Assembly (NCBI RefSeq): GCF_000514815.1
Contig: NZ_AZWQ01000021.1
Coordinates: 83,047 to 147,046 of the forward strand
Reading direction: 5' to 3'
Length of the DNA: 64,000 nt
Source: Salinispora fenicalii
GTDB taxonomy: Bacteria; Actinomycetota; Actinomycetes; Mycobacteriales; Micromonosporaceae
Under the pieces are notes generated by a model. That model did not search any database, was not told where the DNA came from, and saw nothing but the letters and a program-made list of their open reading frames with translations. Every line of letters starts with the position of its first letter. Positions within the stretch are counted from its first letter, which is position 1. A program made the translations under genes and the position numbers. This document shows positions 1-64,000 of this stretch, piece after piece.

Positions 1-981
<981 letters not shown>

Positions 982-1075
982 GCCCCTATCGTGCCCCCAC
1001 CGTCCGACAGGTACCGGGTGCTGCAGTGTTCTGTCCGGCTGCAGGGTAAAAGTATTGAATGTGACGATGGATAGC

Positions 1076-1090
1076 TTAAGTCTTACTTAA
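1076..1090. promoter_or_regulatory. AT-rich palindrome in the divergent lhr/1157 promoter region
   Basis: The 175 bases between the two divergent genes are much more AT-rich than the surroundings and contain the inverted repeat ttaag-tctta-cttaa. Its position midway between divergent starts suggests an operator or promoter element. No regulator can be named; the call rests only on symmetry and base composition. Confidence 0.3.
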
Positions 1091-1156
1091 CAGCTTGATT
1101 GTGACCCACAACATAAAGTAACTTCACTCGGAATGCGGCGCGAGGTGGGGGGGCGG

Positions 1157-1546
1157 ATGACGGTCGAGAAGACGCCCGCGGCGCCGACAGTGAGCAGGCG
1201 GGCGGTGCGGGCGGGCACCGATGTGCTCATCCGAAAGGTCGACAGCCACCTCGCCGCTGTCCGCACCGGCCTGGCTGGCCCGGAGCTGGAGCTTGCGGAG
1301 CGACTCGCCACCGTGTTGCGGGAGTTGGTTGCCTCCACCGCCTGGGCCAGCGCCGCGGACCGGGGTCGAGTGCGCGCGGCTGTGCACTACTTCGTCCTGC
1401 GGCGGGAGAGTCAGGGTCGGTTGCTTTCGGTGCGGTCGCTGACCGCCGCCCAGCGGGTCGTCAACCGCGTCGTGCTCGACCTCGGGCGTCCTGACCTGCT
1501 GGTCGAGGCTCGTTGGGACCGTCCTCCCGGGAGTCCGCCGCGCTGA
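1157..1546 (+). CDS. Conserved-looking small protein of unknown function
   Basis: The product has 129 residues and no domain I recognise. It is soluble and rich in Arg, Ala and Leu, and is predicted largely helical, with a Pro-rich tail. The ATG at 1157 is preferred over the in-frame ATG at 1133 because a G-rich Shine-Dalgarno (gaggtggggg) sits just before it. Codon positions show the strong third-position GC bias of a real gene in this genome. It is transcribed away from the lhr gene across a short AT-rich spacer. I do not know its function. Confidence 0.6.
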   Translation: MTVEKTPAAPTVSRRAVRAGTDVLIRKVDSHLAAVRTGLAGPELELAERLATVLRELVASTAWASAADRGRVRAAVHYFVLRRESQGRLLSVRSLTAAQRVVNRVVLDLGRPDLLVEARWDRPPGSPPR

Positions 1547-1650
1547 CTGCCCCGAGGCCGCCACCGCGCTGGTTGCCTTCAGGGTCGGTTCACGTCTTGC
1601 CCTACGGGGAGTGTCAGGGCACGCTGAGATAGCGAAAGTTGTCAATGTAG

Positions 1651-3261
<1,611 letters not shown>

Positions 3262-3267
3262 CCGTGC

Positions 3268-3302
3268 GCCGGAAGGGTCCGGGTCGCCGAGACCCTTCCG
3301 GC
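3268..3302 (+). terminator. Hairpin terminator after the aminopeptidase gene
   Basis: A perfect 12-bp stem (gccggaagggtc paired with gacccttccggc) with an 11-base loop begins seven bases after the aminopeptidase stop codon. There is no T-run, as is common for high-GC actinomycete terminators. Confidence 0.75.
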
Positions 3303-3358
3303 ACCGTCAGCAGACTTTCAGCTACTCCAGATAAAATGGGCGAATGATCGACTCGTCT

Positions 3359-3440
3359 GCCCAGGAGGGCAGCAGTAGCGAGCCGGGTAGTGCCCGGCTA
3401 TCCCTGGTCCCGATATCGACGGGAGCCCTGAAGCTCCCGT
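3359..3440 (+). promoter_or_regulatory. Structured 5' leader before the CorC-type gene pair
   Basis: Two strong hairpins lie directly before the gene: agccggg/cccggct at 3381-3399, enclosed by ccagg/cctgg (3361-3365 with 3403-3407), and acgggagc/gctcccgt at 3419-3440, which buries the GTG start codon at 3439. Such a fold could control translation start. It does not match a riboswitch class I can name with confidence. Confidence 0.4.
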
Positions 3441-4797
3441 GTTGATCGTCGTTGGGCTCCTCTTCATCGTAATTCTCACTGCAGCCACCGGATACTTCGT
3501 GGCCCAGGAGTTCGGCTATGTCGCCGTAGATCGGGGCAAGCTCAAGCAGCGTGCCGCCGAAGGTGACAAGGCCTCCGCCCGGGCCCTGGAGGTGACCGGG
3601 CGGCTGTCGTTCATGCTCTCCGGCGCCCAGCTCGGCATCACGGTCACCGCGCTGCTGGTCGGCTACGTCGCCGAGCCGTATCTCGGCGCCGGCCTGGCTG
3701 ACCTGCTCGGTCTGTCCGGGATGTCCGACCGGGTCAGCGGGCCGCTCTCCGTCGCGTTCGCGCTGCTCATCGCCACCATCGTGCAGATGGTGCTGGGTGA
3801 GCTGGCACCCAAGAACCTCGCTATCGCCCGCCCCGAGGCGCTCGCTCGGGCGCTCGCCAGTTCCACCCTGATCTACCTCAAGGTCGCCGGTCCAGTGATC
3901 AAGCTCTTCGACCGGGCTGCCGTCCGACTGCTGCGCCGGGCGGGTGTGGAGCCCGTCGAGGAGCTGCCCAGCGGGGCGACCCTGGAGGATCTGGAGCAGA
4001 TCATCGCCGAGTCCCGCGAAGGCGGGCACCTGACCGCGGAGATGTCCACCCTGCTTGACCGCGGGTTGGACTTCCGTCAGCTCACCGCCGGGGAAGCCAT
4101 GGTGCCCCGGGTCGACGTGCACACCGTCCGCGCCCACGAGCCGGTCAGCCGCGTCGTCGAGCTTCTCGAGACCGGCCGTTCCCGGTTCCCCGTCCAGGGA
4201 GCCGAGGGCGTCGACGACGTGATTGGTGTGACCGGCATCGCCGATGTGCTCGGCGTGCCGTTGGAGCGCCGGACCACCACCCCGGTCGGTACGGTGGCCG
4301 TTCCCCCACTGCTGGTGCCGGAGACCCTGCCGTTGCCGACGGTGCTGGACCGGCTGCGCTCCAGCCACCGGCAACTCGCCTGTGTGGTCGACGAGTACGG
4401 CGGCTTCGCCGGCGTGATCACCTTGGAGGACATCGCCGAGGAGCTGGTGGGGCCGATCCGAGACGAAGATGATCCGCCGGAGCGGATACCGACTCGACAG
4501 CGCGATGGCTCCTGGGTGGTGCCGGCCCGCTGGCGGATCGACGAGGTCGCCGACAGCACCGGGATCTCGCTGCCCGTGGCTCCGGAGTACGACACGCTCT
4601 CCGGACTGGTCATGCGGGAGCTGGGCCGGGTACCCGAGGTCGGTGACCAATTGGAGGTCGCCCTGCCGGCAGATGGGGATGAGGCGGCGGTCGGCCCTCG
4701 GGCGCTGGTCGAGGTGCTTGTGGTTGACCGGCACGTCGCCGACTCGGTTCGGCTGCGCCTGCAGGAGTCGGAAGGCCAGCCGGAGGTGCAGTCATGA
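3439..4797 (+). CDS. CNNM/CorC (HlyC-type) membrane protein with CBS domains, first of a pair
   Basis: The 452-residue product has the standard layout of the hemolysin-C/CorC family: a DUF21 (CNNM) membrane domain over about residues 1-185 with several hydrophobic spans, a tandem CBS pair around 205-325, and a C-terminal CorC/HlyC domain near 345-430. Members are linked to Mg2+ or Co2+ transport or resistance; the true substrate here cannot be read from sequence. The GTG start lies inside the right arm of a hairpin and has no clear Shine-Dalgarno. Its stop overlaps the next start (ATGA), so the two homologous genes form a translationally coupled pair, which is the usual arrangement in actinobacteria and suggests a heteromer. 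Confidence 0.88.
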   Translation: MLIVVGLLFIVILTAATGYFVAQEFGYVAVDRGKLKQRAAEGDKASARALEVTGRLSFMLSGAQLGITVTALLVGYVAEPYLGAGLADLLGLSGMSDRVSGPLSVAFALLIATIVQMVLGELAPKNLAIARPEALARALASSTLIYLKVAGPVIKLFDRAAVRLLRRAGVEPVEELPSGATLEDLEQIIAESREGGHLTAEMSTLLDRGLDFRQLTAGEAMVPRVDVHTVRAHEPVSRVVELLETGRSRFPVQGAEGVDDVIGVTGIADVLGVPLERRTTTPVGTVAVPPLLVPETLPLPTVLDRLRSSHRQLACVVDEYGGFAGVITLEDIAEELVGPIRDEDDPPERIPTRQRDGSWVVPARWRIDEVADSTGISLPVAPEYDTLSGLVMRELGRVPEVGDQLEVALPADGDEAAVGPRALVEVLVVDRHVADSVRLRLQESEGQPEVQS

Positions 4798-5858
4798 GCG
4801 TCAGTGTTGCCCTCACCGCCTCGGTGGTCCTGCTGGCGTTGAACGGGTTCTTCGTCGCCGCCGAGTTCGCCCTCGTGGCGAGTAAGAGCTACCGGCTGGA
4901 ACAGGCCGCCGCCGGTGGTGGCCGAGGTGCCCGAGCCGCGTTGGACGGCGTACGCGAACTCTCGCTGATGTTGGCCGGCGCGCAGTTGGGCATCACCCTG
5001 TGCACGCTGGGGCTGGGCGCGCTGGCCGAGCCGGCGATCGAACAGCTGCTCAGCCCGCTGCTGTACGCCGTGGGCCTGCCCAGCGCGGCGAGCCACGTGA
5101 TCGCGCTGATCTTCGCGTTGAGCCTGGTGACCTTCCTGCACCTGGTGGTGGGGGAGATGGCGCCGAAGTCGTGGGCGATCACCGACGCGGAGCGGTCGGC
5201 GACGTTGTTGGCGCTGCCGTTCCGCGCTTTCGCCCGGGTTGCCCGGCCGGTGCTGTCGGCGCTGAACTCCCTGGCGAACGGCATCCTGCGGCTGGTCAAG
5301 GTCCAACCACAGGATCAGCTGGCCCAGGTGCACGGCCCGGAGGAGCTGCGTCTGCTGCTGGAACAGTCCCGCGAGCATGGGCTCCTCGGTGCCGAGCAGC
5401 ACGAGTTGCTGACCAGCATGCTGCAGTTGCAGGGCACCACCGTGGCGCAGGTGATGGAGCCCTTTGACCGGATCGTCACCGTGCGCCGGGATGCGGACGC
5501 GGGCCAGATCGAGCAGGTCAGCCGCGACAGCGGGCGGTCCCGCCTGGCGGTGCTCGACGAGGCCGGTGAGGTGTGCGGGCTGGTGCACGTACGGGAGGCG
5601 GTTCGGGCGGCGGCCAGCCGCTCGACGGCGACCGCTGAGGAGCTGATGACGACCGCGTTCACCCTGCCCTCGTCCGCCACGGTCACCGAGGCGGTGGCGG
5701 CGATGCGGGCCCGACGCTCACAGCTGGCGTTGGTCCGCAACGGTGGGGGGCCGACCCGTCCGGTCGGTTTCGTCGCGCTGGAGGACCTGCTGGAGGAGGT
5801 CATCGGCGAGTTCGACGACGAGACGGACCAGGTTCCGCGGGGACGGCGGTTGCGCTGA
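4794..5858 (+). CDS. CNNM/CorC (HlyC-type) membrane protein with CBS domains, second of a pair
   Basis: A 354-residue paralogue of the preceding protein. The N-terminal DUF21 membrane domain (residues 1 to about 190, opening with a hydrophobic segment and the family-typical NGFFVAAEFALV) is followed by a CBS pair (about 215-335). Compared with its neighbour it lacks the C-terminal CorC/HlyC domain, ending soon after the second CBS motif (GFVALEDLLEEVIGEF). It overlaps the upstream gene by four bases, so coupled translation is likely. The role is probably divalent-cation export or homeostasis together with its partner, as inferred from the family. Confidence 0.87.
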   Translation: MSVSVALTASVVLLALNGFFVAAEFALVASKSYRLEQAAAGGGRGARAALDGVRELSLMLAGAQLGITLCTLGLGALAEPAIEQLLSPLLYAVGLPSAASHVIALIFALSLVTFLHLVVGEMAPKSWAITDAERSATLLALPFRAFARVARPVLSALNSLANGILRLVKVQPQDQLAQVHGPEELRLLLEQSREHGLLGAEQHELLTSMLQLQGTTVAQVMEPFDRIVTVRRDADAGQIEQVSRDSGRSRLAVLDEAGEVCGLVHVREAVRAAASRSTATAEELMTTAFTLPSSATVTEAVAAMRARRSQLALVRNGGGPTRPVGFVALEDLLEEVIGEFDDETDQVPRGRRLR

Positions 5859-5881
5859 TCCGGTCTGGGTAACCGGGGCCG

Positions 5882-6805
5882 GTGCGGTTGACGGGGGTGT
5901 CGCCGGAGTCCGGTCGGACGGGGCTGACCGTCCGGACCGCGCTGGCCAACCCGAGTACCCGCCCCGGCCTGCGGCTGCCGGGGCGGGTGACCGTCAGCGC
6001 GGGCTCGGTTGACGTTCCGGTGCTGCATGTCCGGCTCGGCCTGGTCACCTCGGCCGAGCCGGACGACCCGGAGGAACCCCGGCGGTTGGTGCAGTTCCAT
6101 CAGGCGGAGATCGCCACCGGGTTCGTCCTGCGCGCCGGGCGGGCCCGCAGTATTCCGTTTTCGTTCCCGATGCCCTGGGAGACCCCGGTCACGGTCGTCG
6201 GCGGAGCACCGCTGCTCAGCCTGCGGATGGGGTTGCGTACCGAGGTGGCGATTGAACCTGGGCTGGATCAGGGCGCGATGGTGCCGCTCTTCGTGCACCC
6301 GCTGATCGCCCAGGCGCACATTCTCACCACGCTGGACCTGCTGGGGTTCAGCCTGCGACAGGCCGGCTCGGTTGCCGCCCGGTTGCCCGGGGTCGAGCAG
6401 CAGCTCTCGCTGTACCAACGGTTGGGCTACTGGGTCGCGCCACTGTATGCCGGCCCGATCACCGAGCTGGAGGTGACCTTCATCGCCAACTCCGCCGGCC
6501 TCGAAGTGCTCCTCTGGTGTGATCGGCGGCTGGCGTTGGCCGGGATCACCCACCAGAGCATCAGCCGGTTTCGGATCTGGCATGACGGCGCCGAGCGGCA
6601 GGACTGGGTGGCGATCGTGGATGGGTGGCTGCGGAGCGCGATCAACCGGCACGCGGCGATGGCGGCGCACGCCGACTGGTCGGCCCCGATCAATGAGTCC
6701 GCCCATGTGAGCCGGCCCCCGGATGATCCGCTGCCGCCCGGATTCGGGCTGGGCGGCACGGCCGGGGGCCCGGGTGTCGGCGGCGGCGGTGGCGACGGCA
6801 CGTGA
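5882..6805 (+). CDS. Spo0M-like (SpoOM family, arrestin-fold) protein
   Basis: The 307-residue product resembles the sporulation-control protein Spo0M: an early segment with NPSTRPGLRLPGRV (the family's typical statement about a promoted beta-sandwich) followed by VRLGLVT, then a second beta domain with FSFPMPWETPVT. Spo0M proteins are cytoplasmic, arrestin-like, and influence development or cell division in Bacillus; their molecular job is unsettled. The C-terminus is a Gly/Pro-rich tail. GTG is used as the start 23 bases after the CorC gene, and no better start is in frame. It could belong to the same transcript. I am fairly sure of the family and unsure of the function here. Confidence 0.78.
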   Translation: MRLTGVSPESGRTGLTVRTALANPSTRPGLRLPGRVTVSAGSVDVPVLHVRLGLVTSAEPDDPEEPRRLVQFHQAEIATGFVLRAGRARSIPFSFPMPWETPVTVVGGAPLLSLRMGLRTEVAIEPGLDQGAMVPLFVHPLIAQAHILTTLDLLGFSLRQAGSVAARLPGVEQQLSLYQRLGYWVAPLYAGPITELEVTFIANSAGLEVLLWCDRRLALAGITHQSISRFRIWHDGAERQDWVAIVDGWLRSAINRHAAMAAHADWSAPINESAHVSRPPDDPLPPGFGLGGTAGGPGVGGGGGDGT

Positions 6806-6915
6806 CCCGGAGCGGTTCCCGGCGGGCGGTCTTCGCGCCGGGGCGGGTCAGCCGCTGACGGTGGCGATGGCACGTGACCGGCCGGTTCAGTGCGGTGGGG
6901 AACGGGCGGGGAAGG

Positions 6916-7644
6916 TCAGCCGCTGGCGGTGGCGAGCTTCAGGCTGAAGCCGAGGAAGAGCGCACCAACCGTGGTTGTCGCCCCCGCGGACAGGCGGCGG
7001 CGTTGCTGGAACTGGGTGGCCAGGAAGGTACCCGCGAAGATCAGTATGGTCAGGAAGAGCGCGCTGATGAGCTGCGCGATCAACCCGAGCAGTAGGAACG
7101 ACAGCGCCGGCCAGGCGTAGTGCGGGTCGACGAACTGGATGAAGAACGAGACGAAGAAGAGGATCGCCTTCGGGTTGAGCAGGCTGATCACCAAAGCCCG
7201 ACGAAACGGGCTGCGTAGGTGGGCGGCGTCGTCGGCGTCGAGAAGTCGCGGGGCTGCCGGGTCGTGCCGGGTCCGCCACCGCTGCCAGGCCCCGCGCAGC
7301 ATCCCCAGGCCCAGGTAGCCCAGGTAGGCGGCGCCGGCGTATTTGATCACCAGGAAGAGCGGCGGGTACGCCTGGAGCAGGGACGCCACCCCGGCGGCCG
7401 AGAGGAACATCAGGACTCCGTCGCCCACGAACACCGCACCGGCCGCGCGGTAGCCGGCGGCCACGCCCCGGCGGGCGGCGGTGGAGAGCACGAAGAGTGA
7501 GTTGGGTCCGGGCAGCATGATGATCGCCACGGTGCCCAGCACGTACGTCCAGATGTCGGTGATCCCCAGCACGCCGGACATCATGCCGGTGCTGACGCCA
7601 CCGGGGCGAGTCTTTTCGCGGCGCTGGTCTGTGTCGTTGGCCAC
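6916..7644 (-). CDS. leuE: LysE/LeuE-family amino acid exporter
   Basis: The product (up to 242 residues) aligns along its length with E. coli LeuE, the leucine exporter: WTYVLGTVAIIMLPGPNSLF at the start of the membrane domain, then GDGVLMFLSAAGVA, IKYAGAAYLGYLG, and NPKAILFFVSFFIQF. Six hydrophobic spans are visible, as expected for this inner-membrane family. The first roughly 20 residues are polar and not conserved, so the ATG codons near 7584 (MMSGVLGITD) may be the real start. The assignment to LeuE rather than another RhtB/LysE member rests on these shared motifs; substrate range in this organism is inferred. It converges with nothing and lies just downstream of the MFS gene in the same direction. 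Confidence 0.82.
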   Translation of the reverse strand: MANDTDQRREKTRPGGVSTGMMSGVLGITDIWTYVLGTVAIIMLPGPNSLFVLSTAARRGVAAGYRAAGAVFVGDGVLMFLSAAGVASLLQAYPPLFLVIKYAGAAYLGYLGLGMLRGAWQRWRTRHDPAAPRLLDADDAAHLRSPFRRALVISLLNPKAILFFVSFFIQFVDPHYAWPALSFLLLGLIAQLISALFLTILIFAGTFLATQFQQRRRLSAGATTTVGALFLGFSLKLATASG

Positions 7645-7676
7645 CGCGAGGGCAGGGCACGGGGCTGTGCGAACGG

Positions 7677-9116
7677 TCAGGGTGCCGGGTCGGGTGGCTG
7701 GCGGCGGCTGCCGACGATGTCGGCGAGGTTGGTGAGCAGCGCGGCGGCGACGATGCCGACCTCCACGACGAGTGCGTAGCGGAGGGCGGTTGACCAGTGT
7801 CCGCCGTTGGCGGCGACCGTGCCGAGCAGCGTTGCGGTGATCACCGTCAGCCCGATCGTGGCGCCGACCTGTCGCATGGTGCGGTACATGCCGGCGGCGC
7901 TGCCGGCGTCGGACTTTGGCACCTGCGCCAGGGTCAGGGTGTTGTTCGGTGTGATCACGAGCCCGTTACCGACCCCGGCGAGAAACAGCGGGAACGCGTT
8001 CACGACGGAGAATGCGGTCCCGGTAGAGCTGGTGAGGGCGGTCATCAGGGCGAGGCTCGCCATGACGGTGAGCAGCCCGATGGAGATCAGCCGGCGGCCG
8101 AGTCGTCTGACGTGTCGACCGCCGAGCAGCGCGCCCAGCGCGGACCCCACCGCGAAGGGAACGATCGTGAGACCGGTGTGCAACGGACTGCGGTGGAGAC
8201 CGTACTGCAGGTGCAGGCTGAAGATCAGTGGTAGCGAGGTGAAACCGGCGTAGTAGAAGAAGCCGAGCAGTATCCCCAGGCGGTACGTCCGATGGGTGAA
8301 CAGGCGAAAGTCGAAGACCGGCGGGTGTCGCCGTGCAGTGGACGTCTCCCAGGATCGGAAGGCGACGAGGACGCCGATTCCGGCCGGCACCAGCAGCCAC
8401 GGCAGCAGCCCTTTCCACTGCTCCCGTTGCAGCGCGGGCAGGATCACCAGCATGATTCCGGTGCCCAGCAGCAGTGTGCCGATCAGGTCGGGTCGGTGAT
8501 CTGTCTGGTGGCTCAGCGGCTTCGCCGGAAACTGCCGCCAGACGAGCACCGCCGCGGCGACGCCGACCGGGACGTTGCTGAGAAAGACCAGTCGCCAGCC
8601 GTTCTCCACCCCACCGAGAGCGATGATCAGCCCGCCGATCACCGGTCCGATCGCGGTGGCGACGCTGGTCGTGGCATTGAGAATCCCGAACGGGCGGCCC
8701 CGCCGCTCGGGGTGGAACAGCTCCTCGACCAGGGCCGTGATCTGGGGAACGAGGACACCGGCCGCGGCGCCCTGCGCGAGCCGGGCGACGACCAGCGCGG
8801 TGCCGGAGCCGGCCGTTCCGGCGATTGTGCTGGCCGTGATGAACAACGCGAGGCCGAACAGGAGTGCGTGGCGTCGCCCTCTGGCGTCACCGAGTCGTCC
8901 GGCGGGGACGAGTGCGAGCGCGAACATCAGCGCGTAGCCCGAGACGACCCACTGGACAGCACCGGTGCCGGCGCCGAGCGCGCGTTCGATCGAGGGCAGC
9001 ATCACGTTGATGACGCTCAGGTCGAAGAAGCTCAGGAAGGAGACGGCCGCCGCGATGGCGATGATTCGCCACCGTCGGGTGTGCTCGGCCCCGCTCGGGG
9101 CGTGCGACCGCGACAT
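7677..9116 (-). CDS. MFS multidrug exporter, DHA2 (EmrB/QacA) type, 14 membrane spans
   Basis: A 479-residue integral membrane protein with about 14 hydrophobic segments. The opening block (FLSFFDLSVINVMLPSIERAL) and VVSGYALMFALALVPAGRLGDARGRRHALLFG, which contains the MFS loop 2-3 signature (GRLGDxxGRR), mark the drug:H+ antiporter-2 family; VFLSNVPVGV after span 6 is also typical. It should export drugs or toxic metabolites using the proton gradient; the substrate is unknown. The leuE-like gene follows after 32 bases on the same strand, so the two may be cotranscribed. About 190 bases upstream hold no gene. Confidence 0.88.
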   Translation of the reverse strand: MSRSHAPSGAEHTRRWRIIAIAAAVSFLSFFDLSVINVMLPSIERALGAGTGAVQWVVSGYALMFALALVPAGRLGDARGRRHALLFGLALFITASTIAGTAGSGTALVVARLAQGAAAGVLVPQITALVEELFHPERRGRPFGILNATTSVATAIGPVIGGLIIALGGVENGWRLVFLSNVPVGVAAAVLVWRQFPAKPLSHQTDHRPDLIGTLLLGTGIMLVILPALQREQWKGLLPWLLVPAGIGVLVAFRSWETSTARRHPPVFDFRLFTHRTYRLGILLGFFYYAGFTSLPLIFSLHLQYGLHRSPLHTGLTIVPFAVGSALGALLGGRHVRRLGRRLISIGLLTVMASLALMTALTSSTGTAFSVVNAFPLFLAGVGNGLVITPNNTLTLAQVPKSDAGSAAGMYRTMRQVGATIGLTVITATLLGTVAANGGHWSTALRYALVVEVGIVAAALLTNLADIVGSRRQPPDPAP

Positions 9117-9307
9117 CCACCCCTGCCTGATTCTGAGCTGACCGCTTCGTGCTCATCGAAGGTAATGCGGGATGTCACCGGAAGCCGGGAATGTGACTAA
9201 AGATCTTGAAGGTCCGGCATCGGCATGTCAGCACCTGTTTGCCGCGCTGTTACTGCTGGGGCCCGCGTTTCGTGGTGGGAGACCGGCAGGATGAGGCGGT
9301 GGCTGCG

Positions 9308-9583
9308 CTAGACCCACAGCAGGAACCGGCGGTGCAGGTCGGCTGTCGGGTGGGTCTGGACCTGGGCTAGCTGCTCGGCCGCTTCGGCCATGAGCGCGCC
9401 CAGGTAGATCCGCAGCGCGGTGCGGTCGTTGCGGTATTCGGCCAGCAGGGCGTGTCGGGCTGTCGGGCAGGGCCACTCCGCCGGACAGCTGCCGCATCCC
9501 CAGAGCGGGCGCATCGGTAGGTGTGGTCGGTCGGCGGCCGGGTCGTCCGGAGTTGATTGTGGGGGCCTCGGGCTGCTCGTCAT
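9308..9583 (-). CDS. Small cysteine-containing protein of a DUF5753/DUF397-linked locus
   Basis: A 91-residue protein with a Pro-rich N-terminus, a Cys cluster (CGSCPAEWPC), and a helical C-terminal half (ARHALLAEYRNDRTALRIYLGALMAEAAEQL). Proteins of this shape are common beside HTH-DUF5753 genes in Micromonosporaceae and are sometimes labelled flavin reductase in databases, a label the sequence itself does not support. The ATG at 9583 overlaps the stop of the upstream small gene (ATGA), which decides the start and indicates coupled translation. Function unknown; the cysteines could bind a metal. Confidence 0.68.
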   Translation of the reverse strand: MTSSPRPPQSTPDDPAADRPHLPMRPLWGCGSCPAEWPCPTARHALLAEYRNDRTALRIYLGALMAEAAEQLAQVQTHPTADLHRRFLLWV

Positions 9584-9816
9584 CGCAGCACCCGGAGCAC
9601 GATGGCGGCCACGATGATCACCAGGATGAGCGCCGCGATCACCTGGTGCCGGGTGGTGGCTGGCGGTGGGGGTGTGGTTGGCGTGCTCGGCCGCACCCGG
9701 TCGCCGTCGGGCAGCGGCGGCGACCCGTGCGGGTCGCGATACGCGCGTCGGTCGGGGTGCGCCGGCTGGTCGCGGTGCACTGGCTGGTCGGCGGGTGCGT
9801 TGTCCTCGGCCATCAC
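9580..9816 (-). CDS. Small single-span membrane protein
   Basis: A 78-residue protein: a polar, Pro/Asp/His-rich N-terminal half and one C-terminal transmembrane segment (VIAALILVIIVAAIVL) ending in a short Arg tail, which suggests the tail-anchored orientation with the polar part inside or outside undetermined. It overlaps both neighbours by four bases and so sits in the middle of a tightly coupled three-gene operon. No family recognised. A second ATG at 9813 is equally possible as the start. Confidence 0.6.
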   Translation of the reverse strand: MMAEDNAPADQPVHRDQPAHPDRRAYRDPHGSPPLPDGDRVRPSTPTTPPPPATTRHQVIAALILVIIVAAIVLRVLR

Positions 9817-10085
9817 AGTCTCCGTAGCCCCGCGAGTACCGCGGCGAGGATGTCGTCACCGGGAACGGTGTGGACGACCCGGGCCCGGCCGACCGCCCGC
9901 CCGCCGGAGAGCAGCCGCTCCAGCCCCACGTCGGAGACCGTCACCGGGTGGTCGGGGTTGATCGCGTCGGCGAGCGCGGTGTGGCGCGTCCGTCGCGGTA
10001 GGAGTGGTGGTGGTGCGGTGGTGGTCGTTGGCACGGCTCGCCTCCCGGGTGTGGTGGTTGTTGGTTGTGGAATGGACCGCCCCAT
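9813..10085 (-). CDS. Small protein of unknown function, first gene of a three-gene operon
   Basis: Predicted 90 residues. The ATG at 10085 is preferred because ggagggggg lies directly upstream; the longer in-frame start at 10151 has no such site. A Thr/Pro-rich N-terminal region (about 1-28) is followed by a compact segment containing HPVTVSDVGLERLLSGGRAV and a hydrophobic end (DDILAAVLAGLRRL). No family is recognised. It is divergent from the HTH-DUF5753 gene across a spacer of about 160 bases that must hold both promoters, which suggests control by that regulator. Confidence 0.55.
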   Translation of the reverse strand: MGRSIPQPTTTTPGRRAVPTTTTAPPPLLPRRTRHTALADAINPDHPVTVSDVGLERLLSGGRAVGRARVVHTVPGDDILAAVLAGLRRL

Positions 10086-10246
10086 CACCCCCCTCCCGGT
10101 GGTGGGGCGGTCCGGCAGCGCCTCCGGCGGGTCGGGCCTCCACCGGCTCACGCCGTCTACGGGCAGTTTTCCGACAGTTGTGGGGCCAACACACCACGTA
10201 GTACTTAGTTTTTGGGACGTCTGGAACGTTTGAGGGAGGTTGGAGC

Positions 10247-11014
10247 ATGAACCACGCAGTCATCGCGGCGATGGCGGAGGCGGGTGAGACCGCCGAAAGC
10301 CTCGCAGCTCAGGTCGGTGTGGACCCGAAGACGGCCGCGAAGTGGGCGAGCCGTGGACGGATTCCCCAGACCCGGCACCGCGCGAAGGTGGCCACGATTC
10401 TCAAGCGGGAGGTGGAGGACCTGTGGCCGGATGCGGTGCGGCGCCGCGAGCCGGCATGGTTCCGCCCGTGGGCCGACATTGAACGCGAGGCGGTGTCGCT
10501 CCGCGCGTTTCAACTTGCGTGGGTGCCGGGCCTGCTGCAGACGACGGCGTACGCCCGGGCGACCCTCACCGGTGAGGCGCTCAGCCCCGAGGCGGTCGAG
10601 GAACTGGTCGACGTGCGGATCAAGCGGCAGGCGATTCTGCGTCGAGACCGTGCGCCGATGTTCATCGCGGTGCTGGACGAGCTGATCCTTCGTCGGTCCG
10701 CCTACGGTGACCGGGCGTTGATGCGGGAGCAGTGCGAGCAGTTGGCGGCCTCCGCGGAGTTACCGAACGTGTCCATTCATGTCGTGCCGCTCTCAGCCGG
10801 TATGCACCCTGGCCTCGGTGGTCCGTTCACCCTCGCCGAGTTGGAGAAGGGCACAGTGGTAGCCCATGTAGACAGTCAGGCGAAGGCGCAACTGGTCGAT
10901 GGCGTCACGGATATTGCTACGCTGAGTCGACGGTGGGAACGCATCCGCGGGGAAGCTCTCTCCCGGGGGCAGTCCCGAGACCTGCTCAGGGAAGCGGCAA
11001 GTTCATGGACCTGA
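10247..11014 (+). CDS. HTH-DUF5753 (Scr1/WhiJ-type) DNA-binding regulator
   Basis: The 255-residue protein starts with a Cro/C1-type helix-turn-helix region (residues 8-45, ETAESLAAQVGVDPKTAAKW) and continues with a DUF5753 domain (about 75-245; typical VPGLLQTTAYARA, RRDRAPMFIAVLDELILRR, and GGPFTLAEL). Such proteins, related to WhiJ of Streptomyces, act as repressors or sensors of development and pair with small DUF397 proteins in a toxin/antitoxin-like manner. Here the DUF397 gene overlaps the 3' end by ten bases, exactly the usual pairing. Start: an ATG with ggagg about seven bases upstream. The three small divergent genes on the other side are probably part of the same functional unit. 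Confidence 0.87.
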   Translation: MNHAVIAAMAEAGETAESLAAQVGVDPKTAAKWASRGRIPQTRHRAKVATILKREVEDLWPDAVRRREPAWFRPWADIEREAVSLRAFQLAWVPGLLQTTAYARATLTGEALSPEAVEELVDVRIKRQAILRRDRAPMFIAVLDELILRRSAYGDRALMREQCEQLAASAELPNVSIHVVPLSAGMHPGLGGPFTLAELEKGTVVAHVDSQAKAQLVDGVTDIATLSRRWERIRGEALSRGQSRDLLREAASSWT

Positions 11015-11196
11015 TCGGTGCGCAGTGGCGCAAGAGCAGTAAGAGCGGCAACAACGGCGGCGACTGTGTTGAGGTCGCCGGTAACCTTCCCGGCGTCGTG
11101 GGTGTCCGGGACTCCAAGGACCCGACCGGGCCGGCGTTGGCTTTCGGTCCAGCGGCGTGGCGGGCGTTCGTCGCCCAACTCCCCGGACAGCCCTGA
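11005..11196 (+). CDS. DUF397 domain protein, partner of the DUF5753 regulator
   Basis: A 63-residue acidic-to-neutral protein with the full DUF397 pattern: WRKSSKSGNNGGDCVEVA near the N-terminus, VGVRDSKDPTGPAL in the middle and AWRAFVAQL at the end. It overlaps the regulator gene by ten bases and is thus coupled to it. In Streptomyces, DUF397 proteins bind and antagonise their cognate WhiJ-like regulator, which is the expected job here. A degenerate second copy of its 3' half lies about 1.6 kb downstream at 12681-12812. Confidence 0.88.
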   Translation: MDLIGAQWRKSSKSGNNGGDCVEVAGNLPGVVGVRDSKDPTGPALAFGPAAWRAFVAQLPGQP

Positions 11197-11232
11197 CCCC
11201 GCCCACGGGCAGCCCCGACCACTCCGTAGAAC

Positions 11233-11275
11233 ACTGAACCCCCAACCCGGCAGACTGCCAGGTTGGGGGTTCAGT
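11233..11275. terminator. Strong hairpin, likely bidirectional terminator
   Basis: A perfect 15-bp stem (actgaacccccaacc paired with ggttgggggttcagt) with a 13-base loop lies between the DUF397 gene and the convergent low-GC secreted protein gene. No T-run follows. The two genes point at each other, so the hairpin can serve both. Confidence 0.8.
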
Positions 11276-11391
11276 CGATCTGACCGCCGGTCCTGCCGGT
11301 TGCGGCGCCCGAGCTAGTGGTAGACGCGAGCGACGGCCTCCGGTGTAGTCACGGCCGGTGTCGGGCCGGGGGAGCCCCGGTGCTGGTGGAG

Positions 11392-12357
11392 TTACAGGAC
11401 ACCGGCGCTGTAGTTCTTGAAATAGTGCACGCCATCACTGGCTGTATCCCCCAGCGCCTTTCGCCGGTTAGTGTTGAACCAAAGCTTGTCCTGGTTGGCA
11501 ACTCCGACCCCCTCTATCTCGAAGAGATTGGGGTAGGCGCTGGAGGTGATCCGGAATGATAGATCCCGGTCCGCTTCTATCGTGCCCGAGGCGGTGGCTA
11601 TATTACGGTAGACAAGCACGATGCTGACGTTTTCGTGAGTCAGGGGAAAGTATAGGGTGTTGTTGTGGTAGCCGATCCCTTGAGTTTCGAAAGAGGTAAT
11701 ATTGGGGACGGTGCTTCCATTAACGAGCGCATCCTCGATGTTGAGGTCGAAAGTACTGGTTACGTCGATGGTGCCGCTGGTTGCGGAGAGGGGGAGTGTG
11801 CCTCGGTAGAAGGTGTGGTGGTTCTTGAAGAGGAAGTAGATATTGTTTGCATCCTTGCTGGTAATTTTCACGCCCGACATGGACTTGTTGAGATTGTTGT
11901 GGCGAATTGTATAGCTGCCCACTTGGTAGTATGTGGTTCCTACGTACTTCAGCTTCACAAGGCTCGTGCTGCCCGCCTTCATTGTGACGACGAACATGTA
12001 GAAGCTTCCGTTGTTCGAGTGCAGCGCCATGTCATTGGCATGTCCAAGCTGGCTCGTGTAGGTCTGCCCACTATCGCCATTGGTCATGAGCGTGGTGCTT
12101 CCGTCGCTCATCTTGGTGCGGTAGATGACTGCTGCGGTATTGCCCTTTTGGATTTTTGCTGAGTAGACGTAGGTGGATCCCACGCCAAAAGCCTGCGTTG
12201 AGTAGGAACTATGTGCGTTGCCGAGGGATGCGACCGTGCTGTATGTGTTGAAATAATCTGCGCTGGCGGCTACGGGTGCCACCACTAAGGCGGAAATTGA
12301 GGTGACCATGAGTATTGCTATACGCGCTAGATTTCTCTTGACCGTATTTCTTGACAC
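11392..12357 (-). CDS. Secreted helveticin J-like (class III bacteriocin family) protein, low GC
   Basis: A 321-residue exported protein. Residues 1-32 form a signal peptide ending in APVAASA. The mature part is a Ser/Thr/Asn/Tyr-rich beta protein; segments such as VGSTYVYSAKIQKGNTAAVI, LGHANDMAL and LFEIEGVGVANQDKLWFNTN resemble matching segments of lactobacillar helveticin J (VGSKYVYGLQLRKGAT, ESIQIIGENHCYL), a large antibacterial protein. The GTG at 12357 is chosen because gagga lies about seven bases before it and the signal peptide begins there; an ATG at 12420 would add an untypical leader. Base composition is close to 50% GC against about 70% around it, a sign of recent transfer. Homology is recognised by eye, so function is tentative; a non-bacteriocin secreted propeller-like protein remains possible. 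Confidence 0.62.
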   Translation of the reverse strand: MSRNTVKRNLARIAILMVTSISALVVAPVAASADYFNTYSTVASLGNAHSSYSTQAFGVGSTYVYSAKIQKGNTAAVIYRTKMSDGSTTLMTNGDSGQTYTSQLGHANDMALHSNNGSFYMFVVTMKAGSTSLVKLKYVGTTYYQVGSYTIRHNNLNKSMSGVKITSKDANNIYFLFKNHHTFYRGTLPLSATSGTIDVTSTFDLNIEDALVNGSTVPNITSFETQGIGYHNNTLYFPLTHENVSIVLVYRNIATASGTIEADRDLSFRITSSAYPNLFEIEGVGVANQDKLWFNTNRRKALGDTASDGVHYFKNYSAGVL

Positions 12358-12539
12358 GTGTGTCTCCTCTGATTTTACCAACATGGACAGGTGCTTCTCA
12401 ATGATCGTGTACCCGTACACGGTCTGGTTGCTGTACTATCAGGACTCAGTGTAGTTTTGGCGCTGGTTGCCCCCTTCGGTGCGTAATCTAAACGTGTAGT
12501 TCGGCGAAGCGCAACTCCGTCGCTGTCCATGCCGGACCG

Positions 12540-12665
12540 CCATGTGCCAGCCGTCTTGGGTGTCGAGCCGGGTCTCTCGTCGTGAATGACGATAATGGCG
12601 TCCTCGTCGTTGAGATGGATGCAAACCTCGACCGCCGTGCCGCGGGTGCCGAACCGCGTTGCCGA
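12540..12665 (-). pseudogene. Degenerate duplicated fragment of the adjacent sensor kinase gene
   Basis: About 125 bases match, with many substitutions and small indels, the stretch of the intact kinase gene near 13010-13145, which encodes the ATP-binding region. The clearest shared run is the one reading ctcgaccgccgt in both copies, with gccgaaccgcgttgccga further on. The fragment has no intact frame of its own and ends abruptly against a DUF397 remnant. Confidence 0.72.
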
Positions 12666-12680
12666 TCTCCGGCGCCGTGG

Positions 12681-12812
12681 CGCGTCCGGGAATCCAAGAA
12701 TCGGCCGGGTCGGCGTTGGTCTTTGCCCAGCGGCGTGGCGGGCGTTTGTCGCCCAGCTCCCCGAGCAGTTCTGCCCTCCCCGGCAGTCCTGACTCCACCC
12801 CCGGGCAACCTT
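12681..12812 (+). pseudogene. Degenerate 3' fragment of a DUF397 gene
   Basis: This stretch matches the 3' half and downstream flank of the intact DUF397 gene (about 11095-11222). Translated in two frames it gives VRESKNRPG and then AAWRAFVAQLPEQ, so a frameshift separates them, and the 5' half is missing. Homology continues past the stop codon, with a short extra segment near 12770. It lies in the same orientation as the intact gene, so the two copies bracket the low-GC helveticin-like gene. Confidence 0.72.
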
Positions 12813-12838
12813 GACCTGGCTGTTGAGTCCCGGGTTGA

Positions 12839-14251
12839 TCAGACAGCAACGACTGGTAGTCGTACGGTGACTGTCAGTCCCTGCCCGGGTGTCGAGTCCA
12901 GGGTCGCGGTGCCGTCGTGTGCTTCGACGATGTCGCGGACGATGGCCAGGCCCAGTCCGGTGCCGCCGGGCGCGGACCGTCCGGGGTCGGCCCGCCAGAA
13001 CCGGTCGAAGGCGTGCGCCAGCCCTTGGGCGTCGAGCCCGGGACCCGCATCCTGCACGACGAGAACGGCCTCCTCGTCGTCGCGGTGGACGCGAACCTCG
13101 ACCGCCGTACCGGGTGGGGTGTGCCGAACCGCGTTGCCGACCAGGTTCTGCACCACCTGGCGGAGCGCGATCGCGTCGCCGGTGACGGTCACCCGTTCCG
13201 CTACGGCGAGAGTGAGCCGGTGGTGGGTGGCGGTGAACCGGAGGCTGTCCAGCACATCCGCGCAGACCCGGCCCAAGTCGACCTCGTCGTGTGCCAGGGG
13301 TTGGTGCGCGTCCAGCCGGGCCAGGGTGAGTAGCTGCTCGACGAGGGCGCCCATCCGGGTGCTCTCGGTGCGGATCCGGCGCATCGCCTCGTCCACGCCG
13401 TCCCAGTCGGTGATTCCGTCGTTGAGGTAGAGGTCGGCCCAGCCGTGCACCGCGCTCAGCGGCGTACGCAGCTCGTGTGAGGCGTCGGCGACGAACGTCC
13501 GGGTTAACGCCTCGCTGCGTTCACGCTGGTCGAATGCCTCGTTCAGGGCGGTGGCGACGCTGCCGATCTCGGTGCCTGGGTCGCCCACGGGTACGCGTCG
13601 GCGCAGGTCGCCACGGCCGATCTCCCGGGCGGTGTCCGCCACGGCGCGCAGCGGGCGTAGCCCGGTGGTGAGTACCAGCCGGGCCAGCGCCACCCCCAGG
13701 ACGACGATGAGCAGCCCGGCGGCCACCTGGATCAGGACCAGCCGGCGCAGCGTCGCCGCGTTGTCCGCCAGGGTCACCCCGACCACCAGTCCGGTCACCG
13801 GACGGACCTGCCCGTTGATCTCCAACGGGAGGGCCTGCTCGGGGGGAAGTAGCTCGCGGCGCACCCGCAGTGCCGTCTCCGGATCGTCACCGATGGTCAC
13901 CGGATGTGCCGGCAGCTCGTTGATCGGCGGCACCACGGGCCGCCGTGCGTCACCGTGCTGCAGCGGCAGCCGGCCCAGCACCAGAGTGCCCTCGGCGTCG
14001 TAGAGGGCCAGGTAGGCGTTGGCGGGCACGAGCTGTTCCATCCCGGCGGTCGGCATGGCCTGCCCGGCGAGGCGGGCCCGCGCCAGGCCCCGGTCGAGGA
14101 CCAGCTCGATGGTGTTGTCGACCCGCTCGTCAAGGAACCGACGCAATGCCAGATAGGCGGTGACATCAGCGGCCAGCAGCCCGACCACCAGCAGCGCGAC
14201 CGTGCCCACCAGCAACCGGCCGCGGAGGCTCCGCACGGCCGGGCGCCTCAT
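12839..14251 (-). CDS. Membrane sensor histidine kinase (EnvZ/OmpR-type partner)
   Basis: A 470-residue kinase: transmembrane span at about 15-37, an extracytoplasmic sensor region to about 168, a second span near 172-192, a HAMP linker near 193-245, the phospho-accepting H259 within VADASHELRTPLS, then the ATPase domain with N-box LVGNAVRHTPPGT, DAGPGLD and GGTGLGLAI. It should autophosphorylate and pass phosphate to the regulator encoded directly upstream, whose stop codon overlaps its ATG. The signal is unknown; the divergent DUF2993-MMPL genes are plausible targets. Part of its ATPase coding region has a decayed duplicate just downstream at 12540-12665. Confidence 0.93.
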   Translation of the reverse strand: MRRPAVRSLRGRLLVGTVALLVVGLLAADVTAYLALRRFLDERVDNTIELVLDRGLARARLAGQAMPTAGMEQLVPANAYLALYDAEGTLVLGRLPLQHGDARRPVVPPINELPAHPVTIGDDPETALRVRRELLPPEQALPLEINGQVRPVTGLVVGVTLADNAATLRRLVLIQVAAGLLIVVLGVALARLVLTTGLRPLRAVADTAREIGRGDLRRRVPVGDPGTEIGSVATALNEAFDQRERSEALTRTFVADASHELRTPLSAVHGWADLYLNDGITDWDGVDEAMRRIRTESTRMGALVEQLLTLARLDAHQPLAHDEVDLGRVCADVLDSLRFTATHHRLTLAVAERVTVTGDAIALRQVVQNLVGNAVRHTPPGTAVEVRVHRDDEEAVLVVQDAGPGLDAQGLAHAFDRFWRADPGRSAPGGTGLGLAIVRDIVEAHDGTATLDSTPGQGLTVTVRLPVVAV

Positions 14252-15003
14252 TCGGGCGGTTCCCGCAGGACGTAGCCGAAGCCGCGCACCGTGTGCAGCA
14301 ACGGCGGATCCGAGCTGTCGATCTTGCGGCGGAGCTGGCTGATGAACTTCTCCACCACCCCCGGGTCACCGGGGAAGTCGTACTGCCAGACCTGGGCGAG
14401 GATCTGCTGCTTGGATAGGACCCGGCCGGCGTTCTCCAGCAGATGCCGCAGCAGCCGGAACTCGGTCGGCGACAGCTCGACCGGCGTACCCGCCCGGGTG
14501 ACCGTGTGCGCGTCCTCGTCGAGTTCCAGGTCGGCGACGGCGAGCCGGTTGGTCGTGCCGGGGCGCCCACCGAGGCGGCGCAGCACCGCGTTCACCCGGG
14601 CGACCACCTCCGCCACGCTGAACGGCTTGGTGATGTAGTCGTCGCCGCCGAGGTTCAGCCCGGTGAGTCGGTCCTCCAGCGAGTCCTTCGCCGTCAGGAA
14701 GACCACCGCGAGCTCCGGGAGCCCACGGCGCAGGTCGTGGACCAGGTCGAAGCCGGAGCCGTCGGGCAGCATCACGTCCACGATCGCCAACTCCGGAGCC
14801 AGCTCACCGGCGACCCCCAGCGCCTCGGCCCGGGAGCCGGCGGACCGGGCGTCGAATCCGGCGACCCGTAACGTGCGCAGCAGCAGCTCGGCCAGCGCCG
14901 GCTCGTCGTCCACCACCAGCACGCGGGCCCGCCAGACCGAGCTCAGCTCGGCGGTTGATCCCGGCCGTGGTTGCCGGGCGGAACGTCCTGTCGGTCCGGC
15001 CAT
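14248..15003 (-). CDS. OmpR-family response regulator
   Basis: A 251-residue regulator with a receiver domain (acidic pair D32-D33, phospho-acceptor D76 in AIVDVMLPDGSG, switch Thr/Lys at FLTAKD about 102-107) and a C-terminal winged-helix domain ending in RRKIDSSDPPLLHTVRGFGYVLR. The ATG at 15003 is preferred to longer frames: a gatact -10-like box lies six bases before it, which suggests a leaderless transcript. It overlaps the kinase gene by four bases. It is divergent from the DUF2993-MMPL pair, so the roughly 200-base spacer probably contains its own binding sites. Confidence 0.92.
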   Translation of the reverse strand: MAGPTGRSARQPRPGSTAELSSVWRARVLVVDDEPALAELLLRTLRVAGFDARSAGSRAEALGVAGELAPELAIVDVMLPDGSGFDLVHDLRRGLPELAVVFLTAKDSLEDRLTGLNLGGDDYITKPFSVAEVVARVNAVLRRLGGRPGTTNRLAVADLELDEDAHTVTRAGTPVELSPTEFRLLRHLLENAGRVLSKQQILAQVWQYDFPGDPGVVEKFISQLRRKIDSSDPPLLHTVRGFGYVLREPPE

Positions 15004-15199
15004 GGCGTCAGTATCGCCGGTGCGGGGACCGGGGAACCTGCCAATCGGCTGCCGAACGGCTGACGGTTTGCTGAAGACCCGACAGATCGTCCGCTGACTG
15101 CCCCGGGTGGGGCCGGGTTCGAGTCGCCCGATCCGGATCGTCAGCAAACGGGAAGGTACGCCGGAGGGGACCGGCAGGTCGGTGCGTTTGCCTTGGGGC

Positions 15200-16024
15200 A
15201 TGAGCCGGACTGATCTGTCGACCAAGGCCCGCCGACCGCGCCGGACCTCCGCCTGGAGCCGGACCAGATCCCGTCGTACCGGATCCCGCCGTACCGATCG
15301 CTCGCTGGCCCGCCGGCTGCGGTTGCCGCTGGTGCTGGTCGTCGTCGCGCTGGTGCTGGGCTACGGCGCCGACCGGTTCCTCGCCGCCGCGGTCGAACGG
15401 CGGGTGTCCGCGGCGGTCGGCTGTCGCCTCGACGGTGCCGAGCTGACCACCTCGCTGCCCGGCCCGCTCATCGCCCCGCGGCTGGTGACCGGGGACCTGG
15501 GTACCGTGACCGTGCAGGGCGCCATCGACACCGAGGCCGGGCCCACCCACCTCCAGCTCTCCCTGCGTGACGTGCACGCCCGGCCGTTCTCGGACGAGCC
15601 GGTCGAGGTCGCCGGCGCCGAGGCGACGGTGACCCTCCCGTACGACCAGCTGCCCGGCACCGAAGCGGGCCAGCAGCGGTTCGAGAACGCCGGTGACCAA
15701 CTCGCCGTGGTCCGGCCGGGCGTGGTCCTGGGCGGCGACATTCGCGTGCTCATGGACCTCGCGGTGGCCGGCGCGGAGCTGGTGCTCACCCCGGCCACGG
15801 TCGAGGTGGCCGGGCAGCAGCTACCCGTGGACCTGGTCGCCCCGCTTCTCGGCGTACGCGACCCGGAGCTCGCGGGGCAGTTGGAGCCGCGCCAGGTCGC
15901 CCTGCCGGGCCTCCCGAACGGTCTTACGCCCGACAGAGTCGCCGCCGGCCCCGATGGCCTGACCCTGCACGCCAGCCTCGACACCAACGAGCTCACCTCC
16001 GCCGCGGGCGACTGCCGCGCGTGA
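15200..16024 (+). CDS. DUF2993 (LmeA-type) membrane-anchored lipid-binding protein
   Basis: A 274-residue protein with a very basic N-terminus (about 1-36), one transmembrane anchor (LPLVLVVVALVLGYGADRFL) and an exported DUF2993 domain. The family includes LmeA of mycobacteria, a periplasmic phospholipid-binding protein needed for lipomannan maturation; the function in this organism is inferred only. The ATG at 15200 is chosen because the conserved part begins soon after and the longer frame adds an Arg-rich out-of-family leader. The MMPL gene follows after about 50 bases with its own good ribosome site, so the two are likely an operon for envelope lipid transport. Confidence 0.78.
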   Translation: MSRTDLSTKARRPRRTSAWSRTRSRRTGSRRTDRSLARRLRLPLVLVVVALVLGYGADRFLAAAVERRVSAAVGCRLDGAELTTSLPGPLIAPRLVTGDLGTVTVQGAIDTEAGPTHLQLSLRDVHARPFSDEPVEVAGAEATVTLPYDQLPGTEAGQQRFENAGDQLAVVRPGVVLGGDIRVLMDLAVAGAELVLTPATVEVAGQQLPVDLVAPLLGVRDPELAGQLEPRQVALPGLPNGLTPDRVAAGPDGLTLHASLDTNELTSAAGDCRA

Positions 16025-16075
16025 CACCCCTTGATCCAGTGACCCAGGCCCACCCCACTCCCTTCGGAGGTTTCC

Positions 16076-18313
16076 TTGCGTAACGCCCTGTACTCGTACG
16101 GCCGGTTGGCTGCCCGCCGGCCCTGGCAGCTGCTCACCGCCTGGCTCCTGGTGGCCGTGGCCGTCGTGGGCGCGTGGGTGGCGGTGGGCACCAGCATCGA
16201 CGACGCCATCACCATTCCGGGCAGCGACAGCAGCCGCGCGCAGGAGATCCAGAATGCGGTCTTCCCCGCCTCCGCGCTCGGCAACGGCACCTTGGTGTTT
16301 CACGACGCGGACTCCTCGGTCACCTCGCCCGAGGGGCGGGCGGCGATCGAGGCTTCGCTGCTGGCGGTGCGGGATGTGGACGGGGTGACGCAGGTGGTGC
16401 CCCCGTTCCCGCAGGAGCCCGGCCAGCCCGCGCCGCGGATCAGCGCCGACGGGCACACCGCGTACGCGCAGGTCTACTTCGATGTGCCGTCCGCGGCCCT
16501 CAGCGAGCAGGATGCCGACCGTGTGTTGGCCGCCGCCAGCCCGGCCGTGGACGCCGGGCTGGAAGTGCTCCCCGGAGGTCAGCTCGCCCAGGCGGCGACC
16601 GGCGATCCGGGGCACCGCAGTGAGTTGATCGGTCTGGCCGTGGCCGCCGTCGTTTTGCTGGTGGCCCTCGGCGCGGCCGCGGCGATGGCCCTACCCCTGG
16701 TCTCCGCGTTGGTCGGTCTGGTGCTCGGGCTCGCCGCCATCGGACTGCTCAGCCAGGTAGGAGCGATCCCGGACATCGCGACGACGGTGGCGAGCATGAT
16801 CTCGCTCGGCGTCGGCATCGACTACGCGCTCTTCATCGTCGTGCGGTACCGCACGGCCCGGCAGGAGGGGCAATCGCACGAGCGGGCGTTGGGGGTCGCG
16901 GTGGCCACCGCGGGTGCGGCGGTGCTCTTCGCCGGCGCCACCGTCGCCGTCGGCCTGGGTGGTCTGCTCCTGGCCGGGCTGCCGCTGCTGACCGCGCTGG
17001 GGTGGACCGCCGCCGTGGCGGTTGGGCTGTCGGTGGTGGCCGCGGTCGGCGTGCTGCCGGCCGTCCTCGGGGTCGTCGGCTCGCGGCTCGACGCCGGGGC
17101 GCTGCCACGGCGTCGGTCGAAGAAGGCAACGAAGGTGGGCTGGTGGCACCGGACCGGCGAGCGGACGGCCCGGCGGCCGTGGCTGGCAGTGGTCGGCTCG
17201 CTCCTGGTGCTGGCGGTCTTCATCGCGCCGGTGGCGGACCTGGAGCTCGGCCAGCAGGACGGCGGCCACGACCCGGTCGGTACGCCCACCCGGCAGAGCT
17301 ACGACCTGCTGGAGTCGGCGTTCGGCCCGGGTGTGAACGGGCCGCTGCTGGTTGTCGCCGACCTGGGGGACACCGCCCAGACCGACCCGGCCACGGTGCA
17401 GCGGCAGGCCGCCGCCCTCAGCTCCGCCCTGACCGACGTGCCCGGCGTGCAGTCCGTGCAGGGGCCGCGGGTCTCCACCGACGGCAGTGGCGCGCTCTGG
17501 CAGGTGGTGCCGACGACCGCCCCCAGCGACCCGGCCACCGGTGACCTCGTCACCCAGCTGCGCGAGGAGATCCTGCCGCCGCTGGCGACCGACGGTACGC
17601 AGCTGCACGTCGGTGGGCAGACCGCCGCGAAGATTGACTTCACCGACCAGGTGGCGGAGCGGCTGCCGCTGGTGCTGGCGGTGGTGATCGCGCTGAGCTT
17701 CCTGCTGCTGGTCGTCCTGTTCCGATCCTTCGTGATTCCGCTGACCGCCGCGCTGATGAACCTGCTCTCCGTCGGCGCCGCGTACGGCATCCTCACCTTC
17801 GCCTTCGCCGAGGGGCACCTCACGGGGCTGCTCGGGCTGGACGGGCCGGTGCCGATCGAGAGCTACATCCCGCTGATCCTCTTCGCAATCCTGTTCGGAC
17901 TGTCGATGGATTACGAGGTCTTCCTGGTCTCGTCGATCGCCGAGCGGTGGCACGCGGTCCGGGACAACCGGCGTGCGGTGGTGACCGGGCTCGGCTCGGC
18001 GGGACGGGTCGTCACCGCGGCAGCGTTGATCATGTTCAGCGTCTTCATCAGCTTCGCCGGCCAGGACAACCCGTTGATCAAAATGTTCGGGGTGGGGCTC
18101 GGCGTGGCGGTGCTGCTCGACGCGGTGGTCGTCCGCGGGTTCCTGGTGCCGGGGATCATGGTGCTGCTCGGCCGCGCCAACTGGTGGTTCCCCCGCTGGT
18201 TGGACCGGTTCATGCCCCGGGTCGACCTGGAGGCGTCCCCCGTGACCGACGAGACGCCCGATGGGCTCCCGCCGACCGACGCCCAGGTCGCCCTGGAACG
18301 CGTGAGCGAGTAG
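16076..18313 (+). CDS. MMPL/RND-family membrane transporter
   Basis: A 745-residue RND-type protein with two similar halves, each having one N-terminal span, a large extracytoplasmic loop and a block of five spans: the pattern of actinobacterial MMPL lipid or drug transporters. Signature stretches include SLGVGIDYALFIVVRYR in the first half and ILFGLSMDYEVFLVSSIAERW in the second, both carrying the Asp-Tyr pair that couples proton flow. The start is TTG, fixed by cggaggt seven bases upstream. It follows the DUF2993 gene and is divergent from a two-component system. It may export a lipid or other hydrophobic compound; nothing ties it directly to the clavam genes that follow. Confidence 0.9.
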   Translation: MRNALYSYGRLAARRPWQLLTAWLLVAVAVVGAWVAVGTSIDDAITIPGSDSSRAQEIQNAVFPASALGNGTLVFHDADSSVTSPEGRAAIEASLLAVRDVDGVTQVVPPFPQEPGQPAPRISADGHTAYAQVYFDVPSAALSEQDADRVLAAASPAVDAGLEVLPGGQLAQAATGDPGHRSELIGLAVAAVVLLVALGAAAAMALPLVSALVGLVLGLAAIGLLSQVGAIPDIATTVASMISLGVGIDYALFIVVRYRTARQEGQSHERALGVAVATAGAAVLFAGATVAVGLGGLLLAGLPLLTALGWTAAVAVGLSVVAAVGVLPAVLGVVGSRLDAGALPRRRSKKATKVGWWHRTGERTARRPWLAVVGSLLVLAVFIAPVADLELGQQDGGHDPVGTPTRQSYDLLESAFGPGVNGPLLVVADLGDTAQTDPATVQRQAAALSSALTDVPGVQSVQGPRVSTDGSGALWQVVPTTAPSDPATGDLVTQLREEILPPLATDGTQLHVGGQTAAKIDFTDQVAERLPLVLAVVIALSFLLLVVLFRSFVIPLTAALMNLLSVGAAYGILTFAFAEGHLTGLLGLDGPVPIESYIPLILFAILFGLSMDYEVFLVSSIAERWHAVRDNRRAVVTGLGSAGRVVTAAALIMFSVFISFAGQDNPLIKMFGVGLGVAVLLDAVVVRGFLVPGIMVLLGRANWWFPRWLDRFMPRVDLEASPVTDETPDGLPPTDAQVALERVSE

Positions 18314-18408
18314 CCGTCCCCATCGGTGCGGACCGACCTCCGCCGGAATGTCCAGCCGGACCCCTGGTGGGTGTCCGTCCAGCCGAACGCCTCGCCCGCG
18401 ACGCCGAA

Positions 18409-18444
18409 CCCGCGAACTCGCCAACTGGACGGCGAGTTCGCGGG
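18409..18444 (+). terminator. Hairpin terminator after the MMPL gene
   Basis: A perfect 14-bp stem (cccgcgaactcgcc paired with ggcgagttcgcggg) with an 8-base loop, about 95 bases past the MMPL stop. It separates the transporter operon from the clavam cluster. Confidence 0.78.
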
Positions 18445-18488
18445 CGTTGCGGGGTCGTTCGCGCCCGTGCCACTGGGGCTCTGTCGTG

Positions 18489-18516
18489 CAAGGAAATCGT
18501 CAAAGTACTTGCAAGT
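18489..18516 (+). promoter_or_regulatory. Candidate SARP operator upstream of ceaS (CAARN triplet)
   Basis: Three direct repeats CAAGG (18489), CAAAG (18501) and CAAGT (18512) are spaced 12 and 11 bases, about one helical turn, as in the operators of SARP activators. A similar triplet with exact 11-base spacing lies upstream of the nitroreductase gene. The cluster encodes a SARP regulator. The 304 bases between the MMPL gene and ceaS contain this element and the terminator, and nothing else I can identify. Confidence 0.5.
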
Positions 18517-18605
18517 CCGCCACTGCAGGGTGATGCCAGCCGGCCGGGCCTCGGAGCGCATCCACCAGCGGTCCGGGGCCCGGCTCAGGAGCATCTTTCC
18601 TATGA

Positions 18606-20330
<1,725 letters not shown>

Positions 20331-20331
20331 C

Positions 20332-21882
20332 ATGGTCACTACACTGCCCGCTGCGACCGGCTTCCTGGCCGTGGCCTCACCAGATAGCGGAGTCGCGCTC
20401 CGGCCGGCCTTCGCCGCGCAGGGTTCCCGAACCGTGGTGCGGGAGAGCAACGGTAGGCAACATCTGTACGCGGTCCTGCTGCACGCTGGTGCTGTCCCCG
20501 ATGGGTCCGTGGCCCGCCGCGGCGGCACCGCCGTGCTACTCGCCGGGGAACTCTACAACCAGCCCGACCTGTGTTCGCTGCTGCCCGACGGTGCCGCCGC
20601 CGACAGTGACGTCCATCTGGTGCTCGCGCTGCTCGACAGATACGGCGTATCCGCGTTCCGGCTGTTGAATGGTCGGTTCGCGGTCGTCGCGATGCTCGGG
20701 AACCGGGTCCTCCTCGCGACCGACCACGCGGGTTCGGTGCCGCTGTACGTGACCGCCAGGCCAGGCCAGGTCGCAGCGGCGACGGAGGCGAAGAGCCTGG
20801 CCGGCACGGCGGGCGTGGGCGTGCCGCCCGGCGCTCGGTCCCTGGCGGCGCTGCCCGGCGCTCGGTCCCTGGCGGCGCTGCCCGGGGTGTGCCAGCTGAG
20901 GGCCGGCATGGTCCTGGAGATCGATGTCGCGAAGGGCGCGACAGATGTCCACCGCACCTGGAGGCCGCCGCTCGAGCGTCGCATCCTGCCCGAGGGGGAG
21001 GCCACTGACCTGGTCCGGGACACGCTACGGCACGCTGTGCGGGCCCGGACCGGGACGGACACGCCCTTGGTCGTCATCTCCGGCGGCATCGACTCGTCGA
21101 GCGTCGCGGCGCTCACGGTAGAGGCGGCTGGCGGCGCAACAATCGACACGCTGGCGATGGGCTCCGAGCATGACAACGAGTTCCCCGAGGCCAGGACCGT
21201 CGCCGAGCACCTGGCTACGCGACACAGCGAAATCATCGTGCCGACCGCCGATCTGCTGGCCCAACTGCCGTACGCCGTCTGGGCGGCGGAGACCACCAAC
21301 GTCGACATCATCGAATATCTGCTGCCACTGACGGCGCTCTACCTTCGGGTAGGCGATACGCCCCGGCGCATCCTCACCGGGTACGGTGCCGACATCCCCC
21401 TCGGCGGTATGCACCGGGAGGGCCGGCTACCCGCGCTGGAGCAGGCCGTCAGCCATGACATGGCCACCTTCGACGGGCTCAACGAGATGACCCCGGTCCT
21501 GTCCGCCGTCGGGGGCCACTGGTCCACACACCCCTTTTGGGACCGCGAGGTGTTGGCGGTCCTGACCTCGCTCGAAGCCGGGCTGAAGCACCGCTACGGG
21601 CGAGACAAGTGGGTGCTACGTACCGCGATGGCAGATCTGCTGCCGGCGACGACCGTGAATCGGCCGAAGCTCGGGGTGCACGAGGGCTCCGGCACCACCG
21701 CCGCGTTCTCCGCGTTGCTCGTCAGTGCCGGGGTGCCCCCGTCCCAATTGCGCGAAGCCAAGTATCTCGTCCTCCAGGCGCTGTTCCGCCGAGTTGTCGC
21801 CAATGGAGAGCACCCGGATGCTGTTGACTTCGCGAAAACTGTCGACGAGGTCGCCGGAATGCAACGCCGGTCCGTCGGATGA
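20332..21882 (+). CDS. bls: Beta-lactam synthetase, asparagine-synthetase-like
   Basis: A 516-residue enzyme (513 in S. clavuligerus) that uses ATP to close the four-membered ring of carboxyethylarginine to deoxyguanidinoproclavaminate. The N-terminal glutaminase-like domain lacks the Cys1 nucleophile, as known for BLS. The C-terminal synthetase domain has the ATP pyrophosphatase loop SGGIDSSS, and the catalytic trio Y351 (LTGYGADIPLGG), E385 (GLNEMTPVLS) and K446 (NRPKLGVHEGSGT), each offset by +3 from Y348, E382 and K443 of the model enzyme. A perfect 27-bp tandem duplication (20827-20880) inserts a second copy of PGARSLAAL before the synthetase domain, away from the active site. The pah start follows 49 bases later. 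Confidence 0.95.
   Translation: MVTTLPAATGFLAVASPDSGVALRPAFAAQGSRTVVRESNGRQHLYAVLLHAGAVPDGSVARRGGTAVLLAGELYNQPDLCSLLPDGAAADSDVHLVLALLDRYGVSAFRLLNGRFAVVAMLGNRVLLATDHAGSVPLYVTARPGQVAAATEAKSLAGTAGVGVPPGARSLAALPGARSLAALPGVCQLRAGMVLEIDVAKGATDVHRTWRPPLERRILPEGEATDLVRDTLRHAVRARTGTDTPLVVISGGIDSSSVAALTVEAAGGATIDTLAMGSEHDNEFPEARTVAEHLATRHSEIIVPTADLLAQLPYAVWAAETTNVDIIEYLLPLTALYLRVGDTPRRILTGYGADIPLGGMHREGRLPALEQAVSHDMATFDGLNEMTPVLSAVGGHWSTHPFWDREVLAVLTSLEAGLKHRYGRDKWVLRTAMADLLPATTVNRPKLGVHEGSGTTAAFSALLVSAGVPPSQLREAKYLVLQALFRRVVANGEHPDAVDFAKTVDEVAGMQRRSVG
20827..20880 (+). repeat. 27-bp perfect tandem duplication inside bls
   Basis: Two identical 27-base units (20827-20853 and 20854-20880) encode a nine-residue segment twice in frame, near residues 166-183, in the linker between the glutaminase-like and synthetase domains. 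The absence of any base difference suggests a recent event. Confidence 0.95.
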
Positions 21883-21931
21883 CGAGCGGCTTCCGTGTGT
21901 CCTGACCTTCGACCGGAAGAGCGGTGAAGTG

Positions 21932-23853
<1,922 letters not shown>

Positions 23854-24002
23854 CGCCGCGATGGGTGGCGGCCGAGTGCTGACGGAGTGACCACAGACTG
23901 GCGAACGCCGCGCGGCCGGCCCGGGCCGCGGCGGCTAGCCGGATAATGGCGGTTGAGCACAGGTTCCGTGTTCGGCTCGGCATTCAGGAGGACAACCCAC
24001 TC

Positions 24003-25187
24003 ATGACCGACAGCTCTGTCTCCGCGCCACGGGGCTTCGCGGTGCACACCGCCCACGTGGGCATCCGCGAGGGCGAACGGGACGACCTGACCATCCTGTT
24101 CTCGACGCTCCCGGCCGCCGTCAGCGCGGTCTTCACCCGGTCACGGTTCGTCGGTCCCAGTGTCACACTGAGCCGACTGGCCGCCGCCGACGGGCGGGCC
24201 CGTGGGGTGGTTGTCGTCGCCGGAAACGCGAACGTAGCCACGGGGGCCCGGGGCCTCGAGAACGCGCGTGAGCTGCGGCTTCTTGCCGCGAAGGCGATTG
24301 GGGCAGCGGAGGAGGAGCTACTGGTCGCCTCCACTGGTGTCATCGGGCGGCAGTATCCGATGGATGGCTTGCGAAAGCATCTCACCGCTGTGACCAAGCC
24401 TCCGGCGGACAGCGGGTTCGTGCGGGCGGCACGGGCGATCATGACGACCGACACCCGGGAGAAGATCGCGGTACGCCGGATCGGCGACGCCACGCTCGTC
24501 GGCATCGCCAAGGGCGTCGGCATGATAGAGCCGGACATGGCCACGCTGCTGACCTACTTCGCCACCGACGCACGGCTGGCCCCCGGGGAGCAGGACCGCC
24601 TCTTCCGTCGCGTGATGGACCGCACCTTCAACGCGCTCAGCATCGACACCGACACCTCCACCAGCGACTCGGCGGCCCTCTTCGCCAATGGTCTGGCTGG
24701 CGAGGTCGACGCGGAGGAGTTCGAGCGGGCGTTGGCTTCGGTCGCGCTTGAGCTCGTCAAGGAGATCACCCGCGACGGCGAAGGCGCGACCAAGACGATC
24801 ACCGTTGAGGTGAGCGGTGCCCGCGATGTGGACCAGGCGAAGCGGGTCGGGAAGGCCGTCGTCAACTCACCGCTGGTCAAGACCGCCGTCCACGGCGGTG
24901 ACCCCAACTGGGGCCGGGTCGCGATGGCTGTCGGTAAATGCTCCGACGACACCGACATCGATCAGGACGCGGTGACGATCCGGTTCGGCGACACGGTTGT
25001 CTACCCGCCGGCCGGCACTCCAGTAGATCAGAACGATGACCGGGCCCGTGAGCTCGTAGCCGAGCATCTTGCCCAGGATGAGGTCGTCATCGGTGTCGAC
25101 CTCGACATCGCGGAAGGGGCCTTCACGGTCTACGGATGTGATCTGACCACCGACTACGTTCGTCTCAACGCGCACTACACCACCTGA
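24003..25187 (+). CDS. oat: Ornithine acetyltransferase (OAT2/ArgJ-type) of the clavam cluster
   Basis: A 394-residue ArgJ-family enzyme, 393 in S. clavuligerus OAT2. It makes N-acetylglutamate and ornithine by acetyl transfer and is thought to help supply arginine for the clavam route. These proteins are made as a precursor that cleaves itself: the nucleophile T181 sits in GIAKGVGMIEPDMATLLTYF, so the alpha chain is residues 1-180 and the beta chain starts at T181, exactly as in OAT2. The ATG at 24003 is chosen because aggagg lies about ten bases upstream and the longer in-frame start adds an unrelated leader. It follows cas after about 150 bases and closes the rightward operon. Confidence 0.92.
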   Translation: MTDSSVSAPRGFAVHTAHVGIREGERDDLTILFSTLPAAVSAVFTRSRFVGPSVTLSRLAAADGRARGVVVVAGNANVATGARGLENARELRLLAAKAIGAAEEELLVASTGVIGRQYPMDGLRKHLTAVTKPPADSGFVRAARAIMTTDTREKIAVRRIGDATLVGIAKGVGMIEPDMATLLTYFATDARLAPGEQDRLFRRVMDRTFNALSIDTDTSTSDSAALFANGLAGEVDAEEFERALASVALELVKEITRDGEGATKTITVEVSGARDVDQAKRVGKAVVNSPLVKTAVHGGDPNWGRVAMAVGKCSDDTDIDQDAVTIRFGDTVVYPPAGTPVDQNDDRARELVAEHLAQDEVVIGVDLDIAEGAFTVYGCDLTTDYVRLNAHYTT

Positions 25188-25205
25188 GCCAGAGCGGGTG
25201 TCGCC

Positions 25206-25255
25206 GACTGACCCGGGGGCGCGGGTCGATCCACGCCCCGGCGTTCGGTCAGTTG
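25206..25255. terminator. Two-tier hairpin between convergent oat and aldo/keto reductase genes
   Basis: An outer stem (gactgacc with ggtcagtt, one G-U pair) encloses an inner stem (ggggcg with cgcccc). It begins after oat and covers the last codons of the convergent reductase gene, so it may end transcription both ways. Confidence 0.55.
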
Positions 25256-26259
25256 CCGACGAGGCCCATGAGAAAGGCGTCGTAGCGCGTACCCGAAATC
25301 GCGGCGGGGGGCAGGGCCGCCTCGATTTCCAGGAGCTGCCCGGCACTGAGGTTCGTCTCGATGGCCGCAAGGTTCTCCACCAGGTGATCGCGGCGCCCGG
25401 TGCCCGGAATCGCCACGACGTCCTCGCCTCGATGGTGTAGCCAGGCCAGGCTCAGCTGGGCGAGCGTCAGCTCGTGTCGTTCGGCAAGCGCCCGCAACGG
25501 TTCCAGGGCAACAAGATTGCGGGGCAGGTGCTCCTCGGAGAACCGCGGCAGGGTACGCCGGAAGTCGCCTTCGCGAAAGGTGGTCGTCGGGGTGACCTGC
25601 CCGGCGAGAAATCCGCGCCCCAAGGGGCAGCTGGCGATAACTCCCACACCGAGTTCGCGACACACCCCGAGCACGTTCTCCTCGATGTCGCGGGTCCACA
25701 GGGACCACTCGGACTGCACGGCCGTGACGGGATGAACGGCGTGCGCACGCCGCAGCGTCTCCGCCGAGACCTCGGAGAGGCAGACGTGACGAACTTTGCC
25801 TTCCCGGACGAGCTCGGCCATCGCTTCCATGGCCTCCTCGATGTGTTCACCCGGCGCGACCCAGTGCTTGGTGTAGATGTCCAGATGCTCCACGCCGAGT
25901 CGGTTCAGTGACGCCTCACAGCGACTTCGGATGTAGGCGCGGTCGCCGCGAACCCCCAGGAAGTCGCCGCTGGCAGACCGTTCGAGCCCCACCTTGGTGG
26001 CGATGAGGATCCGGTCGCGCCGGCCCACCACGGCCGCGCCGACCAGCCGTTCGCCATAGCCGAGGCCCTGGACGTCGGCGGTGTCCAATAGGGTCACGCC
26101 TCGATCGATCGCCTCGTGCACGGTGGCGATCGCCTCGGCCCGGTCCGTCTCGCCGTAGAACGAGCTCAGGCTGAGACAGCCGAGCCCTTGCCCACTGACG
26201 GCAAGGTCACCCAGCTTTCGGGCGGGTGTCCTGCTCCGGTCAGCCGAGGAGTCGGTCAC
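25249..26259 (-). CDS. Cvm1-like aldo/keto reductase with an unusual active site
   Basis: A 336-residue protein of the aldo/keto reductase fold. In S. clavuligerus the AKR Cvm1 is required for 5S clavam production, and the position beside an aminotransferase supports a similar role: reduction of an aldehyde formed after clavaminate. Of the catalytic tetrad, D59 (LLDTAD), K89 (IATKVG) and H132 (YTKHWVAP) are present, but the acid/base Tyr expected five residues after the Asp is Gln (Q64 in DTADVQGLGYG). A Tyr occurs at 68. The codon is unambiguous in the sequence. The protein might be catalytically altered, use another residue, or act as a binding protein. GTG start at 26259, overlapping the upstream aminotransferase gene by 20 bases. 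Confidence 0.85.
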   Translation of the reverse strand: MTDSSADRSRTPARKLGDLAVSGQGLGCLSLSSFYGETDRAEAIATVHEAIDRGVTLLDTADVQGLGYGERLVGAAVVGRRDRILIATKVGLERSASGDFLGVRGDRAYIRSRCEASLNRLGVEHLDIYTKHWVAPGEHIEEAMEAMAELVREGKVRHVCLSEVSAETLRRAHAVHPVTAVQSEWSLWTRDIEENVLGVCRELGVGVIASCPLGRGFLAGQVTPTTTFREGDFRRTLPRFSEEHLPRNLVALEPLRALAERHELTLAQLSLAWLHHRGEDVVAIPGTGRRDHLVENLAAIETNLSAGQLLEIEAALPPAAISGTRYDAFLMGLVGN

Positions 26260-27586
26260 AGCTCTCCTCCAGTACGTCCAGTGCGTCGTTGAGCAGGGTC
26301 TCGGGCATCACCAGTGAAGGTAGGAAGCGGAGCACGTTGCCGTAGGTGCCGACGGTGAGGAGGACGACGCCCTCCGCCTGGCAGGCCCGGGCCAACCGGT
26401 CGGCCCCGTGCGCGTCTGGGCGGCCGGTGTCGGGGTGCACGATCTCGGCGCCGATCATCGCTCCACGGCCCCGCACCTCTCCCACCTCGGGGTGGGCGGC
26501 GGCGATCGCGGTGAGGCGGGTGGTCAGTGTGGTCCCGATCTGCCGTGCCTTCGCCCGCAGATCCTGCTCCCGCATGGAGCGGATGGCAGCGAGGGCCGCG
26601 GCGCAGGCGACGGGGTTTCCGCCGAACGTCCCACCGAAACCGCCGGGCTGCACCGCGTCCATGAACTCCGCGCGCCCGGTGACCCCGGCCAGTGGCAGAC
26701 CACCGGCGAGCGCTTTCGCGGTGATGACCAGATCTGGCGTGATTCCCTCGTGGTCGCTGGCGAACCAGGCACCGGTCCGACAGAAGCCGCTCTGAATTTC
26801 GTCCGCTACGAAGAGCGCTCCGTTGCGGCGGCACCAGTCCGCCAGTTCGGTGAGGAAACCCGGGGCCGGGACGACAATCCCGCCCTCTCCCTGCAGCGGC
26901 TCCACCACCACCGCGGCGACGTTCTCCGCGCCGACCTGGCGTTCGAGCGTCTCCACGGCCCGGCTGACCGCCTCCTTTCCCGTCATGCCCTTCGGGTCGC
27001 GGTACGGGTACGAGGCAGGAATGTGGTGAATATCCGGCACGAACGGCCCGAAGTGCTGCTTGTAGGGGGCGTTCTTGGCGGTCAACGCGAGCGCCAGGTT
27101 GGTCCGGCCGTGGTACGCGTGGTCCAAGGCGACGATCGCCGTACGTCCCGTGGCCGCCCTAGCGACCTTGACGGCGTTCTCGACGGCCTCAGCACCGGTG
27201 CTCAGCAGCACGGATCGCTTTGGATGGTCGCCCGGAGTCAGCCGGGCCAGTTCCTCGCACACCGCGACGTAGCCCTCGTACGGTGTCGCCAGGAAGCAGG
27301 TGTGCGTCAGGGACGCCACCTGCTCGCGTACCGCGGTGACGACCTCCGGCGCGGGGTTGCCCACCGAGGTCACGCCGAGGCCCGAGCCGAGGTCGATGAG
27401 GGTGTTGCCGTCGACGTCGTGCAGCAGCCCCGCTCCGGCCGCCTCGATGAACGTCGGAACCGCGCAGCCGACGCCCCGCGCGACCGTTGCCCCGCGTCGC
27501 TCCAGCATGCTCCGGGACCGTGGCCCGGGTAGCTCGGTAACCAGTTCACGCTGCAAGGCCCGAACGGAGGTGGTCGACATGGTCAC
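26240..27586 (-). CDS. Cvm6-like class III PLP aminotransferase
   Basis: A PLP enzyme of the GabT/ornithine aminotransferase family, about 449 residues. The Schiff-base lysine lies in VITAKALAGGLPL (K289 counted from the ATG at 27580), D260 of VADEIQSGFCRTG contacts the cofactor, and STGAEAVENA binds its phosphate. In S. clavuligerus, the aminotransferase Cvm6 belongs to the 5S clavam pathway and is proposed to remove the amine from the clavaminate side chain; the same step is inferred here. GTG at 27586 is preferred because ggag lies six bases upstream; the ATG at 27580 is the alternative. It is cotranscribed with the reductase gene, divergent from the nitroreductase, and shares no similarity with the general metabolic genes around it. 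Confidence 0.9.
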   Translation of the reverse strand: MTMSTTSVRALQRELVTELPGPRSRSMLERRGATVARGVGCAVPTFIEAAGAGLLHDVDGNTLIDLGSGLGVTSVGNPAPEVVTAVREQVASLTHTCFLATPYEGYVAVCEELARLTPGDHPKRSVLLSTGAEAVENAVKVARAATGRTAIVALDHAYHGRTNLALALTAKNAPYKQHFGPFVPDIHHIPASYPYRDPKGMTGKEAVSRAVETLERQVGAENVAAVVVEPLQGEGGIVVPAPGFLTELADWCRRNGALFVADEIQSGFCRTGAWFASDHEGITPDLVITAKALAGGLPLAGVTGRAEFMDAVQPGGFGGTFGGNPVACAAALAAIRSMREQDLRAKARQIGTTLTTRLTAIAAAHPEVGEVRGRGAMIGAEIVHPDTGRPDAHGADRLARACQAEGVVLLTVGTYGNVLRFLPSLVMPETLLNDALDVLEESCDRLLG

Positions 27587-27737
27587 GAGTCTCTCCTCTG
27601 GACTTCTGCGAGTTCGAGGCCCAGGCCGGGCCCGCCGGACTGTCGCTGACGGCGTTGTTCGCTCACCGAGCGACCACATGAAACGGATGGTATCAACCGT
27701 GGTGGATTAATTTCGAAGAGTGATGGGAAGAATTCAT

Positions 27738-27764
27738 CAAGGTTTTTCCAAGATGGATTCAAAC
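27738..27764 (+). promoter_or_regulatory. Candidate SARP operator between the divergent aminotransferase and nitroreductase genes
   Basis: CAAGG (27738), CAAGA (27749) and CAAAC (27760) form a direct-repeat triplet with exact 11-base spacing, which places each copy on the same face of the DNA. The motif closely resembles the triplet before ceaS. It is about 40 bases before the preferred nitroreductase start and about 150 bases from the aminotransferase start. Confidence 0.52.
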
Positions 27765-27806
27765 ACGGCGGGTGATCCTTCTTGGGCCGATGACAAGGGG
27801 ATGACC

Positions 27807-28460
27807 ATGGCCATGCTGAACCTCAGTTCCGACGAACTGCTCACCACGACCAAGTCCGTTCGTAAGCGACTCGACCTCACCCGCCCTGTCCCGCTCGAAC
27901 TGGTCAAGGAGTGCCTGAAAGTAGCGCTGCAGGCGCCGACGGGAAGTAATCGCCAAACGTGGCACTTCGTCGTCATCACCGATCACGACAAGCGCAAGGT
28001 GATCGGTGACTTCTATCGGCGTGCGGTGCACACCTACCTGGCATCCGAGGGCTCCTGCGGAACGCTTTTCCAGGAGGACGCCGAGCGGCACCGCACACAG
28101 CAGCGGGTGGCCGACAGTGTTGCCTATCTCGGTGAACACATGGCCGAGGTTCCGGTACATGTCATTCCCTGCCTTGATGCCACCGCCGCGCCGGAATACA
28201 ACGATGCCGGCCGGTGGGGATCGATCATCCAGGCCTCGTGGAGCTATTCGCTCGCAGCCCGGGCGCGGGGCCTGGGCACCGCGTGGACAACCCTGCACCT
28301 CATGTACGAAAGGGAGATTGCTGACCTGTTGGGGCTGCCCGACGGGCTGATCCAGGCGGCGCTGCTGCCGACGGCCTACACGATCGGCACGGACTTCAAA
28401 CCGGCCCCACGACAGCCACTGGAGTCGGTGCTGCACCTCAACTCGTGGACGGCGGGGTGA
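27807..28460 (+). CDS. Nitroreductase-family flavoprotein in the clavam cluster
   Basis: The product has 217 residues from the ATG at 27807, which is chosen because aagggg stands six bases upstream; a longer frame from 27720 would cross the putative operator. The FMN-binding nitroreductase pattern is clear: KSVRKRLDLTRPVP, QAPTGSNRQTWHFVVITD (the flavin-phosphate binding start) and ARARGLGTAWTTLH. Family members use NAD(P)H to reduce nitro groups, quinones, enones or flavin. I know of no such gene in the described clavam clusters, where flavin reductase and monooxygenase genes (cvm3, cvm5) are known; it might replace them or carry out a new tailoring step. It is divergent from the aminotransferase gene. 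Confidence 0.82.
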   Translation: MAMLNLSSDELLTTTKSVRKRLDLTRPVPLELVKECLKVALQAPTGSNRQTWHFVVITDHDKRKVIGDFYRRAVHTYLASEGSCGTLFQEDAERHRTQQRVADSVAYLGEHMAEVPVHVIPCLDATAAPEYNDAGRWGSIIQASWSYSLAARARGLGTAWTTLHLMYEREIADLLGLPDGLIQAALLPTAYTIGTDFKPAPRQPLESVLHLNSWTAG

Positions 28461-28635
28461 CGGGCGCCCGCGGCAACCAGGTGGGACGGCGGGCGGTGGG
28501 GCTGCGGGACAACCTGGTTCCGTTCGCGCCGCAGGGCTGGCTGGCTCGCCCCTGCGGCGGCGACGCTGGTGTGGAGCTTCGTCGGCTGAGAGGCGCCTAC
28601 ACGGAGAGTTTCGCCACCCCGCGACGCGAGCGGGG

Positions 28636-30942
28636 CTACCGGAGCCCGAACGGGTACCAGAGCGGGGGCAGCCGTTTCGCCGCCTGTTCGGCCAGTTCGA
28701 GGATAGGTCTGATCGCCCCCCAGGCGCCCGTGTTCAGAGCTACCCTCCGGCCGCGGAGGACTGCCTCAAGGCTGGCGGCTCCGCCAGCGCCACTTGCGGT
28801 CCGCACTCTGCTCACCAGGTGGTGAAGTTCAACCCTGCGGGTGGGGCTCATGTCCGTCAACACCAGGTCACGCACCAACTCCTGGGCGAAAGTGAGGTTG
28901 TTGTCGGCGACACAGGAGCGGATCAGGCCAGAACGCAGCGCGCTGTGCACAGCGTCCACCGGCACGCCCAGCAGATGTAGGACCGACGACAGGAGTCGAG
29001 GCTCGACCACGGTACCGATCACGGCACAGACCTCGACTACCGCGAGCGCATCCGGCGGGCACTCCGCCAGCCGTCCCCGGACGACGACCTTCACCCGGAA
29101 GGGTAGTTGCCTTCGGAGGGTGTGGGAGTCGACTTCCGGCGTCAGTGAGAGGGCCATCCGGGTTAGCAGGAAGGGGTTGCCGCCCGTCAAACGGTGCAGG
29201 TTCGAGATCTCGTCCGAAGAGACGTCCATGCCGCAAAGACTCGTGATCACCGCTTCGGATCCAGCTCGCGGAAACGGCGTGAGTAGGAGATCGTCAACTA
29301 TGTCCTCCTGGAGGATTCCGGAAAGCGTTTGCTGTAGTTCCGGATTGGTTGATACGGCATGATCGCGCACGGTGGCGATTACGGTGAACCGGGGGTCTCG
29401 GGTCTCCCGAATCAGCCGGTGCAGCAGGTGCAGGCTCCCACTGTCCGTGTAGTGGATATCTTCGAGGAAGAGCGCGATCGGTGCCTGCCGACCGGCCTTG
29501 TCGATAGCCCGATACACCTCCTCGTAGCTCGGCCGCCGCTCTGGTGCCGGGTCGCTCCGATCTTCCGTCGTCGCCTCGTCGTTCGCCATGGCGTTGGGTC
29601 GGGCGACGCAGCGGCGTGACGTCCGAGCTACCTGGCCCCAGATGTCCAGCTCCGACGCGTCGGTGGAGTGTTTCCCCCGGGCCCAGATGACCTCGGTCCC
29701 GGCGGCGAGGAGTTCCCGCTCGAATGCCTGGAGGAGGAATGTCTTGCCCACTCCTTGTTCGCCAACGACGAGTAGCACCCGGCCGTAGCTACCGGGTTCC
29801 GCCATCATCCGGAGACGCGCCATGGCGGCACGGCGTCCGACCAACCGTTCATCGGCGGGTGGAAGCGGGCTCGTCGGGGTTTCAACGGTGGGAGTTGGCA
29901 TCGACTCCGTGTCCGGGGTGACCACCACGGGCTCACCGATCGAAAGCTCCTTCCGGAGGACGGCCTGGTGCAGCTTCTGTAGCTGGGTGCTGGCATCTAC
30001 TCCGAGTTCAGCGGCGAGGTAGGAACGAATGTGTTCGTAGGTCAGCAGTGCTTTCGCTGGTTGGCCGCTGTGGTACTGGGCCAGCATGAGTCGGCCTGCC
30101 AGGCGTTCTTGCATGGGGTTGCGGCGGACCTCTTCCCCCAGCCGCTCGATCACTTCGTCGTGCTGGTGCAGCTTGAGCGCTGCGTCCGCCCAGATCTGCA
30201 GTCCTCGGAGTCGTAACTGGTCGAGACGGGTGGCTTCGAGTGCCGCGAAGCTGTAGGCCGTCAGCTCGTCGTACGGCGTGCCGTGCCAGAGGGAGAGGGC
30301 GGACTCTGCAGCTCCTTTCGCGGAGTTGGGATGACCTTCGTCCATTAGTTCCGAGGCGAGCTCGATGGCATCTTGAAACTGCACGAAGTCGGTGCACCCG
30401 AGGTCTGTCTCCAGCATGTAACCGGACGCTAGGTGGCGGATCCTGATCTGGAACTGGTGGTTCGTCCCGGAGGTTTCATCAAGTGACTGCCGCAACCTCG
30501 AAATGTACGAATAGATTGTGCTACGAACAGATGCTGGCGGCTTTGCCCCCCAGAGCGAGTCAATTATCCTTGGTATGGAAATGGACTTTCCGGCATTGAT
30601 GAGTAGTAGTGCGAACAGGGCGCGTTGGCGTGGAGGTCCAAGACGGAAGCACCGTTTGTCGCCGGCTCTGATCGAGATCTTTCCCATCGTCTGGATCGTC
30701 ACGGCCGAGGCCGTGGCGCACCTTGAGTACGGGGTGGTGAGCGCGCGGTTCGGGTTGGTGGCTCGGCGTGGTTCCTCGGCTGATTTGGCTCTGCCTCGCG
30801 GTGGCGGTGTCCCGGTGGTGTGGCCAATCGGCTTGGCCTTGTCGGCGGTCTTGCGGAGCTCGGTGATGTACGTCTGTGCGGTGCGGTTGGCCGGAGCGCC
30901 CCCTTTGCCGCTGGGGCGTTCCGGTGGTTGCTTCGTCTTCAC
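28636..30942 (-). CDS. SARP-AAA transcriptional regulator (Cvm7-like), likely cluster activator
   Basis: A 768-residue regulator. From about residue 85 it has the SARP winged-helix domain (GPPRQRALFALLLINAG, IIDSLWGAKPPASVRSTIYSYISRLRQSLD) followed by the bacterial transcriptional activator (BTAD) domain to about 330, then an ATPase domain with Walker A VGEQGVGKTFLL near 425 and Walker B APIALFLEDIHYTD near 520. In S. clavuligerus the large SARP-type Cvm7p controls 5S clavams, so this is the likely pathway activator. GTG at 30942 has gaggaag five bases before it and gives an unusual basic, Pro-rich N-terminal extension of about 80 residues; starts at 30702 or 30687 would give a more usual N-terminus. 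The C-terminal TPR region of full-length AfsR-type proteins is absent. Confidence 0.88.
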   Translation of the reverse strand: MKTKQPPERPSGKGGAPANRTAQTYITELRKTADKAKPIGHTTGTPPPRGRAKSAEEPRRATNPNRALTTPYSRCATASAVTIQTMGKISIRAGDKRCFRLGPPRQRALFALLLINAGKSISIPRIIDSLWGAKPPASVRSTIYSYISRLRQSLDETSGTNHQFQIRIRHLASGYMLETDLGCTDFVQFQDAIELASELMDEGHPNSAKGAAESALSLWHGTPYDELTAYSFAALEATRLDQLRLRGLQIWADAALKLHQHDEVIERLGEEVRRNPMQERLAGRLMLAQYHSGQPAKALLTYEHIRSYLAAELGVDASTQLQKLHQAVLRKELSIGEPVVVTPDTESMPTPTVETPTSPLPPADERLVGRRAAMARLRMMAEPGSYGRVLLVVGEQGVGKTFLLQAFERELLAAGTEVIWARGKHSTDASELDIWGQVARTSRRCVARPNAMANDEATTEDRSDPAPERRPSYEEVYRAIDKAGRQAPIALFLEDIHYTDSGSLHLLHRLIRETRDPRFTVIATVRDHAVSTNPELQQTLSGILQEDIVDDLLLTPFPRAGSEAVITSLCGMDVSSDEISNLHRLTGGNPFLLTRMALSLTPEVDSHTLRRQLPFRVKVVVRGRLAECPPDALAVVEVCAVIGTVVEPRLLSSVLHLLGVPVDAVHSALRSGLIRSCVADNNLTFAQELVRDLVLTDMSPTRRVELHHLVSRVRTASGAGGAASLEAVLRGRRVALNTGAWGAIRPILELAEQAAKRLPPLWYPFGLR

Positions 30943-31426
30943 GGGACTTCCTCACGTCGGTTGTTCGACGGTGGCGGGGAGGGGTCGGGTAGCCGACAAG
31001 CGGGAGGGGGCAGAGGGTGGGTGTCGCAGAGTCAGGGGATGAGCGCGACGCGAGCCGCCCGACTTTGATCGATATATATAAGTAGAGGGTGTTGGGGGGC
31101 GGCTTTGATACATCAATCCGTCAAGATTTTGCGCCCAGGACGACCGTCTGCCGGTGTTGACCAGGGCTTCATCGCGTCAGCCGATCGGTGTGGGGCGTGT
31201 TCGGCGAGCTGGTTCGGATGGATGCCGACGTGGGGATCGAGCTGACCGGAGCACTGTCGAGGGTCGTGCCAGGTTCAGCGGCCGTACCCGGGTGAGATCG
31301 ACGATGCCCCCCGGCGTCGCGGAAGGCGCTGTCCGCGCTGCTTATCGGCGTGGCCCGGCGGTGCCGGTTGGGCGGGCATACGCAAGGATAGGTATGCCGT
31401 TCACCCCTTACCTGCGGGAGTCGTCT
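30943..31426. promoter_or_regulatory. Intergenic region between divergent SARP and MFS genes
   Basis: About 480 bases without a recognisable gene. A short AT-rich stretch around 31068-31090 (tgatcgatatatataag) stands out in the GC-rich background and could hold the promoter of the regulator gene. An open frame that begins at 31154 is an upstream extension of the transporter frame without protein-like content. No SARP-type repeats were found here. Confidence 0.4.
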
Positions 31427-32773
31427 GTGACTACCGACCTGACCGCGCCGACCCGGATCCGGTCGGATGTGGCGCCGATCCAACGGCGAACCCTGGGTCT
31501 GCTGTTCGGCACCCAGATCATTGGTGGCATCGGCGTCACCATCGGAGTCGCGGTCGGGGCGCTGCTCGCCGCCCGGATCGCCGGCACCGCGGTCGCCGGT
31601 CTGACCCAGAGCGCCGCCGTGGTGGGCGCCGCGCTGCTCGCCATCCCGATCACCCGGATCATGAACGGGCACGGGCGTCGTCCGGGGCTGGTCGTCGCCT
31701 ACCTGGTCGGCGCGGTCGGCGCGGTGCTGGTGGTGCTCGCCGCGGTCACCCGAGTCGTGCCGCTGCTCTTCCTCGGCAGTCTGCTGTTCGGGGGCGGCAC
31801 CGCCGCGAACCTCCAAGCCCGCTACGCCGCGGTGGACCTCGCCGAGCCGGCGCGTCGGGGCCGGCAGCTCGCCCTGATCGTCTGGGCCACCACCATCGGG
31901 GCGGTGGCCGCGCCGAACTTCGCGGCGCTCGCCGACACGGTCACCGGCGGGTGGGGGCTACCGCCACTGGCCGGCCCGTTCGCCTTCAGCGCCGTCGCCT
32001 TCGTGCTGGCCGCCGGCGTGCTCTTCGCGCTGCTGCGGCCCGACCCGCTGCTCACCGCGCGGCGACTTCCGGTGGCCGAACCCGTGACGCCCCCGAGTTC
32101 GGTGGCCGAACCCTTGACGCCCCCGAGCTCGGTGGCCGAGCCCGTGACGCCCCCGAGTCCGGTGGTCCGGCGCGGTGCGGGGATGCGGGCGGCCTGGCAG
32201 GTGGTACGCGACCGCCCGGCGGCCCGGCTCGGTGTCGCGGCGGTGGCGGTCGGGCACGCGGTGATGGTGGCGGTGATGTCGATGACCCCGGTGCGGCTCG
32301 GCGAGTCGCACGGCGACGCGGACGTCCTACGGGTGGTCGGGATCGTGCTGAGCCTGCACATCGCCGGCATGTACGCGCTGGCCCCGCTGGTGGGCTGGCT
32401 CGCCGACCGGCTCGGCCGGCGGGCGGTCATCCTGGGCGGGGTCGGGCTGCTGCTCGCCGCGTGCGCCGTCGCCGGCACCGCCGCCCACCACACGCCGCAG
32501 CTCACGGTGGGTCTGGTCCTGCTCGGGCTGGGCTGGTCCGGCACGATGGTGGGCGGCTCCACGCTGCTGTCGGAGTCGGTGCCGGCGGCGGTGCGGCCCA
32601 GTGTGCAGGGCTTCTCCGACCTGACCATGGGGCTGGCCGGGGCCAGCGCCGCCGCGGTCAGCGGGTTCGTCATGCGGGCGGCCGGCTATCCGGTGCTCAC
32701 CCTGCTGGCGGCGATCGTGGTGGTGCCATTGGTGGCGTTAGCGTTACGTCGGGGGCCCACCGAGGGCGCCTGA
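31427..32773 (+). CDS. MFS transporter, 12-span type
   Basis: A major facilitator protein of about 448 residues with twelve hydrophobic segments in two blocks of six. The first block opens with RRTLGLLFGTQIIGGIGVTIGVAVGALL; the second follows a long central loop and includes VGWLADRLGRRAVILGG, the conserved loop motif. The loop carries three 30-bp in-frame repeats (VAEPVTPPSS type). GTG at 31427 with gggag six bases upstream is preferred; the ATG at 31394, with aagga upstream, is possible. Substrate unknown. It is the nearest transporter to the clavam genes, divergent from the SARP gene, but it also lies next to the core DUF3046-recA block, so a role in clavam export is only a possibility. 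Confidence 0.83.
   Translation: MTTDLTAPTRIRSDVAPIQRRTLGLLFGTQIIGGIGVTIGVAVGALLAARIAGTAVAGLTQSAAVVGAALLAIPITRIMNGHGRRPGLVVAYLVGAVGAVLVVLAAVTRVVPLLFLGSLLFGGGTAANLQARYAAVDLAEPARRGRQLALIVWATTIGAVAAPNFAALADTVTGGWGLPPLAGPFAFSAVAFVLAAGVLFALLRPDPLLTARRLPVAEPVTPPSSVAEPLTPPSSVAEPVTPPSPVVRRGAGMRAAWQVVRDRPAARLGVAAVAVGHAVMVAVMSMTPVRLGESHGDADVLRVVGIVLSLHIAGMYALAPLVGWLADRLGRRAVILGGVGLLLAACAVAGTAAHHTPQLTVGLVLLGLGWSGTMVGGSTLLSESVPAAVRPSVQGFSDLTMGLAGASAAAVSGFVMRAAGYPVLTLLAAIVVVPLVALALRRGPTEGA
32071..32160 (+). repeat. Three tandem 30-bp repeats in the MFS central loop
   Basis: Units at 32071, 32101 and 32131 differ by a few bases and encode a ten-residue SVAEPVTPPS-type sequence three times in the cytoplasmic loop between membrane blocks. 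Likely slippage-prone spacer without catalytic role. Confidence 0.93.
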
Positions 32774-32788
32774 CCGGGAGGATGACAC

Positions 32789-32989
32789 GTGCGGCTGACC
32801 GACTTCTGGGCGCGGCTGGAGGAGGCGTTCGGGCCGGGCTACGCGGCCAGCATCGCCAGCGACCAGGTCCTGGCGCCCCTCGGCGAGCGGACGATTGAGC
32901 AGGCGCTCGCGGCGGGGGAGGAGACCCACGTCGTGTGGCGTGCGGTGGTCGCCGCGTACCCGGACCGGGTGCCCGCGCGGCTCCGCTGA
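32789..32989 (+). CDS. DUF3046 protein
   Basis: A 66-residue protein that matches the DUF3046 pattern (MRLTDFWARLEEAFGPGYAASIASDQVL, then the ERTIEQALAAG helix and WRAVVAAYP). The family is restricted to actinobacteria and is nearly always encoded directly upstream of recA, as it is here. The function is not known. The GTG at 32789 follows a ggagga site and starts 15 bases after the MFS gene. Confidence 0.9.
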   Translation: MRLTDFWARLEEAFGPGYAASIASDQVLAPLGERTIEQALAAGEETHVVWRAVVAAYPDRVPARLR

Positions 32990-33026
32990 GTAGGCATTTC
33001 GTTACGTTCGCGGGTCGCGCCCCTGC

Positions 33027-33042
33027 TCGTACACCTGTTCGG
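33027..33042 (+). promoter_or_regulatory. SOS box (LexA operator) of recA
   Basis: tcgtacacctgttcgg matches the actinobacterial LexA site TCGAAC-N4-GTTCGA at 10 of 12 fixed positions. A possible -10 box (tattgt, 33044-33049) follows directly, so LexA bound here would block the recA promoter. The recA start lies about 130 bases further on. Confidence 0.75.
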
Positions 33043-33170
33043 CTATTGTCCACAGCGAGGCGCTTATCCACAGCTCGCGGCATGGTCGCTGGTGTTCTGT
33101 CGGACCATGCGCCTAGCGTGTCCGCGTGACGCGAAGCTCAGCGAAGTCGGCGAAGGCAGGGGTGGCGACG

Positions 33171-34217
33171 ATGGCGGCAGTGCCTGATCGGGAGAGGGCA
33201 CTCGACCTTGCTCTCGCTCAGATCGATAAACAGTTCGGCAAAGGTTCGGTGATGCGACTGGGGGAGCGCCCGGTCGTGCAGACTGCGGTGGTTCCGACCG
33301 GGTCCATCGCGTTGGATGTGGCCCTCGGCGTGGGCGGCCTGCCCCGGGGGCGGGTCATTGAGGTCTACGGCCCGGAGAGCAGCGGTAAGACGACGGTGGC
33401 ACTGCACGCGGTGGCCAACGCCCAGCGCTCCGGCGGCATCGCCGCCTTCGTTGACGCCGAGCACGCCCTCGACCCGGAATACGCCCGGGCCCTCGGCGTC
33501 GACACCGACGCCCTGCTGGTCTCCCAGCCGGACACCGGCGAGCAGGCCCTGGAGATCGCGGACATGCTGGTCCGCTCCGGTGCGCTCGACATCATCGTCA
33601 TCGACTCGGTGGCCGCGCTGGTGCCGCGCGCCGAGATCGAGGGTGAGATGGGTGACAGCCACGTGGGTCTCCAGGCCCGGCTGATGAGCCAGGCCCTGCG
33701 CAAGATGACCGGTGTGCTCAGTCACACCGGCACGACCGCGGTCTTCATCAACCAGCTCCGCGAGAAGATCGGTGTCATGTTCGGCAGCCCCGAGACCACC
33801 ACCGGTGGGCGGGCGCTGAAGTTCTACGCCTCGGTCCGGCTCGATGTGCGCCGCATCGAGAGCCTCAAGGACGGCACCGACGTGGTCGGTAACCGCACCC
33901 GGGTCAAGGTCGTGAAGAACAAGGTGGCCGCGCCGTTCAAGCAGGCCGAGTTCGACATCATGTACGGCAAGGGAATCTCCCGCGAGGGGTCGCTGATCGA
34001 CGTGGGTGTCGAGCAGGCGATCATCCGGAAGTCCGGCGCGTGGTACACCTACGAGGGTGATCAGCTCGGCCAGGGCAAGGAGAAGGCCCGCGAGTTCCTT
34101 CGGGAGAACCCGGACGTGGCGGCCGAGATCGAGAAGAAGATCCTGGAGAAGCTTGGCGTCGGTGCCGGTGCGGGTGACGCCGCTGGCGGTCCGGAGCTGC
34201 CGCCGGTCGACTTCTGA
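33171..34217 (+). CDS. recA: Recombinase RecA
   Basis: A 348-residue RecA with Walker A GPESSGKT, the MAW and L1/L2 DNA-binding regions ([39 protein letters not shown]) and the conserved EKIL-rich tail. It binds single-stranded DNA, pairs homologous strands and triggers LexA self-cleavage. The ATG at 33171 gives the length and N-terminus ([19 protein letters not shown]) usual for this family of organisms; the GTG at 33126 would add 15 residues of no known homology. Preceded by a LexA site, so it is SOS-regulated, and followed after ten bases by recX, its modulator. No intein or other interruption is present. Confidence 0.97.
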
Positions 34218-34227
34218 GTAAGGACCG

Positions 34228-34890
34228 GTGACGTCACGACGAGCCCGTACGGGGCGGGGGTGGGACGCCAGCCCACCGCGCACGGGTGATGCCACCGCGG
34301 CGGCAGCCCCTCGCCGTGGTCGACGTAACGCTGACGCCGCGACCAGCTCGGCCTCGCCCACGGACGAGGCCGAGCTGGCGCGGGAGGTCTGCCTGCGGCA
34401 GCTCGCCGTGCGTCCGCGTACCCGGGCCGAGCTGGCCCGAGCGCTGTCGCGGCGGGGCATCTCGGCGGAGGTCGCCATGGCGGTCCTCGACCGCTACGAC
34501 GAGGTCGGCATGATCGATGACGCGGCTTTCGCGCGGGCCTGGGTCTCCAGCCGGCACGCTGGCCGTGGCCTCGCCCGCCGTGCCCTCGCCACCGAGCTGC
34601 GTCAGCGTGGCGTCGATGGTGATGTGGCGAAGGCTGCGCTCGGCGAGCTGGATGACGAGACGGAGGCGGAGACGGCCCGTGCCTTGGCGGAGCGGAAGCT
34701 GCGCGGCACCCGGGGCGAGCCGGCTGCGGTGTTTCGGCGGTTGGTCGGCATGCTGGCCCGCAAGGGCTACTCGCCAGGGGTGGCGATTCGGGCGGTGAAG
34801 GAGGCCCTCGCGGCGCAGAGCGCCGAGGCGGCCGAGTTCGCGGAGCAGATCGAAGCTGAGGCGCTCAGTGACACCGAGGTCGATCCTTGA
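34228..34890 (+). CDS. recX: RecA regulator RecX
   Basis: The 220-residue product has the three-helix repeats of RecX: VCLRQLAVRPRTRAELARAL near 55-75, VLDRYDEVGMIDDAAFARAWVSSR at 87-110, and ALATELRQRGVDG, then a third repeat with RRLVGMLARKGYSPGVA. It binds RecA filaments and limits their activity. A disordered Ala/Arg-rich N-terminal extension of about 45 residues is usual in actinomycetes. GTG at 34228 with agga nearby; placed ten bases after recA, so cotranscription and joint SOS control are expected. Confidence 0.93.
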   Translation: MTSRRARTGRGWDASPPRTGDATAAAAPRRGRRNADAATSSASPTDEAELAREVCLRQLAVRPRTRAELARALSRRGISAEVAMAVLDRYDEVGMIDDAAFARAWVSSRHAGRGLARRALATELRQRGVDGDVAKAALGELDDETEAETARALAERKLRGTRGEPAAVFRRLVGMLARKGYSPGVAIRAVKEALAAQSAEAAEFAEQIEAEALSDTEVDP

Positions 34891-35380
34891 TTGAGAAGCC
34901 TACGTAGCTGCGTGGTATCCGCCATGCCAGCCAAGGCGAATTAAGTCCCATTTGTTCGCTTTGGCCTGATCATTGATCAGCGTTGCGTAATGCTGTAAAT
35001 CCTCTCCGTTCGGATGTATTGATCATCGTTTCCTTGACCGGACCGGCTCCGGGGACCTAGCCTCGCCATAAGGCTCACATTGCCCGACCAGCGCAGGCAA
35101 AGCGCACAACATAGATCGCGTAACAGAACCGCATCACTTTGGCCGATTCGTTGGCCCTGTGTCAGCTCCGGACCCGGCCGGTCCGGAGCCGACGCGACAA
35201 CTGCAGCTCCCGTCGGCAGTGCCGCCGCGGCACCGTCGACGGGAGGGCTCCCCTTTCGGCCAGCCGCTCCGGTCGGGCGTCCAGAGCCGCGGGAGCGCGC
35301 CCACCGCACGTTGCCGGCGGCGCGACGGTCAAGGGGAGGCGCGCGATGGCGAGGCGGCAGGGGTCGACAGGAAGTTCACC
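34891..35380 (+). promoter_or_regulatory. Promoter and long leader of the ribonuclease Y gene
   Basis: 490 bases without a convincing gene. A promoter-like pair, TTGACC at 35034-35039 and TAGCCT at 35058-35063 with an 18-base spacer, would give a leader of more than 300 bases. The first 150 bases are AT-richer than average and contain the small palindrome tgatcattgatca near 34970-34982. A frame from 35139 that overlaps the next start as ATGA is open but looks like noise by composition. Confidence 0.45.
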
Positions 35381-37147
35381 ATGAACGGGCTCGACACGGT
35401 CCTCCTCGTGGCCGTTCTGCTACTTACCGTCGTGGTGGTCGGCGCGGTGCTGGTGGGCGTCCGGGCCGTACGCGGAATCACCGGCACCTCGCGGCCCGAG
35501 GACCCGGCCTTCATCGCGGAGAAAGACCGCCAAGAGCAGTCCCTCGCCGCGCTACGGTCGGCCGCCGACGAGGCCAACAGCACCATCGACGCGGCGAAGT
35601 CCGCTGCCGCCGCCGCCCGCACCGAAGCCGCCGCCGCCCGCGCCGAAGCCAAGGCCGCCCGCGCCGAAGCCCGGCGGGTGCTCGACGGCGCCCGCGCCGA
35701 AGCCGACACCATCCTGGAACGGGTGCACAAGCAGGCCGAGGCCGAAGCCGAACAGCTACGGACCGCCGCCCGGCGCAGCGGAGAACGGGAAGCCACCGTC
35801 CTCGCCGCGACCACTCGGGAACAGGCGGCCGAGGTGGAGCGGCGAGCCGCCCGGATGGACGACCGGGAGCGGCTGCACACCGAGGAGGTCGAGCGGCTCG
35901 CCGAGCGGGACCGGCAGCTCAGTGCCGCCAACGCCGCCCTGGAGGCCCGGGAGTCGGCGCTCGCCGAGCGGGACCGGGAGCTGGAGCAGGCCGAGCAGCA
36001 GCGACGCCGCGAGCTGGAGCGGGTCGCGGGGCTCACCGCGGAGGCGGCCCGCGGCGAGCTGGTCGAGGCGATCGAGGCGCAGGCCAAGCGGGAGGCCGCG
36101 CTGCTCGTACGGGACATCGAGGCCGAGGCGCGCAGCACGGGCGAGGAACGCGCCCGGCACATCGTGGTTGACGCCATCCAGCGGGTGGCCAGTGAGCAGA
36201 CCGCGGAGAGCGTGGTCAGCGTGCTGCACCTGCCCGGCGACGAGATGAAGGGTCGGATCATCGGTCGGGAGGGGCGCAACATCCGCACCTTCGAATCGGT
36301 CACCGGAGTCAACCTGATCATCGACGACACTCCGGAGGCGGTGCTGCTCTCCTGCTTCGACCCGGTGCGTCGGGAGGTCGGCCGGCTCACCCTGGAGAAG
36401 CTTGTCCTGGACGGGCGCATCCATCCGCACCGGATCGAGGAGGTGTATGACCTGGCCCGGCAGGAGGTGGAGCAGCTCTGCCAGCGCGCCGCCGAGGATG
36501 CCTTGGTCGAGGTCGGCATCACCGAGATCCACCCCGAGCTGGTCGGCCTGCTGGGCCGGCTGCGCTACCGCACCTCGTACGGGCAGAACGTGCTCAAGCA
36601 CCTCGTCGAGAGCGCCCACATCGCCGGGATCATGGCTGCTGAGCTGCGGTTGGACGTGCCGACGATCAAGCGGTGCGCGTTCCTGCACGACATCGGCAAG
36701 GCGCTCACCCACGAGGTCGAGGGCAGCCACGCCATCGTCGGCGCCGACGTCGCCCGCAAGTACGGCGAGAGCGAGGACGTCGTGCACGCCATCGAGGCGC
36801 ACCACAACGAGGTGCCGCCGCAGACCGTCGAGGCGGTGCTCACCCAGGCCTCGGATGCCTGCTCCGGGGGTCGACCGGGGGCCCGCCGGGAGAGCCTGGA
36901 GGCGTACGTGCGGCGGCTGGAGCGGATCGAGGAGATCGCGGGGGGCAAGCTCGGCGTGGAACGGGTCTTCGCGATGCAGGCGGGCCGGGAGGTCCGGGTG
37001 ATGGTCCGGCCGGACGACGTGGACGACATCAGCGCCTCCGTGCTGGCCCGGGATGTGGCCAAGCAGATCGAGGAGGAGCTGACCTATCCGGGGCAGATCC
37101 GGGTCACCGTGGTCCGCGAGTCCCGGGTCACCGAGATCGCCCGCTGA
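35381..37147 (+). CDS. rny: Ribonuclease Y
   Basis: A 588-residue endonuclease that starts mRNA decay at the membrane. Order of domains: N-terminal membrane anchor (LLVAVLLLTVVVVGAVLVGV, residues 7-26), a long Ala/Glu/Arg-rich coiled coil to about 265, a KH RNA-binding domain (GRIIGREGRNIRTFESVTGV near 285-305), and an HD domain with the metal-binding pair H-D in CAFLHDIGKALTHEV and a further HH in AIEAHHNEVPP. The ATG at 35381 has aggaag six bases upstream; the longer reading frame from 35159 has no conserved content. It is a standard gene after recX in Micromonosporaceae. Confidence 0.95.
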   Translation: MNGLDTVLLVAVLLLTVVVVGAVLVGVRAVRGITGTSRPEDPAFIAEKDRQEQSLAALRSAADEANSTIDAAKSAAAAARTEAAAARAEAKAARAEARRVLDGARAEADTILERVHKQAEAEAEQLRTAARRSGEREATVLAATTREQAAEVERRAARMDDRERLHTEEVERLAERDRQLSAANAALEARESALAERDRELEQAEQQRRRELERVAGLTAEAARGELVEAIEAQAKREAALLVRDIEAEARSTGEERARHIVVDAIQRVASEQTAESVVSVLHLPGDEMKGRIIGREGRNIRTFESVTGVNLIIDDTPEAVLLSCFDPVRREVGRLTLEKLVLDGRIHPHRIEEVYDLARQEVEQLCQRAAEDALVEVGITEIHPELVGLLGRLRYRTSYGQNVLKHLVESAHIAGIMAAELRLDVPTIKRCAFLHDIGKALTHEVEGSHAIVGADVARKYGESEDVVHAIEAHHNEVPPQTVEAVLTQASDACSGGRPGARRESLEAYVRRLERIEEIAGGKLGVERVFAMQAGREVRVMVRPDDVDDISASVLARDVAKQIEEELTYPGQIRVTVVRESRVTEIAR

Positions 37148-37233
37148 GCCGTCGATAGGCCCGCCGCGTCGGTGCTCATCCGTTCACCGTGTTGCGTGCA
37201 CGCCTGCTCAACGGGAGCGTGTGCGCAGCTGTC

Positions 37234-37266
37234 AACGGTCGGCCCGGGAAACCCGGGCCGACCGTT
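37234..37266. terminator. Bidirectional terminator between rny and gluD
   Basis: A perfect 15-bp stem (aacggtcggcccggg with cccgggccgaccgtt) and a 3-base aaa loop stand between convergent genes. It is very stable; the a-rich left and t-rich right edges are short. Confidence 0.85.
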
Positions 37267-37277
37267 GCATGAGTCGG

Positions 37278-38246
37278 TCAGGTACCGCCAGCGCCCTCGG
37301 CTTGCGAGGTGAGGGCGGCCGGCGGCAACTGCGGGGCTGGCGTGTTGGCGGTGCGCCGGCCGCGGGAGAGCCGGTTCTGGACGGCCTGGGCCAGCTTCGA
37401 CAGCGAGTAGTTCACGGCGATGAACAGCACGGCGAGCACGGTGTAGACCTGGATGGGGTTGTCCAACACGCCGATGATCTGCTTGCCGATGTTGAGCGTC
37501 TCCTCATAGCTGATGATGAAGCCGAGCGAGGTGTCCTTCAGGACCACTACGAGCTGGCTGATCAGCGCGGGGAGCATGATCCGGAATGCCTGCGGCAGCA
37601 GGATCATCCGGGTGGTCTGCAGCGGGGCGAGCCCGATCGCGGCGGCGGCCTCGGCCTGCCCGCCGGCGAGGCCCTGCATGCCGGAGCGGAGGATCTCGGC
37701 GATCACCACGGAGTTGTAGATGGTGAGGCCGATGACCAGGTACCAGAGATTGTCGAAGGTGATGCCGAACTCGGGGAACCCACGCGCCACGAAGAAGATC
37801 GTGATGACGACGGGGAGACCTCGGAAGACCTCGACGCAGAAGCGGGTGACGATCGACAGCGTGCGGTTCAGCCCGCGGAGCAGGTAGGCCAGGGGAGCGG
37901 CGAACCCGGCGTAGCGGCGCTGGGCCAGGCCCTTGAGCTGGATCCGCAGCACCGCCAGCAGGGTGCCGACCACCAGCGAGGTGACGATGGCCAGCGCCGC
38001 CGCGATGAGGGTGTTCTTGATGCCGACGCCGAGTCGTTCCCAGACCAGGGCGAAGTTCTCGTTGCCGGGGTCGATCAACGGACCCCACAGCTCCATCGAG
38101 AGCTGGCCGGTCTCATCCAGCGGCCGGTAGATCAGGAAGTACGCGCCGACCAGCAGCCCAATGAGGGCGGCGACACTGCTGAACAGGGTGATCCGGCGCT
38201 GCCGGGGCCCGGGGACGTCGTAGAGGACGCTGCTCTGCTGGGTCAT
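37278..38246 (-). CDS. gluD: Glutamate/polar amino acid ABC transporter permease GluD
   Basis: A 322-residue membrane permease (HisM/GlnP type). After an N-terminal span near residues 22-40, the transport core holds about five spans and the EAA loop (AEAAAAIGLAPLQTTRMILLPQAFRIMLPA), the contact for the ATPase. It begins with an ATG overlapping the gluC stop. The C-terminus is a disordered Ala/Pro tail. With gluA, gluB and gluC it forms the uptake system known from Corynebacterium glutamicum; glutamate is the expected substrate but other polar amino acids are possible. Confidence 0.9.
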   Translation of the reverse strand: MTQQSSVLYDVPGPRQRRITLFSSVAALIGLLVGAYFLIYRPLDETGQLSMELWGPLIDPGNENFALVWERLGVGIKNTLIAAALAIVTSLVVGTLLAVLRIQLKGLAQRRYAGFAAPLAYLLRGLNRTLSIVTRFCVEVFRGLPVVITIFFVARGFPEFGITFDNLWYLVIGLTIYNSVVIAEILRSGMQGLAGGQAEAAAAIGLAPLQTTRMILLPQAFRIMLPALISQLVVVLKDTSLGFIISYEETLNIGKQIIGVLDNPIQVYTVLAVLFIAVNYSLSKLAQAVQNRLSRGRRTANTPAPQLPPAALTSQAEGAGGT

Positions 38247-38950
38247 CGGGCCACCGCCTGCCGCTGTTCGATTCGGTCGAGGAGCATGCCCAGGGGCACG
38301 GTCATGATCAGGTAGCCGATCGAGATGCCGATGGCGACGGGGATGAAGGGCTCGCCTCCGGCCGATGTCAGTTGGTCCGCGGTTGCGGACAGGTCGCCCA
38401 CGACACCGAAGAAGCCGATCAGCGCCGAGTTCTTGATCATCGCGATGATCACGGACCCGAGTGGAACCACCGACGCCGCCCACGACTGCGGCAGCACCAC
38501 GTACCGCAGGTTCTGGGTGAAGGTCAGCCCGAGCGACCGAGCCGCCTCCGCCTGGCCGGCGGGTACCGCGTTCACGCCGGAGCGCAGCGCCTCGCAGACG
38601 AACGCCGCGGTGTAGAGCGTCAGGGCGATCAGCCCGAAGCGGAAGTACGGCAGGTCGGTGCCGAGCCGGCTGAACACGATGTCGAGCCCGGGGATGCGGA
38701 GGAAGTCCGCGTTGGAGCCGAGCGCGGGGAGGCCGAAGGCGGCGAAGAACATGACGATGGTCAGCGGCAGGTTACGGAAGATGTTGACATACGCGGTACC
38801 GACCGCTCGCAGGGGCGGTACCGGGGAGATCCGTAGCACCGCCACGACGGAGCCCAGAATCAGGGCTCCGATCGCGGCGAGGAAACAGATCTGGAGGGTG
38901 AGCCAGAATCCACTCGCGAAGACGTCGAACTTGTCGATGAGCACACTCAC
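38243..38950 (-). CDS. gluC: Glutamate/polar amino acid ABC transporter permease GluC
   Basis: A 235-residue permease with five predicted spans and the EAA motif (AGQAEAARSLGLTFTQNLRYVVLPQS). RNLPLTIVMFFAAFGLPALG is the typical membrane segment of the polar amino acid family. It pairs with gluD, whose start it overlaps by four bases, to form the channel in the membrane; the solute-binding lipoprotein gene lies 42 bases upstream. Confidence 0.92.
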   Translation of the reverse strand: MSVLIDKFDVFASGFWLTLQICFLAAIGALILGSVVAVLRISPVPPLRAVGTAYVNIFRNLPLTIVMFFAAFGLPALGSNADFLRIPGLDIVFSRLGTDLPYFRFGLIALTLYTAAFVCEALRSGVNAVPAGQAEAARSLGLTFTQNLRYVVLPQSWAASVVPLGSVIIAMIKNSALIGFFGVVGDLSATADQLTSAGGEPFIPVAIGISIGYLIMTVPLGMLLDRIEQRQAVAR

Positions 38951-38992
38951 GGTCGGTCTCTCTCCCCACCCTCCAGATCAGCCCGGGTCAGC

Positions 38993-39874
38993 TCAGTAGC
39001 GGTCGATGGTCGGCGGCGTGCCGAGCTCGGCACCGAACGTGCCGGCGGTGTCGTCCCAGGCCTGCTGCCAGCTGCCGTCGGCGAACGCCGCTTCCAGCAC
39101 GTCGTTGACGAAGTCGCGGAACTCGGTGTCGTCCTTCTGCACCCCGATGCCGTAGGGCTCCTTGGTGAAGTTCTCGCCGGCCAGCTTGAAGGATTCCTCG
39201 TCCTTGGCGATGTAGCCGAGCAGGATCACGTTGTCCGTGGTGACCGCGTCGACCTGGCCGCCCTGGAGCGCGTCGCGGCACTTGTCGTACGTGTCGAAGA
39301 GGACTAGCTGGGAGCCGACGTCCTTGACGTACTGCTTGATCTCCTCGGCCGGAGTCGATCCGGTTACCGAGCAGACCTTCTTGGTGCCGTCGGAGAACGA
39401 GTCCGGCCCGGTGATCGAGGTGTCGTCCTTCTTCACCATGATGTTCTGGCCGGCCTCGTAGTACGGCCCGGCGAAGGCGATGCGCTCCTTGCGCTTGGGG
39501 TTGATCGTGTAGGTCGCGGCGACAAGGTCGACGGTCTCGTTGACGATCACGTCCTCACGAACCTTCGAGGGGGCCTCGACCCACTCGATCTTGTCCTCGG
39601 GGATACCCAGCTCCGAGGCGATGATCTTCGCGATCTCGACGTCGAAGCCTTCCGGCTGGCCGGACAGGCCCTTGAGGCCGAAGCCCGGCTGGTCGAACTT
39701 GGTGCCGATGGTGATCGCCTGGGCCTCGTTCAGGCGCTCCATGGTGCTGCCGGCGGCGAAGGACTTGTCGCTGCCGCCGCTGCCGGTCTCCTCGCCAGCG
39801 TCGTCACCACATGCGGTCAGGCCGAGTGCCAGTGCGGCGACCGCGGTGAGCACCGCCGCGCGCTTGGTACGCAT
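38993..39874 (-). CDS. gluB: Solute-binding lipoprotein of the glutamate-type ABC transporter
   Basis: A 293-residue lipoprotein: signal peptide with lipobox LTAC (Cys 22) so it is anchored on the outer face of the membrane; then the family 3 solute-binding fold with GTKFDQPGFG, GFDVEIAKIIASELGI and AATYTINPKRKERIAFAGPYY. It captures an acidic or polar amino acid and delivers it to GluC-GluD. The ATG at 39874 is chosen for the aaggag site just before it. The longer in-frame start at 39919 adds no signal-like sequence. Confidence 0.94.
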   Translation of the reverse strand: MRTKRAAVLTAVAALALGLTACGDDAGEETGSGGSDKSFAAGSTMERLNEAQAITIGTKFDQPGFGLKGLSGQPEGFDVEIAKIIASELGIPEDKIEWVEAPSKVREDVIVNETVDLVAATYTINPKRKERIAFAGPYYEAGQNIMVKKDDTSITGPDSFSDGTKKVCSVTGSTPAEEIKQYVKDVGSQLVLFDTYDKCRDALQGGQVDAVTTDNVILLGYIAKDEESFKLAGENFTKEPYGIGVQKDDTEFRDFVNDVLEAAFADGSWQQAWDDTAGTFGAELGTPPTIDRY

Positions 39875-39928
39875 ATCTGTCTCCTTTTCGACGGGGCGGG
39901 CCGGGGGCGGCACGCCCACAACGGACGC

Positions 39929-40699
<771 letters not shown>

Positions 40700-41053
40700 G
40701 GGTGGGAGGCCGATTGACCTCCGGTTGGCAAACTCTAGGCGGGGAGATGTGGCGTGGGGTGGCTCAGATGGTCACGGAGCAGTAACACCATTCCGCGATG
40801 AGCTGGGGAGGCGGCTTTCTGGCCGCTCGGTGGGCCTCACGGGGTCGGGTTTACTCCGTGTCGTACGGCGGAGGGCCGCCCTATACCCGATAAAGTGTCA
40901 TCTTCCCGCTGGTTACCGCACCATCACTCGAGGGAATTTTGCCCGGAATGGTCACAGACCGGTAACTTGCCCCCGGCTGGGGCTAAATGCCCCCCACCAT
41001 CGTCAGTAAGGCCCGATCCGGGGCCGGTGAGACGATCGCAGCGAGGAGGCGGC
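40700..41053. promoter_or_regulatory. Divergent promoter region of gluABCD and the gene at 41054
   Basis: About 350 bases without a gene. A TANNNT-type box for the leftward gluA lies close to the gene. Further right are several AT-rich short runs (around 40885-40945) that may belong to the rightward promoter. No operator was recognised. Confidence 0.35.
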
Positions 41054-41533
41054 ATGACCGAGCTGTGGAACTGGAGAATTGACCAGGTACGGCCGGCCGA
41101 GGTCTGGCCGGCGCTGGCCGAGGCGCTTGGCCGGGTGGTGATGCCGCTGGCCGTCGCCGACCCGGCGCGCCTGCCGAGATACGCCGTGGTCTGCGACATC
41201 TGGCAGGCGCCGGGAGAGTTCGCCACCATCGTCGACTGCTACGGCGTGCCGGACACCCTGGCCGAGTTGCCCAGCATCGCGACCCTGGCTCGCCTGCTGA
41301 ACCGCAACTGCGTGCTGCGCGACGACACCCTCGACGAGACCCGGCACCTGCTGGTGGCCCCGGACGGGACGATCCGCCCGGTGCACTTCGACGTCCGGGA
41401 GACCGACGACGGCGAGGTGCTCAGCCACCAACGACTCTGCACCGAAGCCAACCCTGGCTGTCGCGGTTGGTCCCGGTGCCACCGCTCCCGTTGGGCCCCC
41501 GACTCGGTGCTGCCCGCCCTCGCCGCAGCCTGA
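41054..41533 (+). CDS. Hypothetical protein
   Basis: A soluble 159-residue protein with no family I recognise. The N-terminal half has a mixed helix-strand pattern (LPRYAVVCDIWQAPGEFATIVDCYGVPDTLAELPSI); the C-terminus has a Cys/Trp/Arg-rich segment (NPGCRGWSRCHRSRW). The ATG at 41054 is fixed by gaggagg five bases upstream. It stands alone between the glu operon and the F420-type oxidoreductase. Codon bias is that of a real gene. Function unknown. Confidence 0.68.
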   Translation: MTELWNWRIDQVRPAEVWPALAEALGRVVMPLAVADPARLPRYAVVCDIWQAPGEFATIVDCYGVPDTLAELPSIATLARLLNRNCVLRDDTLDETRHLLVAPDGTIRPVHFDVRETDDGEVLSHQRLCTEANPGCRGWSRCHRSRWAPDSVLPALAAA

Positions 41534-41842
41534 CCTGCGCGAAGAGCGAAGTGTCCGGGCGCCATTCGGATCGTTAACCATCGACGTGCGCCAGCCGGCA
41601 CCAGCGACCATGATCGAAATGTCGGCGCAGTAGGTTGGTCAGGTCCTGATGGTCGGTAGGTGCGGGCCTTATGCGATCGCCGTCTTTGGATTGCCTACCC
41701 ACGGAGGTGGGACACATCGCTAGGCTGGCTTCGTGCAGCTACCGCAGCTCGCGAGCCGTACCGGTCAGGCCCAGCTGAGCCGGTGGGCCAGCTTGACGGC
41801 GCCGGCCCGGACGTCGAGGACCTTCCGGTCCGGTGGTTGATC
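41534..41842 (+). promoter_or_regulatory. Intergenic region with a possible leaderless micro-ORF before the LLM oxidoreductase gene
   Basis: 309 bases without a standard gene. A TAGGCT box (41721-41726) stands six bases before a GTG (41733); this would begin a 35-codon leaderless reading frame whose TGA (41838-41840) is two bases before the next ATG. As that next gene has no good Shine-Dalgarno, coupled translation is conceivable. Only weak evidence. Confidence 0.28.
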
Positions 41843-42724
41843 ATGCGGGTTGGAGTGCTCATTCTGCCGTCCGCTTCCTGGACGCAGGCTCAGGAGATGT
41901 GGCGAACCGTGGACGAGATGGGGTTCGCGCATGCCTGGACGAACGATCACATCGCCTGGCAGGACAGGGTCGGGAAAGAGTGGTATTCGGCCGTCCCGAC
42001 ACTGGCCGCCGGGGCGGTCGTCACCCGTCGGATCCAGTTCGGCACTCTCGTCTCGTCGCCGAACCTCCGCCACCCAGTGCCGTACGCCAAGGAGGTCGTC
42101 ACCCTCAACGACCTCAGCGGCGGGCGCTTCATCCTCGGCATCGGTGCCGGTGGGAGTGGAATCGACGCGATCAGCCTCGGCCAGGAGCAGGAGTGGACCG
42201 CCAACGAACGCGCCGAGCGGTTCGCCGAGTTCGTGGAGTTGATGGCCAGGCTGCTGTCCAACCCCGTCACCGATGCCGACGGCAAGTACTACCGGGCGCG
42301 GCAGGCACCCATCATGCCGGTGGACACCCCGCCCGTACCCATACCGCTGGCGATCGCCGCCTACGGTCCCCGGGGCATGGCCCTCGCCGCGCGTCACGGC
42401 GAGATCTGGGTGACCAATGGCCGGTCCCCGCGCAACGGGGTCGTTGCCCCGGTGGCCCGACCCGACGACGTCGCGGGACAGGTACGTCAGCTGGTCAACA
42501 TCTGCGATGCTGCCGATCGTGACCCGGCAACCCTGCGTCGGCTGTTGATGTACGTGAACCGGGAGCCGCCGGCACTCGCCTCCCTGGACGTGTTTCGGGA
42601 GACCGTCGACACGTACCGCCGGGTGGGAATCACCGACCTGGTCGTGCCGTTCCCTGGGCTGGCGCCCTTCGAAACGAGCATGGAGGTGCTCGAACAGGTG
42701 GCCGGGATTCTGCCCGAGCTGTGA
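41843..42724 (+). CDS. LLM-class (luciferase-like, probably F420-dependent) oxidoreductase
   Basis: A 293-residue TIM-barrel oxidoreductase of the bacterial luciferase superfamily. MRVGVLILPSASWTQAQEMW at the start, EVVTLNDLSGGRFILGIGAG in the middle (the family-typical statement at the flavin/F420 site) and IPLAIAAYGPRGMALAARHGEIW are characteristic. In actinomycetes most such proteins use coenzyme F420; the substrate is unknown. The ATG at 41843 gives the usual N-terminus, while the longer frame starting at 41660 is not conserved in content. It is about 50 bases before miaB and may be cotranscribed with it. Confidence 0.85.
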   Translation: MRVGVLILPSASWTQAQEMWRTVDEMGFAHAWTNDHIAWQDRVGKEWYSAVPTLAAGAVVTRRIQFGTLVSSPNLRHPVPYAKEVVTLNDLSGGRFILGIGAGGSGIDAISLGQEQEWTANERAERFAEFVELMARLLSNPVTDADGKYYRARQAPIMPVDTPPVPIPLAIAAYGPRGMALAARHGEIWVTNGRSPRNGVVAPVARPDDVAGQVRQLVNICDAADRDPATLRRLLMYVNREPPALASLDVFRETVDTYRRVGITDLVVPFPGLAPFETSMEVLEQVAGILPEL

Positions 42725-42777
42725 GGTGGTAGCTCGATTCCGATCCATCCGGTCAGCCCGGATAGGCTGTCGTGGTC

Positions 42778-44277
42778 ATGACTACCGCAGCGGCGAGCAG
42801 CCCCCGCACCTACCAGGTGCGCACCTACGGCTGCCAGATGAACGTGCACGACTCCGAGCGCATCTCCGGCCTCCTCGAGCAGGCCGGCTACCTGCGGGCC
42901 GGGGCCGCCGACGACAGCCCGGACGTGGTTGTCTTCAACACCTGCGCCGTGCGGGAGAACGCCGACAACCGGCTCTACGGCAACCTCGGTCAGCTGCGTC
43001 CCCGCAAGGACCAGCACCCGGAGATGCAGATCGCGGTGGGCGGCTGCCTGGCGCAGAAGGACCGCAGCGAGATCGTCCGCCGGGCGCCCTGGGTGGACGT
43101 GGTCTTCGGCACGCACAACATCGGGTCGCTGCCGGTGCTGCTGGAGCGGGCCCGGCACAACGCCGCCGCCGAGGTGGAGATCCTGGAGTCCCTCGAGGTC
43201 TTCCCGAGCACCCTGCCGACCCGGCGGGAGTCAACCTACGCCGGCTGGGTGTCGATCTCAGTGGGCTGTAACAACACCTGCACGTTCTGCATCGTGCCGG
43301 CGCTGCGCGGCAAGGAAAAGGACCGCCGCCCCGGCGACATCCTCTCCGAAGTGCGCGCCCTGGTCGACGAGGGTGTGTTGGAGGTGACCCTGCTCGGGCA
43401 GAACGTCAACTCCTACGGCATCGAGTTCGGCGACCGGTACGCCTTCGGTAAGCTGCTGCGCGCCTGCGGCGACATCGACGGTCTGGAGCGGGTGCGGTTC
43501 ACCAGCCCGCACCCGAAGGACTTCACCGACGACGTGATCGCCGCGATGGCCGAGACACCGAACGTCTGCCCCTCGCTGCACATGCCGCTGCAGTCCGGCT
43601 CCGACGACGTGCTGCGGGCCATGCGACGCTCGTACCGGTCGGAGCGGTTCCTGGGCATCATCGAGAAGGTGCGGGCGGCGATGCCGGACGCGGCGATCAC
43701 CACGGACATCATCGTCGGCTTCCCCGGCGAGACCGAGGCCGACTTCGAACGCACCCTCGATGTGGTCCGCGCGGCGCGGTTCTCCTCGGCATTCACCTTC
43801 CAGTACTCCAAGCGCCCCGGTACCCCCGCCGCGACCATGGCCGACCAGCTACCGAAAGCGGTGGTGCAGGAGCGCTACGAGCGGCTGATCGACTGCGTCG
43901 AGGAGATCACCTGGGCGGAGAACCGGCGGCTGCTGGGGAAGACCGTGGAGGTGCTGGTGGCCGTCGGCGAGGGGCGCAAGGACGAGCGCACCGGCCGGCT
44001 GTCCGGGCGGGCCCGCGACGGCCGACTGGTGCACTTCGACGCCGGCAGCCTCGCCGGGCAGATCCGTCCAGGGGACATCGTGCAGACCGTCGTCACCTAC
44101 GCCGCCCCACACCACCTCAACGCTGACGGTGAGCCGCTGGCACACCGGCGCACCCGGGCCGGCGACGCGGCCGAGGCGGGGCACCGACCCCGTACCGCCG
44201 GGGTGTCGCTCGGGCTGCCCACGGTCGGCGCTCCGCCGCCGACGCCCCCCGCGGCCTCGTCGGCCTGCCCCTGCTGA
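42778..44277 (+). CDS. miaB: tRNA-2-methylthio-N6-dimethylallyladenosine synthase MiaB
   Basis: A 499-residue radical-SAM enzyme that adds a methylthio group to i6A37 of tRNAs reading U-starting codons. The N-terminal UPF0004 domain has three cluster cysteines ([21 protein letters not shown]); the radical-SAM site CNNTCTFC (CxxxCxxC) follows near residue 165; a TRAM domain near 385-450 binds tRNA. The C-terminal roughly 50 residues are extra, with two Cys at the end. ATG at 42778; the GTG two codons earlier (42772) is possible. The partner miaA, which makes the substrate modification, is about 2.4 kb downstream, with two genes between. Confidence 0.95.
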
Positions 44278-44338
44278 CATCGGGGCTGACGCTGTGCGGT
44301 TGACCCCTGAGCCTGCCGCAACGCGGGGCTGAACACGT

Positions 44339-44371
44339 CGGGGCCCCGGTTCACGAGGAACCGGGGCCCCG
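44339..44371. terminator. Bidirectional terminator between miaB and the DUF349 gene
   Basis: A perfect 14-bp stem (cggggccccggttc with gaaccggggccccg) with a 5-base loop stands between two convergent genes. No T-run. Confidence 0.85.
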
Positions 44372-44386
44372 GGGCGGCCTAACGGA

Positions 44387-45595
44387 TCAGCTGGACTGCT
44401 CGGCCAGGCTGAGGAACTGACGCTTGGAACCGAGGGCCTGCTCGGCGTCGCGGACCCGCCGGGCGTCCCCGGCGGCCTTCGCCCGGGCCAGCCGCTCCTC
44501 GGCCTCGGCGACCTGCGCCCGCATCTGCGCAAGCAGGGGGTTGTCCTGGGGGGAGGTGCGTCGCCACGCGGAGTCCATCACCTCGCGGACCTTGTCGTCG
44601 ACCGCGCGCAGTCGACGCTCCAGGCCCCCCGCGGCCTCCCGGGGCACCCGCCCAGCCTCGTGCCACTGCGCCTGGATCTCCCGGAGCTTCGCCTGCGCGC
44701 CCTTCGGGTCGCCGTCGACATCCAGGGCCTCGGCCTCCGCCAGGAGCGCCTGCTTGCGCTCCAGGTTGGCGCGCTGCTCGTTGTCCCGGGCGGAGAAGAC
44801 CTCGCTGCGCCGGGTGAAGAACGCGTCCTGCGCGGCCCGGAACTTCTCCCAGAGCCGCTGCTCGGCCTCCTTCGAGGCTCGGGGCGCGACGCGCCACTGG
44901 TTCATCAGCTCCTTGAGCTGGCCGGCAGTGTGGGCCCACTCGGTCGAATCCTGAAGCTTCTCGGCCTCGACGACCAACTCCTCCTTGATCGTCTGCGCCT
45001 GCTTCCGCTGCGCGTCCAGCGAGGCGAAGTGGGCGCCCCGGCGGCGGGTGAAGCCGTCCCGGGCCGCCGCGAACCGCTTCCACAGCTCACCGTCGGTCTT
45101 CCGGTCCACCCCGCGGATCGACTTCCACTCCCCGAGGATCTCCTTGAGCCGGTCGCCGGCGGTCTTCCAGCCGGTCGATTCGGCGGCCAGCTTCTCTGCC
45201 TCCTCAACCAGCGCGGTCTTGCGGGCGAGGGCTTCGCTGCGGGCGGCGTCGCGGGCGGCCCGAGCCTCGGTGGCCTTCTCCTCCGCGAGGGTGGCGAGCC
45301 GGTCCAACCGGTTGGCGAGGCCGTCGATGTCGCCGACGACGTGCGCCTCGGCCAGCGAGGCGCGCAGTCGGCGGATTGTGCTGAGCGAGTGGTTCGCATC
45401 AGCCGCGCCCGAGTTGAGTCTGGCCTCGGTCAGCTCCACCTCGGTGATCAGATCGGCGAACCGGCGGGCGAAGTGCGCCAGCCCCTCCTCTGGTGCACCC
45501 GCCTGCCAGGAACCGACTACCCGCTCGCCCTCAGCGGTTTTCACGTAGACGGTGCCGTCTGCGTCCACCCGTCCGAAGGCAGTCCAGTCGCTCAT
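44387..45595 (-). CDS. DUF349 repeat protein
   Basis: A 402-residue, highly charged helical protein with several copies of the DUF349 motif (KLAAESTGWKTAGDRLKEILGEWKSI; KLQDSTEWAHTAGQLKELMNQWRVA; then ALDVDGDPKGAQAKLREIQAQWHEAG). Most of its length should form coiled coils. In actinobacteria this protein is common next to miaB; roles in RNA or nucleoid binding have been suggested but its function is not established. The ATG at 45595 (MSDWTAFGRVD) is preferred to the one three codons earlier. Confidence 0.85.
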   Translation of the reverse strand: MSDWTAFGRVDADGTVYVKTAEGERVVGSWQAGAPEEGLAHFARRFADLITEVELTEARLNSGAADANHSLSTIRRLRASLAEAHVVGDIDGLANRLDRLATLAEEKATEARAARDAARSEALARKTALVEEAEKLAAESTGWKTAGDRLKEILGEWKSIRGVDRKTDGELWKRFAAARDGFTRRRGAHFASLDAQRKQAQTIKEELVVEAEKLQDSTEWAHTAGQLKELMNQWRVAPRASKEAEQRLWEKFRAAQDAFFTRRSEVFSARDNEQRANLERKQALLAEAEALDVDGDPKGAQAKLREIQAQWHEAGRVPREAAGGLERRLRAVDDKVREVMDSAWRRTSPQDNPLLAQMRAQVAEAEERLARAKAAGDARRVRDAEQALGSKRQFLSLAEQSS

Positions 45596-45871
45596 GTTGC
45601 CCATCCTCGTTCTCCCGGCGTCACGGGTCAGTCCCGCGCGCCGCCACGGCGCAGCCCAACGTTCTCCACGGCATTGTCACAGGTGCGCCCCCGCCTCCGT
45701 CGAGCGCCTATCGCCGACCGTGACCATACGGTGTCCTAGCGCCCCGGTGGGCCGCATGGGGCGAGTGTCGGAACCTCCATTTGGGTGTACTCGTCGGTAG
45801 CCGGAATTCCGATGTTCGGCCGCGGGAAGGCGCGCGGCGGTGCCTCCGGACCAGCCGCTACCGTGGCCCTC

Positions 45872-46729
45872 GTGCCCCTGGTCGCCGCCGCCGTCTGTCC
45901 GCACCCGCCGCTGCTCGTTCCCGAGGTGGCGGGCGCCGCGTCCACCGAGTTGGACGAGCTGCGTACCGCTTGCGATGTGGCCGTGGCCCGACTGCTCGCC
46001 GCCGAGCCGGACCGGATCGTGGTGATCGGGTGCGGGCCGTCGACTATGACCTTCAGCGCCGCGGAGCAAGGCTCGTTCCATCGGTACGGGATCCACCGGC
46101 GGGTGCCGCTGTCGCCGACCAACGCCGCGGACCGTGCCGACAACGCTGCGGTCGGGCCGGCGCGCCTGCCGCTGAGTGTGACGATCGGGGCGTGGCTACT
46201 CGGTCGCGCCGGCACGGCGCTGCCCCGTTCCGCGATGGCGGTCGCCGCCGACGAGCCCGCCGCCCGCTGCGCCACCCTCGGCGCGGGCCTGCTCAACCCA
46301 GACCTGTTCGATCCGGACCTGTTCCACGCGGGCCTGTTCGATCCGGACCTGCTCAACGCGGGCCTACTCGGTTCAGTGACCGGGAACGCGTCGGAGGGCG
46401 GTACGTCCACTCGGCTCGGACTGCTCGTCCTAGGTGATGGGTCGGCCTGCCGGGTGGAGCGGTCGCCCGGCTATGACGATCCGCGCGCCGAGCCGTTCGA
46501 CCAGGCGGTGACGCGGGCACTGGCCGATGCGGACACCCGTGCCCTCGGTGCGTTGGACGCGGAGCTGTCGGCGGGGCTGAAGGCCACTGGCCGCGCGCCC
46601 TGGCAGGTCCTGGCCGGCGCGGTTCGGGCGGCTGGGGGTGCTTGGCGTGGTGAGCTGGCCTACGCCGCGGCCCCCTACGGCGTGACCTACCTCGTCGCTT
46701 CCTGGGCGCCGTCGGGAGCGGCCCGGTGA
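45872..46729 (+). CDS. Class III extradiol dioxygenase-like protein (subunit B fold)
   Basis: A 285-residue protein resembling subunit B of class III extradiol ring-cleavage dioxygenases: VAAAVCPHPPLLVPEVAG at the start, with the His that would bind iron, and RIVVIGCGPS. Actinobacteria carry it directly before miaA, with no proven function. GTG at 45872 is preferred because a TACCGT -10-like box lies seven bases before it (a leaderless start); an in-frame GTG at 45785 or an ATG at 45812 would add a non-conserved leader. A 30-bp repeat lengthens the middle of the protein (NPDLFDPDLF). Its stop overlaps the miaA GTG. Confidence 0.76.
   Translation: MPLVAAAVCPHPPLLVPEVAGAASTELDELRTACDVAVARLLAAEPDRIVVIGCGPSTMTFSAAEQGSFHRYGIHRRVPLSPTNAADRADNAAVGPARLPLSVTIGAWLLGRAGTALPRSAMAVAADEPAARCATLGAGLLNPDLFDPDLFHAGLFDPDLLNAGLLGSVTGNASEGGTSTRLGLLVLGDGSACRVERSPGYDDPRAEPFDQAVTRALADADTRALGALDAELSAGLKATGRAPWQVLAGAVRAAGGAWRGELAYAAAPYGVTYLVASWAPSGAAR
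46283..46368 (+). repeat. Imperfect 30-bp repeats in the dioxygenase-like gene
   Basis: Nearly three units of a 30-base sequence containing ctgttcgatccggacctg encode alternating LFDPDL and LLNAGL-like segments. In-frame, so the protein is lengthened and not broken. Confidence 0.85.
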
Positions 46730-47781
46730 GCGCCGCCGGCGTGGCTGAGGGCGCTCGCCCGGAGGAGGCCGTGGTGCCGGCTGAGGGCGCCCGCCCGGAG
46801 GTGGCCGCCGGCGCGGCTGACGGTGCCCCTCTGGCGGCGGACGGGGTGCCGGCTGACGGTGACCCGCCGGTGGCGGGCACGGTGGTGGGCGTGGTCGGTC
46901 CGACCGCGGCCGGCAAGTCGGCGTTGAGCATCGCCCTCGCCCATGCCCTCGACGGCGAGGTGGTCAATGCCGACTCGATGCAGCTCTACCGGGGCATGGA
47001 TATCGGCACCGCCAAGCTGACCATCGGCGAGCGTGCGGGCGTGCCGCACCACCTGCTGGACATCTGGCCGGTGACCGAGCCGGCCAGCGTCGCCGAGTAC
47101 CAGCGGCTCGCCCGCGCGGCGATTGACGACATCCTGGCCCGGGGGCGGGTGCCGCTGCTGGTCGGCGGTTCGGGCCTCTACCTTCGCGCCGTGCTGGAAC
47201 GCTTCGAGTTCCCCGGCACTGATCCGGTGCTCCGGCAACGGTTGGAGGCGGAGCTGGCGCAGGCCGGCCCGGCCGCCCTGCATGAGCGACTGCGCGCGGT
47301 TGACCCGGACGCGGCGGCGAACATTCTGCCGGGCAACGGTCGGCGGATCGTCCGGGCGTTGGAGGTGATCGAGCTGACCGGCGCGCCCTTCGCCGCCGCG
47401 CTGCCCGACCCCAGACCGTACTACCGGTCGGTCCAGGTCGGTGTTGACCTGGACACCACTCAGCTCGACGAGCGGATCGCGCTGCGGGTGGACCGGATGT
47501 GGGCCGACGGCCTGGTCGCCGAGACCCGGGTGCTGGCCGACCAGGGTTTGGCCGCCGGGCGTACGGCCAGCCGTGCCCTCGGCTACCAGCAGGTCCTGCG
47601 GTTCCTGGCCGGAGAGCTGACCGAGGCCGAGGCGTACCAGGAGACGATCCGCGCCACCCGCCGGTTTGTCCGTCGCCAGCGGTCCTGGTTCCGCCGGGAT
47701 CCGCGGATCACCTGGCTCGATTCGGCCGGAGCCGGGCTGGTGGCAGAGGCGCTGCGAGTGGTCCGGCCCGCTGCGCGATGA
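46726..47781 (+). CDS. miaA: tRNA dimethylallyltransferase MiaA
   Basis: A 351-residue prenyltransferase that puts the dimethylallyl group on A37 of tRNAs, the substrate of MiaB. P-loop GPTAAGKSAL near residues 57-66, then DGEVVNADSMQLYRGMDIGTAK and the catalytic Asp/Thr region, the GGSGLYLRAV segment, and GYQQVLRFL near the C-terminal end. An N-terminal extension of about 45 residues, rich in Ala/Gly/Pro and made of imperfect repeats, is absent from most MiaA proteins. The GTG at 46726 overlaps the upstream stop; an alternative start near the P-loop would make a usual-length protein. dapF follows after seven bases. Confidence 0.94.
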   Translation: MSAAGVAEGARPEEAVVPAEGARPEVAAGAADGAPLAADGVPADGDPPVAGTVVGVVGPTAAGKSALSIALAHALDGEVVNADSMQLYRGMDIGTAKLTIGERAGVPHHLLDIWPVTEPASVAEYQRLARAAIDDILARGRVPLLVGGSGLYLRAVLERFEFPGTDPVLRQRLEAELAQAGPAALHERLRAVDPDAAANILPGNGRRIVRALEVIELTGAPFAAALPDPRPYYRSVQVGVDLDTTQLDERIALRVDRMWADGLVAETRVLADQGLAAGRTASRALGYQQVLRFLAGELTEAEAYQETIRATRRFVRRQRSWFRRDPRITWLDSAGAGLVAEALRVVRPAAR

Positions 47782-47788
47782 TGGGGCC

Positions 47789-48631
47789 GTGGAGTTCACC
47801 AAGGGGCATGGCACCGGCAATGACTTCGTGATCCTGCCCGATCCCGACGGCACCCTCGAGCTGACCCCGGACTTGGTCGCGGCCTTGTGCGACCGGCGGC
47901 AGGGGGTCGGTGGGGATGGCGTGCTGCGGGTGGTCCGTGCAGCGCGGCACCCCGCCGGGGTGGCCCTCGCCGGTGCGGCCGAATGGTTCATGGACTACTG
48001 GAACTCCGACGGCTCCGTGGCCGAGATGTGTGGCAACGGCGCCCGGGTCTTCGTCCGCTACCTGCTGGAGACCGGGCTGGCTGTGCCGTCGGACGCGGCG
48101 CTGCCGGTGGCCACCCGGGCCGGCCTGGTGTGGGCGCGGGTCGAGGGGGAGGAACTGGCGGTCGAGATGCGGCGGCCCCAGTTGGCCGGCACGTCGTTCG
48201 CAGTGCTCGGCGGGCTGGCCCTGCCCGGCACGGCGGTTGATGTCGGCAACCCGCACCTGGTCTGCCCGGTGCCGGCTGGGCTGGAGCTGGCGGCTCTCGA
48301 CCTGTCCCGGGCCCCTGAGTTCGACCCGGTGATCTTCCCGGCCGGGGTCAATGTCGAGTTCATCACCCTCGGGGACCCGACGGAGGGCACCGATGGCCAC
48401 GTTCGGATGCGGGTCTACGAGCGGGGTAGCGCGGAGACCCGCTCCTGCGGCACCGGTGCGTGTGCGGTAGCCGCGGTCGTCCTGCGGGACACGGGCCGGG
48501 ACACCGGTGTGGTCGCCGTGGATGTGCCCGGCGGTCGTCTGGTGGTGACCCAGACCGCCCAGGGCTGCTGGTTGGCGGGGCCCGCCGTACTGGTGGCGAG
48601 CGGCGAGGTTGCGGTCGGGGCGCTGGTCTGA
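47789..48631 (+). CDS. dapF: Diaminopimelate epimerase
   Basis: A 280-residue epimerase that converts LL- to meso-diaminopimelate for lysine and peptidoglycan. The two catalytic cysteines are in MCGNGARVF and RSCGTGACAVAA, the conserved pair acting as base and acid. GTG at 47789 follows miaA by seven bases and matches the family's usual N-terminus (VEFTKGHGTGNDFVIL); the longer frame overlapping miaA has no conserved content. It is cotranscribed with miaA. Gene order miaA-dapF-hflX is standard in actinobacteria; here two genes separate dapF from hflX. Confidence 0.95.
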   Translation: MEFTKGHGTGNDFVILPDPDGTLELTPDLVAALCDRRQGVGGDGVLRVVRAARHPAGVALAGAAEWFMDYWNSDGSVAEMCGNGARVFVRYLLETGLAVPSDAALPVATRAGLVWARVEGEELAVEMRRPQLAGTSFAVLGGLALPGTAVDVGNPHLVCPVPAGLELAALDLSRAPEFDPVIFPAGVNVEFITLGDPTEGTDGHVRMRVYERGSAETRSCGTGACAVAAVVLRDTGRDTGVVAVDVPGGRLVVTQTAQGCWLAGPAVLVASGEVAVGALV

Positions 48632-48728
48632 CCACCCGGCGTGGCCCGACCCGTTCGGGCGGGTGGTTGAGTGGTGCGCCAGACGCCATGGCCGTGAGCG
48701 TCGGCCCACGAACTACCGCTATGGGCCG

Positions 48729-49979
48729 TTACCCGGTGTGGCGTAGCTCCGCGAGGAGTTGCTCCACCCGGTATCGGATCTCATCACGGATCGGGCGGAT
48801 CGCCTCGACGCCCAAGCCGGCGGGGTCGTTGAGATCCCAATTCTCGTGGCGCCCGGCTGGAAAGTCGGGAAGATCACTGCGGCATCCGATGGTGATGATG
48901 ACGTCAGCGGACGCCACGGTCGCGGGCCGCAGTAGCGTCGGCACCTGATCGGTGATGTCGATGCCGACCTCCCACATGGCGACCGCGGCGGCGGGGTCGA
49001 CCTGGTGGGCGGGGGCGGAGCCGGCGGAGCGCACCTCGACGGTGTCGCCGGCGAGCCGGCGTAGCCAACCGGCGGCCAGCTGCGAGCCGCCAGCGTCGTG
49101 GCGGCAGACAAACAGCACAGTGGGTTTGTCGGCCGCGGTGGATTCGGAGGAAGCAGCCCCGAGGTGCTCCTCGTCGATCTGGTGTGAGCTGGGCGGCGGG
49201 CTGACCGTGCAGCGGCGGCGGTCCGCTTGACGGGTCGGTGGCGCTTGGCTTCCCGTCGCTGCCGGCTCCGCGGGGACGACGACCTGGTCGGCCGCGGCGC
49301 CGGCGTCGGGGTAGAGGGCGATGAGCAGGACGACGCCGAGGGCGAGTCCGGCCAACTGGGCCAGGATGAAGCCGGGCACCGAGGTGGGGGCGATGCCAGC
49401 GAAGGTGTCGGAGAACGCCCGGCCGATAGTGACCGCGGGATTGGCGAAGGAGGTCGACGAGGTGAACCAGGAGGCGGCCCCGATGTAGGCGCCGACGGCG
49501 GCCGGGGCGACCGAGGCACGCCCGGACCGGGCGAGGGCGAAGATCAGTAGGACCAGCCCGGAGGTGGCGACAATCTCGCCGACCCAGAGGTGCCAGGCGG
49601 CCCGCTCCCGGCCGGCGAAGTCGATCACGGCGAGGTCGAACATCAGATGTGCCAACACCGCACCGGCGATCCCGCCGAGGATCTGGGCCGCTCCGTAGGC
49701 ACCCAGGGAGCCGGCGGTCAGACCGGTGCCGGCACGCCGCCCGAGGAACCAGTCGGCGGCGGAGACGACCGGGTTGAAGTGGGCCCCGGAGACCGGTCCG
49801 AAGATCAGGATCAGCGTGCCGAGGGTGAAGGCGGTGGTGATCGAGTTTGCCAGCAGCTGAAGGCCGACCTCGTCGGGGGCGAGGGTGGTGGCCATGATTC
49901 CGGAGCTGACCACGGCGGTGACCAGCAGGGCGGTGCCGGTGAACTCAGCCAGCAGGCGTCGCCAAAGTGTGCCGGTCAT
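48729..49979 (-). CDS. Aquaporin (MIP)-arsenate reductase fusion protein with altered phosphatase loop
   Basis: A 416-residue fusion. Residues 1-225 are a MIP channel with six spans and the two pore motifs NPV (69-71; Ala replaced by Val) and NPA (180-182). A linker follows, and from about 285 to 410 comes a low-molecular-weight phosphatase-like arsenate reductase domain (VLFVCRHDAGGSQLAAG, VRSAGSAP, DPAGLGVEAIRPIRDEI). Such fusions are known from Salinispora tropica and Frankia, where arsenate is reduced and the arsenite leaves by the channel. Here the P-loop reads C292-RHDAG-G298-S, so the expected Arg at C+6 is Gly and the Asn is Asp; the partner Cys near GCRSDLP is only one (C366). Activity may be reduced. 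ATG at 49979 fits the MIP start. Confidence 0.9.
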   Translation of the reverse strand: MTGTLWRRLLAEFTGTALLVTAVVSSGIMATTLAPDEVGLQLLANSITTAFTLGTLILIFGPVSGAHFNPVVSAADWFLGRRAGTGLTAGSLGAYGAAQILGGIAGAVLAHLMFDLAVIDFAGRERAAWHLWVGEIVATSGLVLLIFALARSGRASVAPAAVGAYIGAASWFTSSTSFANPAVTIGRAFSDTFAGIAPTSVPGFILAQLAGLALGVVLLIALYPDAGAAADQVVVPAEPAATGSQAPPTRQADRRRCTVSPPPSSHQIDEEHLGAASSESTAADKPTVLFVCRHDAGGSQLAAGWLRRLAGDTVEVRSAGSAPAHQVDPAAAVAMWEVGIDITDQVPTLLRPATVASADVIITIGCRSDLPDFPAGRHENWDLNDPAGLGVEAIRPIRDEIRYRVEQLLAELRHTG

Positions 49980-50105
49980 CGCTTGGTATCCCACCATCTG
50001 CGGTCGCCGAGGATCGGCGAGATGCGGTTACCAGCTGTGGTGCTGCCCAAACTACGCCCGGACCACCTGCTGGTCGAGGTGATCCGGGTGCGGTGGGTGC
50101 GGACC

Positions 50106-51578
50106 CTAGGGGGTGGCGCTCGCGTTGGCGGCGATCTCGGGCAGGTCGGCCGGGCCCGGGTCGGCGGCGGGCGGTGGGGTGGTCGCCGGGTTCTGCGCGG
50201 CGGCGCGGACTGCCGCGGCGACGGCCGGAGCCACCCGGGAGTCGAAGACGCTGGGGACGATGACCGTTGGGTTGATCTTCTCCTCGCCGACGACATCGGC
50301 GATGGCCTGGGCCGCGGCGATCGCCATCTCCTCCGTGAAGCCCTCGGCGTGCGCGTCCAGCATCCCCCGGAAGACACCGGGGAAGGCCAGCACGTTATTG
50401 ATCTGGTTGGGCTGGTCGGAGCGGCCGGTGGCGACCACGGCGGCGTGCTTGCGTGCCTCCCGCGGGTCAACCTCCGGGTCCGGGTTCGCCAGCGCGAAGA
50501 CGATCGCGTCCTTGGCCATGGCGGCGATGTCGTCTCCGGTGAGCAGGTTGGGGGCGCTCACGCCGATGAAGACGTCCGCGTCCCGTACCGCCCCGGCCAG
50601 GTCGCCGGAGTAGCTATCCCGGTTCGTGTGCTCGGCCAGCCACTGCCAGGCCGGGTTCAGTCCGGTCATGCCACGGTGCAGCGCACCCTGCCGGTCGTAC
50701 GCGATGATGTCGCCCACGCCCTGGCGCAGCAGCAGCTTCATGATCGCGGTGCCGGCGGCCCCCGCGCCGGAGACCACCACCCGCACCTGCGCCAGCTCCT
50801 TACCGACGACGCGGAGCGCGTTGGTCAGCGCGGCCAGCACGCAGATCGCGGTGCCGTGTTGGTCGTCGTGGAAGACCGGAATGTCCAGCGCCGCGCGCAG
50901 CTGTGCCTCGATCTCGAAGCAGCGCGGCGCCGCGATGTCCTCCAGGTTGATCCCGCCGTACGCGGGTGCGATCGCCTTGACGATCGACACGATCTCGTCG
51001 GTGTCCTGGGTGTCGAGCACCACGGGCCAGGCGTCCACCCCGCCGAAGCGCTTGAACAGTGCCGCCTTGCCCTCCATCACCGGCAACGATGCCGCTGGCC
51101 CCAGGTTGCCCAGGCCGAGCACGGCGGAGCCGTCGCTGACGACCGCCACCGTATTGCGTTTGATGGTCAGGCGCCGCGCGTCCGCCGGGTTCTCCGCGAT
51201 CGCCTGGCAGACCCGGGCCACCCCCGGGGTGTACGCCCGGGACAGCTCGTCTCGGGTGCGCAGCGCGACCTTCGGGCTGACCTCGATCTTGCCGCCGAGG
51301 TGCAGCAGGAATGTGCGGTCGGAGACCTTACGCACGTTGACCCCGTCGAGCGCGGTGAGCGCGTCAACCACCTGGTCGGCGTGGTTCGCGTCGGCAGTGT
51401 CGCAGGTCAGGTCGACGGTGACGTGGGTGTGGTCGGAGTCGACCACGTCGAGCGCGGTGACGATTGCCCCGGCCTCGCCGACCGTGGTGGTCAACCGCCC
51501 GATGGAGGAGGCATCCGCGGTTACTGCGACCCGGACCGTGATCGAGAATCCGGCACTCGGCAGTCGGGTGGTGGCCAC
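50106..51578 (-). CDS. NAD-dependent malic enzyme with N-terminal ACT domain
   Basis: A 490-residue malic enzyme that decarboxylates malate to pyruvate. The N-terminal ACT-like regulatory domain (about 1-80, TVRVAVTADASSIGRLTTTVGEAG) may sense an amino acid or other effector. Then the catalytic part: YTPGVARVCQAIAENP with the catalytic Tyr, the Lys of RNTVAVVSDGSAVLGLGNLGP, metal-binding acidic FHDDQHGTAI, and the NAD site VVVSGAGAAGTAI. The GTG at 51578 with aagga before it fits this start; the frame from 51647 adds a poor leader. Single gene, not in an operon with its neighbours. Confidence 0.93.
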   Translation of the reverse strand: MATTRLPSAGFSITVRVAVTADASSIGRLTTTVGEAGAIVTALDVVDSDHTHVTVDLTCDTADANHADQVVDALTALDGVNVRKVSDRTFLLHLGGKIEVSPKVALRTRDELSRAYTPGVARVCQAIAENPADARRLTIKRNTVAVVSDGSAVLGLGNLGPAASLPVMEGKAALFKRFGGVDAWPVVLDTQDTDEIVSIVKAIAPAYGGINLEDIAAPRCFEIEAQLRAALDIPVFHDDQHGTAICVLAALTNALRVVGKELAQVRVVVSGAGAAGTAIMKLLLRQGVGDIIAYDRQGALHRGMTGLNPAWQWLAEHTNRDSYSGDLAGAVRDADVFIGVSAPNLLTGDDIAAMAKDAIVFALANPDPEVDPREARKHAAVVATGRSDQPNQINNVLAFPGVFRGMLDAHAEGFTEEMAIAAAQAIADVVGEEKINPTVIVPSVFDSRVAPAVAAAVRAAAQNPATTPPPAADPGPADLPEIAANASATP

Positions 51579-51793
51579 ACAGTTCCTTCCGATGATGCTG
51601 AACGACTCGCCCCGCATTTCTACTCGCCCCCGGCTACCGCGCCGCATCCGACCCCGTTACCAGCCGGTAGCCCGGGCATATTGCCGATGCGGGTGGCGTT
51701 GTCACATGTCAGGATTGCTAGGAGCCGGCCGCAATTTCCCGGCAGCACGGCGGGCAAACAGCCGGCCGGCAGCAAACAGACAGGAGGCGCGGT

Positions 51794-53266
51794 TTGCGAG
51801 AGCAGGAGACCTTCCTTCCCGACGAGGGCGACGAGTTCGACGCCACCACCGGTGAATTCGAGCTGTCGGAGCGGCAGGCGCTGCGGCGGGTCCCCGGCCT
51901 CTCCACCGAGCTGACCGACATCACCGAGGTTGAGTACCGCCAGCTCCGACTGGAGCGGGTCGTCCTGGTCGGGGTATGGACCGAGGGCTCGCAGCAGGAC
52001 GCCGAGAATTCCCTCACGGAACTGGCGGCGCTGGCCGAGACGGCCGGCTCGCAGGTGCTTGAGGGGCTGATCCAGCGCCGGCAACGGCCCGACCCGGCCA
52101 CCTACGTTGGCCGCGGCAAGGTGGATGACCTGGGGGCGGCCGTGCTCTCCAGCGGCGCCGACACGGTGATTTGCGACGGGGAGCTCTCCCCGTCCCAGCT
52201 GCGCAACCTGGAGCAACGCACCAAGGTGAAGGTCGTCGATCGCACCGCCCTCATTCTGGATATCTTCGCGCAGCACGCGAAGAGCCGGGAGGGTAAGGCG
52301 CAGGTCGAGTTGGCCCAGCTGGAGTACCTGCTACCCCGGCTGCGGGGTTGGGGTGAAACCCTTTCCCGGCAGAGCGGTGGATCCGGCCGCGGCGGTGGTG
52401 CCGGCGGCGGCGTGGGCCTGCGTGGCCCGGGTGAAACCAAGTTGGAGACCGATCGACGGCGGATCCGGCATCGCATCGCCCGGCTGCGCCGGGAGATCAA
52501 AGCCATGCGCACGGTACGTCAGACCAAGCGTGCCCGTCGCTATCGCAACGAGGTGCCGGCGGTGGCCATTGCGGGCTACACGAACGCCGGCAAGTCCAGC
52601 CTGCTGAACCAGCTGACCGGGGCCGGCGTGCTGGTGGAGAACGCCCTCTTCGCCACGCTGGACCCGACGATCCGGAAGGCGATCACCTCCGACGGGCGTC
52701 ACTTCACCTTCTCCGACACGGTGGGCTTCGTCCGGCATCTGCCGCACCAGATCGTCGAGGCGTTCCGCTCCACCCTTGAGGAGGTGGCGGAGGCCGACCT
52801 GGTAGTACACGTCGTTGACGGCACGCACCCGGACCCGGAAGAGCAGGTTCGTGCCGTCCGTGCCGTGCTCGCCGAGGTGGGCGCCGACCAGCTGCCGGAG
52901 CTGCTGGTCGTCAACAAGGTCGACGCGGCTGGCGAGGAGACCCTGCTCCGGCTCAAGCGACTCTGGCCGGAGGCGGTCCTTGTCTCCGCGCACTCCGGGT
53001 ACGGCATTGACGATCTGCGCCGCTCGGTCGAGGCCCGGCTTCCCCGTCCGGCCGTGGAGGTCCGCGCGGTCCTGCCGTACGAGCGGGGTGACCTGGTGGC
53101 CCGGGCGCACCAGCAGGGCGAGGTGCTCAGTACGGCGCACCTGCCCGAGGGCACCCTGCTGCAGGCCCGGGTCGGTGCGGCGCTCGCCGCCGAGTTGGCG
53201 CCCTTCCAGTCGACCGAGGTGACCGGTCCGGAGCCGGCGACGGTGGGCTCCGGGGTGCGTTCGTAG
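51794..53266 (+). CDS. hflX: GTPase HflX
   Basis: A 490-residue GTPase of the ribosome-rescue/recycling type. The N-terminal HflX domain (GLIQRRQRPDPATYVGRGKVDDL near 100-115) is followed by a Gly-rich linker (GGSGRGGGAGGGVGLRGPGETKLETDRRRIR), and the G domain with G1 GYTNAGKSSLLN, G3 DTVGFV and G4 NKVD. It splits stalled 70S ribosomes, especially under heat stress in other bacteria. The TTG start at 51794 is set by aggagg seven bases upstream; the frame has no better ATG. Confidence 0.95.
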   Translation: MREQETFLPDEGDEFDATTGEFELSERQALRRVPGLSTELTDITEVEYRQLRLERVVLVGVWTEGSQQDAENSLTELAALAETAGSQVLEGLIQRRQRPDPATYVGRGKVDDLGAAVLSSGADTVICDGELSPSQLRNLEQRTKVKVVDRTALILDIFAQHAKSREGKAQVELAQLEYLLPRLRGWGETLSRQSGGSGRGGGAGGGVGLRGPGETKLETDRRRIRHRIARLRREIKAMRTVRQTKRARRYRNEVPAVAIAGYTNAGKSSLLNQLTGAGVLVENALFATLDPTIRKAITSDGRHFTFSDTVGFVRHLPHQIVEAFRSTLEEVAEADLVVHVVDGTHPDPEEQVRAVRAVLAEVGADQLPELLVVNKVDAAGEETLLRLKRLWPEAVLVSAHSGYGIDDLRRSVEARLPRPAVEVRAVLPYERGDLVARAHQQGEVLSTAHLPEGTLLQARVGAALAAELAPFQSTEVTGPEPATVGSGVRS

Positions 53267-53314
53267 CCGTTCAGGGTGGGCGGTGATGATCCGCTGCCAT
53301 GCGACACTAGGTGG

Positions 53315-54877
53315 ATGCGTCGCTTTCTCGCCCTGATCACGGGTGCCCTCAGCCTGCTGGGGGCAGCCGTGGTAGCCATCGGTGTAGTCCTGGTCGTGGT
53401 GCCGTCGCCGGCTGCGGCGGAGGGGCAGAAGCGTTGCACCGTCACCGACGATCGGCTGCGAGAGTTGTCCGGGCTGGTGGCCACCGAGACCGGTTACATC
53501 GTGGTCAACGACAGCACCGACGTGGAGAGCCACAGGCGGGTCTTCTTCCTGGACGCCGACTGCGAGATCACCGGGGATCCGGTCCGCTACTCCGTCGGCG
53601 GTCCCCTCGACACCGAGGATCTGGCGTTGTCGCCAGACGGAAAGACCCTCTGGGTCGCCGACACCGGCGACAACGTGACCAGCAGTAGCCGCCGGGAGCG
53701 GGTGGCGGTGTGGAGCATGCCGGTGAGCGGTGACGAAAGGCTGACGCTGCACCGCCTCGCGTACCCAGACGACGAGCCGCGGGACGCCGAGGCTCTGGTC
53801 ATCGACGATGACGGCGTCCCCGTGATCATTACCAAGGTCGCCGCCGGCAAGGCCGAGATCTTCACCGTTGATGGGGAACTACCCAGCGGCGACACCGAAC
53901 CGGGCAAGATGAAGAAGCTCGGCGAGGTGGAGCTACCGACGACCGAGACCGAGAACCCGCTCGGGGTGCTCGGACGCACGGCGATCACCGGAGCTGCCCG
54001 TTCCCCGGATGGCGCTCGGGTGGTGCTGCGTACCTACGCGGACGCCTTCGAGTACGACGTCGTTGACGGCGACCTCGTGACGGCGCTGACGACGACGGAA
54101 CCGCGGGTGACTCCGCTCGAGGATCCGTTTGGTGAGGCGATCACCTACACCCCGGACGGCAAGACCTTTCTGACCGTCTCCGACGCCGGCCAGCTCGACG
54201 ACGGCGAGCCGGTCGACGTCTTGTCGTACGCGCCGACGGCGAAGACGGAGCCAGCCCCGAACGCCGACGGATCGGAGGAGTCAGCGGCTTCCTGGTTCGA
54301 CAGCCTCTCCCTGCAGGAGGTCGCGTACCTGGTTATCGCCGCCGTGGGCCTGCTCGGTGTGGGACTGGTCGGGGCGGGCGTGACTGGCGTCGTGCGGGCC
54401 CGGCGGCGACCGGCCGAGGCTACGGGCGCCAGCAGGCCAGCCGATGACAACGGTTCCCGCGGCCCCACCGAGCGTCCCCGCGGCGCTGTTTACGGCGGTG
54501 CGCCGGCCGCCGGGGTGCGCCGGGAGCCCGGTCGGGCGGTAGCCCCGACCGACCAAGGTGGGTTTGGCGGTGGCCGTCCGGCGGAGGGGGGTAGTCCCGC
54601 TGCTGGTGTCTACGGCAGGCGGCCCGCCGATGGTGCTGGTGGGCCCCGTCCCGCTGCGGGCGCCGGTGGCGGTCGCGCGGCCGGCGGGGGGCGTGGCGGC
54701 GGTGTGTATGGCGGGGAAGCCGGTGGCGGCGTGTACGGCGGTGGTCGTGCCCAGCCACCGCGCCGCGACGGCGGTGCGGCTCCGCGCGATGGTCAGCGCC
54801 GCGAGTCCGGATCCGGCCCCAGCGGGCCCGTGTCGGAGTCGGGCGGTGGACGCGGCCACTACGGCGGCCGCTACTGA
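53315..54877 (+). CDS. Secreted, membrane-anchored beta-propeller-like protein with Gly-rich tail
   Basis: A 520-residue envelope protein. A signal peptide (LITGALSLLGAAVVAIGVVLVVV) ends near AAA at residue 35. The domain of about 300 residues has repeated beta strands with Asp-Gly pairs (DLALSPDGKTLWVADTGDN, GAARSPDGARVVLRTY, ITYTPDGKTFLTVSD), as in propeller or esterase-like phytase folds. One transmembrane span follows (VAYLVIAAVGLLGVGLVGAGVTGVV). The cytoplasmic tail is low-complexity, Gly/Pro/Arg-rich, with GGGVYGG repeats ending in HYGGRY. The enzyme activity, if any, is unknown. ATG at 53315 fits the signal peptide. Confidence 0.75.
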   Translation: MRRFLALITGALSLLGAAVVAIGVVLVVVPSPAAAEGQKRCTVTDDRLRELSGLVATETGYIVVNDSTDVESHRRVFFLDADCEITGDPVRYSVGGPLDTEDLALSPDGKTLWVADTGDNVTSSSRRERVAVWSMPVSGDERLTLHRLAYPDDEPRDAEALVIDDDGVPVIITKVAAGKAEIFTVDGELPSGDTEPGKMKKLGEVELPTTETENPLGVLGRTAITGAARSPDGARVVLRTYADAFEYDVVDGDLVTALTTTEPRVTPLEDPFGEAITYTPDGKTFLTVSDAGQLDDGEPVDVLSYAPTAKTEPAPNADGSEESAASWFDSLSLQEVAYLVIAAVGLLGVGLVGAGVTGVVRARRRPAEATGASRPADDNGSRGPTERPRGAVYGGAPAAGVRREPGRAVAPTDQGGFGGGRPAEGGSPAAGVYGRRPADGAGGPRPAAGAGGGRAAGGGRGGGVYGGEAGGGVYGGGRAQPPRRDGGAAPRDGQRRESGSGPSGPVSESGGGRGHYGGRY

Positions 54878-54920
54878 TCCGGCCAGCCACTACATGGGCC
54901 GCTACTAATCCGGCCGCTGT

Positions 54921-54986
54921 TACCGGTCCGGCCGCTGCTACGGCGGCCGGCACTACCGGTCCGGCCGCTGCTACGGCGGCCGGCAC
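54921..54986. repeat. Duplicated 33-bp hairpin unit between convergent genes (terminator-like)
   Basis: Two identical 33-base units (54921-54953 and 54954-54986) each contain an 8-bp stem (ccggccgc with gcggccgg) and a 7-base loop. They lie between the propeller-like gene and lexA, which point toward each other, so a doubled terminator is likely. Degraded copies continue into the 3' end of the upstream gene. Confidence 0.75.
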
Positions 54987-54989
54987 TGG

Positions 54990-55775
54990 TCAGATCCGTC
55001 GGAGCACCGTGACGACCCGCCCCATGATGGTGGCGTCGTCGCCCAGGATCGGGTCGAAGGCCGGGTTCTGCGGCATCAGCCAGACGTGTCCGTCCCGCCG
55101 CCGGTAGGTCTTCACCGTCGCCTCGCCGTCGAGCATGGCGGCCACGATGTCGCCGGATTCGGCGGTGGGTTGCTGCCGGACGACTACCCAGTCGCCGTCG
55201 CAGATCGCCGCGTCCAGCATCGAGTCGCCCTTGACCTGGAGCATGAAGACCTCTCCCTCGCCGACCAACTCGCGGGGGAGCGGGAAGATGTCTTCGATGG
55301 CCTGCTCGGCGAGGATCGGACCACCGGCAGCGATCCGGCCCAGCATCGGCACATAGGCCGGGACTGGTCGCTGTGCGAGTGCCGCCTCATCATCGAGAGC
55401 ATCGCCGGGGGGCCGGACGTCAACCGCGCGCGGCCGGTTTGGGTCGCGGCGCAGAAAGCCCTTCTTCTCCAGTTCTTTGAGCTGGTAGGCAACGCTGGAC
55501 GGTGACACCAGCCCGACCGCCTCGCCGATCTCGCGCACGCTCGGCGGGTAGCCGTGTCGCTCGACCCAGGTGCGAATGAAATCCAGGATTCGCCGTTGTC
55601 GAGCGGTTAGTTCAACGGTTTCCGGTTCCGGGAACGCGCTGACGACGGGGGTGACCGGGCGCACAGCGGGCGAACCGGTGCGGCCCCGCGCGGCACGTCG
55701 ACGGCGGGTGCTCGCCGTGCCCGCCTCGGTAATCTGCTGCGGGCTCTTCGGCCGGTTGGTCCGCTCCTCGGTCAC
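54990..55775 (-). CDS. lexA: SOS repressor LexA
   Basis: A 261-residue repressor. An unusual disordered N-terminal extension of about 50 residues precedes the winged-helix DNA-binding domain ([33 protein letters not shown]; the recognition helix in [16 protein letters not shown]). The cleavage site is the Ala-Gly pair in [10 protein letters not shown], and the self-cleavage dyad is Ser in [11 protein letters not shown] and Lys in [11 protein letters not shown]. RecA filaments trigger its cleavage. GTG at 55775 has gggagg seven bases upstream. A LexA site lies about 115 bases before the start, indicating autoregulation. Confidence 0.96.
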
Positions 55776-55887
55776 GTCCGTCCTCCCTGGTCGGCGCTTG
55801 GGTGCCCCGTCGTTCGTGGTGTTGGCTCGCGGCGGAAGCCCGTCATGAGCCGGTCGTCCCTGACCGTATAGGCGAGATCAGCCTTCT

Positions 55888-55903
55888 TCAAACATCTGTA
55901 CGA
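55888..55903 (-). promoter_or_regulatory. SOS box (LexA operator) of lexA
   Basis: tcaaacatctgtacga fits TCGAAC-N4-GTTCGA at 10 of 12 fixed positions, the same quality of match as the recA site. Located in the lexA upstream region, as expected for self-repression. Confidence 0.72.
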
Positions 55904-55960
55904 CCTTGGCCGGCGTGTCGGGGTGGTTCTCGCCTGGGTCGCACTCCTGTTCTGGTAAAT

Positions 55961-55978
55961 AGTACGACGGATCGTACT
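55961..55978. promoter_or_regulatory. 18-bp palindrome in the lexA-nrdR intergenic region
   Basis: agtacga-cgga-tcgtact: two perfect 7-base arms around four bases. It is symmetric like a dimer operator but does not fit the LexA or NrdR sites. The 570 bases between the divergent lexA and nrdR genes (55776-56345) hold this element, the SOS box and possible NrdR sites, and no gene. Confidence 0.5.
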
Positions 55979-56174
55979 TGTGTTCTAATTCTGGGCTTGC
56001 GGGATGGTTGGCCGGAGTAGCCCGTAGCGATTCGGGGGTGCGGAGGGTTGGAGTTCTCGGTGGCGTTTGGGACCGGCCAGGCGGGCCACGTAGGTGGGGT
56101 GAGCCAGGTCGCTTGGTGACGCGCCGGACAGGCTCGCCAACTTGACCTCAGTTCCCGGGCGGCATACGGTCGAC

Positions 56175-56213
56175 CCCTAGATGTAGTAGTCATTGGGCAA
56201 TAGTTGCCTATAG
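56175..56213 (+). promoter_or_regulatory. Possible NrdR boxes upstream of nrdR-nrdJ
   Basis: ccctagatgtagtag (56175-56189) and caatagttgcctatag (56198-56213) loosely resemble the partly palindromic NrdR site (acaCTATATATAGtgt type). The spacing between the two is about 24 bases and not the usual multiple of a helical turn found for pairs, so this is weak. Confidence 0.3.
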
Positions 56214-56345
56214 GTTGGGTTCGACTACGGACCGCACTTCATCCGCCAGCACGGCGAAGACCGTCGAAAGGACGGCTCCGCCGTGGTGACGCGTGTCCGG
56301 GTGCGGCCCGGTTCGGCCCATGGCCGATGAAGGAGGTCGGGCTCC

Positions 56346-56810
56346 ATGCGGTGTCCGTATTGCCGGCACCCCGACTCCCGGGTCGTCGACTCGCGGGAAG
56401 CCGACGACGGCCAGCTGATCCGGCGCCGGCGGTCCTGCCCAGAGTGTGGCAAACGGTTCACCACGGTGGAGGAGGCGGTCCTCGCGGTCGTCAAACGCAG
56501 CGGGGTCACCGAACCCTTCAGTCGTACGAAGATCATCGGCGGGGTGCGCAAGGCGTGCCAGGGCCGTCCAGTTGACGACGACTCCATTGCCCTGCTGGCG
56601 CAGAAGGTCGAGGAGACCGTACGGGCTAAGGGCGCTGCCGAGCTTCCCAGCCATGAGGTCGGGCTGGCCATCCTGGGGCCGCTGCGGGACCTGGACGAGG
56701 TGGCCTACCTCCGCTTTGCCAGCGTCTACCGGTCGTTCGAGTCGCTGGCCGACTTCGAGCGAGAGATCGAGACGCTGCGGACCGCGGCGCAGGTCCGCGA
56801 GGGAGGCTGA
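56346..56810 (+). CDS. nrdR: Ribonucleotide reductase repressor NrdR
   Basis: A 154-residue repressor. N-terminal zinc ribbon ([17 protein letters not shown]...[16 protein letters not shown], four Cys) that binds DNA, then the ATP-cone domain ([20 protein letters not shown]) that senses ATP or dATP. It represses reductase genes when dATP is high. The ATG has aaggaggt nine bases upstream. It precedes the class II reductase gene nrdJ, which is its expected target; a 169-base spacer with repeats separates them. Confidence 0.97.
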
Positions 56811-56840
56811 GGCGGTCGGGGCAGCCGGCCCACCAGACAG

Positions 56841-56970
56841 GACCGCGCGTGAGGCGCGGACGGGTTTGACGGTTAGACCGCGCGTGAGGCGCGGACGGGT
56901 TTGACGGTTAGACCGCGCGTGAGGCGCGGACAGGTTTGACGGTAAGGCCGCGTGCAGGACGCGGACGAGG
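56841..56970 (+). repeat. Tandem 35-bp hairpin repeats between nrdR and nrdJ
   Basis: Three copies of a 35-base unit (56841, 56876, 56911) and a fourth shorter one (56946-56970). Each holds a hairpin ccgcgc-gtgag-gcgcgg. In the fourth copy it reads ccgcgt-gcagg-acgcgg: the last pair of the stem changed on both sides and the pairing is kept. The array lies in the transcript just before nrdJ, so a role in RNA structure is likely. It is not CRISPR: no spacers are present and the unit is contiguous. Confidence 0.88.
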
Positions 56971-56979
56971 GGCGATGAG

Positions 56980-59871
56980 ATGCCGGGGGACGGTGTGACA
57001 ACGAGCAAGTCACGGAGCAAGGCGGGAGCGGGTCTGAAGGTCGAGCGGGTGTGGACCACTGAGGGAGTCCACCCGTACGACGAGGTGACCTGGGAGCGTC
57101 GGGACGTCGTGATGACGAACTGGCGGGACGGCTCGATCAACTTCGAGCAGCGCGGCGTGGAGTTCCCACAGGAGTGGAGCGTCAACGCGGCCAACATCGT
57201 GACCACCAAGTACTTCCGGGGTGCGGTGGGGACCCCGGAGCGGGAGTGGTCGCTTCGGCAGTTGATCGACCGGGTGGTGGCCACCTACCGCACCGCCGGT
57301 GAGGAGTACGGCTACTTCGCCACCCGGGCCGACGCCGAGATCTTCGCCCACGAGCTGACCTGGATGCTGCTGCACCAGGTGTTCAGCTTCAACTCGCCGG
57401 TCTGGTTCAACGTCGGCACGTCCTCCCCGCAGCAGGTCAGCGCGTGCTTCATCCTCTCCGTTGACGACTCGATGGACTCCATCCTGGACTGGTACAAGGA
57501 GGAGGGGCTGATCTTCAAGGGCGGCTCCGGCTCCGGGGTCAACCTCTCCCGGATCCGCTCCTCGAAGGAGTTGCTCTCCTCCGGCGGCACCGCCTCCGGC
57601 CCGGTCAGCTTCATGCGCGGCGCCGACGCCTCGGCCGGCACCATCAAGTCCGGCGGCGCGACCCGGCGGGCGGCCAAGATGGTCATTCTCGACGTCGACC
57701 ACCCGGACATCGAGGAGTTCGTGGTCACCAAGGCGCGCGAGGAGGACAAGGTCCGTGCCCTGCGCGACGCCGGATTCGACATGGACCTGGGCGGCGCGGA
57801 CATCGTCAGCGTGCAGTACCAGAACGCCAACAACTCGGTCCGGGTCAGCGACGAGTTCATGACCGCGGTGCAGGACGGCGGCACCTTCGACCTGCGTGGC
57901 CGCCTCGACGGTACGGTGATCGACACGATCGACGCGAAGCCGCTGTTCCGGACCATCTCCCAGGCGGCCTGGGAGTGCGCCGACCCCGGGCTCCAGTACG
58001 ACGACACCATCAACGACTGGCACACCTGCCCGGAGACCGGGCGGATCACCGCATCGAACCCCTGCTCGGAGTACCTGCACCTGGACAACTCCTCGTGCAA
58101 CCTGGCCTCGCTCAACCTGATGCGGTTCCTCCGCGCCGACGGCGGCTTCGAGGTGGAGAAGTTTGTCCGTTCGGTCGAGTTGGTCATCACCGCGATGGAC
58201 ATCTCGATCTGCTTCGCCGACTTCCCCACCGAGAAGATCGGCGAGACCACGCGGGCGTACCGGCAGCTCGGCATCGGGTACGCCAACCTCGGTGCGCTGC
58301 TGATGGCCTCCGGCCTGCCGTACGGCTCGGACCAGGGTCGCACGCTGGCCGCGGCGATCACCTCGCTGATGACCGGCACCGCGTACCGGCGCTCCGCCGA
58401 GCTGGCCGGCATCGTCGGCGCGTACGACGGCTACGCCCGGAACGCCGAACCGCACAAGCGGGTCATGCGCAAGCACGCTGCCGCGAACGACGAGATCAAG
58501 CCCACCGGTGCCGTCGCCACGGCGGTGCAGCGGGAGGCCACCCGGCAGTGGACCCTCGGCAACAAGGTCGGCGACCGGAACGGCTGGCGTAACTCGCAGG
58601 CCAGCGTCCTGGCGCCCACCGGCACCATCGGCCTGATGATGGACTGCGACACCACCGGCGTCGAGCCGGACCTGGCGTTGGTCAAGTTCAAGAAGCTGGT
58701 CGGTGGCGGCTCGATGCAGATCGTCAACCAGACCGTGCCGCGCGCCCTGCGCACCCTCGGCTACCCGGAGGAGCAGGTCGAGGCGATCGTCGAGCACATC
58801 GCCGAGCACGGCCACGTGGTGGACGCCCCGGGTCTCAAGCCGGAGCACTACCCGGTCTTCGACTGCGCGATGGGCGAGCGGTCCATCGCCCCGATGGGCC
58901 ACGTGCGGATGATGGCGGCTGTCCAGCCGTTCATCTCCGGCGCCATTTCCAAGACGGTCAACATGCCGGAGCAGGCCACCGTCGAGGACGTCGAGAAGAT
59001 CTATTTCGAGGGCTGGCGGCTCGGCCTCAAGGCGCTGGCGATCTACCGCGACAACTGCAAGGTCGGCCAGCCGCTGTCGGTGGCGAAGAAGGAGAAGGCC
59101 GCCACCCCCGCCCCGGTGGAGGCGGCGCCGGCCGCGGTCGAGAAGGTCGTGGAGAAGGTCATCGAGTACCGGCCGGTGCGGAAGCGGCTGCCGAAGAAGC
59201 GTCCATCAGAGACGATCTCCTTCTCGGTCGGCGGGGCGGAGGGCTACCTCACCTCGTCGTCCTACCCGGACGACGGCCTCGGTGAGGTCTTCCTCAAGAT
59301 GTCGAAGCAGGGCTCGACGCTGGCCGGCGTGATGGATGCCTTTTCGGTGGCCATCTCCATCGGTCTCCAGCACGGCGTCCCGCTGGAGACGTACGTCAGC
59401 AAGTTCACCAACATGCGCTTCGAGCCGGCCGGCATGACCGACGACCCGGACGTGCGGATGGCGGCCTCGGTGATGGACTACATCTTCCGGCGCCTGGCTC
59501 TGGACTTCCTGCCGTACGAGCGCCGCGCGGAGTTGGGCATCTTCACCGCCAAGGAGCGGGCCGCCCAGCTCGCGGCCGAGGCGGAGGCGGAGGCGAACAC
59601 GGCGGACCTCACCGCGATGGCTTCCTCCGCCCCGGTCGAGACCCGGCCGGAGGAGCCGAAGGTCGGCCCGATCGCCCAGCCGGCTCAGGAACTGGCCGAC
59701 GTCGCGGCGGCACAGCCGGCGCCCTCGGTGGGGTCGAGCACCGAGCTGCTGGAAGCGGTGATCGGTAAGGCTGCCGACGCGCCGCTCTGCTTCACCTGCG
59801 GTACGAAGATGCGCCCGGCGGGCAGCTGCTACGTCTGCGAGGGCTGCGGATCCACCAGCGGTTGTAGCTGA
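56980..59871 (+). CDS. nrdJ: Vitamin B12-dependent (class II) ribonucleotide reductase
   Basis: A 963-residue adenosylcobalamin-dependent reductase making deoxyribonucleotides without oxygen. Redox and catalytic Cys are in QQVSACFILS (C156) and NPCSEYLHLDNSSCN (C362), with the usual barrel between; APTGTIGLMMDCDTTGVEPD is the family segment for substrate phosphate binding. A Pro/Ala/Lys-rich linker (about 705-745) is followed by a second domain and the C-terminal zinc-binding, thiol-donating CFTCGTKMRPAGSCYVCEGC. The ATG has gagggg about ten bases upstream. It is downstream of nrdR and its hairpin repeats. No intein is seen. Confidence 0.96.
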   Translation: MPGDGVTTSKSRSKAGAGLKVERVWTTEGVHPYDEVTWERRDVVMTNWRDGSINFEQRGVEFPQEWSVNAANIVTTKYFRGAVGTPEREWSLRQLIDRVVATYRTAGEEYGYFATRADAEIFAHELTWMLLHQVFSFNSPVWFNVGTSSPQQVSACFILSVDDSMDSILDWYKEEGLIFKGGSGSGVNLSRIRSSKELLSSGGTASGPVSFMRGADASAGTIKSGGATRRAAKMVILDVDHPDIEEFVVTKAREEDKVRALRDAGFDMDLGGADIVSVQYQNANNSVRVSDEFMTAVQDGGTFDLRGRLDGTVIDTIDAKPLFRTISQAAWECADPGLQYDDTINDWHTCPETGRITASNPCSEYLHLDNSSCNLASLNLMRFLRADGGFEVEKFVRSVELVITAMDISICFADFPTEKIGETTRAYRQLGIGYANLGALLMASGLPYGSDQGRTLAAAITSLMTGTAYRRSAELAGIVGAYDGYARNAEPHKRVMRKHAAANDEIKPTGAVATAVQREATRQWTLGNKVGDRNGWRNSQASVLAPTGTIGLMMDCDTTGVEPDLALVKFKKLVGGGSMQIVNQTVPRALRTLGYPEEQVEAIVEHIAEHGHVVDAPGLKPEHYPVFDCAMGERSIAPMGHVRMMAAVQPFISGAISKTVNMPEQATVEDVEKIYFEGWRLGLKALAIYRDNCKVGQPLSVAKKEKAATPAPVEAAPAAVEKVVEKVIEYRPVRKRLPKKRPSETISFSVGGAEGYLTSSSYPDDGLGEVFLKMSKQGSTLAGVMDAFSVAISIGLQHGVPLETYVSKFTNMRFEPAGMTDDPDVRMAASVMDYIFRRLALDFLPYERRAELGIFTAKERAAQLAAEAEAEANTADLTAMASSAPVETRPEEPKVGPIAQPAQELADVAAAQPAPSVGSSTELLEAVIGKAADAPLCFTCGTKMRPAGSCYVCEGCGSTSGCS

Positions 59872-59973
59872 CGTATGTGCCACGTGTGACCTCGGGTGAA
59901 GGGTGCCCGGGGTCACACGTGTGGCGGCCGGTGCGGGGCATCGGACTCTCCTCCGTGGTGCGATCCTGAGGGC

Positions 59974-60909
59974 GTGACGGCAGCCGATACCTATCGCACC
60001 TTCGCCACCCGGGAAGCGTGTGGCGTGTCGCCGGCGTACGAGCGCTTGGCGCTGGCGGTCTCCGGTGACGCTGAACTGCTCGCGTTGATCGAGTCGCTTC
60101 CGCCGGCCAAGCGGCAACCGAATCTGCTCTTCGGGGTGGTTCGGCTGCTCGGTGGCCCGGTCGAGGACCCGACGGCCTTTCACGCCTATGTCCTGGCGAA
60201 CTGGCCGGCGATCGAGGCGGAGATCCGGCGCAGGGCGACCCAGACGAATGAGGCCGGGCGGTGCGCCGTCCTGCTGCCGTTGCTCGCCGCGCTACCCCAA
60301 CCGCTCGCACTGTTGGAGGTCGGTGCGTCGGCGGGGCTCTGTCTCTACCCCGACCGGTACGCGTACCGCTACGACCGCCAGCCGCTGGGCGACGGCCGCC
60401 CCGTCCTCGACTGCTCGCTCACCGGCACCCTGCCCCCGAGCCGGCTCCCCACCGTGGTGTGGCGGGCCGGGCTGGACCTCAATCCGCTGGACGTGACCGA
60501 CGCGGACGATCTCGCCTGGCTGGACGCTCTCATCTGGCCGGAGCACGCCCACCGGCGGGCACGGCTGCGGGCGGCGGCGAATCTGGTCGCGGCCGATCCG
60601 CCGCTACTTGTCCGCGGTGACCTGGTGGACGACCTGCCGGCGGTGGCCGCGCTGGCCCCACCCGAGGCGACCCTGGTGGTCTTCCACACGGCGGTGCTGT
60701 ACCAGGTGCCGGAGCACCGACGCCGCGCCTTCGTCGATCTGGTTCGTGGGCTGCCCGGCACCTGGATCGCCGCGGAGTCTCCACGTTCACTGCCCTACGA
60801 CGGACTGCCCGAGCCACCCGGTGCCGGCTTCAGCCATGTGCTCGCGCTCGACGGGAAGCCACTGGCCTGGGTTCAGGCGCATGGGCAGGCCGCAGCCTGG
60901 TTCGGCTGA
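59974..60909 (+). CDS. DUF2332 family protein
   Basis: A 311-residue soluble protein with the DUF2332 features: an N-terminal helical part (SPAYERLALAVSGDAELLALI), ALLEVGASAGLCLYPDRYAYRYD (a nucleotide- or SAM-binding-like turn) and RGDLVDDLPAVAALAPPEATLVVFHTAVLYQVP. The GASAG and VVFHT segments recall Rossmann-type methyltransferases, but a reaction is not known. GTG at 59974 is preferred over longer frames without family content. A small DUF5522 gene follows. Confidence 0.85.
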   Translation: MTAADTYRTFATREACGVSPAYERLALAVSGDAELLALIESLPPAKRQPNLLFGVVRLLGGPVEDPTAFHAYVLANWPAIEAEIRRRATQTNEAGRCAVLLPLLAALPQPLALLEVGASAGLCLYPDRYAYRYDRQPLGDGRPVLDCSLTGTLPPSRLPTVVWRAGLDLNPLDVTDADDLAWLDALIWPEHAHRRARLRAAANLVAADPPLLVRGDLVDDLPAVAALAPPEATLVVFHTAVLYQVPEHRRRAFVDLVRGLPGTWIAAESPRSLPYDGLPEPPGAGFSHVLALDGKPLAWVQAHGQAAAWFG

Positions 60910-61008
60910 GCTCACCGGCCCGCGGTGGCAGCGGCTGGTTGAGCTGGTCACCGGCCGGCGGTGGGTGCCGCCGCGGGGTCCCGACCGCCGGGTCCTACAC
61001 TGCCCGGC

Positions 61009-61248
61009 GTGGGTGGGAAGCGACAACCGTTGGCGAACCGGCCGTTGACCGAGCCGCACCCGTCTCGGTTGCCGCCCGAGGACCCGCAACGTGAGCGGAT
61101 CTGCGCCGCCCACGCCGCTGCCCTGGCGGCCGGAGAGGCCGGTTACCCCGACCCGGCCACCGGTCTGTTCGTGCTCACCGCCGGCTTTCTCGCCCGCCGT
61201 GGTACCTGCTGCGGTCGCGGCTGCCGCCACTGTCCGTACCTCGACTGA
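61009..61248 (+). CDS. DUF5522 small cysteine-rich protein
   Basis: A 79-residue protein with the pattern of DUF5522: LTEPHPSRLPPEDPQRERICAAHAAALAAGEAGYPDP... then TAGFLARRGTCCGRGCRHCPYLD; the Cys cluster at the end (CCGRGCRHC) probably binds a metal or iron-sulfur cluster. The GTG at 61009 is preceded by a TACACT -10 box with seven bases between, so the gene is probably leaderless. A longer in-frame start at 60961 would lack the box. Function unknown. Confidence 0.8.
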   Translation: MGGKRQPLANRPLTEPHPSRLPPEDPQRERICAAHAAALAAGEAGYPDPATGLFVLTAGFLARRGTCCGRGCRHCPYLD

Positions 61249-61291
61249 ACCCTCAGCCGGGTCGGTGCGGCGCGCGGCTGCCGAAGTCGCG

Positions 61292-61990
61292 TCAGCCGGC
61301 GGCGACGAAGACGCGGGAGGCCACCTCGCGGGGGAGGCGGACGCGATCGCCGTAGCGGTCGATCGACACGCCGTCCCGCTCCTGGGCGACGGTCACCGTG
61401 GCACCTGGGTCAACCCCGGCGGCGTGCAGCTGGCGCAACACGTCCGAGTTGCTTTGGAGGCTCTCGCAGATTCGCCGGACCACGACCGTGCCGGAGAGGC
61501 CGGGGAACGCCAGGTTGCGCTCTCCCTCGGCGGGCTCCGCGGCGGAGGGGTCCGCCGACCCCAACGCCTCCAGCCCGGGGATCGGGTTGCCGTACGGCGA
61601 CCGGGTCGGGCGGTTCAGTAGGTCGTAGACCCGCTGCTCGACGGCGTCGCTCATAACGTGCTCCCACCGGCAGGCCTCCTCGTGGGCCTCCTCGTAGGGC
61701 ATGCCGATGACGTTGACCAGCAGGAGCTCCGCTAGCCGGTGTTTGCGCATCACGGAGACCGCCGCATCGCGGCCGGCTTCGGTGAGCGTGAGGTGGCGGT
61801 CGCCCTCAACGGTGAGCAGGCCGTCCCGCTCCATCCGGGCGACGGTCTGGCTGACCGTGGGACCGCTCTGGCGTAGCCGCTCGGCGATGCGGGCACGCAG
61901 CGGCGGCACACCCTCCTCCTCGAGCTCGAGGATGGTCCGTAGGTACATCTCGGTCGTGTCGACCAGTGAGTGCGCGATGATCTCAATCAC
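61292..61990 (-). CDS. ideR: DtxR/IdeR-family iron-dependent repressor
   Basis: A 232-residue metalloregulator. The N-terminal winged helix (LVDTTEMYLRTILELEEEGVPPLRARIAERLRQSGPTVSQTVARME) and the dimer/metal domain (MRKHRLAELLLVNVIG, HEEACRWEHVMSDAVE with Cys and His/Glu ligands, NPTRSPYGNPIPG) match IdeR/DtxR and Streptomyces DmdR1. A C-terminal SH3-like domain (about 150-230) is present. It should repress iron uptake genes when Fe(II) is plentiful. The GTG at 61990 has no clear Shine-Dalgarno and may be leaderless; the family alignment fits from VDTTEMY. Confidence 0.9.
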   Translation of the reverse strand: MIEIIAHSLVDTTEMYLRTILELEEEGVPPLRARIAERLRQSGPTVSQTVARMERDGLLTVEGDRHLTLTEAGRDAAVSVMRKHRLAELLLVNVIGMPYEEAHEEACRWEHVMSDAVEQRVYDLLNRPTRSPYGNPIPGLEALGSADPSAAEPAEGERNLAFPGLSGTVVVRRICESLQSNSDVLRQLHAAGVDPGATVTVAQERDGVSIDRYGDRVRLPREVASRVFVAAG

Positions 61991-62333
61991 CCGTTAACGA
62001 GAAACAAATCGGACGACAAGTGTCTCACGCACGACCCCCACTCATCCACGTGACCCGCTGCCGCAGGTTGTGGTTGACCATGGCGGTCGCCGACTCCAGC
62101 TGGGGTTTCGCGGTCACTAGGCCCTCGGATTCGGTGTGAGACACGTCGATGTTACCTGCGCCGATGGCGCCGGTCGCTGAGGCTGGACCCGTCGGCGCGA
62201 ACTGGCGACAGAGAGTCACGTATGCCAGATCGGCATGAAGTTCACTCCTTCCGTCTTCGACGGCATTCCCAACCCCCTGCCAAGGTCGAGTCCCGGCACT
62301 CTCCATGGTCGGGCCAACGACAAGTAGGGAGTC
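61991..62333. promoter_or_regulatory. Divergent promoter region of ideR and the beta-lactamase gene
   Basis: 343 bases without a gene. Copies of gtgtctcac/gtgagacac (near 62019-62027 and 62137-62145) form a long-distance inverted repeat that could bind a regulator. A site matching a DtxR/IdeR iron box was not found. Confidence 0.4.
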
Positions 62334-63260
62334 ATGATGACGATGTCGACACGGCGGGTGGTCGCCGCAGTTGCCGGGGCGACGGCACTCATTCCGCTGT
62401 CCGCCTGCGCCACCGCGGACACGACCGGGGAGCGGGAGCGCGGCAGTGTGACGACCGTCGGTACCTCAGCCGCTGCGGACCTGAACCACGAGTTCCGGCA
62501 GCTGGAGGAGAGCTTCGACGCTCGGCTGGGGATCTACGCGGTCGACACCGGCACCGGTCGGACGGTCCGCTACCAGGCCAACGAGCGGTTCGCCTACGGC
62601 TCGACCTTCAAGGCGCTGGCCGCCGCCGAGGTCCTTGACGCGACCACCGACGCCGAGCTGGAACAGGTGGTGCGGTACTCGGCGGACGACCTGGTGGACT
62701 ACTCGCCGATCACGGAGCAGCACGTCGCCGAGGGCATGACGTTGCGGGCCGTCGCCGACGCCGCCGTTCGCTACAGCGATAACACCGCCGGCAACCTGCT
62801 GCTCAAGCACCTTGGGGGGCCGGAGCGGTTCGAGCAGGAACTGAAGGGAATTGGCGACAACGTCACCGACGCGGCTCGATACGAAACCGAACTCAACGAG
62901 GCAATCCCGGGCGACCCACGAGACACCAGCACCGCCCGAGCCCTGACCGAGGACCTGCGAGAGTACGCCGTTGACGACGCGCTCGAACCCACCGACCGCG
63001 ACCTCCTCAACGCCTGGTTGCGGGGCAACACCACCGGTGGCGAGCTGATCCGCGCCGGCGTCCCCGACGGATGGGTGGTTGGGGACAAGACCGGGGCAGC
63101 CGGGTACGGCACCCGCAACGACATCGCGGTGATCTGGCCGCCGGATCGCGCGCCGATCGTCCTCGCCGTGCTGTCCAGCCGGGACGAACCGGACGCCAGC
63201 TTCGACAACGCCCTCATCGCCCAGGCCACCGAGGTGGTCATCGCTCAGCTGGGAACCTAA
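62334..63260 (+). CDS. Class A serine beta-lactamase, lipoprotein
   Basis: A 308-residue exported enzyme. The signal peptide ends in a lipobox (PLSAC, Cys 25), so it should stay membrane-anchored on the outside. The class A motifs are complete: S90-TFK (Ser nucleophile and Lys), S148-D-N, E184 in [13 protein letters not shown] (the E166 equivalent of the omega loop) and K252-T-G. It should hydrolyse penicillins and possibly cephalosporins. ATG at 62334 has aggga before it; the ATG codons 3 and 9 bases later are alternatives. Its stop overlaps the end of a convergent beta-lactamase-like gene by four bases. Confidence 0.95.
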
Positions 63261-64000
63261 CCCCACCAGGGCGGGGCGCCCGTACGCAGATAGCCGTGCA
63301 GCACCCGCGCGACATGCGCCATGGTCGCCTCGCTGCCCGGCTGTGCGACGGCGGGTACGCGGGAGGCGGTCAACGCGGCGACCGCGTACGACTGCCCGTC
63401 GGCGTGCTCCACCACCCCCACCTCGTGTCGCAGATGCAGCAGGGTGCCGGTCTTTGAGGACCAGCGGGTGGCGTCGGAGGTGAAGTCGGGTGCGAGTCGA
63501 TGCCGGAGCAGGTTGTCGGCCATCAGCTCGCGTACTCGGGCGGCGGTGGCCTCGCCGATCGCCGTGGGCCGCCAGACGGCCTGCAACAGGTCCACGAAGG
63601 CCCGGGCCGACCCGGCGTTGGCGCGGGTGACGTCGAGTTGGGCGACCGGGTGGCCGCTCCCGGCGGTCGCGGCGCCGATGGCGAGCGCCTGAGCCAGGTG
63701 CGCCTCATCGGGCCGGAGCCGTTCCCTCGGCGTGTCGGTGAGGTCACTGATCCGGTGTCGTACGGCGATGCCCTCGATGCGGAGTCGCCGCAGCTCGGCG
63801 GCGACCGCAGCCGGTGGGGTCAGGTCGAAGAGGGCGTCGGCGGCGACCCCGTCGCTGATGGCGATGCTCAGGTAGAGCAGGTCGTCCAGGGCGATCCGGG
63901 CTGGGTGGCGAAACCGGCTCAGCCCGGTGGTGCCCGGTGTGGTGATCAGGCCGGGTGTGATGTCGATCGGCGTCGCCGGGTCGAGCTCTCCGCGCGCCAC
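63257..64000 (-). CDS. Beta-lactamase-like serine hydrolase, C-terminal part (cut by window edge)
   Basis: The frame is open to the right edge of the window, so the N-terminus, including the expected SxxK nucleophile motif, lies outside. The visible 247 residues contain [12 protein letters not shown] (at the place of SDN, with Gly for Asn) and [20 protein letters not shown] (KTG motif), with a class A-type arrangement, and the Glu-rich helix between. It may be a beta-lactamase with altered active site or another serine hydrolase of this fold. It is convergent with the intact beta-lactamase and overlaps its end by four bases. Confidence 0.8.

Follow-up and report, generated by a model that had tools for sequence, protein, structure and literature searches.

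A conserved aquaporin-ArsC fusion with a degenerate, probably inactive ArsC half in Salinispora-like genomes

Background

Fusions between a channel and an enzyme are described as rare in an excerpt of PMC9775063, one molecule then both making and exporting its substrate. The described proteins with the same architecture as the gene reported here are the aquaglyceroporin-ArsC fusions of S. tropica and F. alni (Wu, Song and Beitz 2010), and the S. tropica fusion is called bifunctional in an excerpt of PMC6205960. Compared with these fusions, our gene has the P-loop Arg and Asn, the second redox Cys and the Tyr of the channel filter replaced. The closest aligned homologs of both of its halves are found in the AqpS and ArsC gene pairs of Micromonospora and other actinomycetes, which unlike our gene encode the MIP and ArsC proteins as separate neighbouring ORFs in 30 of the 32 loci scored and have the loop CVHNAGRS and a Tyr at the filter position H5. 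We refer to these loci as canonical.

For the enzyme half, the best PDB sequence matches are Cg_ArsC1' (3t38, 1e-19) and Cg_ArsC2 (3rh0, 1.9e-17) of C. glutamicum, both with the LMW-PTP ArsC fold. Six residues after the nucleophilic Cys (C+6) there is an Arg in 3t38 (AGRS loop), a Lys in 3rh0 (GGKS loop) and a Gly in our protein, and 3t38 has a GCGDVC pair where our protein reads GCRSDLP. The Arg at C+6 of the P-loop binds the oxyanion in the PTP family, and GCGDxC, as also seen in the canonical copies, is the redox Cys pair motif of the thioredoxin-coupled ArsC enzymes. CX5R is given as the active site of the thioredoxin-linked ArsC in an excerpt of PMC9454679.

For the channel half, a comparison is offered by the rice silicic-acid channel Lsi1 (NIP2-1), which in our alignment has a Ser at the same TM5 filter position; this residue, Ser207, is part of a wide, hydrophilic filter according to an excerpt of PMC8556265. 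In the same excerpt the TM2 and LE1 residues of Lsi1 are both Gly and its LE2 residue is Arg, whereas our protein has Thr, Ser and Val at these positions, and the overall similarity is weak.

Results

The window analysed is a stretch of 64,000 nucleotides from Salinispora fenicalii (assembly size 5.23 Mb). It encodes a MIP-ArsC fusion on the minus strand at 48729..49997, with 422 residues when read from the upstream ATG and with five orthologs that are 88-91% identical; the start used by the first-pass annotation, Met7 at 49979 (-), is also plausible. The MIP (aquaporin) half covers residues 11-230 (49308..49967, minus strand; boundary chosen by eye) and matches the Pfam MIP model at 1.3e-19, best over residues 10-176. 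It is followed by a variable linker, residues 231-287 (49137..49307, minus strand), and by the LMW-PTP/ArsC-type half, residues 288-422 plus the stop codon (48729..49136, minus strand), which matches Pfam LMWPc at 1.9e-12 over residues 294-415, above the cut-off. The two domains thus stand in a single reading frame, MIP first. The gene lies between dapF and a malic enzyme gene in all six genomes that carry it. A scan for promoters and terminators gave no hit.

The catalytic loop of the ArsC half, from Cys298 to Gln306, is degenerate. Its codons, at 49106-49080 on the minus strand, read C R H D A G G S Q, as the first-pass annotation had it, so that against the canonical CVHNAGRS the Asn at C+3 has become Asp301 and the Arg at C+6 has become Gly304. 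The redox loop has been remodelled as well: GCRSDLP (residues 371-377, 48867..48887, minus strand) replaces GCGDACP, with the first Cys kept and the second gone, again in agreement with the earlier reading. None of these changes is private to the window, since Asp at C+3, Gly at C+6 and the absence of the second redox Cys are found in 6/6 orthologs. The CX5R P-loop and the GCGDxC pair of a thioredoxin-coupled, LMW-PTP-type ArsC are therefore both absent from the whole group. That the loop is a sequencing or assembly error has a negligible probability, as the changes are common to six genome assemblies and nothing was found in its favour; the wrong base call that the first-pass annotation named as a possible refutation is thereby ruled out.

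Other parts of the active site are conserved to varying degrees, namely the Ser at C+7 in all six orthologs, the nucleophilic Cys and the DP motif in five each and the first redox Cys in three. The ortholog of S. cortesiana (L039, L052:10874-11281) has gone furthest of the six, with its catalytic Cys replaced by Ser and its DP motif by DS. An Arg at C+1 is seen only in the window and S. mooreana proteins, where it could partly stand in for the lost Arg. The residue that follows the first redox-Cys position is Arg in four of the orthologs, His in one and Asp in one, and it is Gly in the 28 canonical ArsCs.

By comparison, the close canonical ArsC domains have the Asn, the Arg and the second Cys in 28 of 28 cases, where the regular expression that picked the sequences admitted only Asn or Asp and Arg or Gly at the first two sites. 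The loop reads CVHNAGRS in 33/33 canonical loci under an expression admitting only Arg or Gly at C+6, and a looser expression found no other loop among the aquaporin-linked ArsCs. As most canonical loci were taken from among the 30 top matches, they represent the closest relatives and not a random sample.

The fold of the degenerate half is probably kept. In addition to the Pfam match, we predicted its structure with AF2 from six sequences; the model is modest (pLDDT 65, pTM 0.63), and its top Foldseek matches are the two ArsCs of C. glutamicum, 3rh0 (4.9e-9) and 3t38 (1.1e-8), with TM scores of ~0.6 and rmsd ~8.7. The NCBIfam ArsC cut-offs are missed by the window protein and equally by the three canonical relatives tried, and we dropped them as a test of membership.

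Reduction of arsenate by the known routes appears unlikely for this half, because the Arg, the Asn and the second Cys are lost in all six orthologs and the nucleophile in one of them. The suggestion of the first-pass annotation that the enzyme half may be inactive can accordingly be extended, as far as its residues tell, to a degenerate and probably inactive half in six Salinispora-like genomes.

We also considered that the protein may be an arsenate reductase with a single cysteine that uses mycothiol/mycoredoxin instead of thioredoxin. A nucleophilic Cys in five of the six orthologs together with the loss of the second redox Cys in all of them is compatible with such a class, and the best Foldseek match of the modest model (pLDDT 65), 3rh0, is titled mycothiol/mycoredoxin-dependent. 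In the abstract of Wu 2010 it is reportedly proposed that the mycothiol/mycoredoxin pool may serve a second isoform, one whose channel is nonfunctional. This isoform may be the window gene's S. tropica ortholog; if so, the lack of the redox Cys and a test of the channel may already have been described there, the emphasis that we place on the channel would be weakened and the novelty of the gene would be lower. We regard a mycothiol-type reductase as improbable, though. The class, as exemplified by 3rh0, is marked by a nucleophilic Cys and, at C+6, a basic residue, which is Lys in 3rh0, where the orthologs have Gly. In addition, the Asn at C+3 has become Asp, the nucleophile of S. cortesiana is a Ser, and the ArsC half is less constrained than its canonical counterparts (see below). 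For the difference from 3rh0 at C+6 and for the lost nucleophile, the altered thiol chemistry that the first-pass annotation had put forward looks unlikely too.

Among seven Salinispora-like genomes, LMWPc genes with the PTP-type loop CMGNICRS occur in 7/7, the degenerate fusion in 6/7 and a canonical fusion only in G043, which we take to be S. tropica CNB-440 (a single contig of 5,183,331 bases). In five of the six fusion-bearing genomes the PTP-type gene is the sole other LMWPc gene. A candidate for a second ArsC in the window genome proved to be of this type, with the loop CMGNICRS, and was rejected. No match to the ArsC model PF03960 was found in the window genome, and the Acr3 model matched in 0/7 Salinispora-like genomes; a PF01758 match in the window genome is a 296-aa SBF-type protein.

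Orthologs of the degenerate fusion with 88-100% identity over residues 1-421 are found in 6 of 160 genomes of the genus, namely the window genome, S. oceanensis DSM 45547, S. mooreana DSM 45549, S. cortesiana CNY-202, S. pacifica CNR114 and G043. We also searched for the loop at the DNA level, with a degenerate pattern that encodes C-x-H-[ND]-A-[GA]-G and then requires a Ser-like codon and one for Gln. This Gly-loop pattern matched 1 of 396 genomes sampled across the phylum, i.e. the window genome, which is the sole clade member drawn in that sample, versus 136 of 396 for the canonical-loop pattern; the reversed controls gave 0 for both. Within the genus, the Asp/Gly loop pattern matched 6/160 genomes, which are five clade members and G142; S. 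cortesiana was missed owing to its own further changes, and the G142 match, in a long frame with no ArsC context around it, was taken to be fortuitous. We found no mention of the degenerate copy in the literature searched, some of it available as excerpts, and do not claim that it is absent from print.

The seventh Salinispora-like genome, G204, has no fusion. It has 44 bp where S. oceanensis has 1365 bp (L088, G204:C1:4975500-4983500), the alignment of the two genomes ending before the fusion gene and restarting after it, and its malic enzyme gene is 96% identical. The dapF/malic enzyme site is also without a match to the fusion in five other genomes of the genus, the gap between these two genes being ~13-270 bp in three of them and 1.9-2.7 kb of other sequence in two. 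In S. oceanensis (L035:1464-2696) and G204 (L088:4431-5678), dapF is separated from the fusion or malic enzyme gene by a long ORF, flavin monooxygenase-like in appearance; the window does not have this ORF there.

We estimated the selective constraint on each part of the gene with an NG86-like method. Within the clade, at kappa 2, dN/dS is 0.21 (95% interval 0.12-0.34) for the MIP half, 0.43 (0.30-0.60) for the ArsC half and 0.73 (0.41-1.42) for the linker; changing kappa moves the ArsC value to 0.39 (0.27-0.53) with kappa 1 and to 0.48 (0.36-0.75) with kappa 4. For canonical pairs that have diverged to a similar degree (13 pairs, drawn from 18 loci after 12 of the 30 had been dropped), the values are 0.215 for MIP and 0.152 (0.095-0.231) for ArsC. 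As references in the six Salinispora-like genomes, dapF has 0.284 and maeB 0.058. A second sampling, which used 29 of 34 sequences (6 clade, 23 canonical; 5 dropped) at all divergences, gives 0.42 (0.27-0.63) for the clade ArsC versus 0.22 (0.15-0.30) for the canonical one, with intervals that just overlap, and 0.21 (0.12-0.35) versus 0.19 (0.14-0.25) for MIP. On the stem of the clade, from the same sequences and computed as differences of means, the estimates are 0.41 (0.24-0.63) for MIP and 0.79 (0.47-1.3) for ArsC.

The channel half is held today as tightly as the canonical channels. It has perhaps passed through a less constrained episode on the stem, where its interval of 0.24-0.63 meets that of the canonical channels (0.14-0.25). 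For the ArsC half the constraint is loosened without being absent, and the contrast with the canonical ArsCs is smaller in the second sampling. Since its dN/dS is below 1, the ArsC half still does something, and a weak or altered catalysis may be part of it.

These numbers bear on whether the gene is a relic on its way out, in which case arsenate detoxification would no longer be needed, the ArsC tail would be decaying and the channel would keep its old arsenite function. The raised dN/dS of ArsC in the clade, and more so on the stem, where the interval includes 1, points in this direction, as do the further residues lost in S. cortesiana and the absence of the gene from G204 (44 bp versus 1365 bp in S. 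oceanensis). We nevertheless think a relic rather doubtful, as the clade dN/dS of ArsC is below 1 (upper bound 0.53-0.75 depending on kappa), there are 0 stops inside the frame in the six genomes, and the filter residue H5 is altered in all six, which means that the old filter was not just carried over.

The channel half retains the signature of its family, with the Asn of both NPA-type motifs, Asn75 and Asn186, present in 40/40 aligned sequences. The first motif (residues 75-77, 49767..49775, minus strand) reads NPV as the first-pass annotation had pointed out, but this does not set the channel apart, because the canonical G043 copy has the identical NPV; we therefore do not count it as a peculiarity of the window channel. 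The second NPA motif (residues 186-188, 49434..49442, minus strand) is followed by Val189 at LE2.

The difference that we add to the earlier observations is at H5 in TM5. This position is Ser176 (49470..49472, minus strand) in the window protein and Ser in 6/6 orthologs, versus Tyr in 34/34 relatives outside the clade (28 canonical and six more distant). The other filter positions, Thr55, Ser183 and Val189, are identical in all 40 MIPs, and the clade filter is hence Thr55/Ser176/Ser183/Val189. Nine MIP sites, H5 among them, show a single residue throughout the clade where at least 90% of the 28 canonical MIPs share a different one. Across the order (397 genomes), a pattern for G-A-A-x-W-F-T plus the next codons, which sees only loci keeping the surrounding motif, found 57 places in 53 genomes, of which, counted by hand, 55 have Tyr and 2 have Ser; the two are the window gene and its G043 ortholog.

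A PDB search with the MIP half gave no match at the tight cut of 1e-8, and a looser search was used instead. Its HMMER alignments, which are weak, place Ser176 opposite the TM5 filter residue of AQP4 (2.6e-6) and of rice NIP2-1/Lsi1 (4.2e-6); we take these residues to be His201 and Ser207, respectively, by our own count. The filter is not that of NIP III (Lsi1-type) channels, Gly/Ser/Gly/Arg with a Thr in TM1, as only the TM5 Ser is common. By analogy, a changed solute range of the clade channel is plausible, because in Lsi1 small residues at the filter sites go with a wide, hydrophilic filter and the S207I mutant transports arsenite and not germanic acid (both from an excerpt of PMC8556265).

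The channel may have been repurposed more radically, as a wide pore for neutral hydroxylated solutes with the pseudo-reductase as a gating, sensing or anchoring tail. Boric or silicic acid from seawater, or organoarsenicals, may be such solutes. The filter has neither an aromatic residue nor an Arg (Thr/Ser/Ser/Val), and the step from channel-enzyme to channel-pseudoenzyme would have involved both halves; we consider such a channel possible, at a minority weight.

Where the fusion came from was examined with trees of the MIP halves (40 sequences) and of the ArsC halves (39 of the 40 rows, L099 being left out). The six orthologs group together in both, with a stem support of 100/100 (SH-aLRT/ultrafast bootstrap) and a stem length of 0.143 in the MIP tree and 0.379 in the ArsC tree. 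An unfused pair from the genus Micromonospora (L007) adjoins the clade in both trees with moderate support, 91/93 and 97/91. The second fusion of G043 (L042 / G043:C1:715571-716800) is canonical, with CVHNAGRS and GCGDACP, and 72% identical to the window protein; it stands far from the degenerate fusion in the same genome. Judging from these trees, a recent duplication is not the likely source of the pair of fusions in G043. A separate acquisition of the canonical copy is suggested, because it groups, weakly, with another Micromonospora-genus pair (L008; 77/76 and 76/61) and not with its own paralog. This copy and one on an Embleya plasmid are the only fused canonical loci among the 32 scored (of 33, L012 being left out of the count). 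The Embleya plasmid has MIP and ArsC in one open frame (L097:3796-4266), and for that reason the MIP-ArsC fusion may have arisen more than once.

Discussion

We lean towards the gene being a conserved channel-pseudoenzyme and not an arsenate reductase, judging from the residues and the constraint of its two halves. A possible course of events is as follows. In a Salinispora ancestor an arsenite-type MIP gene and the adjacent arsC would have become a single gene. Ahead of the divergence of the six lineages, residues that arsenate reduction is expected to require would have disappeared from the ArsC half, namely Arg and Asn in the P-loop and the second redox-loop Cys, the nucleophile being lost later in S. 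cortesiana, and the channel filter would have swapped its one bulky residue, Tyr at H5, for Ser, giving Thr/Ser/Ser/Val. The ArsC half would then no longer reduce arsenate. Because its constraint is weaker and its frames are intact, it is most simply seen as still kept as a folded tail, which may contribute to stability, anchoring or gating. The main selected function would be that of the channel, for a small neutral solute that is not necessarily arsenite.

The presence of the degenerate fusion gene should not by itself be read as a sign of arsenate resistance in the marine Salinispora. What six of the seven Salinispora-like genomes offer is a natural case of a channel-enzyme fusion with an apparently inactivated enzyme, a retained channel and one altered filter residue. 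With the canonical and the degenerate fusions both present in one genome, G043, what each half contributes, and what H5 does, can be put to a direct test.
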